This document shows, one piece after another, positions 1 to 42,125 of a DNA stretch of 42,125 nt. The position numbers and the translations under genes were made by a program. Source of the DNA: Leptolyngbyaceae cyanobacterium T60_A2020_046 (GTDB lineage Bacteria > Cyanobacteriota > Cyanobacteriia > Phormidesmidales > Phormidesmidaceae); assembly GCA_015272155.1 (NCBI GenBank), contig JACYME010000101.1, positions 1 through 42,125 on the forward strand, read 5' to 3'. Under the pieces are notes generated by a model. The model made no database searches. It was not told where the DNA came from and worked only from the letters and a program-made list of their open reading frames with translations. The first letter of the stretch is position 1, and every line of letters begins with the position of its first letter.

Positions 1-143
1 ACGCTGGATGAAGTCGTTGCTAACTATCGATGTACCTAAAGCAAGTCTGATTCTCGTTCTTAAGTGGCAAATTTGCGCCAATTTTAGCGTTGATCGAGTG
101 ACTCCCACCCCTTGCCGAGCGAGCGAGTCAGGGGGCCATCATC

Positions 144-1106
144 TTAGGTAAGCGCGATCGCGGCCAGCAGCTCAGGATCCTGAAAGAGCGGCGTGCTTAG
201 GTAGCGTTCCCCAAAGCTCGGCTGAATAACGACGATGAGCTTGTTGGCATTCTCCGGGCGGCGGCCCAGTTGCACTGCGGCATAGACTGCGGCACCGCTC
301 GAAATTCCAGACAGCAATCCCTCTTCGCGAGCGAGACGGCGACCATAGGCGATCGCATCCTCATCGCTGACGGAGATCACCTCATCAATGACGGTGCGAT
401 TCAGCACCTCTGGGATAAAGCCCGCCCCAATCCCCTGAATTTTGTGGGGGCCGGGTCGTCCCCCGGAAAGCACCGGACTGCTTTCGGGCTCAACTGCGAT
501 CGCGCGAAAACTCGCTTTGCGAGCCTTCAACACCTCAGCAACCCCAGTAATCGTGCCCCCAGTACCGACCCCCGCCACCAGAAAATCAACCTGTCCGTCC
601 GTATCCGCCCAGATTTCCTCAGCAGTTGTCCGGCGATGGATTTCCGGGTTGGCCGGATTTTGGAACTGTTGCAGCATGTAGGCATCGGGCAGGGTTTCCA
701 ACAGTTCCTGCGCCCGCCGGATGCAGCCTGCCATACCATCCAGACCAGGGGTCAGTTCCAGTTCAGCGCCATAGGCACAGAGCATTGCCCGCCGCTCGGA
801 GCTCATCGTCTCGGGCATCGTCAAAATCAGGCGGTAACCCTTTGCCGCCGCAGCCATGGCAAGGGCGATGCCCGTATTGCCGGAGGTCGGCTCAACCAGG
901 GTCGTGCGCCCCGGCACGATCTTCCCCGCTGCTTCCGCCGCCTCGATCATGCTGATACCAATGCGGTCTTTGACCGATGCCGAGGGATTCATCCCCTCCA
1001 GCTTGACCACAATCTGCGCCTGACATCCCTCGGCTTGGGGGATGCGATTGAGTCGTACGAGGGGCGTATGCCCAATCAACGCCGTGATGTCCGTTGCAAT
1101 TCGCAT
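144..1106 (-). CDS. cysK: Cysteine synthase A (O-acetylserine sulfhydrylase)
   Basis: PLP enzyme that makes cysteine from O-acetylserine and sulfide in the cytosol. The 320-residue protein has the normal family length. Visible motifs are SVKDRIG near residues 44-50, with K46 as the PLP lysine, PTSGNTG at about 73-79 for substrate binding, and GTGGT near 180 for the PLP phosphate. The ATG start gives the expected N-terminus ([16 protein letters not shown]). It lies 14 bp downstream of an Rrf2-family regulator on the same strand, so the two are probably co-transcribed. No clear terminator follows: the only hairpin, at 99-130, has a 6-bp stem and no T-run. Confidence 0.96.
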
Positions 1107-1120
1107 AGTACCTCTGGGGA

Positions 1121-1555
1121 TTAGATGTAGTACATCAGGTCAACCTGCTGCTTGGCGCGGCAGCGCTCCAGTAGGTCTTGCAGCGTATATTTTTGCAACA
1201 CGGCCTCCGCAGCGTGGCGCGCCTCCTGCCACACCTCGGTAATCACCAAACCTTGGGGCGTTTTGGGTGTTGTCTCGGGCTCTCGCTGAAGATCAAAGCC
1301 TTCAATGCAGCTGACAACGTCATAGAGGGTAATTTGCCAAGGGACTCTGGCTAACAGGTATCCGCCCCGCGCGCCCCGCTGACTGCGCACCAGCCCCGCC
1401 CGCCGCAGGGTGGCTAAAAGTTGCTCTAAATAGCGATCGGGGATGTTCTGTTTCGTCGCAATTTGCCGAATCTGCAAGGGGTCGCCCGTGCTGTGGTTTG
1501 CACTCAGCTCCACCAATGCCAGCAATGCATACTCGCTTTTACTCGAAAGTTCCAC
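1121..1555 (-). CDS. Rrf2-family transcriptional regulator, CymR-like
   Basis: 144-residue winged-helix regulator. The N-terminus ([16 protein letters not shown]) and the helix-wing segment ([14 protein letters not shown]) are typical of Rrf2 proteins. It lacks the three clustered cysteines that bind the Fe-S cluster in IscR; the only cysteines are near residues 83 and 131. This resembles CymR, the cysteine-metabolism regulator, more than IscR. Its position just upstream of cysK supports control of sulfur assimilation, possibly with CysK as partner as in Bacillus; that is inference. The start is GTG. A perfect TATAAT lies about 30 bp upstream. Confidence 0.88.
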
Positions 1556-1587
1556 TGGGTTTTGAGAGAGAAAGGATCGCTGCCCCC

Positions 1588-1593
1588 ATTATA
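1588..1593 (-). promoter_or_regulatory. -10 box of the Rrf2-cysK operon
   Basis: Perfect TATAAT on the minus strand, 32 bp upstream of the GTG start of the Rrf2 gene. No convincing TTGACA lies 16-18 bp further up, so the promoter may depend on an activator or an extended -10. The implied leader is about 25 nt. Confidence 0.5.
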
Positions 1594-1697
1594 CTCCGGT
1601 TCCCCAGTCGGGTTTGCAGGATTCCAGAGTCTCTACTGCACATCCTTCCCCTAACTTCACGCCAATCCTAATACAGAGGGTGCTGAAGCCACAAAAC

Positions 1698-1726
1698 AAG
1701 GGCTCTGCACAGTGTGCAGAGCCCTT
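1698..1726 (-). terminator. Intrinsic terminator of the porin gene
   Basis: Perfect 14-bp inverted repeat: AAGGGCTCTGCACA at 1698-1711 and its complement at 1713-1726. On the minus strand it is followed by TGTTTTGTGG. It sits about 40 bp past the porin stop codon. Confidence 0.85.
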
Positions 1727-1767
1727 ACCTAACTTACGGGAACAACCGCTGTGCTAACTAAGTCAGC

Positions 1768-3225
1768 TCAGAACTTGAAGGTTGCACGGATTGCGCCGTA
1801 AAAGTTCTCAGTTCCGTCACCCTCATCCAGGTCGCCGTAGATCAGCGCTGGGGTGATGGTCACAAACTGGTTCACGGGGATGGAGTAGTAACCCTCAACC
1901 ATGTAGGGGTTGTTACCACCATAGGTGGGGATATCAGCATAGTAGATACCCAACTGAGAGCCTTCCAAGAACAGGTCGGGGAAAGCCACACCCACTTGGA
2001 AGCTGGTGTCATCAGCACCGCTGTCTTCTTCGTGGAATGCGAAGTAGCCACCGAGCATCAACGCACCGAAGTCAAAATTTACCAATCCACCGTAGGTATC
2101 GGTGTAAGCACCATCACCGCCGTCACCATGCATGTAGGTCAAAGCGCCGCTGAAGAAGCCTTCGGGCAGGAAGCTCAACTGAGCGATGTAGCTCTGGCTT
2201 TGAGCACCGAAGATACCACCCGCGTTGGGGTTGTTAGAAGCAAAGACCGTGGAGTCATTGCTCTCACGAGCAGAGTAACCGGCGTCAAAGACAAGACTGT
2301 CGGTGAGGGCGAAGCTGAAGCCAGCCCCGAAGCCGCCGCCACCCATGTCAAAGTCATAGAGCAGAGGGGCGCCGGGATCAGCAACACTGGGGCCATCGAA
2401 GGGAACAATGGTGCTCACGACAAAGTCATCAGTCACGACGTTGTTTGCAGCCAGAATGACATCCAAACGGCTACCGATGGGGAAGCTGTAGTAGAAGTCA
2501 TCAAGACGAACGTCGAAGGTCTGAGCGCTGCTGCCGCCGGTGGAGTTGGCCAAGCCACCCCCTGCGGGCAGGATTCCAAAGTTGTCTTCGCCAGCTTGAA
2601 GACGAACGCGCAAACGATCTTCACCGGTGAAGCTGGTGTCGAAGTTCATCCGAGAGCGAGTGGTGAAGACAGTGTTGTCGTCGCCACCGTTGATGTCGTC
2701 GAAGGGAACAACCAAGTTTGCATCCACTTGACCACGCAGTTTGGTGGTTGTGGAGAATTGCTGGGCACGCAGTTCAGCGGTTTCTGCTTCCAGAGCGTCA
2801 ACGCGGCCACGGAGGGTTGCCAGTTCAGCCTGGAATTCTTGCTGCAAGCGTTGGATGGTTGCGAGGTCGCTTTCGTTAACGCCACCAACGCCAATGATTT
2901 GAGCAATGACATCCAAGCAAGCGTTCAGACCTGCTGCAAATTCATAGCGGGTCAGGGGCTGGTTCCCACGGAAAGTCCGGTTGGGATAGCCTTCGATACA
3001 GCCGTAGGTATTTACCAGGTTCTGCAGAGCGGTATACGCCCAGTCGGAAGGCAGAACGTCGGTCAGTTCATCAACGCTAGTGATCTGAGCCAGCTCAACA
3101 GAACCGGCAGAAGCAGAATCCAGGGTCTCAACGCTGGGGGCTTCAGCCGCGATCGCAGAACCAGCTACAGCCATGCCGAGCAGGGCAGGGCTAGCCAGAA
3201 TAGCTTTCCACAGTTTGTTAGACAT
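1768..3225 (-). CDS. SLH-domain OprB-type outer-membrane porin (Som family)
   Basis: 485-residue outer-membrane porin of the major cyanobacterial family (SomA/SomB, also annotated iron-uptake porin). Seen in order: a signal peptide (residues 1-27, ending in AVAGSAIAA), an S-layer homology domain at about 50-112 (DVLPSDWAYTALQNLV, GCIEGYPNRTF, LTRYEFAAGLNACLD), a coiled coil at about 120-160, and a beta-barrel to the C-terminus ending in aromatic ATFKF, as outer-membrane barrels do. The SLH domain is known to anchor such porins to the peptidoglycan-linked polysaccharide. Two purine-rich stretches (AGGAGAG and AAGG) precede the ATG. The gene is monocistronic, with its own promoter and a strong terminator. 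The transported solute cannot be read from sequence. Confidence 0.93.
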   Translation of the reverse strand: MSNKLWKAILASPALLGMAVAGSAIAAEAPSVETLDSASAGSVELAQITSVDELTDVLPSDWAYTALQNLVNTYGCIEGYPNRTFRGNQPLTRYEFAAGLNACLDVIAQIIGVGGVNESDLATIQRLQQEFQAELATLRGRVDALEAETAELRAQQFSTTTKLRGQVDANLVVPFDDINGGDDNTVFTTRSRMNFDTSFTGEDRLRVRLQAGEDNFGILPAGGGLANSTGGSSAQTFDVRLDDFYYSFPIGSRLDVILAANNVVTDDFVVSTIVPFDGPSVADPGAPLLYDFDMGGGGFGAGFSFALTDSLVFDAGYSARESNDSTVFASNNPNAGGIFGAQSQSYIAQLSFLPEGFFSGALTYMHGDGGDGAYTDTYGGLVNFDFGALMLGGYFAFHEEDSGADDTSFQVGVAFPDLFLEGSQLGIYYADIPTYGGNNPYMVEGYYSIPVNQFVTITPALIYGDLDEGDGTENFYGAIRATFKF

Positions 3226-3324
3226 TACCTTGTACTCTCCTCACACCTTGAGGTAAAGGTTCATTGTGTCTGGTTGCCCAGACAGATGTGCAGCGATTTC
3301 TAGCTAGAAACAACTCACACACCG

Positions 3325-3352
3325 TCGATAGTAACAGATCTGCTTTAGTCAA
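3325..3352 (-). promoter_or_regulatory. Candidate porin promoter
   Basis: On the minus strand TTGACT (3347-3352) and TATCGA (3325-3330) are separated by 16 bp. This places the transcription start near 3318 and gives a leader of about 95 nt before the porin ATG. The -35 is good and the -10 is weak. Confidence 0.4.
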
Positions 3353-3504
3353 ACTAGGCTCCCTATCCCGAAATTTGCGTATTTCTTTCTAGGGAAAAAC
3401 TAAAGGATCCGGCACTACCCCAAAACTCCTCAGTTTGGGCGTGTGCTTAAACTATGACGAGCGTAGACGATCGCGGTCATCCTGTAGGGATATCACTGTG
3501 CCAG

Positions 3505-3786
3505 TTAGGCGATCTGGTCAAACCGGGCCGCAAGGAAGAAGTCTTTTTCGGTCAATCCGCCGGCATCGTGGGTACTCAGACTGAGCGTGACCTTGTTGTA
3601 AGAAATGCTGATGTCTGGATGATGCCCTGCCGCCTCAGCGGGTTCGACAAGCTGATTCACAAAGGCGATCGCGGCAGGAAACCCATCAAACACCTTCACA
3701 GTAGTGATGGTCTTGCCTTCTAAGCTCCAGCCGGAGAGTTGGCTGAGGCGGGTTTGAATTTCTGCGGCAGACAATCGTGCAGCCAT
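3505..3786 (-). CDS. Pterin-4a-carbinolamine dehydratase
   Basis: 93-residue cytosolic enzyme that dehydrates 4a-hydroxytetrahydropterin, recycling the pterin cofactor of aromatic hydroxylases. The active-site motif AAGHHPDISISYNKV is intact, followed by LSTHDAGGLTEKDF. The frame is open further upstream, but the family N-terminus (LSAAEIQTRLSQL) and AGGAGA nine bases upstream fix the start at the ATG at 3786. No pterin-dependent hydroxylase is nearby, so its physiological substrate is unknown. Upstream on the same strand are a candidate tiny ORF and a strong hairpin. Confidence 0.93.
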   Translation of the reverse strand: MAARLSAAEIQTRLSQLSGWSLEGKTITTVKVFDGFPAAIAFVNQLVEPAEAAGHHPDISISYNKVTLSLSTHDAGGLTEKDFFLAARFDQIA

Positions 3787-3905
3787 TGTGATGATCTCCT
3801 GGTTTTGCGGTAGGCTGTCATGATCGCAGTTACAAGCTGGTAGCAGCGATCGCACCATCAGCACCACTTGGACACTCTCAGTGTAAAAACCTTTTAAAAA
3901 ACCAT

Positions 3906-3954
3906 CCGCCCCTATCCGGCGTGAAGGCGAAAACCTTCGAGTGGATAGGGGCGG
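3906..3954 (-). terminator. Strong intrinsic terminator with no annotated gene upstream
   Basis: A perfect 12-bp outer stem (CCGCCCCTATCC at 3906-3917 with 3943-3954) encloses an inner 5-bp stem (GAAGG at 3923-3927 with CCTTC at 3934-3938). Read on the minus strand it runs into TGGTTTTTTAAAAGG. The next minus-strand gene, the pterin dehydratase, starts 120 bp downstream. It must therefore end a short upstream transcript or act as an attenuator. Confidence 0.75.
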
Positions 3955-4053
3955 CCTAGCGGGTCTCTATCAGGTTGAAACCAGACTGCCGGGAGGATCC
4001 CCAAAATCTAGCTTCAATCGGTCAGACAATCTGCAAGAGATTGACGCCAGTTC

Positions 4054-4131
4054 TTAGCGAACAGCCCCGGCGCACAGCTGACTTACCTCAACCTGGAGAC
4101 CCATGCATTTACTACTGTCTTGCATGGGCAT
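4054..4131 (-). CDS. Candidate 23-25 codon small ORF or leader peptide
   Basis: An ideal Shine-Dalgarno (AAGGAGGTG, complement of 4132-4140) is followed by two in-frame ATGs, at 4131 and 4125. The second is spaced 8 nt from GGAGG, which is optimal. The frame encodes 25 residues (23 from the second ATG) and stops with TAA at 4054. The peptide contains two cysteines, is not hydrophobic and has no run of one amino acid, so classical attenuation is not evident. The second ATG lies inside an 8-bp hairpin (CCCATGCA with TGCATGGG, 4100-4128) that could limit translation. The intrinsic terminator at 3906-3954 lies about 100 bp downstream. I do not recognise the peptide. Confidence 0.35.
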   Translation of the reverse strand: MPMQDSSKCMGLQVEVSQLCAGAVR

Positions 4132-4296
4132 CACCTCCTTGTTCCCTGGACGGTTTAATCTCAGGTGGGTGCAGTGAATTCTGCACTGGGTTTACCCTAA
4201 CACAGTTTTTTAGACGGTGACATCGAATTCGAGGGAATTGCGCCAAAACCAGCGGGGATAATGACGTTAGCCCGAATTGTGTCAGGAATTCTTGCC

Positions 4297-5148
4297 ATGT
4301 TGCCTTCACCTGTTGTGTTGGATCCACTATTGCTGGGTTGGTTGGCGGAAGATGTGGGACGCGGCGATCGCACCACGGAGGGCCTGGGCGCAATTGCTCA
4401 ACAACCAGGTCAGGCGATTTGGCGGGCGAAGGCCAGTGGCATTGTGGCAGGCTTAGCGATCGCCCCGCGCGTTTTCCAACTCCTTGATGCAGCGGTGGTC
4501 TTTTCACCAATGGTCGCCGAAGGCGCAGCCTGTGAGCCTGGCATGACCCTGGCGACACTGACCGGGCCACTGGGCGCACTGCTCACTGGAGAACGGGTCG
4601 CCCTGAATCTGGCCATGCGGTTGAGCGGTATTGCCACGCAAACGCGACAGTATGTAGACGCGATCGCGGATTTCCCCACCCAACTGGTGGACACCCGCAA
4701 AACCACACCGGGCCTGCGCATTCTTGAGAAATATGCCACCCGCATGGGCGGCGCAACCAATCACCGCATGGGCCTCGATGATGGCGTGATGATCAAAGAC
4801 AACCATATCGCTGCGGCAGGGAGCATCGCCGCAGCGGTGGCGCAGGTGCGTCAGACCATGCCCTACCCGCTCACCATTGAGGTAGAAACGGAAACCCTGG
4901 CAATGGTGGCAGAGGCGCTGGCTGCCAGGGCAGACATCATCATGCTCGATAACATGGCCCCAGATCTCATGGCTGAGGCGGTGCGCCACATTCGCCAACA
5001 GGCTCCCCATGTGCGCATCGAGGCATCGGGGAATATCACCCTGGAAACGATTCGCTCGGTGGCAGAAACAGGGGTGGATTATGTGTCCACCAGTGCGCCA
5101 ATTACGCGATCGCCCTGGCTCGACATCAGCATGAGGCTGCTGACCTGA
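4297..5148 (+). CDS. nadC: Nicotinate-nucleotide pyrophosphorylase (quinolinate phosphoribosyltransferase)
   Basis: Makes nicotinate mononucleotide from quinolinate and PRPP in de novo NAD synthesis. The N-terminus VVLDPLLLGWLAEDVGRGDRTT, the PRPP-site segment DTRKTTPGLRILEKYA, GGATNHRMGLDD and IKDNHI are all intact. At 283 residues it has family length. The ATG at 4297, with AGGA nine bases upstream, matches the family N-terminus better than the in-frame ATG at 4261. It is convergent with the DUF2237 gene, with only 3 bp between the stop codons. Confidence 0.95.
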   Translation: MLPSPVVLDPLLLGWLAEDVGRGDRTTEGLGAIAQQPGQAIWRAKASGIVAGLAIAPRVFQLLDAAVVFSPMVAEGAACEPGMTLATLTGPLGALLTGERVALNLAMRLSGIATQTRQYVDAIADFPTQLVDTRKTTPGLRILEKYATRMGGATNHRMGLDDGVMIKDNHIAAAGSIAAAVAQVRQTMPYPLTIEVETETLAMVAEALAARADIIMLDNMAPDLMAEAVRHIRQQAPHVRIEASGNITLETIRSVAETGVDYVSTSAPITRSPWLDISMRLLT

Positions 5149-5151
5149 GAG

Positions 5152-5520
5152 TCAGGGCTGAAGGGCATGGGCCTGCAAATCCTCTAGGGAAATGCTGCGC
5201 AGGGCCGCTTCGTGGGTCGCGTCGAGCACAACCGGGGGCGCAACGCCATCCTCCAGAGCTTCCTTCCAACGGGCTGCGCACAAACACCAGCGATCGCCGG
5301 GCTTTAGCCCTGGGAACTGATAGGCCGGAACTGGCGTACTCAAGTCGTTGCCTTGGGCACGGGTGTAGCTCAAAAAGGCCTCGGTGACTTGAGCACAAAC
5401 GACGTGACTCCCAAAGTCTCCGGGGCCAGTATTGCAGCAGCCATCTCGATAAAAGCCCGTCATCGGTGCCGTTGAGCAGGGCTGCAAGGCTCCGCCGAGA
5501 ACATTTTTGGCCTCTGTCAT
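5152..5520 (-). CDS. DUF2237 family protein
   Basis: 122-residue soluble protein of unknown function. The family signature is complete: NVLGGALQPCS, TGFYRDGCCNTGPGDFGSH, GNDLSTPVP, FPGLKPGDRWCLCAARW. The conserved cysteines of the CC and CLC motifs suggest a redox or metal site, which is inference. It is a single gene, convergent with nadC and divergent from tRNA-Cys. Confidence 0.9.
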   Translation of the reverse strand: MTEAKNVLGGALQPCSTAPMTGFYRDGCCNTGPGDFGSHVVCAQVTEAFLSYTRAQGNDLSTPVPAYQFPGLKPGDRWCLCAARWKEALEDGVAPPVVLDATHEAALRSISLEDLQAHALQP

Positions 5521-5723
5521 GTGAGTGTCTCCTTCGTCTCAAATGGGGCAGGGGAGTCTGCCCGCTTTCTCCCTCATTCTGAAATAAAGCGACGGGTGCG
5601 GAAACGAGTTTGCCAAGTCCTGGCTTCGCGATCGCGGGCATCGATGACCTCAGCCCACACACCTTCAGCCTGAGTATTCCTTCCAATTCGCGAAGAGCGT
5701 GCCCGAACTGGGCTCCTGACTGC

Positions 5724-5729
5724 TATATT
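5724..5729 (+). promoter_or_regulatory. Candidate -10 box of tRNA-Cys
   Basis: TATATT lies 18 bp upstream of the first base of the tRNA. The -35 region is poor. Stable-RNA promoters commonly sit at this distance. Confidence 0.35.
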
Positions 5730-5747
5730 AGGAGACTGATACGATGC

Positions 5748-5819
<72 letters not shown>

Positions 5820-5912
5820 TGAAGGTCATCTCCAAAATTGAGTAGATCCAACATGCCAGTCGGTGTGTTGGGTTTGCGCTGTGTGTATCCACAGATCGCG
5901 AGCGGGCACGCT

Positions 5913-6422
5913 TCAGGACTGTAACTTTTTGCCCCCGCTGCCGTTGCCATTGCGGGGCGCTTTGAAGGTGGCGATGATTAAGCAAACGATGCCGATATTG
6001 ATGCATGCGTCGGCAATGTTGAAGATGGGAAAGCGAATCAGGCGAAAGTCTAGGAAATCGACAACTTCGCCCGTGAGGAAGCGGTCAATGCCATTGCCGA
6101 GAGCTCCAGACAGAATGAAGCCGCAGCCGATTTGCTCCCAACGATTCGTGAGCGGCACCATCGCCCCAACGACAATGAGCCCTAGGCTCACAATCAGGGA
6201 AAGCCATTTCAGCCATTCACCATTTTCGCTAAACATGCTGAAGGCTGCGCCAGTATTCGTCACGTAGGTGAAGTGAAAGACGCCTTGCCACAGGGGCCAT
6301 GTGTCAGGGATGCCGGGGGGAGCAACATACTCAAAGGTGTTGACGACCCAGAGTTTCGTGAGTTGATCGAGAATGAGGCCCGCGATCGCGGCAATCCAAA
6401 GCCAGGTATTCTTCAGCGACAT
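5913..6422 (-). CDS. lspA: Lipoprotein signal peptidase (signal peptidase II)
   Basis: 169-residue inner-membrane aspartyl protease that removes signal peptides from prolipoproteins. It has four hydrophobic segments. Both catalytic aspartates are present, in GNGIDR (D113) and FNIADA (D138). The conserved NTGAAFSMF is at about 56-64. It lies 4 bp downstream of bioY and is surely co-transcribed with it. Confidence 0.96.
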   Translation of the reverse strand: MSLKNTWLWIAAIAGLILDQLTKLWVVNTFEYVAPPGIPDTWPLWQGVFHFTYVTNTGAAFSMFSENGEWLKWLSLIVSLGLIVVGAMVPLTNRWEQIGCGFILSGALGNGIDRFLTGEVVDFLDFRLIRFPIFNIADACINIGIVCLIIATFKAPRNGNGSGGKKLQS

Positions 6423-6426
6423 AGCG

Positions 6427-7023
6427 TTAATAAAACAGGATCCGACGCATCACGAGGGCCAGCACTGACACCGCACAGACCATCACCAACTGGCCAGGCA
6501 ACGGGGCCAGGGAATACATCAACACCAGGGTCCAAAGGGACGCACCCGTGTTGAGCCAACCCACGAGAAATGCGATCGCGAGATATATCAGCCCGCAGCC
6601 GTGAATAATTCCTAATCCACTGACACTGCTCAAAGCCAATGTTTCTAGTTTAGGGGCTTCTCGAAACGCCAGGGCACCACAAACCCACGCTGCGGGAATA
6701 AAGCCCACTAAGTACCCAAAGCTCGGTTCGCGCACATAGCCCAGCCCGCCGCCCTGGGTGAAAATGGGCAACTCAAAAACCTGAAACAGGGCAAGCCCAA
6801 GGGCGACATAGGCAATTTGGGCCAGGGTGGCCGCATTTTTGCCCCCCACGCAGGCGGTGAAGAGGACGGCCCCAACCTGAAAGCTAATTCCCAAAGAGTA
6901 GATTTGCACCCCGGTATCTCCCCAGTTCCAGGGTGCGTAGGGAATGAAGGCTTCGAGCCAGGTGGCAGAAATTGTCAAAATCAGACCAATTAAGGCCCAG
7001 AGTAGCTCTAGCGGTGAAAACAC
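6427..7023 (-). CDS. bioY: Biotin transporter BioY (ECF S component)
   Basis: 198-residue membrane protein with six hydrophobic segments, and the BioY features AATLAQIAYVALGL and QGGGLGYVREPSFGYLVGF. BioY is the biotin-binding subunit of an ECF transporter, which needs the shared EcfT and EcfA subunits; none are in the window. It is the first gene of a bioY-lspA operon. No biotin operator is obvious in the 87 bp upstream. Confidence 0.93.
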   Translation of the reverse strand: MFSPLELLWALIGLILTISATWLEAFIPYAPWNWGDTGVQIYSLGISFQVGAVLFTACVGGKNAATLAQIAYVALGLALFQVFELPIFTQGGGLGYVREPSFGYLVGFIPAAWVCGALAFREAPKLETLALSSVSGLGIIHGCGLIYLAIAFLVGWLNTGASLWTLVLMYSLAPLPGQLVMVCAVSVLALVMRRILFY

Positions 7024-7110
7024 CCCGATTTACATCCTTAAGCGTGGCAAAGGTGCTTATGCGTGATTGCGAGACGCACATTTTACCGTTCTCTGCTCCC
7101 AGGCTAGCGG

Positions 7111-8043
7111 TTATGTTGCGGAGCGTGACGGCGGCTCATCGGTGCGATCGCGCTGTGCTGATGGGTCTGGAGGGAATGGGGCAATGTCACTGGCCGAGCG
7201 CGGGGCCATCATCAGCGACGTTTCCCATGCAGTCGGTGGACGATCCCCCGCGATCGCAGGCAAGGTGTCGAGGGGCAACACGGCCCCACAGCGCTTACAA
7301 AAACGGGCGTCAGCATCGTGGACGGCCCAGCCGCACTGGACACAGGCGATCTGAAGCGCCTGGGAAACCTTCACCACGCGACGAATCAAATCCCCCAATT
7401 GGGTAGGAATCAGCGCGATGCCACTGAGGATCATCATCACTGTAAAACCTCGCCCCGCTTCAGAGACGGGGGTGATGTCGCCATAACCGACAGTGGTCAT
7501 CGTGACAACGGCAAAATAGACCGCGTCTAAGAAGGTGTTGAAAGTCTCAGGATGATAGTGCTGCTCGACCTGAAAGATGATCCCTGCGTAGATGAAAATA
7601 ATGGCGACCAAGGTGAACACAATCCGGGCCAGGGCCAGAGTATCCGCAGCGGTGAGGCGGCCTAGAATGGCGCGATCGCTAAACAGCCGCAGCAGTCGCA
7701 AGATTCGCAACCAGCGCAGCAGCCGCACAAAGCGAGTATCAAAAAAACCGAGCAAAAACGGCAAAATGGCGACTAAATCGACCAGCCCATACAGGCTGAA
7801 AACGTAGTGCCAACTGCGATCGCTGCTCCACACCCGCAGCCCATATTCCACCGTAAACAGGCCCAAAATGACCCAATCTAACCCAGAGAGGATCAGTTGC
7901 CACTGCTCGCCGATGGGGTAGGTTTCCACGACAAAAATTGCAGCGGACAACAGAATCAGCAGAGCAACCGTCAACGTGACCCAGCGCCCGCTTTCAGTGT
8001 TGGTATCGTCGAGTAATGCGCTGACTTTCTCCTTAGGTGTCAT
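7111..8043 (-). CDS. Voltage-gated-type K+ channel with C-terminal zinc ribbon
   Basis: 310-residue inner-membrane channel of the six-helix Kv/KvAP type. It has an S4-like helix rich in arginine at about 104-121 (RFVRLLRWLRILRLLRLF) and a pore helix with the K+ selectivity filter TTVGYGD at 183-189. The cytoplasmic tail carries a four-cysteine zinc-ribbon pattern, CVQCGWA and CKRCG (C234, C237, C249, C252). After that comes a low-complexity, proline-rich end. The zinc ribbon is an uncommon addition and could tie gating to metal, redox state or assembly. The gene stands alone; the next minus-strand gene upstream is 18 bp away. Confidence 0.9.
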   Translation of the reverse strand: MTPKEKVSALLDDTNTESGRWVTLTVALLILLSAAIFVVETYPIGEQWQLILSGLDWVILGLFTVEYGLRVWSSDRSWHYVFSLYGLVDLVAILPFLLGFFDTRFVRLLRWLRILRLLRLFSDRAILGRLTAADTLALARIVFTLVAIIFIYAGIIFQVEQHYHPETFNTFLDAVYFAVVTMTTVGYGDITPVSEAGRGFTVMMILSGIALIPTQLGDLIRRVVKVSQALQIACVQCGWAVHDADARFCKRCGAVLPLDTLPAIAGDRPPTAWETSLMMAPRSASDIAPFPPDPSAQRDRTDEPPSRSAT

Positions 8044-8061
8044 GGGTGTGCAACAAGCAAT

Positions 8062-8649
8062 CTACTCAGGCTTGATCCCCAAAAAATTCTGCTTGATCCA
8101 GCGTTTGAGGCGAGTTTTGCGACTGGGCGATTTGTTGGTGTGGGGAAAGGGTTTCGTCGGCACCTCAAACCCGAGGAACCGGGCGAGGGCTTCCCAGCCA
8201 TCCCCATCTTCCCAACAGACTTCGAGCAAATCCCCAGGACGATCGCGAAAGTAGTCTCGCACCGTCAAAAGGTGATTTTCATAGTACTCAATCAGCTCTC
8301 TTCTATGCCCATGGGGCCGATTAAAGCCATACACATACTTATCTGTGCGTTCTTTGAGTTCTGAGTGCTTGCACAGACTGCGGTACCAGGTTTCGGGATC
8401 TTTGCGACGGGTCAAAATGAACTTCGAGCCCGGAAACGCTTCATCAATTTCAGGAAAAATCAGCGGCCACGGCCAGTCTTCAAAACTATCGTAGCGATCG
8501 ACCCAATTGAGGAGCTCAGCAATATTATTTTCTCGCCACAGGGTAAATGCGTCGGGGTTCCAGCCGATGTGGTTTAGGCCCCAGTGCACAAGGCAGGTGC
8601 CAAGGGTGGTGGTTCCGGTTTTATTGAGGCCAATGCCTACAATCTTCAT
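8062..8649 (-). CDS. Sulfotransferase-like P-loop protein
   Basis: 195-residue protein of the short sulfotransferase type. The N-terminus MKIVGIGLNKTGTTTLGTCL is the 5'-phosphosulfate-binding loop for PAPS. Later segments (AFPGSKFILTRRKDPETWYRS, LLEVCWEDGDGWEAL) follow the sulfotransferase order of a 3'-phosphate-binding arginine strand and a late acidic segment. The start is the ATG at 8649 with GGAG seven bases upstream; an in-frame TTG 15 bp earlier is less likely. It shares strand and neighbourhood with the GDP-fucose genes, so a glycan acceptor is possible. The true acceptor cannot be read from sequence. Confidence 0.82.
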   Translation of the reverse strand: MKIVGIGLNKTGTTTLGTCLVHWGLNHIGWNPDAFTLWRENNIAELLNWVDRYDSFEDWPWPLIFPEIDEAFPGSKFILTRRKDPETWYRSLCKHSELKERTDKYVYGFNRPHGHRRELIEYYENHLLTVRDYFRDRPGDLLEVCWEDGDGWEALARFLGFEVPTKPFPHTNKSPSRKTRLKRWIKQNFLGIKPE

Positions 8650-8672
8650 CGGCAACTCCGTCAAATACTAAA

Positions 8673-8713
8673 CAGAGCATTCTCACGAGGGGGGCCAGCG
8701 TCAGAATGCTCTG
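8673..8713 (-). terminator. Terminator of the DUF2996 gene
   Basis: Perfect 11-bp inverted repeat: CAGAGCATTCT at 8673-8683 and its complement at 8703-8713, with a 19-nt loop. On the minus strand it runs into TTTAGTATTTG. It separates the DUF2996 gene from the sulfotransferase gene, so these two are probably not one operon. Confidence 0.65.
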
Positions 8714-8751
8714 CAAACTTTTTGAATGTCAGGGGCGATCGCGTTTAGGAA

Positions 8752-9261
8752 TCAGTTCCGAGTCAGCCACTTTTGGCCGTTCAAGCGCTGGAGGGTATAC
8801 AGCACCATGAGATCAAGGGTGATTTTGCGCTCATCCCCCATAAACTGTTCAATCGTACTGGCCTGTTGGCCCCCATCGGCGTAGTAATAAAACTTCGGGC
8901 CAGTAATATCTTCCTTGGTAAACACCACGGTGAACTGGCGATTCTTGGCGGGCCATTTGCCGACTACCTGCCAATAGGCAGTGCTGTCATCCGCTCCTGC
9001 AACGGAGAGGGGCGAGTTTTGAAAACTCAGGGCAACTCCGGCTAGCCCCGCATTGTCGAGGGCGGTGGAGAGTGATGGCAGGTAATGCTGCTCAATAAAT
9101 TCCTGGAAAGGTTTATCTTCTAGTGCCGGTGGCTTTTCTTTTTTAGCTTTGGTCGCCGTTGCTCCCGCCGCAGGTTTTGCGCTGGGGGCAGGCTTATTGT
9201 CAGCGCCGCCTGACTCTGAGCCAGAAGCCTTGGATTGTTGAGGGGTGTTTTCTTCAGCCAT
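8752..9261 (-). CDS. DUF2996 family protein
   Basis: 169-residue protein of a family I know only from cyanobacteria and plants; function unknown. Residues 1-45 are low complexity (S, A, P, K), probably disordered. The conserved core follows: PPALEDKPFQEFIEQHYLPSL, then WQVVGKWPAKNRQFTVVF, FYYYADGGQQASTIEQF and the C-terminus TLQRLNGQKWLTRN. The frame is open further upstream, but the ATG at 9261 gives the usual family start (MAEE). No signal peptide or membrane helix is visible. Confidence 0.85.
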   Translation of the reverse strand: MAEENTPQQSKASGSESGGADNKPAPSAKPAAGATATKAKKEKPPALEDKPFQEFIEQHYLPSLSTALDNAGLAGVALSFQNSPLSVAGADDSTAYWQVVGKWPAKNRQFTVVFTKEDITGPKFYYYADGGQQASTIEQFMGDERKITLDLMVLYTLQRLNGQKWLTRN

Positions 9262-9397
9262 GGTTATCGCTCGTATGACCAACAGCGCATCTGCCGCAGC
9301 GTGGGGTGCAGCGCGATCGCACTCTCGTCTCCATAGTAAGGCAATCTCCTGCCCCTCACCGCAGGGCAGCGCGATCGCGATCGCCAATACCTCAGAT

Positions 9398-10432
<1,035 letters not shown>

Positions 10433-10475
10433 TCACGTGCGATCGCGCCTCTGATCTCACCCGCATCCGCACCTT

Positions 10476-11549
10476 CTAGGACATCGCCTGGGTGAGATCA
10501 CGACGCACCGTGGCAGTATCCGTCGCATTGCCGTTGCCCGCAGAGTGGGAAATGCCAATCGCGGCCAAGTCTGCCTCAACCATGAGCTTGACCAACGCTT
10601 CAAAGGTAATGCTAGGCTCCCAGCCGAGCTTTTGCCGCGCCTTGGTCGGATCTCCAATCAACAAATCCACCTCCGCCGGACGCAGATAGCGGGGATCAAA
10701 CTCCACATAATCGCGCCAGTTCAGATTGACATGCCCAAAGGCCACACTCAAAAACTCCTCCACGGAGTGGGTTTCGCCCGTCGCGACGACATAATCATCG
10801 GGCTGATCCTGTTGCAGCATGAGCCACATCGCGCGCACATAGTCCTTGGCATAGCCCCAGTCACGCTTGGCGTCGAGGTTGCCGAGATATATCTTTTTCT
10901 GCTTGTCAGCCACAATGCGCGCAACCGCACGGGTAATTTTGCGCGTCACGAAGGTTTCCCCCCGACGGGGTGACTCGTGGTTGAACAAAATGCCGTTGCA
11001 CGCAAACAAATCGTAGGACTCTCGATAGTTCACCGTTTGCCAATGGGCATAAACCTTTGCACAGGCGTAGGGGCTGCGGGGATAAAAGGGCGTTGCCTCC
11101 GATTGGGGAATGTCTTGCACCTTGCCATACATTTCTGAGGAGCCCGCTTGGTAATAGCGCACTTGAATTCCGGTGCGCTGCTGATAATCCCGGATAGCTT
11201 CTAGGAGGCGCAACGCACCCATCGCGACCGTATCCACGGTGTATTCCGGAGAGTCAAAGCTAACCCGCACGTGGGATTGTGCGCCTAAGTTATAGACTTC
11301 GATAGGTTCGACCTGTTCGAGGATTCGGCGCAACATGGTGCCATCGGTGAGGTCGCCGTAGTGCAAGAACAGTCGAGCATTTTCGTTGTGGGGATCTTCG
11401 TAGACGTGGTCAATGCGATCGGTATTAAAGGTCGAGGTTCGGCGAATGATGCCGTGGACTTCGTAGCCTTTTTCAAGCAATAACTCAGTCAGGTAAGACC
11501 CGTCTTGACCTGTAATTCCGGTTAGAAGTGCGCGCTTAGGTTGCGTCAT
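10476..11549 (-). CDS. gmd: GDP-mannose 4,6-dehydratase
   Basis: First step of GDP-fucose synthesis, GDP-mannose to GDP-4-keto-6-deoxymannose. The protein is 357 residues: [13 protein letters not shown] (NADP loop, about 8-20), [49 protein letters not shown] with the catalytic Tyr and Lys, and [17 protein letters not shown]. All match GMD. The last 25 or so residues are rich in Asn, Thr and Ala and may be a disordered tail. It is followed by fcl. The upstream gap of 437 bp contains a structured-RNA candidate that could be the gmd leader. Confidence 0.96.
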
Positions 11550-11634
11550 ATTAGTCTGGTTTCCTCACGAATCTCAATAAGCCTGCCTGAGTAGAGTCGC
11601 CCTGTTTTGGCAACAGACAGGCCGAGGCAAGCAG

Positions 11635-11803
11635 GGGCTGTTCACAAAATTAACCTTGAATGGGGCAGCCCGGCGGCACGAAACTGTGGAGTTTTTGCAA
11701 AGCCTCGGGGATAACCCGGTCTGAGGCTGAGACCAAGGCATGAAAACCGGCGGTTTTAGAGTACCCAGGTTAAGGGTAAACCTCGCGTTGGGATAGTGCC
11801 GCC
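11635..11803. ncRNA. Candidate structured RNA (orientation unknown)
   Basis: A run of nested perfect stems lies in a gene-free gap of 437 bp. GGGCTG (11635-11640) pairs with CAGCCC (11666-11671). Directly next, GGCGGCAC (11672-11679) pairs with GTGCCGCC (11796-11803). Inside this closing stem are AAACT/AGTTT (11681-11694), AGCCTC/GAGGCT (11701-11728, with an inner GGG/CCC), AAAACC/GGTTTT (11743-11757) and AGGTT/AACCT (11767-11783). Six stems in 170 nt are unlikely by chance. I checked by eye for tmRNA, RNase P, SRP and cobalamin or TPP riboswitch signatures and found none. On the minus strand it would be the 5' leader of gmd. On the plus strand it would be a free RNA ending at the hairpin at 11856-11888. 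Confidence 0.45.
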
Positions 11804-11855
11804 CGCTCGTATTTCTGCCATTGCATCCGACCTTTCGGGAGAGTAATGACACCAG

Positions 11856-11888
11856 AAAGCCACCCTCAGGCAATCTGAAGGTGGCTTT
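11856..11888. terminator. Bidirectional terminator hairpin past gor
   Basis: AAAGCCACCCTCAG (11856-11869) pairs with CTGAAGGTGGCTTT (11875-11888) with one mismatch and a 5-nt loop. The plus-strand side ends in TTTTAAG and the minus-strand side in CTTTCTGG. It can terminate gor (stop at 11987) or a plus-strand RNA from 11.6 kb. Confidence 0.6.
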
Positions 11889-11986
11889 TAAGCCTACAGC
11901 AGCGATCGCTGACTTTCTGGACAGCGCAGCACACCATGGCGCCACCATCCCCAGGAATGTGGGGAGGCTTGCGAGAGGGGACTGAG

Positions 11987-13339
11987 CTATCGCATGGTCA
12001 CGAACTCTTCCGCCGCGCTGGGGTGAATGCCCACCGTGGCATCAAAGTTGGCCTTGGTTGCACCGGTTTTGAGGGCGATCGCGACCCCTTGGATAATTTC
12101 CGCAGCGTCATCACCAACCATGTGCGCTCCAATGACGCGATCGCTCTCCTTGTGGACGATTAACTTCATCAGCGTCTTAGCCGGGATATTGGGCAAGGTG
12201 TAGAACATCGGGCGGAACCGAGAGCGATAGATGGTGATGCCGTCTTCGCCATATTTCGCGATCGCCTCGGCCTCTGTCAGCCCAACAGTGGCTGCTTCTG
12301 GCGTGGTAAAGACGGCGGTGGGTACATTCTCATAGCTCATCGTGCGCGACTGTCCACCAAATTCCGTATCGGCAAAGGCCCGCCCTTCGTTGATGGCAAC
12401 AGGGGTCAGGTTCATGCGATCGGTGCAGTCACCCACGGCAAAAATGTTGGGCTCAGCAGTGCGACTGTATTCATCCACCGCGATTGCACCCGCTGCCAGT
12501 TCGACCTTGGTGTTTTCAATCCCCAGGTTATCGAGCTTGGGCTTGCGGCCTAGCGCCGCCAGACTCACCGCATCTGCGACGATGTGGGCTTCTCCGTCCT
12601 GGGTTGTGACCGAGACGGTAACACCGCCATCCGTCTTCTCGAGACCCGTCACCTCAGCATGGGTGATCATCCGAATACCGCTGACTTCCATCGCCGCTTG
12701 AATTTCAGTGCGAATATCCTCATCAAAGCCGCGCAAAATTTGGCCAGAGCGGATAATCTGCGTGACTTCCACGCCAATTTGATTCAGGATGCAGGCAAAT
12801 TCACAGCCGATGTAGCCCCCGCCCAAAATCACAATCCGTTCTGGACGCGGGCGCAGGTTAAAGATTTCGTCGGAGGTGATGGCGTGCTCAATACCGGGGA
12901 TAGGAGGACGCACCGGCGTGCCCCCCACGGCAATCAGAATTTTGTCGGCGGTGACGGTTTGTCCCCCCACATCCAGCGTGTGAGCGTCAATGAACCGAGC
13001 ATGGGCCTCAAAGACTGTCACCTTGGAATTATCCAACATGCGCTCATAAATGCCATTGAGGCGAGCCACTTCAGCATTGACGCGGGTAATCAGGGTATCC
13101 CAGTCGAGCTCGCTCTGGACGGGGCTCCACCCATAGCCGACTGCGGCTTCAAACTTGATCGGAAACCGAGAGGCGTACATCATCAGCTTTTTGGGAACGC
13201 AGCCCCGGTTTACGCAGGTGCCCCCAAGCTGCCAGGACTCGGCCACGGCGACGCGGGCTCCATACTGGGCGGCTCGTCGGGCCGAAGCGATGCCCCCTGA
13301 GCCGCCGCCGATTACAAATAAATCAAAGTCGTAACTCAT
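11987..13339 (-). CDS. gor: Glutathione-disulfide reductase
   Basis: 450-residue flavoprotein that reduces GSSG with NADPH. It has the FAD fold GGGSGGIASARRAA near residue 10, the redox-active disulfide GGTCVNRGCVPKKLM near 40-55, and the NADPH fold VILGGGYIGCEFACIL. FAVGDCTDRMNLTPVAI is the second FAD motif, and HPSAAEEFVTMR holds the C-terminal catalytic His-Glu. The ATG at 13339 gives the canonical start YDFDLFVIGGGSGG; the open frame above it is not conserved. Next to it lie a peroxiredoxin and a PerR-like regulator, so the locus is an oxidative-stress cluster. Confidence 0.95.
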   Translation of the reverse strand: MSYDFDLFVIGGGSGGIASARRAAQYGARVAVAESWQLGGTCVNRGCVPKKLMMYASRFPIKFEAAVGYGWSPVQSELDWDTLITRVNAEVARLNGIYERMLDNSKVTVFEAHARFIDAHTLDVGGQTVTADKILIAVGGTPVRPPIPGIEHAITSDEIFNLRPRPERIVILGGGYIGCEFACILNQIGVEVTQIIRSGQILRGFDEDIRTEIQAAMEVSGIRMITHAEVTGLEKTDGGVTVSVTTQDGEAHIVADAVSLAALGRKPKLDNLGIENTKVELAAGAIAVDEYSRTAEPNIFAVGDCTDRMNLTPVAINEGRAFADTEFGGQSRTMSYENVPTAVFTTPEAATVGLTEAEAIAKYGEDGITIYRSRFRPMFYTLPNIPAKTLMKLIVHKESDRVIGAHMVGDDAAEIIQGVAIALKTGATKANFDATVGIHPSAAEEFVTMR

Positions 13340-13562
13340 TGATTGGCCTCCCATCCCAGCGCTGAGCGCGGTTTTTAATCGGCAGTTGTGTAACGATGAT
13401 GAATCGGTGACTGTGTGATGACCTATGGGTCGGCGCGATCGCGAAATCCCTAAACCTGGCCCAGCTTGATCAACTTGCAAGCGGGTCACAAAACTTGAGC
13501 GATCGCCCCTACTCTGAGCTTAGACAGCTTTGGGGCAAGCGGGGGAAACTCCCGAACGTAAG
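13340..13562. other. gor upstream region, no gene seen
   Basis: The gap between gor and the peroxiredoxin gene totals 312 bp. It contains two HIP1-type CGATCG sites and, at 13563-13591, the terminator. I see no ORF with protein-like composition and no clear -35/-10 pair. Confidence 0.5.
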
Positions 13563-13591
13563 AAGGGGAGGACAGCGATCGCCCTCCCCTT
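13563..13591 (-). terminator. Terminator of the peroxiredoxin gene
   Basis: AAGGGGAGG (13563-13571) and CCTCCCCTT (13583-13591) form a perfect 9-bp GC-rich stem around a loop containing CGATCG. It lies 60 bp past the peroxiredoxin stop. The minus-strand side reads into CTTCTTACG and the plus side into TTTCCC. Confidence 0.6.
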
Positions 13592-13651
13592 TTCCCAAAG
13601 TCGTGGAGCAGCTGCGCGCCACTCCATCAACACTCAGAATCCCTCTGGTCT

Positions 13652-14188
13652 CTAGGCGCTTGCGCCCTTCAGGTACGCGAGCATGGTGTCAGCATCAGAC
13701 ACTTCAAAGGGATCCGTGGGGCAGTTGTCGCCAAAATCAGGCTCAATGAACATCTTCTCGATCTTGCAGTCGTTGACAACCATCGAGTAGCGCCAAGAGC
13801 GCATCCCGAAGCCCAGGTTGGACTTGTCAACCAGCATCCCCATCTTGCGGGTAAACTCACCGTTACCGTCGGGCAGCAAGAAAACCTTATCAACGCCTTG
13901 AGCCTTGCCCCACTGGAACATCACAAACGCATCGTTCACAGACAGGCAAATGACTTCATCAACGCCCTGAGCCTTGATATCTTCATATAGCTCTTCGTAA
14001 CGGGGTAGGTGAGTAGAGGAGCAGGTCGGCGTGAATGCACCGGGCAAGGAAAACAGCACAACCCGCTTACCACCAAAGATATCTTGGGTTGTCATGTCTT
14101 GCCAGCGGAAGGGGTTAGGCCCTTCGACAGACTCGTCACGGACACGAGTCTTGAACACAACGTCGGGTACACGCTCTAGAACAGCCAT
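13652..14188 (-). CDS. Type II peroxiredoxin
   Basis: 178-residue thiol peroxidase of the Prx5/PrxII group. The peroxidatic cysteine is C56 in [30 protein letters not shown] and [18 protein letters not shown] follow; the Cys in the latter may be the resolving cysteine. It reduces H2O2 and alkyl hydroperoxides, usually with glutaredoxin/GSH or thioredoxin, which fits the adjacent gor. It is divergent from a PerR-like gene, the same arrangement as sll1621/slr1738 in Synechocystis PCC 6803. A PerR-type palindrome lies 82 bp upstream. Confidence 0.93.
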
Positions 14189-14269
14189 AGAACCTCACTA
14201 AAATGCGTCTAACGATAAATTGCGGTTTACGAAGCGTGAACTGCAGCAGGCTGCAAGTTCGCCCTAAAG

Positions 14270-14284
14270 TTAGAATAGTTCTAA
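14270..14284. promoter_or_regulatory. Candidate PerR box
   Basis: TTAGAATAGTTCTAA is a 15-bp palindrome with 6-bp perfect arms (TTAGAA/TTCTAA) and a 3-bp centre, in the 7-1-7 layout of the B. subtilis PerR box. It is in the only intergenic space shared by the peroxiredoxin gene and the PerR-like gene, 82 and 128 bp from their starts. Confidence 0.6.
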
Positions 14285-14411
14285 ACTAAGAAAGTGACAA
14301 GCACGAGAGTCATTGAAATTTTGAGGCTGTTCTACAGATTTCAGTTTCCTCCTTCGGAATGCGTAGGATAGGAAAAAACTTCTGCCGTCGCGCGATAACA
14401 TTCGGACAACC

Positions 14412-14852
14412 ATGCTCTCTTCACAAGCGATTATTGATGCCCTAAAGCACCGCGGTCTGCGAGTTACACCCCAGCGGTATGCGGTATATGCCAACTTGCT
14501 CGCCCGGACAGATCACCCCACCGTGGAACAATTGCTCGTTGATCTCAACCACGATGGGCCGGTGTCTTCGCAGGCAACGGTGTACAACTCGCTTCAGGCT
14601 TTACGCGAGGTGGGCCTCGTGCGCGAAGTGCTGTTAGAGGAAGGGGTGTCGCGCTATGACGCCAATACAGCTCCCCATCATCACTTTCGGTGTCGCTGCT
14701 GTGGCCACATTGAAGATATTCCGTGGGGTACCTTTGCCAATCTGCGGCAAGCAGCTTTGCGCCCCGGTTTGACGCCCGATTCCTTTGAAGTGACGGTGCA
14801 AGGTGTTTGCGATCGCTGCACGTCTGCCCCTACCGAGTCCACAACGCCATAG
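14412..14852 (+). CDS. perR: PerR-like Fur-family regulator
   Basis: 146-residue Fur-family repressor. The N-terminal winged helix includes ALKHRGLRVTPQRYAVYANLL and the recognition helix VSSQATVYNSLQALREVGLV. The metal-binding half has DANTAPHHHFRCRCCGHIEDI, holding the His cluster and the first CxxC, and the C-terminal CDRC is the second half of the structural zinc site. The call of PerR over Fur or Zur rests on divergence from the type II peroxiredoxin and on the PerR-type palindrome between them. It is convergent with a ZIP transporter, so a role in metal control should not be excluded. Confidence 0.85.
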   Translation: MLSSQAIIDALKHRGLRVTPQRYAVYANLLARTDHPTVEQLLVDLNHDGPVSSQATVYNSLQALREVGLVREVLLEEGVSRYDANTAPHHHFRCRCCGHIEDIPWGTFANLRQAALRPGLTPDSFEVTVQGVCDRCTSAPTESTTP

Positions 14853-14893
14853 GGAAGGACAGCAGGCACCTAGGGTGGCATGATGCTGAGCCG

Positions 14894-15667
14894 CTAACCC
14901 AGCACAATATCGAGAAACATCATGACAACAAAGCCCGCCATCACCCCTAGCGTGCCACTCTGGCCCATACTTTTTTGATCGATATCCGGAATGATCTCGT
15001 CCACGATGACAAATAGCATGGCTCCGGCAGCGACGGCCATGCCCCAAGGCAAAACCGCCTGGGCAAGGTTGACGATGCCTGCCCCAACAATGCCGCCAAC
15101 GGGTTCCACTAGCCCCGTGAGGGTTGCGATCCCCAGGGCAAATTGAGGGCTGTAGCGTAATTCGCGCAGCGCGAGGGCAACCACAAGCCCCTCGGGCATA
15201 TTTTGCAGGGTAATCCCGATCGCAAGGGCGATCGCGCTGGTGTGATCCCCACCGCCAAACCCGACACCGACCGCCAGCCCCTCTGGAAAATTGTGGAGGG
15301 TGATGGCAATAACAAACAGCCAAATCCGCTTCAGGGTTTTGACCGATGGCCCTTCCTGGCCTTTAAAGAAATGTTCGTGGGGGAAGTGGTTGTGGGCGCT
15401 CCACAGCAAAACTGCGCCCAACAACACCCCCAACACCATAATCAGCGCTGCTGTTGGGGAGGCATAGCCGAGGGCGATCGCGGCTTCAGTACCCGGCAAA
15501 ATGAGCGAAAACGAGGTGGCTGCCAACATAATGCCACCTCCCAATCCCAACAGAACGCCCTGGGTTTGCTCGGAGGGATGAATCGGCAACAGCACTGGCA
15601 GGGCTCCAATCCCTGTGCCGAGCCCTGCTAAAAAACTGGCCGCGGCTCCGGTGACAAAGGTTTCCAC
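14894..15667 (-). CDS. ZIP-family divalent metal transporter
   Basis: 257-residue inner-membrane protein with eight predicted hydrophobic segments and a short His-containing loop (HNHFPHEHF). The two metal-site helices are intact: LHNFPEGLAVGV and LQNMPEGLVVAL. The family imports Zn2+, Fe2+ or Mn2+; the metal cannot be chosen from sequence. It ends 41 bp from the end of the PerR-like gene, convergent. Confidence 0.92.
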   Translation of the reverse strand: METFVTGAAASFLAGLGTGIGALPVLLPIHPSEQTQGVLLGLGGGIMLAATSFSLILPGTEAAIALGYASPTAALIMVLGVLLGAVLLWSAHNHFPHEHFFKGQEGPSVKTLKRIWLFVIAITLHNFPEGLAVGVGFGGGDHTSAIALAIGITLQNMPEGLVVALALRELRYSPQFALGIATLTGLVEPVGGIVGAGIVNLAQAVLPWGMAVAAGAMLFVIVDEIIPDIDQKSMGQSGTLGVMAGFVVMMFLDIVLG

Positions 15668-15817
15668 AGTGGTTCTTCACCTTGATATAAACAGGGTTTT
15701 CTCAGATATGGGGACAGCGATCGCAGCTCTAGCGACAGCATGGAGGCAGTCCTAGGGACAATGCCCGATCCCCCCCTCTCACCCAGTCCGAGGGAGACAA
15801 CCGGGCTCCAAGGCGAT

Positions 15818-15982
15818 CTATCTGCCCAAATTCTCTGGTCTACTTCGCTTCACCGACGCAGTCCTCCAAGCGGTGCCGCACCTGACACGTTCCGCAGCCA
15901 TTTGATCGCATCGTTCAATCGCTTCAACTTCGCGATCGTTAAGCATCCTCAACATCGTCGGTGTCATTCCTAAGAAATCCAT
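15818..15982 (-). CDS. Small uncharacterised protein, 54 residues
   Basis: ATG-initiated frame of 54 codons ending in TAG, in the gap between the ZIP gene and avtA. The first half looks like a real soluble helical protein: MDFLGMTPTMLRMLNDREVE, then AIERCDQMAAERVRCGTAW. The last 20 residues are rich in Arg and Ser. It has acid-base heptad character, two cysteines, and no membrane helix or signal peptide. I recognise no family. It is divergent from avtA; the two starts are 82 bp apart. No Shine-Dalgarno is visible, which is common in cyanobacteria. Confidence 0.5.
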   Translation of the reverse strand: MDFLGMTPTMLRMLNDREVEAIERCDQMAAERVRCGTAWRTASVKRSRPENLGR

Positions 15983-16000
15983 GCGATGCTAGAAAGGCTA

Positions 16001-16036
16001 TTGATTTAAGATTTAGTAGCATTAATACTCAGTATT
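16001..16036 (+). promoter_or_regulatory. avtA promoter with overlapping palindrome
   Basis: TTGATT (16001-16006) and TAATAC (16023-16028) are 16 bp apart, placing the start near 16035, 30 nt before the avtA ATG. A perfect palindrome, AATACT-C-AGTATT (16024-16036), overlaps the -10 and the start point, a typical repressor position. It also lies between avtA and the divergent 54-codon ORF. Confidence 0.5.
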
Positions 16037-16064
16037 GACGTCGCGACACAAGCCACAGTAGCCC

Positions 16065-17375
16065 ATGAACCCTGCCCTGACTCAATTTGGCGACCAGATG
16101 TCCCACCTTACTGGGGTTCGGGCCATTATGAAGGACATTATTGAAACCTTGCGGGCAGGGCAGGGAAAGACATTTATTAATCTCAGTGCAGGTAACCCCG
16201 TTATCTTACCGGAAGTTGAAAAGCTCTGGCGGGACTGCACCGCTGAGCTGTTAGCGAGTCCTGAATATGGCGAGGTCGTGTGTCGCTACGGGTCGAGCCA
16301 AGGCTACGAACCCTTCATTGAAGCCGTACTAGCCGACTTTAATCAGCGCTATGGCCTGTCGCTCACTGAGCGAAACCTGTTGATCACACCCGGTAGTCAA
16401 GCCCTCTACTTCTACGCTGCAAACGCCCTGGGGGGCTATGCCGCGTCTGGACAGCTCAAGGAAATCGTCCTGCCCCTGAGTCCTGACTATACCGGCTATG
16501 GTGGCGTTTCGCTGATCCCAGAAGCCTTGAGAGCGTATAAGCCCACTATTGATTTAGGCACTGAGCCCCATCGCTTCAAATACCGGCCTGACTTTAGCCA
16601 ACTTGAAATTACTGAGAATACCGGCTTCGTCCTATTTTCTCGGCCCTGTAACCCAACGGGAAATGTGCTGACAGATGAGGAAGTAGCGCGCATTGCTGCC
16701 CTAGCCAAGCCCCATAATGTTCCCGTGCTCGTTGATTCAGCCTATGCCCCACCCTACCCAGCGCTGAACTTTACAGAAATGACGCCAGTGTTTGGGGACA
16801 ACATGGTGCACTGCATCAGCTTGTCGAAGGCCGGTTTGCCGGGAGAACGGATTGGGATCGCCATTGGAGATGAGGCGGTGATTCAAGTTTTGCAGTCCTT
16901 CCAGACGAATCTCTGCATTCACTCCTCTCGCTATGGGCAGGCGATCGCAGCGCGAGCGATCGGCTCTGGAGCCCTGGGTGCGATCGCAGAAACCGTCATC
17001 CGTCCCCATTACCGTGGCAAGTTCACGGTTTTGGAAGAAAATCTAGAGCGCTACATGCCTGAGTCAGCCCCCTGGTATCTTCACCGGGGTGAGGGGGCAA
17101 TCTTTGCGTGGCTGTGGTTTGATGAACTGCCCGTAACGGATTGGGAGCTGTACCAACAGTTGAAGCAATATGGCGTCATCGTGGTGCCTGGAGAGCCTTT
17201 CTTCCCAGGATTAAAGGAAGATTGGCTCCATACCAAACAATGTATCCGCATTAGCCTGACGGCTACCGATGATGAGATTGCGACGGGCGTTCGGCATTTG
17301 GCGACGGTCGTCAGCGATCTATATCGCCAAGGTGTGGCGGCTCAAACCCCGGTTGAGGTAGCCCAATCCCGCTAG
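16065..17375 (+). CDS. avtA: Valine-pyruvate aminotransferase
   Basis: 436-residue fold-type I PLP aminotransferase, closely following E. coli AvtA in order and length: NLSAGNPVILPEVEKLW, ITPGSQALYFY, SRPCNPTGNVLTDEE, then SLSKAGLPGERIGIAIG with the PLP lysine in SLSKAGLPG. EGAIFAWLWFDELP and VVPGEPFFPGL follow. It transfers amino groups between valine and pyruvate or alanine. The ATG at 16065 gives the family start. rimM begins 9 bp after the stop, so the two form an operon. Confidence 0.92.
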   Translation: MNPALTQFGDQMSHLTGVRAIMKDIIETLRAGQGKTFINLSAGNPVILPEVEKLWRDCTAELLASPEYGEVVCRYGSSQGYEPFIEAVLADFNQRYGLSLTERNLLITPGSQALYFYAANALGGYAASGQLKEIVLPLSPDYTGYGGVSLIPEALRAYKPTIDLGTEPHRFKYRPDFSQLEITENTGFVLFSRPCNPTGNVLTDEEVARIAALAKPHNVPVLVDSAYAPPYPALNFTEMTPVFGDNMVHCISLSKAGLPGERIGIAIGDEAVIQVLQSFQTNLCIHSSRYGQAIAARAIGSGALGAIAETVIRPHYRGKFTVLEENLERYMPESAPWYLHRGEGAIFAWLWFDELPVTDWELYQQLKQYGVIVVPGEPFFPGLKEDWLHTKQCIRISLTATDDEIATGVRHLATVVSDLYRQGVAAQTPVEVAQSR

Positions 17376-17384
17376 TCCGCTCCT

Positions 17385-17969
17385 ATGGCTCCCCCCCATC
17401 GACAACCGTTAGCACTCCCCCCTGGCTGGCTCGAAATTGGTCGCGTTGTTGGCCCCCAAGGCTTGCGGGGAGAGGTTCGCGTTTATCCAAGCAGTGATTT
17501 TCCAGAACGATTTTTTTTGCCGGGCAGTCGAGGAGTGTTGCGCCCTGGTCAGGCTGAGCCGGAAATGATGACGCTGGTGTCGGGACGGTTCCTCGACAAC
17601 AAGGGGCTCTATCTCATTCAGTTTGAGGAAGTGCGCGATCGCGACCAGGCAGAGACTTTACGTAATGCAGTGCTGGTAGTGGCAGAGGGCGATCGCCTAC
17701 CCACAGAGCCCGATGAGTTCCACGTTGCAGACTTGATTGGCCTGTCGGTACGCATGCAGAGCACGGGCGACGCGATCGGGACAGTGGTTGATGTCTACAC
17801 CGCTGGCAACGACTTGCTTGCAGTCGCACTAGACCCCGTTCCCGAATCTTCTCAGCCGCCGCCCGTGCTGATTCCCTTTGTGCATGAGATCGTGCCCGTG
17901 GTGGATCTCGCGGCAGGGATCATCGAAATCACCCCACCCCAGGGTCTGATTCCCGATCGCAGGAGTTAA
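17385..17969 (+). CDS. rimM: Ribosome maturation factor RimM
   Basis: 194-residue 30S assembly factor that binds ribosomal protein S19 and helps 16S rRNA processing. The N-terminal RimM domain starts LEIGRVVGPQGLRGEVRVYP, followed by LYLIQFEEVRDRDQAE. The PRC-barrel half starts near residue 105 (FHVADLIGLSVRM) and ends VLIPFVHEIVPVVDLAAGII. Complete, and directly downstream of avtA. Confidence 0.94.
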   Translation: MAPPHRQPLALPPGWLEIGRVVGPQGLRGEVRVYPSSDFPERFFLPGSRGVLRPGQAEPEMMTLVSGRFLDNKGLYLIQFEEVRDRDQAETLRNAVLVVAEGDRLPTEPDEFHVADLIGLSVRMQSTGDAIGTVVDVYTAGNDLLAVALDPVPESSQPPPVLIPFVHEIVPVVDLAAGIIEITPPQGLIPDRRS

Positions 17970-18120
17970 TGTCGCTATCGCCAGTGACCTTTGGACAAAA
18001 CCAAGCCATCCCGTCCAAAGCAGTGGACACCCATCGGCTCGCTTAATGTCCTCTTCTCCTCCCCCCTCTCATCCTGACGGGTCAAGAACTTCAGCTCAAC
18101 CTGCAACCCAGCAGCCAGTG

Positions 18121-18591
18121 CTATCGCACCGCCGAGTCTGAGGTGAGCAGTTGTTTGATAAGCATGACACGCACCCGCTGCAAGACCGCATCGTCGGGAA
18201 TCAGGCGTTCTTGATAGCTGCGCTGCCACACCGCACCACCCGGGCAGTTGCGCACCAAGTTGATGCGTTTTGCGGCGGCGGCTTTGTACCCGGCAATGAA
18301 TGAGGAGAGCAGCCTGGGTTTGCCAGAGATGCGAGGGGCGTAGCTCTTTGCCGCAAAGGGTTCTTGAACAGCCACGATACCTTCAAGGCGATCAGGCCGC
18401 AGCACCCATTGGTCGAGTTCAATACCGCGAGAGACTTTTGCCAGAGCCTTCCACTCATCGATCGCGATCGTCCCGATTGGATTGGGCTCTAGCCGCCCTT
18501 CGACAACCGTCCCAAACAGCGCTTCATTGTCATGGGTAAACAGCTTAATGAGATAAAACGCCTTATCTGTCAGCACCGGGGCAGACGGCAT
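18121..18591 (-). CDS. RAYT-like protein with lost HUH motif
   Basis: 156 residues from the ATG at 18591; an in-frame TTG at 18627 would add 12. The layout follows REP-associated tyrosine transposases (Y1_Tnp): AFYLIKLFTHDNEALFGTVV at the start, then IGTIAIDEW, then the segment that normally reads VMPNHFHGI, then KPRLLSSFIAGYKAAAAKRI and AVWQRSYQERLIPDD. Here the HUH position reads RPDRLEGI (about residues 65-72), so both metal-binding histidines are replaced by Arg and Glu. A tyrosine remains at Y126 in WQRSYQER. The frame is intact. It is probably a catalytically dead, retained derivative that may bind DNA; function unknown. Confidence 0.6.
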   Translation of the reverse strand: MPSAPVLTDKAFYLIKLFTHDNEALFGTVVEGRLEPNPIGTIAIDEWKALAKVSRGIELDQWVLRPDRLEGIVAVQEPFAAKSYAPRISGKPRLLSSFIAGYKAAAAKRINLVRNCPGGAVWQRSYQERLIPDDAVLQRVRVMLIKQLLTSDSAVR

Positions 18592-18627
18592 CGGTATCTG
18601 GGTAAGCTCAGAGTGCTGGTGGTTCAA

Positions 18628-19103
18628 GGTACTTTCTCAAAAGGGATGTCAATATCGGCTGCTGGGCTTAGAGTGCCCAATTGAAGAGAAAAGCGTGCGC
18701 ATCAACCGATTGAGTTTGGGGCAGTGGAAAACCGATCATAATGCCAGATTCTGAAAAACGAGAACCCGCACTATCGAGACAGACTTTGAGTTGAAGTGCG
18801 TGCCATAAACCTACTTTCTAAAAACAGCCCGCTTTAGTGACTATTGTTGTACGAACCGCTGGGTAATGCTTGCGTAATTTTCACCAACGCGAGGGTCAAC
18901 CGCTTACGGTTTAAGCCAAGTAGGTTCACCGATGAATGCTGAACGTTTGCAATGGGGATTGCATGGCATGGATTGCATCGGACTAAGGGCGCGATCGCGC
19001 CTCCCATATCATGCGATCAATCGCGATCGCGAGTCTTCGCGACGCCCTATCGGGGAGAGAAATTCTGCCTATCCGACAAAAACATCCGCTTGGGGCATGA
19101 AGC
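18628..19103. other. Gene-poor region with an inverted repeat
   Basis: Nearly 1 kb without an intact gene separates the RAYT-like gene from ppk1. AACCTACTT (18808-18816) and AAGTAGGTT (18918-18926) are a perfect 9-bp inverted repeat 119 nt end to end, with a small internal hairpin AACCG-CTTA-CGGTT just before the second arm. Several HIP1 sites cluster at 18990-19035. It could be a remnant of a small mobile repeat tied to the RAYT relative, but I see only one copy. Confidence 0.3.
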
Positions 19104-19229
19104 TCAACCGTCTCGCAGGCTGGAATCCTGGGCCAATAAGGCGAAATAGGCATCGAACCCCGCCTGCTGGAAGTGGACGCCATCTTTAGGGAAAGGGTCG
19201 GGCGAGACGAGCCCAGACGGGTAGCTCCT
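19104..19229 (-). pseudogene. C-terminal fragment of an SGNH/GDSL-like hydrolase
   Basis: An open frame of 41 codons ends in TGA at 19104 and is cut off upstream by an in-frame TGA at 19230. Its translation contains SPDPFPKDGVHFQQAGFDAY, which looks like the C-terminal catalytic Asp-x-x-His block of SGNH hydrolases (DGVHxxxxGxxxY). No start codon or upstream domain in frame is found. I read it as the tail of a decayed gene. The assignment rests on this one block. Confidence 0.4.
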
Positions 19230-19612
19230 TCACAACTCAGAGCGGAAAGAGGAAACCGTAAATTTACGGGAGCTTGCTGTGAAGATCTCACTAAACTTGC
19301 CGAATTTTCTCGGATACTTTGCGAAGATTTCCGGGAAGCAACGATGAGAATCAAGACAGAACGACGTACAACCGCAACATACCGGAGAAAACACTTCAAT
19401 CCTGACGAAAGGGGAGGCTCACATCAATTTTTCTTTTGAGGAAAGGTGCCTGAGATGAGGTCGCAAATAATCTTTGATTGCCGCTCCAAACATTCATGCG
19501 ATCGCGAATCTCCTCTGAAACTTAATTAAAAATTAAGAATATAGCCGCCAACCTCAATTCACCTGGCAAAGAGCATCCTCATGGTTTGCGGTAAAGGGCC
19601 AACGATCGCAAG
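19230..19612. other. Non-coding or decayed stretch before ppk1
   Basis: No intact gene. A self-complementary CCGTAAATTTACGG lies at about 19256-19269, flanked by AGCTCC...GGAGCT and TTCACA...TGTGAA pairs in interleaved order. Upstream parts of the broken hydrolase may lie here in other frames, but I could not follow them. Confidence 0.3.
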
Positions 19613-21760
19613 CTAAGCCAAGTCTTCGATGGTGATGCCGTGATCCCGCTGTCGCGCGCGTTCCATCAAAATTTGATGGGTGCTGCGTTCAGCCTCATCA
19701 GAACCGGGTTGTCGCTGGGTGTAGGTGCCGTCTGGGTTGAGATCCCATGCCTGCCGGTTGTCAGTCAGCATGATGTCAAGCTGAGCCTTGAGTTCCGCCA
19801 TCAGAGCAGGCACCTCGATGGGCGCAACGGCCTCTACCCGACGATCTAGGTTACGGGGCATCCAGTCGGCGCTGCCGATGTAGATCTCTTCGCTGCCATC
19901 GTTGCCAAAGTAGAAGATGCGCGCATGTTCGAGATAGCGCCCGATGACGCTAACAACACGAATGCGATCGCTGACTCCTGGGATTCCCGGCTTGAGGCAA
20001 CAAATACCGCGAATAATCAAATCAACCTCAACGCCAGCCTGCGAGGCGTCGTAGAGCAGACGAATCATGGATGGATCGACGAGGGAGTTCATCTTGGCAA
20101 TGATGCGCCCCGTGCGACCCTGCTTGGCGTGCTCAATCTCTCGCTGGATTAGGGCAACCATACGCTTTCGCAGAGTCAGAGGGGCAACAAGCAGCTTGCG
20201 GTAGGCAGTCTGGCGGGAATAGCCAGTCAGAAAATTAAAGAGATCGGTCAGGTCTGCACCAAGCTCTTCACGGCAACTGAGTAAGCCCAGATCGGTATAT
20301 AGCTTGGAGGTCTTGGGATTGTAGTTCCCCGTACCAATGTGGACATAGCGCCGAATGCGATCGCCCTCTTGGCGGACAATCAGCGTAGTTTTCGTGTGGG
20401 TTTTGAGGCCAACGAGGCCATACACCACATGCACCCCAGCGTCTTCTAACTTTCGCGCCCAAATAATATTGTTCTTTTCGTCAAATCGGGCCTTGAGTTC
20501 CACCAAAGCCACAACCTGCTTATTATTTTCAGCAGCGGCGATCAGCGCCTTCACAATGGGAGAGTCACCCGAGGTGCGATAGAGCGTCATCTTGATGGTG
20601 AGAACCTGGGGATCCTCTGCGGCCTGGGTAATAAAGGTCTGCACCGAGGACGAAAACGACTCGTAGGGATGGTGGAGCAGCACGTCGCCCTGGCGAATCA
20701 CTGTAAAGATATCGACTTCTTCGCGTTCGACGGGTTTGAGTCGGGGGTTCACCAGCGGTGTCCAGGGCTCGTCTTTCAACTCAGGCAGGGGCATCCCCAT
20801 AAAAAAGAAGAGATCCTTGAGGTTAAGAAGACCGTTAAGCTGATAAATGTCTTCGTCGGCGACCTTGAGTTCTTGGGTAAGCCCCTGGAGGAGATCTTCT
20901 GGAATCCCGGCCTGCACCTCTAGGCGACACACAGAACCTTCGAGCCGCCGTTTGCTGATCTCCTCTTCGATCGCCAGTAGCAGATCGTCTGCTTCGTCCT
21001 CACGCACCGGAAAATCGGCATCGCGGGTAATGCGAAATAGATAGTTGCCCTGGATAGTCATCCCCGGAAACAAATAGTCCAGGTGATGGGCGATGACAGA
21101 TTCTAACGAAACGCCAACCCATAGACGCCGCTGGCCGTCGTAGGTACTGAGGTCTTCGGGCAGATCCACAAAGCGGGGCAGATTATTGGGGACTTTGACG
21201 CGCGCAAACTTCTGAATCCCTGTTTCGGGATCGGTGACGATGACCGCGAGATTGAGGCTCAGGTTCGACAAACGCGGAAACGGATGGGCGGGGTCAACGC
21301 TCAGGGGCGTAAGCACCGGGAAAATTTGCGATTCAAAGTAGGTTTGGAGGTAGTGCTGTTGCTGGCTATCGAGATCGGCATAGTCCAACAAAAAGACGTC
21401 GTGCGCTTGCAAGGCAGGACGCAGTTCGGCTTCAAAGAGGTGCTGCTGCTGCTGCAATCGGGGGCGGAGATGGCGACGAATGGCATCAACTTGGGCCTCA
21501 GGGCTGAGGCCGTCGGCGGTTTTCGACTGCACACCAGCCCGAACCTGCTCCATTAGGCCAGAGACGCGCACCATAAAAAACTCGTCAAGGTTAGCGCTGA
21601 AAATGGCGATAAATTTTAGCCGCTCGAGCAAGGGGGTGCGTGGGTCAAGGGCTTCGTGGAGGACGCGATCATTGAAGGCGAGCCAGCTTAATTCTCGATT
21701 GAAGTAGTACTTAGGATCGCTAAAGTTGATCGTCGGACTCAGGTTTGCAGCTTGGGTCAT
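19613..21760 (-). CDS. ppk1: Polyphosphate kinase 1
   Basis: 715-residue enzyme that polymerises ATP gamma-phosphate into polyphosphate. It has the N domain (NRELSWLAFNDRVLHEA), a head domain, and two PLD-like C domains. The phosphohistidine candidate is H474 in YVHIGTGNYNPKTSKLYTD. The second block, GNDGSEEIYIGSADWMPRNL with the following Arg pair, is intact. Length is normal. It is a single gene divergent from atpB across 418 bp. No terminator or Pho box is obvious. Confidence 0.96.
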   Translation of the reverse strand: MTQAANLSPTINFSDPKYYFNRELSWLAFNDRVLHEALDPRTPLLERLKFIAIFSANLDEFFMVRVSGLMEQVRAGVQSKTADGLSPEAQVDAIRRHLRPRLQQQQHLFEAELRPALQAHDVFLLDYADLDSQQQHYLQTYFESQIFPVLTPLSVDPAHPFPRLSNLSLNLAVIVTDPETGIQKFARVKVPNNLPRFVDLPEDLSTYDGQRRLWVGVSLESVIAHHLDYLFPGMTIQGNYLFRITRDADFPVREDEADDLLLAIEEEISKRRLEGSVCRLEVQAGIPEDLLQGLTQELKVADEDIYQLNGLLNLKDLFFFMGMPLPELKDEPWTPLVNPRLKPVEREEVDIFTVIRQGDVLLHHPYESFSSSVQTFITQAAEDPQVLTIKMTLYRTSGDSPIVKALIAAAENNKQVVALVELKARFDEKNNIIWARKLEDAGVHVVYGLVGLKTHTKTTLIVRQEGDRIRRYVHIGTGNYNPKTSKLYTDLGLLSCREELGADLTDLFNFLTGYSRQTAYRKLLVAPLTLRKRMVALIQREIEHAKQGRTGRIIAKMNSLVDPSMIRLLYDASQAGVEVDLIIRGICCLKPGIPGVSDRIRVVSVIGRYLEHARIFYFGNDGSEEIYIGSADWMPRNLDRRVEAVAPIEVPALMAELKAQLDIMLTDNRQAWDLNPDGTYTQRQPGSDEAERSTHQILMERARQRDHGITIEDLA

Positions 21761-23633
<1,873 letters not shown>

Positions 23634-23638
23634 AGCAC

Positions 23639-23674
23639 CCGCGATCGCGAACCTCTAAAAGTTCGCGATCGCGG
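23639..23674 (+). repeat. HIP1-containing perfect hairpin between atpB and atpE
   Basis: CCGCGATCGCGAAC (23639-23652) and GTTCGCGATCGCGG (23661-23674) are perfect inverted complements, 14 bp, around the 8-nt loop CTCTAAAA. Each arm holds one HIP1 octamer. It starts 6 bp after the atpB stop and ends 37 bp before the atpE ATG. The downstream GTTTGCTG has no long T-run, so it looks more like an RNA-stability or partial-attenuation hairpin than a full terminator. Confidence 0.7.
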
Positions 23675-23711
23675 TTTGCTGTCTGTTCACCCCAACTCGG
23701 TTTCACTGAAT

Positions 23712-24134
23712 ATGTCTTTAACAGTTCGTGTGATTGCCCCAGACAAAACCGTTTGGGATGCAACTGCTGAAGAAGTGATTTTGCCCAGCACCACAGGGCA
23801 ACTCGGTGTCTTGAGTGGTCACGCACCATTGCTGACTGCCCTGGATATCGGGGTAATGCAGATTCGTCCTGAAAAAGAGTGGTTAGCGATCGCGCTGATG
23901 GGTGGTTTTGCCGAAGTCGAAAATGACGAAGTGACCATCTTGGTCAACGGTGCTGAGCGCGGTGATGCAATTAACGTTGACGAGGCTCGTGGCGAGTTTG
24001 AGTCGGCCCAAGCCAAGCTGGACGCAACATCAACAGACGATCGCCAAGCAATGCTACAAGCTCGGCAAACCTTTCGACGGGCACGGGCACGGCTTCAAGC
24101 TGCAGGCGGCCTAGCGGCCTCTGCCTTAGTCTAA
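23712..24134 (+). CDS. atpE: F1 ATP synthase epsilon subunit
   Basis: 140-residue central-stalk subunit (atpC in E. coli naming) that couples rotation and inhibits ATP hydrolysis. The N-terminal beta-sandwich starts [20 protein letters not shown] and contains [24 protein letters not shown]; the C-terminal half is the helical hairpin ([12 protein letters not shown]). The ATG at 23712 matches the family; an in-frame TTG 36 bp upstream lies in the intergenic hairpin region. A strong terminator follows. Confidence 0.96.
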
Positions 24135-24260
24135 GTTGTTTCTGACCTAGGTGGATGGGTTGGGAAGCGTAATCGCGATCGCGGCTACAGTCCTTTCTCA
24201 ACGCCACATACTCGGTCAATCATTTAGATTTCATCCTCAGTAGGAATAACAGGAATAAAA

Positions 24261-24288
24261 AAGGACGGTAGGTTGCCGTCCTTTTTTT
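24261..24288 (+). terminator. Intrinsic terminator of the atpB-atpE operon
   Basis: AAGGACGG (24261-24268) pairs with CCGTCCTT (24276-24283), with a 7-nt loop and a run of seven Ts to 24288. A classical rho-independent terminator; the A-run on the other side could also serve the convergent PSRP-3 gene. Confidence 0.9.
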
Positions 24289-24341
24289 ATTGGTTTATTT
24301 TGTAAGCTGAACGTTGCCAACCCATCCCGGACTCGTGCAGA

Positions 24342-24686
24342 TCACGAACTACCGGTAAACGCCACCTTCGGAAAGCGAGCTTGGGCTTCGTTCATTGACT
24401 TGCCTTTGCCTTCTTCTTGCCAGTAGTTAATGATTTCCGTTGCTTGGTTTAGCAATGCAACGCGCTCTTCTTCAGAAATCCAGCTCTTGCCTTCGAGCTC
24501 GGTTTTCATCTGTTCCCACGCATCATTGCGTGGCCAGAAAAAGTAAGACGTCAACGGGCTAGTTCCTTTGCCCACAACCTGGTCTACCGCCAGCGCGACA
24601 TCCTTCTCTAACCAGAGAACCTTGAGTATAAATCTTGCCTCTGAGCCTTCCACCACGACCCTCGTTTTGTTGCTACAGTCCTCCAT
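24342..24686 (-). CDS. ycf65: 30S ribosomal protein PSRP-3 (Ycf65-like)
   Basis: 114-residue small-subunit ribosomal protein found in cyanobacteria and plastids. The family core is nearly complete: [53 protein letters not shown]. The ATG at 24686 adds about 14 non-conserved residues before the core, so an internal GTG is also possible. A 20-bp palindrome lies one base upstream of this ATG. Convergent with atpE. Confidence 0.93.
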
Positions 24687-24687
24687 A

Positions 24688-24707
24688 ATATCGCAATTTT
24701 GCGATAT
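24688..24707 (-). promoter_or_regulatory. Palindrome touching the PSRP-3 start codon
   Basis: ATATCGCAA (24688-24696) and TTGCGATAT (24699-24707) are perfect 9-bp arms separated by 2 bp. The arm ends one base before the ATG, where a Shine-Dalgarno would normally be. It could be an mRNA hairpin that controls translation or a DNA operator. Confidence 0.45.
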
Positions 24708-24801
24708 GTAAAAGTCGCAGCTGAGCCGTCAAGCAGGGTCGGGGCTTTCAGCTATCCGCTTCGTGTCTCACGCTTGATGGAGGGGATGAGCAAGAGGTAT
24801 C

Positions 24802-24817
24802 ACGCTAGCACTAGCGT
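24802..24817. repeat. Short perfect palindrome upstream of the HAD gene
   Basis: ACGCTAG-CA-CTAGCGT, 7-bp arms, 73 bp before the HAD hydrolase GTG start, in the divergent space between it and PSRP-3. It could be an operator. Nothing else supports a role. Confidence 0.25.
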
Positions 24818-24889
24818 CCGAGGCCGCGACCGTATTGGAGAGAACCATGTAAGCTGAAACGAAGCATTGAATCAATCGGGAGATGGCGA

Positions 24890-25690
24890 GTGAATTGGCA
24901 GGCGATCGCAGTCTTTGATATTGATGGCGTCATCCGAGACGTCAGTGGTTCCTATCGGCGGGCATTGGCGGATACCGTTGAGCACTTTACCCAGGGAGCC
25001 TATCGCCCCACCCCAGCAGATATTGATCGCCTGAAGGGGGAAGGGCTGTGGAATAACGACTGGGAAGCGTCTCACGAGCTGATTTTGCGACACTTTGAAG
25101 TCCAGGGGCAGGTGCGATCGCAGGTTTCCATAGGCTTCGACGAAATCGTGGATTTCTTTCAGCGACGTTATCGAGGCCAAAATCTAGACGATCCCAGCCA
25201 GTGGACGGGCTATATCGCCCAAGAGCCGATTTTGGTGACAGCAGACTACTTTGATCAGCTTGCTGCTGCGGCCATTGGCTGGGGATTTTTTAGTGGTGCA
25301 ACCCGAGGGTCAGCGCGCTATGTCCTTGAACACCGCATTGGTCTGCAAAATCCGCCCCTAGTGGCCATGGAAGATGCGCCAGGGAAACCCGACCCGAGTG
25401 GGCTGTTTGCGTTGCTCACACAACTGGCTGCGCCAACGGTGCCCCCTGTGATTTACGTTGGCGATACGGTGGCAGATATGCACACCATCCAGCGAGCGCG
25501 GCAGCATCAGCCCGAGGGCCGCTGGTGGGCGGTAGGGGTGCTGCCTCCCCACGTTGCCGCCAGTGACGAGGGCTATGTGGCGGACTATCGCGATCGCCTC
25601 CTAGCAGCGGGCGCAGCGATTGTGCTGACCGCTGTAACCGACCTCACACCAGAACACATTCTGGCGCTGACTCAAACGGATGCAGGATAG
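24890..25690 (+). CDS. HAD-superfamily hydrolase (TIGR01548-like)
   Basis: 266-residue soluble phosphatase-like protein. HAD motif I is VFDIDGVIRD (DxD at about residues 9-11), motif II is in GFFSGATRGSARY, motif III lysine is in EDAPGKPDPSGL, and motif IV is VIYVGDTVADMHT. It resembles the cyanobacterial subfamily annotated TIGR01548, substrate unknown. The start is GTG with GGGAGA six bases upstream; a nearer ATG is out of frame. Convergent with the methyltransferase gene, 9 bp apart. Confidence 0.87.
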   Translation: MNWQAIAVFDIDGVIRDVSGSYRRALADTVEHFTQGAYRPTPADIDRLKGEGLWNNDWEASHELILRHFEVQGQVRSQVSIGFDEIVDFFQRRYRGQNLDDPSQWTGYIAQEPILVTADYFDQLAAAAIGWGFFSGATRGSARYVLEHRIGLQNPPLVAMEDAPGKPDPSGLFALLTQLAAPTVPPVIYVGDTVADMHTIQRARQHQPEGRWWAVGVLPPHVAASDEGYVADYRDRLLAAGAAIVLTAVTDLTPEHILALTQTDAG

Positions 25691-25699
25691 GCCAGCGTT

Positions 25700-27007
25700 T
25701 CAGACAAAATGCTGGGTTTTTCGAGGGGAGCCGCTCCATTCCAGCACAACGACCTGTTCTTGCAGTTGAGCTCCGGTGAGAGTGGCAACTCGTCTCCGAA
25801 AGGGAACGATCTCGCGTACTTCGTAGCCGACTTCCTCTGCGATATCTGCCAGGAGCGTACCCGTGCGTACCATAACTTGAAAAAAAGACGCCTGATCCCC
25901 CACCACATAGGCTAGTTTGGCACCGGGCTTGAGCGCAGGGCGAAGATCCGTGAGGTGGCGCTTCATGCCGCCGAAGTAGAGCGTGATAACGCGATGATAG
26001 AGGCGCTCAAAGCCGGATGTTTTTTGGAGGGCAATCCGCTTGGCCTCGATTTCTGCGGCGATATTGGCGATCGCGCTATGTTCAGCCAAGAGGCGATCGT
26101 CATCGTCCACCTTATACACATTGCGCGTGTTGGAGCGGATCAGCCGTTGCTTGAAGGTGCGCAGATCGTCCTTATTTTTCAAAAACCCAAGCAGCACAGA
26201 CTCCAGGCGCGTCGTGCGTGTGTAGTCCTTTTCATTGGGGTAGGGGGGCGAAGTAATAATGGCATCAATGGACTGGGGTTCCAATAAATCAGTCAAGGCT
26301 CGCGCATCGGCACAGTGACAACAACTTGGTATAGCAGAATGGGGCGCAACGATCGCCAGATCATCGGCCATTTGGGCCACCTTGGCGGCCCAGGTTTTGA
26401 AGACCACTACATCTTCACGCTTGTTGCGCCGAATCCCCACCTCAGGGCCAAACTTGAGGTTGCTGGCATCATTCACAGCAACATAGGCTAACGCCAGTTC
26501 CAGGATGTCGCGCGCTGGGCTTGGGGATTCGGCGGCGATCGCTTCCGCCAATACCAAACATTTGTGCAGGGGCGCGGGGGCGATGGAATTCTTCAGCACG
26601 ATCGCCGTTTGCTCAGGGCTAAACCGCAGAAAGGGCGGACGATCAACCCGGGCGTTGGCGCGGTTCAGGACGCGATCGCAAAGCATCCGCAACGCATCGG
26701 GTTGAATGCTCCAGTGGGTTTTGGTGCGCGACGCAAAGTGAGCCATGGGCACGGCCTCAATCCCCACGGAGGCGATCCCTACCTTTTTGGCCTCAACAAG
26801 CGTGGTGCCCGTGCCGCAAAACGGGTCTAAAATCACCGATTCTGGCCCCAGATCAAAGCGCTGCATGTAGTGGCGTACCAGATGCGGCGGATAGGACAGC
26901 ACAAAGCGATACCAGTCGTGGATGGCGCGATCGCGGTGATGAAGTTTGTTATTCCTAAGGTCGTCGGGGGCAAGCCCCCCCTCAGGATCCGTCGGCAGAG
27001 AGGTCAT
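25700..27007 (-). CDS. Solitary DNA methyltransferase, probably N4-cytosine type
   Basis: 435 residues from the ATG at 27007; an in-frame GTG at 27067 would add 20. The SAM-binding motif I is ILDPFCGTGTTLVEAKKVG (about 59-77) and the catalytic motif IV is ITSPPYPNEKDYTR (about 251-264). SPPY is usual for N4-cytosine enzymes. No restriction endonuclease or specificity subunit is adjacent, so it looks like an orphan housekeeping methylase. Cyanobacteria carry a widespread orphan N4C enzyme for GGCC (sll0729 in Synechocystis PCC 6803); this may be its orthologue, but I cannot confirm the target. Confidence 0.85.
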   Translation of the reverse strand: MTSLPTDPEGGLAPDDLRNNKLHHRDRAIHDWYRFVLSYPPHLVRHYMQRFDLGPESVILDPFCGTGTTLVEAKKVGIASVGIEAVPMAHFASRTKTHWSIQPDALRMLCDRVLNRANARVDRPPFLRFSPEQTAIVLKNSIAPAPLHKCLVLAEAIAAESPSPARDILELALAYVAVNDASNLKFGPEVGIRRNKREDVVVFKTWAAKVAQMADDLAIVAPHSAIPSCCHCADARALTDLLEPQSIDAIITSPPYPNEKDYTRTTRLESVLLGFLKNKDDLRTFKQRLIRSNTRNVYKVDDDDRLLAEHSAIANIAAEIEAKRIALQKTSGFERLYHRVITLYFGGMKRHLTDLRPALKPGAKLAYVVGDQASFFQVMVRTGTLLADIAEEVGYEVREIVPFRRRVATLTGAQLQEQVVVLEWSGSPRKTQHFV

Positions 27008-27313
27008 AGTCAGCGGAGGTGGACAAACTACGCAATCTCCAGACTTATTCAAGCCTGACACAACCACTCTGAATCTGGCAGTCCATGAACTGAACCCCCT
27101 GCCCGCCCGAGAATTTTCGCCTGCTCTAGGCTTGGGAGATTCTTCAACTTGCCGTCGTCAAGTGCGCGAAGCGATAACTCGTCTGGCTGCGCTTGCCCCA
27201 TTGAGCTTTCCCACTATACCCCGTCTCCGCCCGGCCTCTCGGGCGATCGCGCTGGCTCCCAGGATTCGGTTGCGAGGGCGATCCAGGGCGCGATCGCCGC
27301 CAGTCCCAAACCG

Positions 27314-27994
27314 TTACAGGTAGGGGGCCACATCCTCGCCGCAATCATCCGCCAAGTAAGACAAGGCCCGGAAGCGCAACCCAACCAACTGTTCATAGAG
27401 GGGATTGAGCTTGCACATGGGCGGAATGTGGACAATCTTGCGCCCAAACAGGGTGACATCCCGCTCGAAGGGGCACTGGGACGGCACCAGTTTGCAGATA
27501 AAGCGCGCCAACCGAGGATCCTGCACGTCTAACTGATCCAGCCACTCTCGGGCAGGCTTGAGCGGATCCATCCCCTCGCCCTTATCGCCATCAAGGGGGG
27601 CAGCAGTGGCAGCTGCCTTCAGGTCATAAAGCGTTGATCGCACGGACTCTAAAACCTGAGCCTTTAGACCAAGGGCCGTGCAAAAACGCTGGAGTTTGAC
27701 ATCCTCTTCAGTGGAATAAATGCCATCGGCCAAGGCAACCATCACGGCCATTCTGAGAAAGTTTTCAGAGGCCGCTGGATCTGAGCCCAGCACAGCACCA
27801 AGTTCTTCTGGATCAATCGGCTTTAGGGCATCAAAAAAGTTGAGGCTCGGGGCCAGATCATCTTGGGTCATGGCGGTGATAAGGTCTTTTTCATCCTCAT
27901 CAAAGTGACCATCGGCCCACGCGATCGTGAGCAACCCGCGCAACCAAACCTTGATCTGTTCTGGCGTATAGGGAGAATCAATCGTAGAGGGCAT
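27314..27994 (-). CDS. TerB-like / Mo-nitro_C two-domain protein
   Basis: 226-residue soluble protein. Residues 1-125 are helical and TerB-like (LLTIAWADGHFDEDEKDLI, MAVMVALADGIYSTEEDVKL), with paired acidic metal-binding-type ADG motifs. Residues 143-224 match the cyanobacterial Mo-dependent nitrogenase C-terminal family: DPLKPAREWLDQL, DPRLARFICKLVPSQCPFER, IPPMCKLNPLYEQLVGLRFR, LADDCGED. The second domain carries four Cys and is found in cyanobacteria with and without nitrogenase, so the family name is not a function. The ATG at 27994 is preferred over a TTG 12 bp upstream. Confidence 0.87.
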   Translation of the reverse strand: MPSTIDSPYTPEQIKVWLRGLLTIAWADGHFDEDEKDLITAMTQDDLAPSLNFFDALKPIDPEELGAVLGSDPAASENFLRMAVMVALADGIYSTEEDVKLQRFCTALGLKAQVLESVRSTLYDLKAAATAAPLDGDKGEGMDPLKPAREWLDQLDVQDPRLARFICKLVPSQCPFERDVTLFGRKIVHIPPMCKLNPLYEQLVGLRFRALSYLADDCGEDVAPYL

Positions 27995-28182
27995 GGGACA
28001 ACTCAACGCTACGCTACATCCTGATCGCAGCCCTAAACCACAACATCAGGATGCGCCTTAATTCTACAGACTCCATTCCAGGGGGATTGGTATTTTTGCC
28101 TTTCCTTTGGGAAATTCTACGCACACCAAGCGCAAAACGTAGCCCCGCAGCGCGATCGCCCCACCTTCCTGCCAGCCCCCCA

Positions 28183-28755
28183 TCAAGACTTGCTGATCGA
28201 CTGCCCCCACTCCGATCCTGTACGCCCAGTCAACACCCACACGATCGCCCGGGCTCCATCGCGCAGCCCCCGCCACACCGTCTCTGGGGCAGGCGCATTG
28301 GAGGGCACTGCCACGGGCCGGAAGCTAATGTCACGGCTGCCCAATACAATCTGTCCAATAATGACCGCACGCCGCATGTGGTAATCCGAGGTGACTAGGT
28401 ACACGCTCTGAATCCCCTCTGCCTTGAGGTCATCCACAATCGTCGTAAAGTTAGTGACAGTATCAACCGCCTGGTAGTCCAGATGCAGGCGCTCTTGTGG
28501 GATCTTGGCTTCTTGAAATAGCCACTCAGCATACTCAGGGTTGCTGCCGGAGGAAACCCAAACCGGCAGATCAGGATAGGTCTGGGCCAAGTCTGCCGCA
28601 AAATGCTCGCGCTCTAACGCGCCCCCGAGAACCAAGATGGCTTCAGGTTCACGAATGTTGGCTTTAAGTTGGCTCTGACCAACCCACAGCATCGGGGTCA
28701 GCACACTCATTGCCAAAAGCCACAAACGGCGATCGCGCCTCCGCCGACCCCCCAT
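28183..28755 (-). CDS. YdcF/SanA-family (DUF218) protein
   Basis: 190 residues with one N-terminal membrane anchor (LWLLAMSVLTPMLWVG, about 11-26). The DUF218 fold follows: AILVLGGALEREHFAADL, VWVSSGSNPEYAEWLF, TNFTTIVDDL and VYLVTSDYHMRRAVIIG. Members such as SanA and ElyC act in envelope integrity; the reaction is unknown. It is separate from the TerB-like gene by 188 bp on the same strand. Confidence 0.88.
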   Translation of the reverse strand: MGGRRRRDRRLWLLAMSVLTPMLWVGQSQLKANIREPEAILVLGGALEREHFAADLAQTYPDLPVWVSSGSNPEYAEWLFQEAKIPQERLHLDYQAVDTVTNFTTIVDDLKAEGIQSVYLVTSDYHMRRAVIIGQIVLGSRDISFRPVAVPSNAPAPETVWRGLRDGARAIVWVLTGRTGSEWGQSISKS

Positions 28756-28791
28756 ATCACCCTTTCCTAACCACTCAGACCCCTAGAATAA

Positions 28792-29076
28792 CCCCTCGCT
28801 CTGATCTTCAGGCGGGGGAGCGACATCCGAACTGAGTCTAGCCCGTGCGTTGGCTCTTCAGCACCACCTGGAAGCGTTGATAAACCTAGCGCGATCGGCA
28901 TCAGGGAGGCGTGCCGACTCCTGAAGGTTATTCCACGATGGGGTGAAAGCACCCACGTTCGCCTCTTGTTTGAGCTGGTCTCTTCACTGGTCAAGGCTGC
29001 GAGGCATCTGGAAGCTCCCCAGGAGCGATCGCGGCTGGAGTATTCGGGAAATTACCGGGTGACTGCGCTATCTTGA
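28792..29076 (+). other. Start-less open frame of 94 codons, possible decayed gene or RNA
   Basis: The 480-bp gap before rbgA holds a plus-strand frame open from the TAA at 28789 to the TGA at 29074, with no ATG or GTG; one TTG leaves only about 45 codons. The second half looks protein-like (HVRLLFELVSSLVKAARHLE, then SRLEYSGNYR). The same DNA also folds: GGGTG/CACCC near 28940 and CGGCA/TGCCG near 28900. I cannot tell a gene remnant from a structured RNA. No promoter or SD is visible. The rest of the gap (29077-29236) shows nothing clear. Confidence 0.25.
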
Positions 29077-29236
29077 CGAAACCTTCATATTTGCCGAGGT
29101 TTTCATCAAACCGTAGGGGGAAAGGTGACAAGTCAGCCCGCCTACTCTAGTGTGGTGAGCGGGTAGCGGTAGCTTTGGGAATGATCTCAGGGAATACCGC
29201 GATCGCTGCGAGCCTTTTTTCCCTCTGTCATCCGCT

Positions 29237-30118
29237 ATGTCTCCCCTAATTCAGTGGTATCCCGGACATATCGCCAAGGCCGAAAAAGCGCTGCTCGAAC
29301 AGCTCAAGCGAGTCGATGTCGTGCTGGAAGTTCGCGATGCGCGCATTCCCCTCGCCACTAAGCACAAGCGGATGGAAGAGTGGGTTGGCGATCGCGGGCG
29401 CATCCTCGTTCTCAATCGCGTCGATATGATCTCCCCAGAGGCGCGCGCCGCCTGGGAAGCCTGGTTTCGTGCCCAGGGAGAAGACCCCTATTTCACCAAT
29501 GCCCAAACGGGGAAAGGGGTTGCGGCGGTGCTCAAGGGCGTGCAGACTGCCGGGGCCTCCGTCAATGAACGGCGGCGATCGCGCGGAATGCGCGATCGCC
29601 CCATTCGGGCCGTTGTCATCGGGTTTCCAAACGTCGGGAAATCGGCACTGATCAACCGTCTTCTGAAGCGCAAGGTGGTTGCTAGCGCGCGCAAAGCAGG
29701 CGTCACGCGGCAGTTGCGATGGGTACGCATCTCCGACGAAATTGAACTCCTTGATGCGCCGGGTGTGCTGCCCGCCCACCTCCACGACCAAGACGCTGCC
29801 CTCAAGCTCGCCATCTGCGATGACATTGGCGAAGCGGCCTATGACGATCAGCGTGTCGCCGCCAGCTTAATTGACTTAATGAAAGTCCTTGATACCCTTG
29901 GGCCAGAAAACCCCTATCAGTCTGCCCTAGAGCAACGATATGACCTATCGCTGGACCACCGCACCGGGGAAACTTACCTGCACGACCTCGCGGCCCTCCG
30001 ATATCAGAACAACCTGAATCGAACTGCACGCACGCTCTTAAATGATTACCGAGTGGGACACCTCAGCGCCCTGCCGTTGGAGTGGCCGATACAAACTCCT
30101 GAGCTAGAACCCTCCTGA
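29237..30118 (+). CDS. rbgA: Ribosome biogenesis GTPase YlqF/RbgA
   Basis: 293-residue circularly permuted GTPase that helps late 50S assembly. The G motifs appear in permuted order: VDVVLEVRDARIPLAT, then G4 LNRVDM, then G1 GFPNVGKSALINRL, then G3 LLDAPGV. The N-terminal IQWYPGHIAKAEKAL is the family signature. It is the first of seven plus-strand genes; the glycosyltransferase that follows starts 25 bp after its stop. Confidence 0.95.
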   Translation: MSPLIQWYPGHIAKAEKALLEQLKRVDVVLEVRDARIPLATKHKRMEEWVGDRGRILVLNRVDMISPEARAAWEAWFRAQGEDPYFTNAQTGKGVAAVLKGVQTAGASVNERRRSRGMRDRPIRAVVIGFPNVGKSALINRLLKRKVVASARKAGVTRQLRWVRISDEIELLDAPGVLPAHLHDQDAALKLAICDDIGEAAYDDQRVAASLIDLMKVLDTLGPENPYQSALEQRYDLSLDHRTGETYLHDLAALRYQNNLNRTARTLLNDYRVGHLSALPLEWPIQTPELEPS

Positions 30119-30143
30119 AACCTCGTCCCATGGAGGGAAAACA

Positions 30144-31478
30144 ATGGAAACCCATGATTTTAGCAACCGACTTGGGTATCCTGTGGCTGACTTGATTCCC
30201 CGCTCTTTCTTACACTGTTCCCCACCTCCCACCCCCATCCCGTTGTCAATGACAGACCCCTCTTCTACGCTGCTGAATCCGCCATCATTCTCCGCTTCTA
30301 AGCAGCCGAGAGTCTCAATTTTGGCCAGTGATCTATCGGGCAGTGGTGCAGGGCGATGGGGGGGCGGAGTGCGGCCTTTTTTGCTGGCCCAGGCTCTTCG
30401 CAAAGCGGGCTATACCCCTGAGATTGTTGGGTTTAGCCGCGAGCCTAATCCCGGCACCGTTCAAAGTGACATCCCAACAACCGTTATTCCTCTGCGGGAT
30501 GGGGCATCGCTGTGGCGATCGGCAAATGCCTTGCTGAATGCCCTTAGCGGTGATGTGGTCTACGCCTACAAATTGCGACTGACGAGCTTTGGGCTAGCAT
30601 TGCTCCATCGAGTGCGATCGCGAAAGCCAGTGCTGTTGGATATTGATGACTGGGAATTGAGTTGGCACGGGGGCGATCGCTGGCAATACCAGCCCACGCC
30701 ACTGAAAGTAGCGCGTGATCTCCTGAAGCCGGGCGGTGCACTCCGCAATCCCGAGCATCCCTTGTATCTGAAATGGATTCAACAGCAGACCCACCGGGCC
30801 AATGCCGTCACCACCCACAATCAGTTTTTGATGGATCGCTTCGGGGGCACCTATCTCCCCAGCGGCAAAGATACAGAACTCTTTGACCCCAGCCGCTACA
30901 ATCCTGAGGAGAGTCGTGCCGAATTAGGGCTTTCTCAGTATCGAGTGCTCATGTTTCCGGGAGCTCCACGTCCCTACAAAGGAGTTGAGGATATCCTAGC
31001 CGCATTAGATTTTTTAGACGAGCCTGACCTGCGCCTGGTGATCGTCGGCGGTAGCCCCTACGACGAATATGACACGACTCTCAAACAAAAATGGAGCGAT
31101 CGCTTAATTCATCTTCCCAAAACGAGCTATCAACAGATGCCCAAAGTCGTCTCGGCGGCCCACGTCATTGTTGTCCCCCAGCGAAATGATCCCGCCACAC
31201 AGGCCCAATTTCCTCTCAAGCTCACCGACGGCATGGCGATGGCGAAACCAATTCTTGCAACCCGAGTCGGAGATATCCCAAGCATTCTCAGTGGCACAGG
31301 ATACCTGGTTGAACCCGATAGTCCTGAACAACTCGCCGCCGGCATTCAAAGCATCTTCAACAACTATGACCATGCCCTTCGGCTTGGGCAGAAAGCCCAT
31401 CAAAGGTGTTTAGAACACTACAGCATTGAGACAATGGCAACCATTCTCAAAAACCTTCTGCAGTCCTTCCTAGAATAA
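30144..31478 (+). CDS. Glycosyltransferase, GT4 type
   Basis: 444-residue GT-B enzyme. The acceptor half includes LASDLSGSGAGRWGGGVRPF and VLLDIDDWELSWHGGDRW. The donor half has VLMFPGAPRPYKGVEDIL, LRLVIVGGSPYDEYDTTL and QFPLKLTDGMAMAKPILAT, the usual GT4 nucleotide-sugar site. The start at 30144 has an excellent SD (GGAGGG, six bases upstream). An ATG at 30249 lacks one, although residues 1-35 look unconserved. It is probably cytoplasmic-face and builds a surface glycan exported by the next gene. Donor and linkage are not predictable. Confidence 0.88.
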   Translation: METHDFSNRLGYPVADLIPRSFLHCSPPPTPIPLSMTDPSSTLLNPPSFSASKQPRVSILASDLSGSGAGRWGGGVRPFLLAQALRKAGYTPEIVGFSREPNPGTVQSDIPTTVIPLRDGASLWRSANALLNALSGDVVYAYKLRLTSFGLALLHRVRSRKPVLLDIDDWELSWHGGDRWQYQPTPLKVARDLLKPGGALRNPEHPLYLKWIQQQTHRANAVTTHNQFLMDRFGGTYLPSGKDTELFDPSRYNPEESRAELGLSQYRVLMFPGAPRPYKGVEDILAALDFLDEPDLRLVIVGGSPYDEYDTTLKQKWSDRLIHLPKTSYQQMPKVVSAAHVIVVPQRNDPATQAQFPLKLTDGMAMAKPILATRVGDIPSILSGTGYLVEPDSPEQLAAGIQSIFNNYDHALRLGQKAHQRCLEHYSIETMATILKNLLQSFLE

Positions 31479-31552
31479 AGCCGTAGGCTGACTAGGATGT
31501 CGTACCCATCATTCTTTATCCAAATACATAGAAGGAGTTGAGAAGAGCACTC

Positions 31553-33616
31553 ATGGATGTCAATCGGCTGATGGTTAAACTCGTCAAACAGTATCCCCTG
31601 TGGATGCTGTTGTCAATTCTTCTAGGTTTCTCCGGAGCCATCTTCAACGGCATTGGGACAACGCTGATAATTCCTCTAATTCTTGATTTTCTAGGCCAAG
31701 ACGTTGTTAGTGGAAATAACGTTCCGCCAATTCTAAAAAGTATTTTTTCTGCCTTTGATGGGTTCCCCCCGAAATATCGTCTCCCTGCAATGATGACTAG
31801 CATTTTCGTAATGCTGGTGCTCAAAAATGCGGCCAACTATGCCAACGCGCTCACCTCAGGAGCCCTGGGCCGTACCTTTACCTCCCGCCTCCGAAAAGAC
31901 AGCTTTCGCCTCTTACTGGATGTCGATCTGGGATATTTCTCGAAGGTTCGGATGGGGGATTTGATGAACTACATCAATACCGAAACTTCCCGAACCGCAA
32001 CCGCAGTCAAGTCCCTCGTCAACATCTCAATTGCCACCATCACTGGGGGAGTCTTCATCGCCATTCTAGTTGCGATTTCCTGGCAGCTCACGCTGATTTC
32101 GATCTTTCTGATGGCGGGGGTCGCGGGGGTCAATCAATTTTCCGTCCGCCAAGCGAAAAAAAAAGGTCGTCAACTATCAAAGAGTGCCGCCGCACTCTCA
32201 AGCCGATCAATTGAGGTATTATCTGGCATTCGGCTGGTCAAATCTGCCGCTAATGAAGATTTAGAATATCGTCAAATTGAGGAGTTAGTCGCAGATCGAG
32301 AGCGTGCCGAATATGAGTCTCAGCTCCTCTTTGCAAGTATTGGCCCAGTCAATGAAATCTCTAGTATTGTTGCCATCATCCTATTGATTGTTTTAGGCCG
32401 AGCCCTCTTTTTTGATCAAATTCAGGCTTTTTCATCCATCATATTGACCTATCTGGTCGTTTTGTTCAGAACTTTACCAGTCGTCGGCCAACTCAACTCG
32501 GCCCGAACGCAGTTGGCGAACACATCAGTGAGCGCCCAAATCATCGAGGATTTTCTAAATCGTTCGGACAAACCCTTCATGTCACAGGGGAATCTGCCTT
32601 TTGCCAGACTTGAAGATAAAATTCAGTTTGAACATATCTACTTCCGATACGCTGACGAAGATGACTGGGTACTTCAGGATGTTCATCTCAGCTTGCCACA
32701 GGGCACAACGCTGGCTCTAGTCGGCTCATCTGGGGCAGGGAAGTCAACACTGGCCGATCTGTTGCCGCGTTTCTACGACCCTACCCAAGGACGCATCACC
32801 GTTGATGGTCGTGACTTGAAAGAGCTAAATCTTGCAGATTTTCGGCGACATATTGGGGTGGTTTCCCAAGATACTTTTTTGTTCAATACCTCAGTCAAGG
32901 AAAATATTCGCTACGGCTGCTTATCTGCAACGGACAATGATGTATTTGAGGCAGCTCGCCGGGCCAATGCGCTGGAGTTTATTGAGCAGCTTCCCAATGG
33001 GTTTGACACCATGATTGGCGATCGCGGCATTTTGCTGTCAGGAGGACAGCGTCAGCGCATCGCGATCGCGCGGGCCTTAATTCAGAATCCCGAAATTCTC
33101 ATCCTTGATGAAGCCACTAGCGCTCTGGATACCGTGTCTGAACGGCTAGTGCAGCAGGCAATTGACGATCTCAGCCAAAACCGCACGACCTTAGTCATCG
33201 CTCACCGACTCTCTACCGTACAGAAGGCAGATCAAATTGCCGTTATGGAAAAGGGCCGTGTCGTTGAGGTTGGTACACACCATGATCTGCTGGATAAAGG
33301 CGGATTGTACGCCAAGCTTTACTCCATGCAGTTTTCTGATGAACCCAAAAGTACAAGCGGCACTGTGGAAGTGGAGCCGATCGCCTTTGGGCGAGCATCC
33401 TATGAAATGCGATCGCAACTCAGCGGAATGTTAGGCGTCTTGAGCCTCCTTTCCGATGACATGCTCGATAGTCAAGCAGAATATGAGGAGCTTACTGGAA
33501 AAGCCTATCAATCCGCACTTAACGTCCTACAGGTTTTAGAAGAACTTGAAAAATCAGTTCCCTCAAAGCAGCAACCGGCCTCTGCCGCGCAGCCTGTTTT
33601 CCCAACATCAGCCTAA
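31553..33616 (+). CDS. ABC exporter (fused permease-ATPase) with HisKA-like tail
   Basis: 687-residue half-transporter of the MsbA/HepA exporter type. Six hydrophobic helices occupy about 1-320. The ATPase has Walker A GSSGAGKST (391-399), Q-loop VVSQDTFLFN, signature LSGGQRQRIAIARAL, Walker B ILILDEATSALD and the H-loop VIAHRLST; it ends near residue 593. The remaining 95 or so residues are unusual: at 616-667 they read SYEMRSQLSGMLG... then EYEELTGKAYQSALNVLQVL, matching the two-helix HisKA dimerisation hairpin of histidine kinases, but with Tyr in place of the phosphoacceptor His. A Pro/Ala/Gln-rich end follows. The ATG at 31553 is chosen over a TTG 15 bp upstream. It probably flips a lipid-linked glycan or glycolipid. 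Confidence 0.93.
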   Translation: MDVNRLMVKLVKQYPLWMLLSILLGFSGAIFNGIGTTLIIPLILDFLGQDVVSGNNVPPILKSIFSAFDGFPPKYRLPAMMTSIFVMLVLKNAANYANALTSGALGRTFTSRLRKDSFRLLLDVDLGYFSKVRMGDLMNYINTETSRTATAVKSLVNISIATITGGVFIAILVAISWQLTLISIFLMAGVAGVNQFSVRQAKKKGRQLSKSAAALSSRSIEVLSGIRLVKSAANEDLEYRQIEELVADRERAEYESQLLFASIGPVNEISSIVAIILLIVLGRALFFDQIQAFSSIILTYLVVLFRTLPVVGQLNSARTQLANTSVSAQIIEDFLNRSDKPFMSQGNLPFARLEDKIQFEHIYFRYADEDDWVLQDVHLSLPQGTTLALVGSSGAGKSTLADLLPRFYDPTQGRITVDGRDLKELNLADFRRHIGVVSQDTFLFNTSVKENIRYGCLSATDNDVFEAARRANALEFIEQLPNGFDTMIGDRGILLSGGQRQRIAIARALIQNPEILILDEATSALDTVSERLVQQAIDDLSQNRTTLVIAHRLSTVQKADQIAVMEKGRVVEVGTHHDLLDKGGLYAKLYSMQFSDEPKSTSGTVEVEPIAFGRASYEMRSQLSGMLGVLSLLSDDMLDSQAEYEELTGKAYQSALNVLQVLEELEKSVPSKQQPASAAQPVFPTSA

Positions 33617-33942
33617 AAGGCAAACTTCCATTTATGTCTTTCCCGAGACGACCTACACATGAAGCTTAATGCGGTCAATTCCGTTCCATGCATAACGCTC
33701 ATCTTGCCTGGAAATCACCATAATGAACTAAAGTAAATTTTCATGTTTCTTTTCCCATCATTCGTTTCGTCAGCGACAGTTCCTTCAACTTTTGAACCAT
33801 AGGCCAATTTTATTCGGCAATGTGGGAGGAAACTTGAGGTGCATTTATCGTTTCCCCAGTAGAATCTCAGGCTACATCTTGCTCTCCAGCCTTCTCAATT
33901 CACGCTTTAGCCCGCTGCAATGACCTTTATCAAACAGACAAC
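33617..33942. other. 326-bp gap inside the glycan cluster
   Basis: AT-richer than its surroundings. No intact gene is seen. A GGGAGG followed four bases later by TTG at 33834 opens a 29-codon frame that ends at 33923; I do not consider it convincing. No strong hairpin is visible. The gap breaks the close spacing of the cluster and probably holds a promoter for the four genes that follow. Confidence 0.4.
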
Positions 33943-35121
33943 ATGATGGTGGAAAAACCCCTCCCAAAGCCAAGCATTGCTGTCTGGCAGCCTTACTTCC
34001 TCGGTGGTGGGGCAGAGGCAGTTGCACTTTGGATCTTGGAAGCGCTTGTTGAGAAATACGATGTCACCCTGTTCACCTTAGCGGCAATTGATCTCGACAA
34101 GATGAACCGCATGTATGACACACATTTAAAGCCAGAACAACTTAAGATTCGAGCGGTTCTACCACAGCAACTCACTGATCTCGCAGACCGCCTAATCGCC
34201 AACTCTCCGGTCATACGATTAGCGCTGATCTACACTTCAATCCAAGCCTTAAAATCCGAGTCTGCATCCTATGATCTGGTCTTTTCAGCATACAACGCAG
34301 TTGATTTAGGGTGTCCTGGAGTGCAGTACCTCCACTGGGTCAATGTTGTTGAACAAGATCCCCACAAGGCAGGGTGGTGGCTTAGGCTACTGATGAAACT
34401 AACAGACTTTTCCCGCGATCGCTTGACGCAAAATGTTTCCCTCGCAAACTCACGCTATACCGCTGATCGGGTTTATCAAACCTATGGAATCCACTCTGAG
34501 GTGGTCTACCCACCAGTCGTGAGTGATATTCAGGAGGTTCCGTGGGAAGAGAAAGAGGATGCGTTTCTCTGTAGCGGGAGGGTCGTCGTTGCAAAGCAAA
34601 CTCACCGCGTAATCAACATTGTCAAAAAAGTGCGCGATCGCGGTTTTGATGTCAAGCTTCACATCACTGGCGGTGGCGGCGGTGCCTATCGGTGGGGATA
34701 TCAGCGCAAGGTTGAAAAACTCGCCGCAGAATACTCTGACTGGGTTTATCTTCACCAAAATCTTCCCTATCGAGACTACCTAGAAATTGTTGCTCAATGT
34801 CGTTACGGCATTCACTATAAGTCCGAGCCCTTTGGCATTTCAGTTGCAGAGATGGTCAAAGCTGGCATGATTCCGTTTGTGCGATCGCGCGGTGGTCAAG
34901 TCGAAATTATTGGCGAACAGAACACCGATGTTCTTTTCAATAAAGAGCCTGATGCAGTTGAGAAAATTATTGCAGTGCTCGAAAGTCGTGAACGACAGAC
35001 AGAGTTATTGAGTTCACTTGAAAACCAAAAGCCCTTGTTTTCCACTGAACGATTTATGGCGGAGATTGACTCCATAACCCATCAAACTCTTGTGAACCAT
35101 CGTCAAGGTTTAACAAAATAG
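33943..35121 (+). CDS. Glycosyltransferase family 4
   Basis: 392-residue GT-B enzyme. The start IAVWQPYFLGGGAEAVALWI is the GT4 acceptor-side GGAE loop. LHWVNVVEQDPH, LANSRYTADRVYQTYGI and VVYPPVV are typical hinge segments. The donor site is FLCSGRVVVAKQTHRVINIV and YKSEPFGISVAEMVKAGMIP, with the EX7E pair intact. It belongs to the same module as the ABC exporter; the next gene starts 26 bp after its stop. Sugar specificity is unknown. Confidence 0.9.
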   Translation: MMVEKPLPKPSIAVWQPYFLGGGAEAVALWILEALVEKYDVTLFTLAAIDLDKMNRMYDTHLKPEQLKIRAVLPQQLTDLADRLIANSPVIRLALIYTSIQALKSESASYDLVFSAYNAVDLGCPGVQYLHWVNVVEQDPHKAGWWLRLLMKLTDFSRDRLTQNVSLANSRYTADRVYQTYGIHSEVVYPPVVSDIQEVPWEEKEDAFLCSGRVVVAKQTHRVINIVKKVRDRGFDVKLHITGGGGGAYRWGYQRKVEKLAAEYSDWVYLHQNLPYRDYLEIVAQCRYGIHYKSEPFGISVAEMVKAGMIPFVRSRGGQVEIIGEQNTDVLFNKEPDAVEKIIAVLESRERQTELLSSLENQKPLFSTERFMAEIDSITHQTLVNHRQGLTK

Positions 35122-35147
35122 GTCGCGTTTTTCAACTAGGAGCTTTT

Positions 35148-36164
35148 ATGATGGACGGCATTTACACCCTTGCCAATGATGTTGTTTATGATCAACTCGT
35201 AGCGCTACTCAACAGTATTGAGGCGAATGCCGGCAAAGCATATCCCGTATGCATCATTGCGTATGATGACAATCTTGAAAAGGTGCGTACTGAGGTGGCA
35301 CGACGCTCCAATGTAACCTTGCTCGAAGATCAGAGTTTATTTAAATTTTGGGAAGATTATTCTTACGATGTGTGGAAAACGCATCCGACGGCGCTTGAGA
35401 CGTGGAAGGATAGGGGCATCACAACGCGGTTTTATCGAGTAGGAGAGAACCATCGCTATTATGCCTTTGATGAAACGGCTCCCTTTGATCGATTCATTTA
35501 TTTAGATGCGGATACGCTTGTCCTTGGGCCAATTTCACCCTTTTTTGACGCACTCGACCACCCAGGAAATGATTTCGTCGTTTACGACTTTCAATTTAAG
35601 GATCCCTCTCATATCTTCAATCTGAATAGCGATCGCTTAACCAGCTTGTTCCCTCAAGGGCAGGTTAGCCGAGATATCTTTTGTTCTGGATGTTATGCCG
35701 CCCGGAAAGGGTGCTTCTCACGCGAACAATTGACCTGGCTTGTCTCACAGCTTAAAGAAGGAGATGCTGATATTCTTTATCTTGGGGCTCCCAACCAGTC
35801 TGTGTTGAACTATATGGTGACTAAAAGTGGGTTAAAGGTTCACAATTTAGCGTTTCACCTCCCCCCAGAGAAAGTATCAGGCAATTCTGTGACTTCCTCC
35901 CATTTTCAGGCTGTAAATCATGTGCTTTACGACAAAGAAGCCCGACTGATTTACCTGCACTTTATTGGCATTAGCTCTAAGATCTTTCGGCGGCTGTGCA
36001 TGGGCGAGAATCTAGACTTTCCCTATCGTGATATCTTTTTGCACTATCGTTATCTCCGGGATCCTCAAGAGCAACCCCAGTTTGTTGGTAAGCCTGTTTC
36101 CTATAAACCACAACCCCCTAGCCTATCGACTCGGATTCTTAAGAAATTAGGGTTGGCACGATAA
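35148..36164 (+). CDS. GT-A fold glycosyltransferase-like protein, tandem copy 1
   Basis: 338 residues. GIYTLANDVVYDQLVALLNS at the start and the metal-binding DxD in RFIYLDADTLVLGPI (D120, D122) indicate a GT8-like nucleotide-sugar transferase. The C-terminal HFIG and the basic tail KILKKLGLAR may contact membrane or lipid acceptor. It resembles a cyanobacterial family annotated Npun_R2821/Npun_R2822; that name is from memory. AGGAG precedes the double ATG. Copy 2 starts 30 bp after its stop and shares the plan. Confidence 0.78.
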   Translation: MMDGIYTLANDVVYDQLVALLNSIEANAGKAYPVCIIAYDDNLEKVRTEVARRSNVTLLEDQSLFKFWEDYSYDVWKTHPTALETWKDRGITTRFYRVGENHRYYAFDETAPFDRFIYLDADTLVLGPISPFFDALDHPGNDFVVYDFQFKDPSHIFNLNSDRLTSLFPQGQVSRDIFCSGCYAARKGCFSREQLTWLVSQLKEGDADILYLGAPNQSVLNYMVTKSGLKVHNLAFHLPPEKVSGNSVTSSHFQAVNHVLYDKEARLIYLHFIGISSKIFRRLCMGENLDFPYRDIFLHYRYLRDPQEQPQFVGKPVSYKPQPPSLSTRILKKLGLAR

Positions 36165-36194
36165 CTATTGTTCATCATCAGAAAGGAGAATCCA

Positions 36195-37097
36195 ATGAGT
36201 CGTGGCGTTTATATTGTTGCCAATGATCGAGTTGCGGATCAGGCGATCGCCCTCCTGAGTAGCCTGCGGCTCTGCGATCCGGAAATACCTGTCGTGATGA
36301 TTCCTTTCAATGACGATCATCAGAAGGTTTCTGGGCCACTTATGGAAACCTATGATGTGCAACTGTTCCCCGACTTAGGACTGATTGAGAAATTGACTAG
36401 CACGATCGCGGATATTTTTCCCCGCGATTTTTTAAAGCTGCCGAATAAAATGCGCAAGCTATCTGCCTGGTTTGGCCCATTTGATGAATTTGCATACATT
36501 GACACCGATATCTTGCTCTTTGAATCCATCGAGAGCACGTTAACTTATTTGAACCAAGCAGATTTTGTCTGTTGTGATTTTCACCACAAAGGTCGTGGAC
36601 TGTCAGATGTCTTTTCCTCCGTTGTCGTTGAACAGAAAGTCTTTACGTCTGAGCAGTTGACCCAGGTTTTTAATAGCGGGTTCTGGGCCTCTCGCAAAGA
36701 GGTCTTTACGCTCGATAAAATGACCACTCTACTCAAAGAATGCGCAGCTCATCGAGAATACTTTGACTTTTCGAGTGGCACCACCGACCAACCGATTTTA
36801 AATTATTTAATTTTGAAAGGGGCAAAACGCTGCCTGAATATTACGCAAGCCAATCCCAACGAGCCTGGGAGTTGGGGTGGTACCCCCTATTTTCGAACAA
36901 TTGATCACAGGCTTTATGATGGCGATCGCGCCTTACGCTATTTACATTGGGCCGGTACACCGCTCCATCCTGGTGGCCCCTATTGGGATTTGTGGCATTA
37001 CTATCGATTCCGGAATGTTGACATCCCGTTAATTAACATCCGCCCCCCAGAAAAACCGAGTCTCTGGAAACGGTTTAAGCAGAAGATAAACGCTTAA
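36195..37097 (+). CDS. GT-A fold glycosyltransferase-like protein, tandem copy 2
   Basis: 300 residues from the ATG at 36195, chosen because AAGGAG lies seven bases upstream. The plan matches copy 1: GVYIVANDRVADQAIALLSS, DxD in FAYIDTDILLFESI (D103, D105), a central NSGFWASRKEVF, TDQPILNYL, and a late RYLHWAG. Copy 1 has the corresponding YAARKGCF, NQSVLNYM and IYLHFIG. The two are diverged paralogues, perhaps adding successive sugars. The C-terminus is basic (KPSLWKRFKQKINA). Confidence 0.78.
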   Translation: MSRGVYIVANDRVADQAIALLSSLRLCDPEIPVVMIPFNDDHQKVSGPLMETYDVQLFPDLGLIEKLTSTIADIFPRDFLKLPNKMRKLSAWFGPFDEFAYIDTDILLFESIESTLTYLNQADFVCCDFHHKGRGLSDVFSSVVVEQKVFTSEQLTQVFNSGFWASRKEVFTLDKMTTLLKECAAHREYFDFSSGTTDQPILNYLILKGAKRCLNITQANPNEPGSWGGTPYFRTIDHRLYDGDRALRYLHWAGTPLHPGGPYWDLWHYYRFRNVDIPLINIRPPEKPSLWKRFKQKINA

Positions 37098-37119
37098 ATC
37101 TTGTTTTGTCATGATGTTT

Positions 37120-37168
37120 AATTGATGCTTAGAAATTTTAGGATGAGAGGGTCGTCGCAGCATCAATT
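37120..37168 (+). repeat. Inverted repeat before the sulfotransferase gene
   Basis: AATTGATGC (37120-37128) and GCATCAATT (37160-37168) form a perfect 9-bp stem with a 31-nt loop, 23 bp after the preceding stop codon. No T-run follows, so termination is doubtful. It may separate the sulfotransferase transcript from the glycosyltransferases. Confidence 0.35.
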
Positions 37169-37273
37169 GCATCATATTCGTTCAGTCAAAGTTATTAGAC
37201 ACTAGAGTCTACGGTTCCAGAATCGACGATTTAGCGTTGACCAGCCTTATGAGTACAGTGTGGAGTAAACCCC

Positions 37274-38221
37274 ATGACGACAAGTATCAATAAAGTTGTT
37301 TTCATTCTGGGAATTGGCCGCTCTGGCTCTACGATGCTAGACCTCATGCTGGGTAGCCACTCCCAAGGTTTTTCCCTTGGCGAAATCAGCAAGCTACCGG
37401 AAATTTATCAGCGAGAGCCAACGCCAGCAGCTTTTTGTCCGAGCAGTTCTTTTTGGCCTGAGCATATTAGTGCTGAAGATGCTCACCGTCTTGCCGTTGG
37501 CCTCAGTGGCCATCGACTGACCCCTTACATTCCGCTGAAGGTTGAGACTTGGATCCGAGAAAAACTCGGGCGAGATGCTATTCTCAATCCCTATACTTTG
37601 CTGCACCAGCGAATTCAAAAATCACTGCTCGTTGATTCCAGCAAATATCCTGACTGGGTTGCTCGTCGGCTCAACGCGCGCGAATTTCGCGCAGGCAAGT
37701 TGGAAGCCTATGTCATTCATGCTGTGCGGGATGGGCGCGCAGTCTTAAATTCCTACCTGCGGGCTTATCCAAATCTAACTGCTTCACAGGTGAGTCAACG
37801 CTGGCTCAATAATTTGAATGATTGCGATCGCGTCTATGCTTCAGTTCGGGATGATCGCAAAATGCGAGTTCGCTACGAAGCGCTTGCCACAAACCCAGTG
37901 GAAACTATGCAAGAGGTTTGTGCGTTTTTAGAAATCCCCTTTGAGCCCGAAATGATCGAATATTGGAAGCACGATCATCACTACATTGCGGGTAGTCGGA
38001 GTGCCCGGGCTCTGATTGCCCGCTATCGAGCACAGCCGATCGCAGCGAATGTGCAAGAAGTCCACGGTGACTATTACCAAAAGATGGACTTAGCCATCAA
38101 GCTTGACCAGCGGTGGCGACAGGAAGTCACCCCCGAAACCCTAGAGACCTTTTATTCAATTGTGGGCGATCGCAACGCGCCCTTTGAGTGGGAAACGACC
38201 GAGGATACTGCTGCTCATTAG
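37274..38221 (+). CDS. Sulfotransferase, PAPS-dependent
   Basis: 315-residue cytosolic sulfotransferase. The 5'-phosphosulfate loop is VFILGIGRSGSTMLDLML near the N-terminus. The 3'-phosphate site is YVIHAVRDGRAVLNSYLRAY near 155-174. A late MRVRYEALATNPVETMQEV is the usual third element. It transfers sulfate from PAPS to a hydroxyl group. Its place at the end of the glycan cluster suggests a saccharide or glycolipid acceptor. It is convergent with the AAA ATPase gene, 37 bp apart. Confidence 0.9.
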   Translation: MTTSINKVVFILGIGRSGSTMLDLMLGSHSQGFSLGEISKLPEIYQREPTPAAFCPSSSFWPEHISAEDAHRLAVGLSGHRLTPYIPLKVETWIREKLGRDAILNPYTLLHQRIQKSLLVDSSKYPDWVARRLNAREFRAGKLEAYVIHAVRDGRAVLNSYLRAYPNLTASQVSQRWLNNLNDCDRVYASVRDDRKMRVRYEALATNPVETMQEVCAFLEIPFEPEMIEYWKHDHHYIAGSRSARALIARYRAQPIAANVQEVHGDYYQKMDLAIKLDQRWRQEVTPETLETFYSIVGDRNAPFEWETTEDTAAH

Positions 38222-38258
38222 GGCGTACTGTCGGGGAGCCCCTGCGACCTTTGCGGCA

Positions 38259-40127
38259 CTAATTGTGGGCGTGTTTTTGGTGTTGAATTGCATCAAAGGC
38301 ACGCTCAAAGTGAGCATGGCTGATGCGAAGGTCTTGGGGATCAGCATCGGGCTGGGTGCGAAACGATCGAATCGCTTCGAGGGCGGCTTGATTACTGAGT
38401 AGCGCGAGGTCAGCCCCGTTCCAACCTTCGGTGCGGGTTGCCCAGTGGGTCAGATCGACATCGGCAGCAAGGGGGCGATCTTGGTTGTGAACGTGCAAAA
38501 TTGCGCGGCGGCTGTCTGCCTGGGGTAAGCCCACTTCAATTTGCAGGTCGAGGCGTCCGGCCCGCAGCAGCGCCGGGTCGAGGGCATTGCGTCGATTCGT
38601 GGCTCCCACAAGCAACACATCCGTGCAGCCCTGCAGCCCATCGAGTTCCGTCAAGAGTTGCCCCACCACGCGATCGCTGACCCCCGAATCGCCCTGAAAC
38701 TGACCACGCGCCGGAGCCAGGGTATCAATTTCGTCCATAAACACCACACAGGGCGCAGCTTGACGAGCCTTTGCAAAGAGCTCGCGCACAGCCTGCTCCG
38801 CAGCGCCGACCCAGCGGCTCAATAATTCTGGCCCGTTCACCGCAATGAAGTTGGCTCGGGCTTGGGCCGCGATCGCCTTTGCCAGCAACGTCTTGCCCGT
38901 ACCCGGTGGCCCCCAGAGCAAGATTCCCCGAGGAGCCGTCGCGCCCGTTTGTTGATAGAGCTCCGGATAGAGGAGTGCCCCTTCGACAGATTCCTGCAAA
39001 ATCCGTTTTGCCTCCTCTAGCCCGCCGATGTCTTCCCACCGAATTTGGGGCGATTCGACCTCCACCGACCTCAGCACCGAGGGCTTAATTTCCTTGAGGG
39101 CGGTGTTAAAGTCCGCCTGACTGATGTGTAAGGTGTCGGGGATCGTTGCCTGAAGCGAAGGCACCTGGCGGCGCAGGGCCAAGTACGCGGCCTTTTGGCA
39201 CAGGGCTTTGAGGTCGGCACCCACCATGCCCACTGCGGCATCAGCGATCGCGGCTAAATCGACGGAAGCATCGAGGGGCATATCGCGGGTTTGGATCTGC
39301 AAAATTTCCAGCCGCCCGGCGCGATCGGGCACGCGAAAGTGAACCTCCCGATCAAACCGCCCCGGACGACGCAGCGCCGGATCTAAATGGCCGGGACGGT
39401 TTGTCGCCGCCAGAACAATTACCCCTCGAGTTTTCGCAAAACCATCCATCAGACTCAGAAGTTGCGCCACTAGGCGCTTTTCAACCTCACCTTCAACTTT
39501 GCTGCGATCGGGCGCAAGGCTGTCAATTTCGTCAATAAAAATCAGGCAGGGGGCGGCTTTTGTGGCCTTCTCAAACACTTGACGCAGGCGCGATTCCGCT
39601 TCCCCGTAGTATTTACCCATCACTTCAGGGCCGACGATCGCAATGTAATTGACCCCTAGCTCATCCGCCAGCGATCGCGCCGTCAACGTTTTGCCCGTAC
39701 CCGGCGGCCCGACCAACAGGACACCCCGAGGTGGCTCCAGCCCAAGCCGTGCCAAAACATCTGGACGCTTGAGGGGAATTTCGACCAGCTCGCGCAACTC
39801 TTGAATCACTGCACCGAGCCCCCCGACATCGCTGAGGTTAGAGGGGGCTGTGGGCGGCTCGGTCGCAGAAGTCTCAACAGGGGCAGCCGTCTCCGCAGGC
39901 GGCGGCGTAATGATCACCGGATCACCGGATGAGGGATCCTCCGCTCCACTCGGACGCCGAACCCGACTCACCCCGATATCGGTGGGAATATTCCCCTGCC
40001 GAGGAATGCTGCTCATACTGCGGCCACTGATGCGGATATCGGTTTTTAGTTCTCCCTTTTCCGCTTTTTCCTCCAGCGCTTTGGCAAGCTCTAGCAACTG
40101 CTCGAAGCCTTTGAACAGGTCACTCAT
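38259..40127 (-). CDS. CDC48/VAT-like double AAA ATPase
   Basis: 622-residue protein with two complete AAA modules. The first has Walker A GPPGTGKT (140-147), Walker B CLIFIDE (194-200), and ATNRPGHLDPALRRPGRFD with arginine fingers. The second has Walker A GPPGTGKT (406-413), Walker B VVFMDE (461-466) and ATNRRNALDPALLRAGRLD. The pore loops are KYYG and RWVG. The CDC48 N domain is absent; about 100 residues of short helix plus Pro/Thr-rich linker replace it. It is probably a hexameric unfoldase or remodelling factor; partners are unknown. The ATG at 40127 is chosen because MSDLFKGFEQLLELAKALEE begins a plausible helix. Confidence 0.9.
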   Translation of the reverse strand: MSDLFKGFEQLLELAKALEEKAEKGELKTDIRISGRSMSSIPRQGNIPTDIGVSRVRRPSGAEDPSSGDPVIITPPPAETAAPVETSATEPPTAPSNLSDVGGLGAVIQELRELVEIPLKRPDVLARLGLEPPRGVLLVGPPGTGKTLTARSLADELGVNYIAIVGPEVMGKYYGEAESRLRQVFEKATKAAPCLIFIDEIDSLAPDRSKVEGEVEKRLVAQLLSLMDGFAKTRGVIVLAATNRPGHLDPALRRPGRFDREVHFRVPDRAGRLEILQIQTRDMPLDASVDLAAIADAAVGMVGADLKALCQKAAYLALRRQVPSLQATIPDTLHISQADFNTALKEIKPSVLRSVEVESPQIRWEDIGGLEEAKRILQESVEGALLYPELYQQTGATAPRGILLWGPPGTGKTLLAKAIAAQARANFIAVNGPELLSRWVGAAEQAVRELFAKARQAAPCVVFMDEIDTLAPARGQFQGDSGVSDRVVGQLLTELDGLQGCTDVLLVGATNRRNALDPALLRAGRLDLQIEVGLPQADSRRAILHVHNQDRPLAADVDLTHWATRTEGWNGADLALLSNQAALEAIRSFRTQPDADPQDLRISHAHFERAFDAIQHQKHAHN

Positions 40128-40143
40128 GGCAAAGAATCCAGCG

Positions 40144-40320
40144 TCACAATCTGGAAGCATGGCCCCAGTGGGGATACCCCTGAGTTTTAGTGTGCCCAAT
40201 CCCACCGGAGCGGGGCGGAGGCACCGCTCGGAGTTCACAAAACTCAGCGTTGTACTCGGGGCAGTCAATTTCGCGAAGAGCCCGCGTGAACAGTTCCGGC
40301 AAGATGATGGGCGGAATCAA
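40144..40320 (-). CDS. Candidate 58-codon ORF upstream of the AAA gene
   Basis: A frame of 58 codons from a TTG at 40320 to TGA at 40144, ending 16 bp before the AAA start on the same strand. The middle looks protein-like (LPELFTRALREIDCPEYNAE, then FCELRAV), with two Cys, while the C-terminus (Pro, Gly, His) does not. There is no ATG and no good SD. It may be a real small gene, a decayed one or chance. Confidence 0.25.
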   Translation of the reverse strand: MIPPIILPELFTRALREIDCPEYNAEFCELRAVPPPRSGGIGHTKTQGYPHWGHASRL

Positions 40321-40387
40321 GCCCTGCGCTCATCGCGACAATGGGTAACGCTCAAAATGGCAGACAGCCAGAAAACGCCCTGCGGTT

Positions 40388-42076
40388 CTAGAACGGGACG
40401 GGGCTGGTGAAGTGGATGGGCGTTTGGGTGAGGGGATGCAGAAACCGCAACTCGCCAGCATGGAGGTGGAGGCGATCGCTCCACCCGCTCGCTGCGGGGA
40501 ATGGTGGCCCGTAGAGGGCATCTCCCAAAATGGGGGCGTTGAGGCCCTGGGGGTGGGCAGCGTGGAGCCGGAGCTGATGGGTGCGCCCGGTGATGGGGCG
40601 AAACTCGACGCGGTGTCGAGTTCCCGTCGTGGAAAGAAGGCGATATTGGGTCAGGCTGGGTTTACCTCGGTGCCAGTGGACTTGCTGGCGAGGGCGTTGG
40701 GTCGGGTCGCCCCAGAGCGGCAGGTCAATGGTGCCTGTGGTGGGGAGGCGATCGCGCTCCCCCCTGACCACAATTGCCTCATAGCGTTTATGCACCTGGC
40801 GCGCAGCAAACTGCTGGCTCAGGATGCGATAGCTGTCGAGGGTGCGCGCCACTAGAACGATGCCGGAAGTGGCTTGGTCGAGGCGATGTACGGCGCGCAG
40901 CCTGTCGCCGTTGGGGTACTGGGCCTGCAATCGGCTGAGGATGCTGTCTTGGCGATCGCGCGTTCGACCGGGCACGGTGAGTAATCCGGGTGGTTTCTCA
41001 ACGGCGATCAGGGCCTCATCTTCATAGCGGATCGAGAATGCTAGGGGGGATGCAATGGGTGCTGGAGTCGGCAAGCCCGACAGCAAAAAGCCCAGAATTG
41101 GCTGGCAGCGGTCTGCGCAGGGGCCATAGAACTGACCGGGCTGGCGATCGCCCAGACGACTCGGCGGCCCGCCCCAAATTTCCGCGATCGCGAGGGGCAC
41201 TAAACCATGCCTCGCAGCAAAATGCAGCAGTTTAGGGGCAGCACAGTCCCCCGTGCCAGTGGGCAACCCATTGGCAGATAGCTGCTGCAACGCGACGGAT
41301 TCCCCCGCAAAATTGGTGAGCTGATAGACCCGGTGCATCTGGTCTTGGAGTTGGCGTGAAAGATGCTTGCGCCGTTGTTTGAGCAACCGAAGGCGGGCGT
41401 CAGCCCGGTCAATTTCGGCCTTGAGGGGAGCGAGGGCGGCATCCTGCGTCTGTTTTAGGCGACGGCGAGCAATACCCTCCTGCTGGCTTTGGCGATCGAG
41501 GTCGGCCAGGGCATCGGCCAAGGCGGTTCCGGCAAGGGTGGCGGCGAGGTGTTCGCGCTGGCACTGGCGATCGCGTTTGGTTTGGCGGTGCTGTGCAGCC
41601 AGACTGGCGCGCTGGGCCTGAAGCTCGGCCTGCTGCTGAAGGTAGCGATCTCGACTGGGCAACTGCTGGAGGTGCAAAATTTCGGTTTTGATCTGTTCAA
41701 GGGCACTGAGGGTTTGCAGCTCTTGCAACGCGACTTGATCGCGCCCTGGAATAGGCGGCACCCAGCCCGGATGGGTATCCCGACCCCACCACAGCCCCGA
41801 AAACGCCTTAAGCACAGCAACTTCACCCGTTGGCATTTTGGCCAACAGCACGCCGTACATCTTGCCGTCCAAGGGAAGATTGCCCACGGCCTCAATATGC
41901 TGCAAAACCTGTCGCGCGATCGCCTCTGCTAACGTTGTCCGGGGGAGGCGATGCCACTGCCCAGTGTGAGGGCACCGCCCCTCATACCACGCAGATACCT
42001 CAGCGATAGTCTCCACAACCGCGTCTACACCAAAGTCTGATAACGGCTGACAGTACTCAACAATTTCCGGTAACAC
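40388..42076 (-). CDS. RluA-family pseudouridine synthase, long form
   Basis: 562-residue RNA pseudouridine synthase. The catalytic domain occupies the C-terminal 220 residues: YEDEALIAVEKPPGLLTVPG, RAVHRLDQATSGIVLVA with catalytic D400, GRTHQLRLHAAHP and LGDALYG. The first 345 residues are an extension: CPHTGQWHRLP, a charged coiled coil at about 120-250, then GTGDCAAPKLLHFAARHGL and YGPCADRCQPILGFLL with Cys pairs that could bind zinc. This long layout is known in other bacteria and is not a new fusion. RNA target unknown. The gene is complete, starting 50 bp from the window edge. Confidence 0.92.
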   Translation of the reverse strand: MLPEIVEYCQPLSDFGVDAVVETIAEVSAWYEGRCPHTGQWHRLPRTTLAEAIARQVLQHIEAVGNLPLDGKMYGVLLAKMPTGEVAVLKAFSGLWWGRDTHPGWVPPIPGRDQVALQELQTLSALEQIKTEILHLQQLPSRDRYLQQQAELQAQRASLAAQHRQTKRDRQCQREHLAATLAGTALADALADLDRQSQQEGIARRRLKQTQDAALAPLKAEIDRADARLRLLKQRRKHLSRQLQDQMHRVYQLTNFAGESVALQQLSANGLPTGTGDCAAPKLLHFAARHGLVPLAIAEIWGGPPSRLGDRQPGQFYGPCADRCQPILGFLLSGLPTPAPIASPLAFSIRYEDEALIAVEKPPGLLTVPGRTRDRQDSILSRLQAQYPNGDRLRAVHRLDQATSGIVLVARTLDSYRILSQQFAARQVHKRYEAIVVRGERDRLPTTGTIDLPLWGDPTQRPRQQVHWHRGKPSLTQYRLLSTTGTRHRVEFRPITGRTHQLRLHAAHPQGLNAPILGDALYGPPFPAASGWSDRLHLHAGELRFLHPLTQTPIHFTSPVPF

Positions 42077-42125
42077 GGCGACTGCGATCGCTCCTAAACT
42101 TCGCCTACTGAATGTTCTGTGATGA

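Follow-up and report, generated by a model that had tools for sequence, protein, structure and literature searches.

The window, the stretch of 42,125 nucleotides analyzed here, lies on a contig of a 4.2-Mb genome and carries on its minus strand an uninterrupted reading frame that runs from a TTG codon at 18627 to a stop at 18121 and encodes a protein of 168 amino acids (18121..18627). The gene had been placed at 18121-18591 in the first-pass annotation, which had the stop end right but took an internal ATG (18591) as the 5' end of a frame that is open from 18627. The TTG is favored, short of proof, over the alternative ATG as the start: six relatives (L033, L034, L035, L036, L037, and L050) share with the window a TTG at the aligned position. 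On one side the gene is adjoined by the convergent rimM (17385..17969, plus strand) and, beyond it, by a class I/II aminotransferase gene (16065..17375, plus strand) that belongs to the conserved context described below, and on the other side by a polyphosphate kinase gene. The only Rfam match in the window was a tRNA at 5748-5819. The gene occurs once in its genome, where the only other match (E 0.0026) covered a stretch of 43 residues at 35% identity, and not as the multiple near-identical mobile copies characteristic of IS200/IS605 elements. A member of a separate Y1_Tnp group is found on contig C225 of the same genome (L001, 1501-1764), with PNHYH and YIHLNP motifs and 39.1 bits to Pfam; its open frame of 112 amino acids is apparently short at the N-terminus.

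The window protein gave no match to Pfam PF01797 (Y1_Tnp) at E ≤ 10, and 8 of 35 orthologues matched this family at E ≤ 1. NCBIfam REP_Tyr_transpos was matched with E 0.0013 and 18.6 bits against a cut-off of 80; NF047646 was matched at E ≤ 1 by all 35 sequences of orthologue set A2, with the window protein far under the cut-off. PHROGs returned nothing for the window protein and single-member matches only among the 35. Profile-profile comparison by hhalign with 16 active RAYTs gave a probability of 100 with E 7e-48 and 38% identity, and at the level of sequence, descent of the protein from RAYTs is indicated. The likeness is to subclass 2.4 RAYTs (Quentin et al. 2018; group 4 of Bertels), which include the active L086, L087, and L120 within the family, and it extends to the predicted Y1 fold and the order of its elements, a KPRxLSSFVAGFK...KRIN helix, and a WQRxY strand. 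The subclass was assigned by reading on these active relatives the motifs NH[IFV]H, WQ, and YIxNNP from a table in PMC6006769, an excerpt of which describes subclass 2.4 as abundant in cyanobacteria.

The residues that define RAYT chemistry are, however, missing from the window protein. RPDRLEGI occupies the position of the PNHxHG motif, and R80 (18388-18390) and E82 (18382-18384) replace both histidines, as the first-pass annotation had reported. Both columns of this former HUH motif, now R80-L81-E82 (18382..18390, minus strand), are H in 31 of the 31 active RAYTs tallied. Further losses had been overlooked: by alignment, M155 (18163..18165, minus strand) now stands in place of the catalytic tyrosine (E. 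coli Y115), Q159 replaces the metal-ligand asparagine of Y-x-x-x-N-P, and the N-terminal RRSxR motif is absent. E. coli numbering (W94, Q95, E100, R104, Y115, and N119) was set on PDB 4er8 via the active-RAYT profile. The earlier statement that the protein follows the RAYT layout throughout thus holds for the fold but not for the catalytic and N-terminal motifs. PMC3733652 and PMC2817692 describe HUH and the tyrosine as conserved in their aligned RAYTs. Without HUH (R80/E82) and without a catalytic tyrosine in Y-x-x-x-N-P (M155/Q159), the protein falls outside the functional definition of a RAYT or TnpAREP, and it is unlike subclass 2.4 in lacking HUH, Tyr, YxxxNP, and the N-terminal RRSxRLxxYDY. 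We refer to this protein and its orthologues as dead-type.

These losses were tallied over 55 orthologues, in which the first histidine was kept in three, the second in five, and both in none; the tyrosine was kept in 0/55 and the asparagine column was N in 2/55. HUH, Tyr, Asn, and Pro were all retained in 31/31 active RAYTs, a set comprising 27 sequences from the family and four from other families (L073, L074, L080, and L091). Left out of it were L090 (internal stop), L092, L126, and L128 (broken or truncated), and L001 (the different Y1 group), and L089, fetched with the active rows, was placed in the dead clade. Outside the family, 23 reading frames from 22 loci all retained HUH and Tyr, these loci being mostly the best-scoring matches in the class together with a series from one genus, and including L162, which is the same place as L073 of the 31. 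The first-pass annotation had suggested checking whether the DRLEG form is common to a whole clade. The loss is indeed clade-wide, but DRLEG is not fixed and varied non-HUH motifs stand in its place. The contrary outcome, a change in one genome with HUH in its relatives, was looked for and is not what we found.

The family search covered 63 genomes, with RAYT-like matches in 57 and a dead-type orthologue in 55, one per genome. The copy in G005 is divided between two contig ends with an identical overlap (L116 and L222). Eight family genomes have no dead-type gene, of which two (G016 and G075) have other RAYT-like matches only and six have none; some of the eight are incomplete assemblies. The gene may therefore be dispensable, given these eight genomes without a copy. 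The genomes G078, G079, G080, and G081 of genus g12 have neither the dead-type gene nor any RAYT-like match, pointing to secondary loss within that genus. Thirteen weaker places in the family comprised L222 (the other end of the G005 gene), two intact active-type copies (L226 and L232), and ten broken or truncated active-type ones, all outside the 31; none was a second dead-type copy. The relatives belong to genera of filamentous cyanobacteria that include Leptolyngbya, Nodosilinea, Halomicronema, Adonisia, and Phormidesmis. A class-wide search took in 291 genomes, 34 of them from the family. The nearest sampled relative of the window protein was 56% identical.

In a 106-row tree, the 55 dead-type rows formed one side of a single branch with SH-aLRT 100, and the clade was unchanged, again with SH-aLRT 100, when nine motif columns were dropped; both trees were quick searches without bootstrap, and the inner placement of the long branches L028 and L024 is unsure. 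L162, L164, and one of the two L172 frames were excluded from the tree. The domain was free of internal stops in all 55 dead-type copies, one of which (L112) has four masked residues.

Of 56 within-group pairs, 43 allowed dN/dS to be computed by the Nei-Gojobori method, with values of 0.04-0.28, and the rest were saturated; a few of the 43 have dS > 2, and the window's own lineage is outside this set. These values indicate purifying selection, as the first-pass annotation had supposed when it suggested that dN/dS be calculated. In five pairs, the dead-type gene gave dN/dS of 0.086-0.203 vs 0.075-0.095 for rimM. The dead-type gene is constrained, yet it was the faster of the two and less constrained than rimM in all five pairs. 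The uninterrupted frame had been taken as a sign of selection rather than decay, and the dN/dS range, a loss traced to the clade ancestor, single-copy occurrence, and synteny all bear this out. The gene is vertically inherited, single-copy, syntenic, and under purifying selection, as is expected of a domesticated host gene.

The surroundings of the gene are conserved, with 40 of 41 loci (40 named loci and the window) in one of two contexts that were never combined at one locus; L036 alone was in neither. In the first context, found at 22/41 loci, the gene lies within 4 kb of rimM and/or an M48 peptidase gene, and rimM itself is within this distance at 16/41 loci including the window. In the second (18/41 loci), it is near YqeY at 14 loci, with or without a protein kinase gene, and near the kinase alone at four, these two names being a reading of the sequences and not the result of a family search. 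A tRNA-Leu(CAA) gene is located between the M48 gene and the dead-type gene in 18/18 M48-bearing loci. The same tRNA was present at 22/24 scanned M48 loci outside the family, and the M48 flanks covered, at most 1,500 bases long, contained no RAYT-like frame in any of 26 non-family loci. In the window's own genome, the M48 gene and the tRNA are on another contig without the dead-type gene (L191), and rimM still adjoins the latter. At many loci in several cyanobacterial families (L184-L212), some 20 bases at the 3' end of the M48 match also belong to the tRNA-Leu(CAA) gene, a conserved overlap between protein and tRNA genes; at L187, for example, the tRNA occupies 2343-2424 and the M48 match ends at 2361.

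An AlphaFold2 model was built from the 35 sequences of set A2 and had a mean pLDDT of 85.2 and a pTM of 0.75. Its elements follow the order strand, helix A, two strands, helix C (105-126), strand, and helix D. A Foldseek search against the PDB gave Y1 transposase chains throughout the best 30 matches, with E. coli TnpAREP (4er8) ranked 30. With VIA-align, IS608 TnpA (2a6m) gave Z 13.4 and rmsd 3.0 over 115 aligned residues and 4er8 gave Z 11.8 and rmsd 2.8 over 118, and the best unrelated fold had Z 8.4. The model thus predicts a Y1 transposase fold for the dead-type protein. The first-pass annotation had suggested modelling the fold against TnpA-REP and had named the lack of a predicted Y1_Tnp fold as a refutation of its reading; the model does not refute it. 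A profile of the dead clade gave no match to PDB sequences at E ≤ 10, so the fold rests on the model. Relative to 4er8, the protein shares the predicted fold and keeps W94, Q95, and position 100, whereas it is changed at both histidines, Y115, N119, and R104, and its chain ends soon past helix D.

We then compared constraint along the protein as the mean commonest-residue frequency per segment in the dead-type rows and in the 31 active rows. The segment 103-126 around helix alpha-3/C (18250..18321, minus strand), with conserved K103, P104, K115, K120, R121, and N123, scored 0.84 in the dead clade vs 0.56 in the active rows. Against the 12 nearest active rows the comparison was 0.84 vs 0.79, a small gain, and this was the sole segment higher in the dead clade. 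For the other segments, the values in dead-type vs all active rows were 0.32 vs 0.70 (N-tail), 0.55 vs 0.71 (beta-1), 0.64 vs 0.48 (helix A), 0.56 vs 0.52 (beta-2), 0.50 vs 0.69 (HUH strand), 0.68 vs 0.53 (turn 127-133), 0.73 vs 0.85 (beta-4), and 0.42 vs 0.61 (helix D). K115, R121, N123, W134, and Y138 are invariant in 55/55 dead-type proteins, R121 being present in just 11/31 active ones. The strand beta-4 region, WQRSYQERLI (18199..18228, minus strand), keeps W134, Q135 (E. coli Q95), Y138, and E140 (position 100), and by alignment the residue that follows, R104 in E. coli, is P144 (18196-18198, minus strand). Across the dead clade, Q95 is found in 51/55, an acidic residue at position 100 in 52/55, and R104 in one (L012).

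PMC8266576 describes the alpha-3 helix of E. coli TnpAREP as binding the hairpin and residues around beta-4 as contacting the GTAG foot, with Q95, D100, and R104 common to groups 2 and 3. We equated alpha-3 with helix C by its position ahead of beta-4. Read on the sequences, the side that holds the hairpin seems to be retained and the one that cuts to be lost, with changes on the side that reads the foot. The fold and the conserved basic helix fall short of proving nucleic-acid binding, and some of the conserved residues may be structural.

A 9-bp inverted repeat at 18808-18926 had been offered as a possible target. The repeat is exact, but when the window was cut into 42 consecutive 985-base pieces, 30 contained one or more 9-bp inverted repeats (spacer up to 150), and the 985 bases upstream of the gene have three. 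When these upstream bases were shuffled by base, at least one such repeat appeared in 32% of 500 shuffles; a shuffle test of that exact repeat sequence (0/100) is unfair, the pattern having been picked after being seen. A genome search with the upstream stretch, in line with the earlier proposal to look for similar repeats, found no other full copy. Being no commoner than expected by chance and present in one copy, the repeat was rejected as a target. A scan for stems (arms of at least 9, loop 3-14, at most one mismatch) found none in the 520 bases upstream of the gene in the window; in the relatives the same scan found no single stem in common, and many loci were without any.

Some relatives do have upstream stems. 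At L034, L035, L039, L041, L042, and L046 these lie 13-35 nt past the end of the tRNA-Leu gene; the L035 stem is A/T-flanked, and GTAG is present in the stems of L039, L041, and L046. Farther A/T-flanked stems are found at L038 (175 nt), L043 (178), L069 (286), and L065 (498). A tRNA terminator is expected just past the tRNA-Leu gene. As a shared target the stems were rejected, their sequences being different and many loci having none, and they are better read as putative terminators or REP insertions. At L039, L041, L042, and L046, unlike palindromes, some of them GTAG-footed, occupy the expected terminator site 13-35 nt past tRNA-Leu, where REP-like elements may have replaced the tRNA terminator.

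Palindromes of the form GTAGGGGC...GCCCCTAC occurred in 49/63 family genomes. A backward control pattern gave 0 or 1 per genome, so that a single palindrome does not count as a sign of REPs; in some family genomes the GTAGGGGC palindromes number 20-56. The whole of the window's genome gave no match to GTAGGGGC-N2-20-GCCCCTAC. Eleven genomes with the dead-type gene are free of these palindromes, namely, G000 (the window's), G005, G009, G012, G026, G027, G031, G059, G069, G084, and G085, and therefore servicing those REPs is not the only reason for which the gene is kept. The repeat, copy, stem, and palindrome searches found no target for the dead-type protein.

The above considerations strongly indicate that the gene belongs to a domesticated, cleavage-dead RAYT lineage in this cyanobacterial family. 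The first-pass annotation had proposed a domesticated DNA- or hairpin-binding protein; domestication is upheld by the single copy, synteny, and selection, and binding remains the inferred part. In the sequence of events that we propose, a subclass 2.4-type RAYT gene would have become fixed in the family's ancestor; its most likely site, a reconstruction, is next to rimM on the downstream side of the block formed by the M48 peptidase and tRNA-Leu(CAA) genes. The fixed RAYT then lost its cleavage chemistry (HUH, Tyr, and the Asn ligand) and the N-terminal RRSxR, losses that are directly seen in the alignment, and has since been passed on by vertical descent as a host gene in single copy, as the clade, synteny, and selection attest. 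The predicted Y1 fold has been retained, together with helix alpha-3/C, which is unusually constrained, and some of the beta-4 surface; by alignment and literature, the helix and this surface correspond to the parts that hold the single-stranded hairpin and foot in E. coli TnpAREP. Because these parts are retained, the protein is probably a non-cutting binder of folded single-stranded nucleic acid. It would bind folded single-stranded DNA or RNA without cutting, and might regulate or protect a single site or a small number of sites and not dispersed GTAG REPs.

The Y1 core, being ferredoxin-like, could instead act on structured RNA, such as an mRNA leader or a tRNA, and not on ssDNA. The modelled fold is near those of the RNA-binding ferredoxin-like Thg1 and ribosomal S6 (Z 7.1-8.4, a common range), and the position of the gene downstream of tRNA-Leu(CAA) in every M48-bearing locus would suit such a role. 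Lasting ssDNA hairpins are, moreover, scarce in a double-stranded chromosome. The tRNA block is, however, equally conserved in families without the dead-type gene, and tRNA and gene are on different contigs in the window's genome. Studied close homologues act on ssDNA (PMC6006769). We consider a dedicated RNA-binding protein unlikely.

Were the protein to compete for hairpins without cutting, as an antagonist of active RAYTs in trans or as a guardian masking GTAG REPs, this role would fit the origin in the same subclass, the retention of the hairpin-binding helix and of two of the three shared GTAG-contacting positions, and the 20-56 palindromes of some family genomes, but it is hard to reconcile with the eleven palindrome-free genomes, the window's included, or with the loss of R104 and the RRSxR motif. 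A hand count found additional RAYT-like matches, intact or broken, in 25/55 genomes with the dead-type gene and in 2/8 without it (the short fragment L032 in G000 was not counted), and therefore keeping the gene does not depend on RAYT-like copies. This role is accordingly rated as very unlikely. Altered constraint in the dead clade, in which alone A119 and L124 are fixed and in which D57, K103, and R121 are raised to 93-100%, might mean that the Y1 fold has lost nucleic-acid binding and now serves as a scaffold between proteins or as an enzyme of a new kind, yet constraint is highest in the basic nucleic-acid-binding helix, which leaves only a slim chance for either. That the gene is a decaying pseudogene of an active RAYT, still open by chance, would agree with the loss of every catalytic residue, the variable tail, and the eight genomes without it, but is all but refuted by the 55 genomes that hold the gene without an in-domain stop, the low dN/dS, the single ancestral clade of the loss, and the decay that active-type copies do undergo in the family (L090, L126, and L128; 10 of 12 weak active-type matches broken or truncated).

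The preferred reading of a selected, non-cutting lineage may be set beside known systems. Unlike subclass 2.4 RAYTs, the dead-type gene is present as one copy per genome in a conserved context and shows no dependence on GTAG REPs. The survey of TnpAY1 proteins in PMC6006769 reports, in the part available, that HuH or Y motifs were absent in 5/10 class 3 members and that 722 of 924 proteins were kept after a complete core was required, and it reads missing core motifs as suggesting non-functional proteins. The dead-type protein resembles these class 2 and class 3 TnpAY1 in its missing motifs; it differs in forming a clade-wide, selected lineage, which that part of the survey does not describe. 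The main text of a review of recruited mobile elements (PMC8987985) does not contain the word RAYT, and no catalytically dead RAYT clade was named among the literature matches listed.

TldR regulators originate from TnpB. As nuclease-dead, TnpB-derived regulators, they offer a functional analogy, that of a transposon enzyme minus catalysis kept for binding, and not one of membership, since the proteins are unrelated and no guide RNA is known for the dead-type gene. We give even odds to the wider proposal that, family-wide, a RAYT has become a regulator that binds nucleic acid in a structure-specific way, does not cleave it, and is decoupled from REPs. It would then be a Y1/HUH counterpart of TldR and represent a second way of domesticating a RAYT, with binding and not cutting kept by the host. 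In a selected lineage without catalytic residues, binding is set apart from cutting, which suggests that binding by itself can be worth keeping. The dead-type gene, single-copy and present in named strains such as Leptolyngbya sp. PCC 6406 and Nodosilinea nodulosa PCC 7104, provides a clean test protein, and motif filters conceal genes of this kind.

Among the active RAYTs, a GTAGGGGC palindrome was observed inside the genes at L086 (G014:C375:2557-2584) and L087 (G032:C1:6703376-6703403); a palindrome within the RAYT gene is also reported for subclass 2.4 in PMC6006769.
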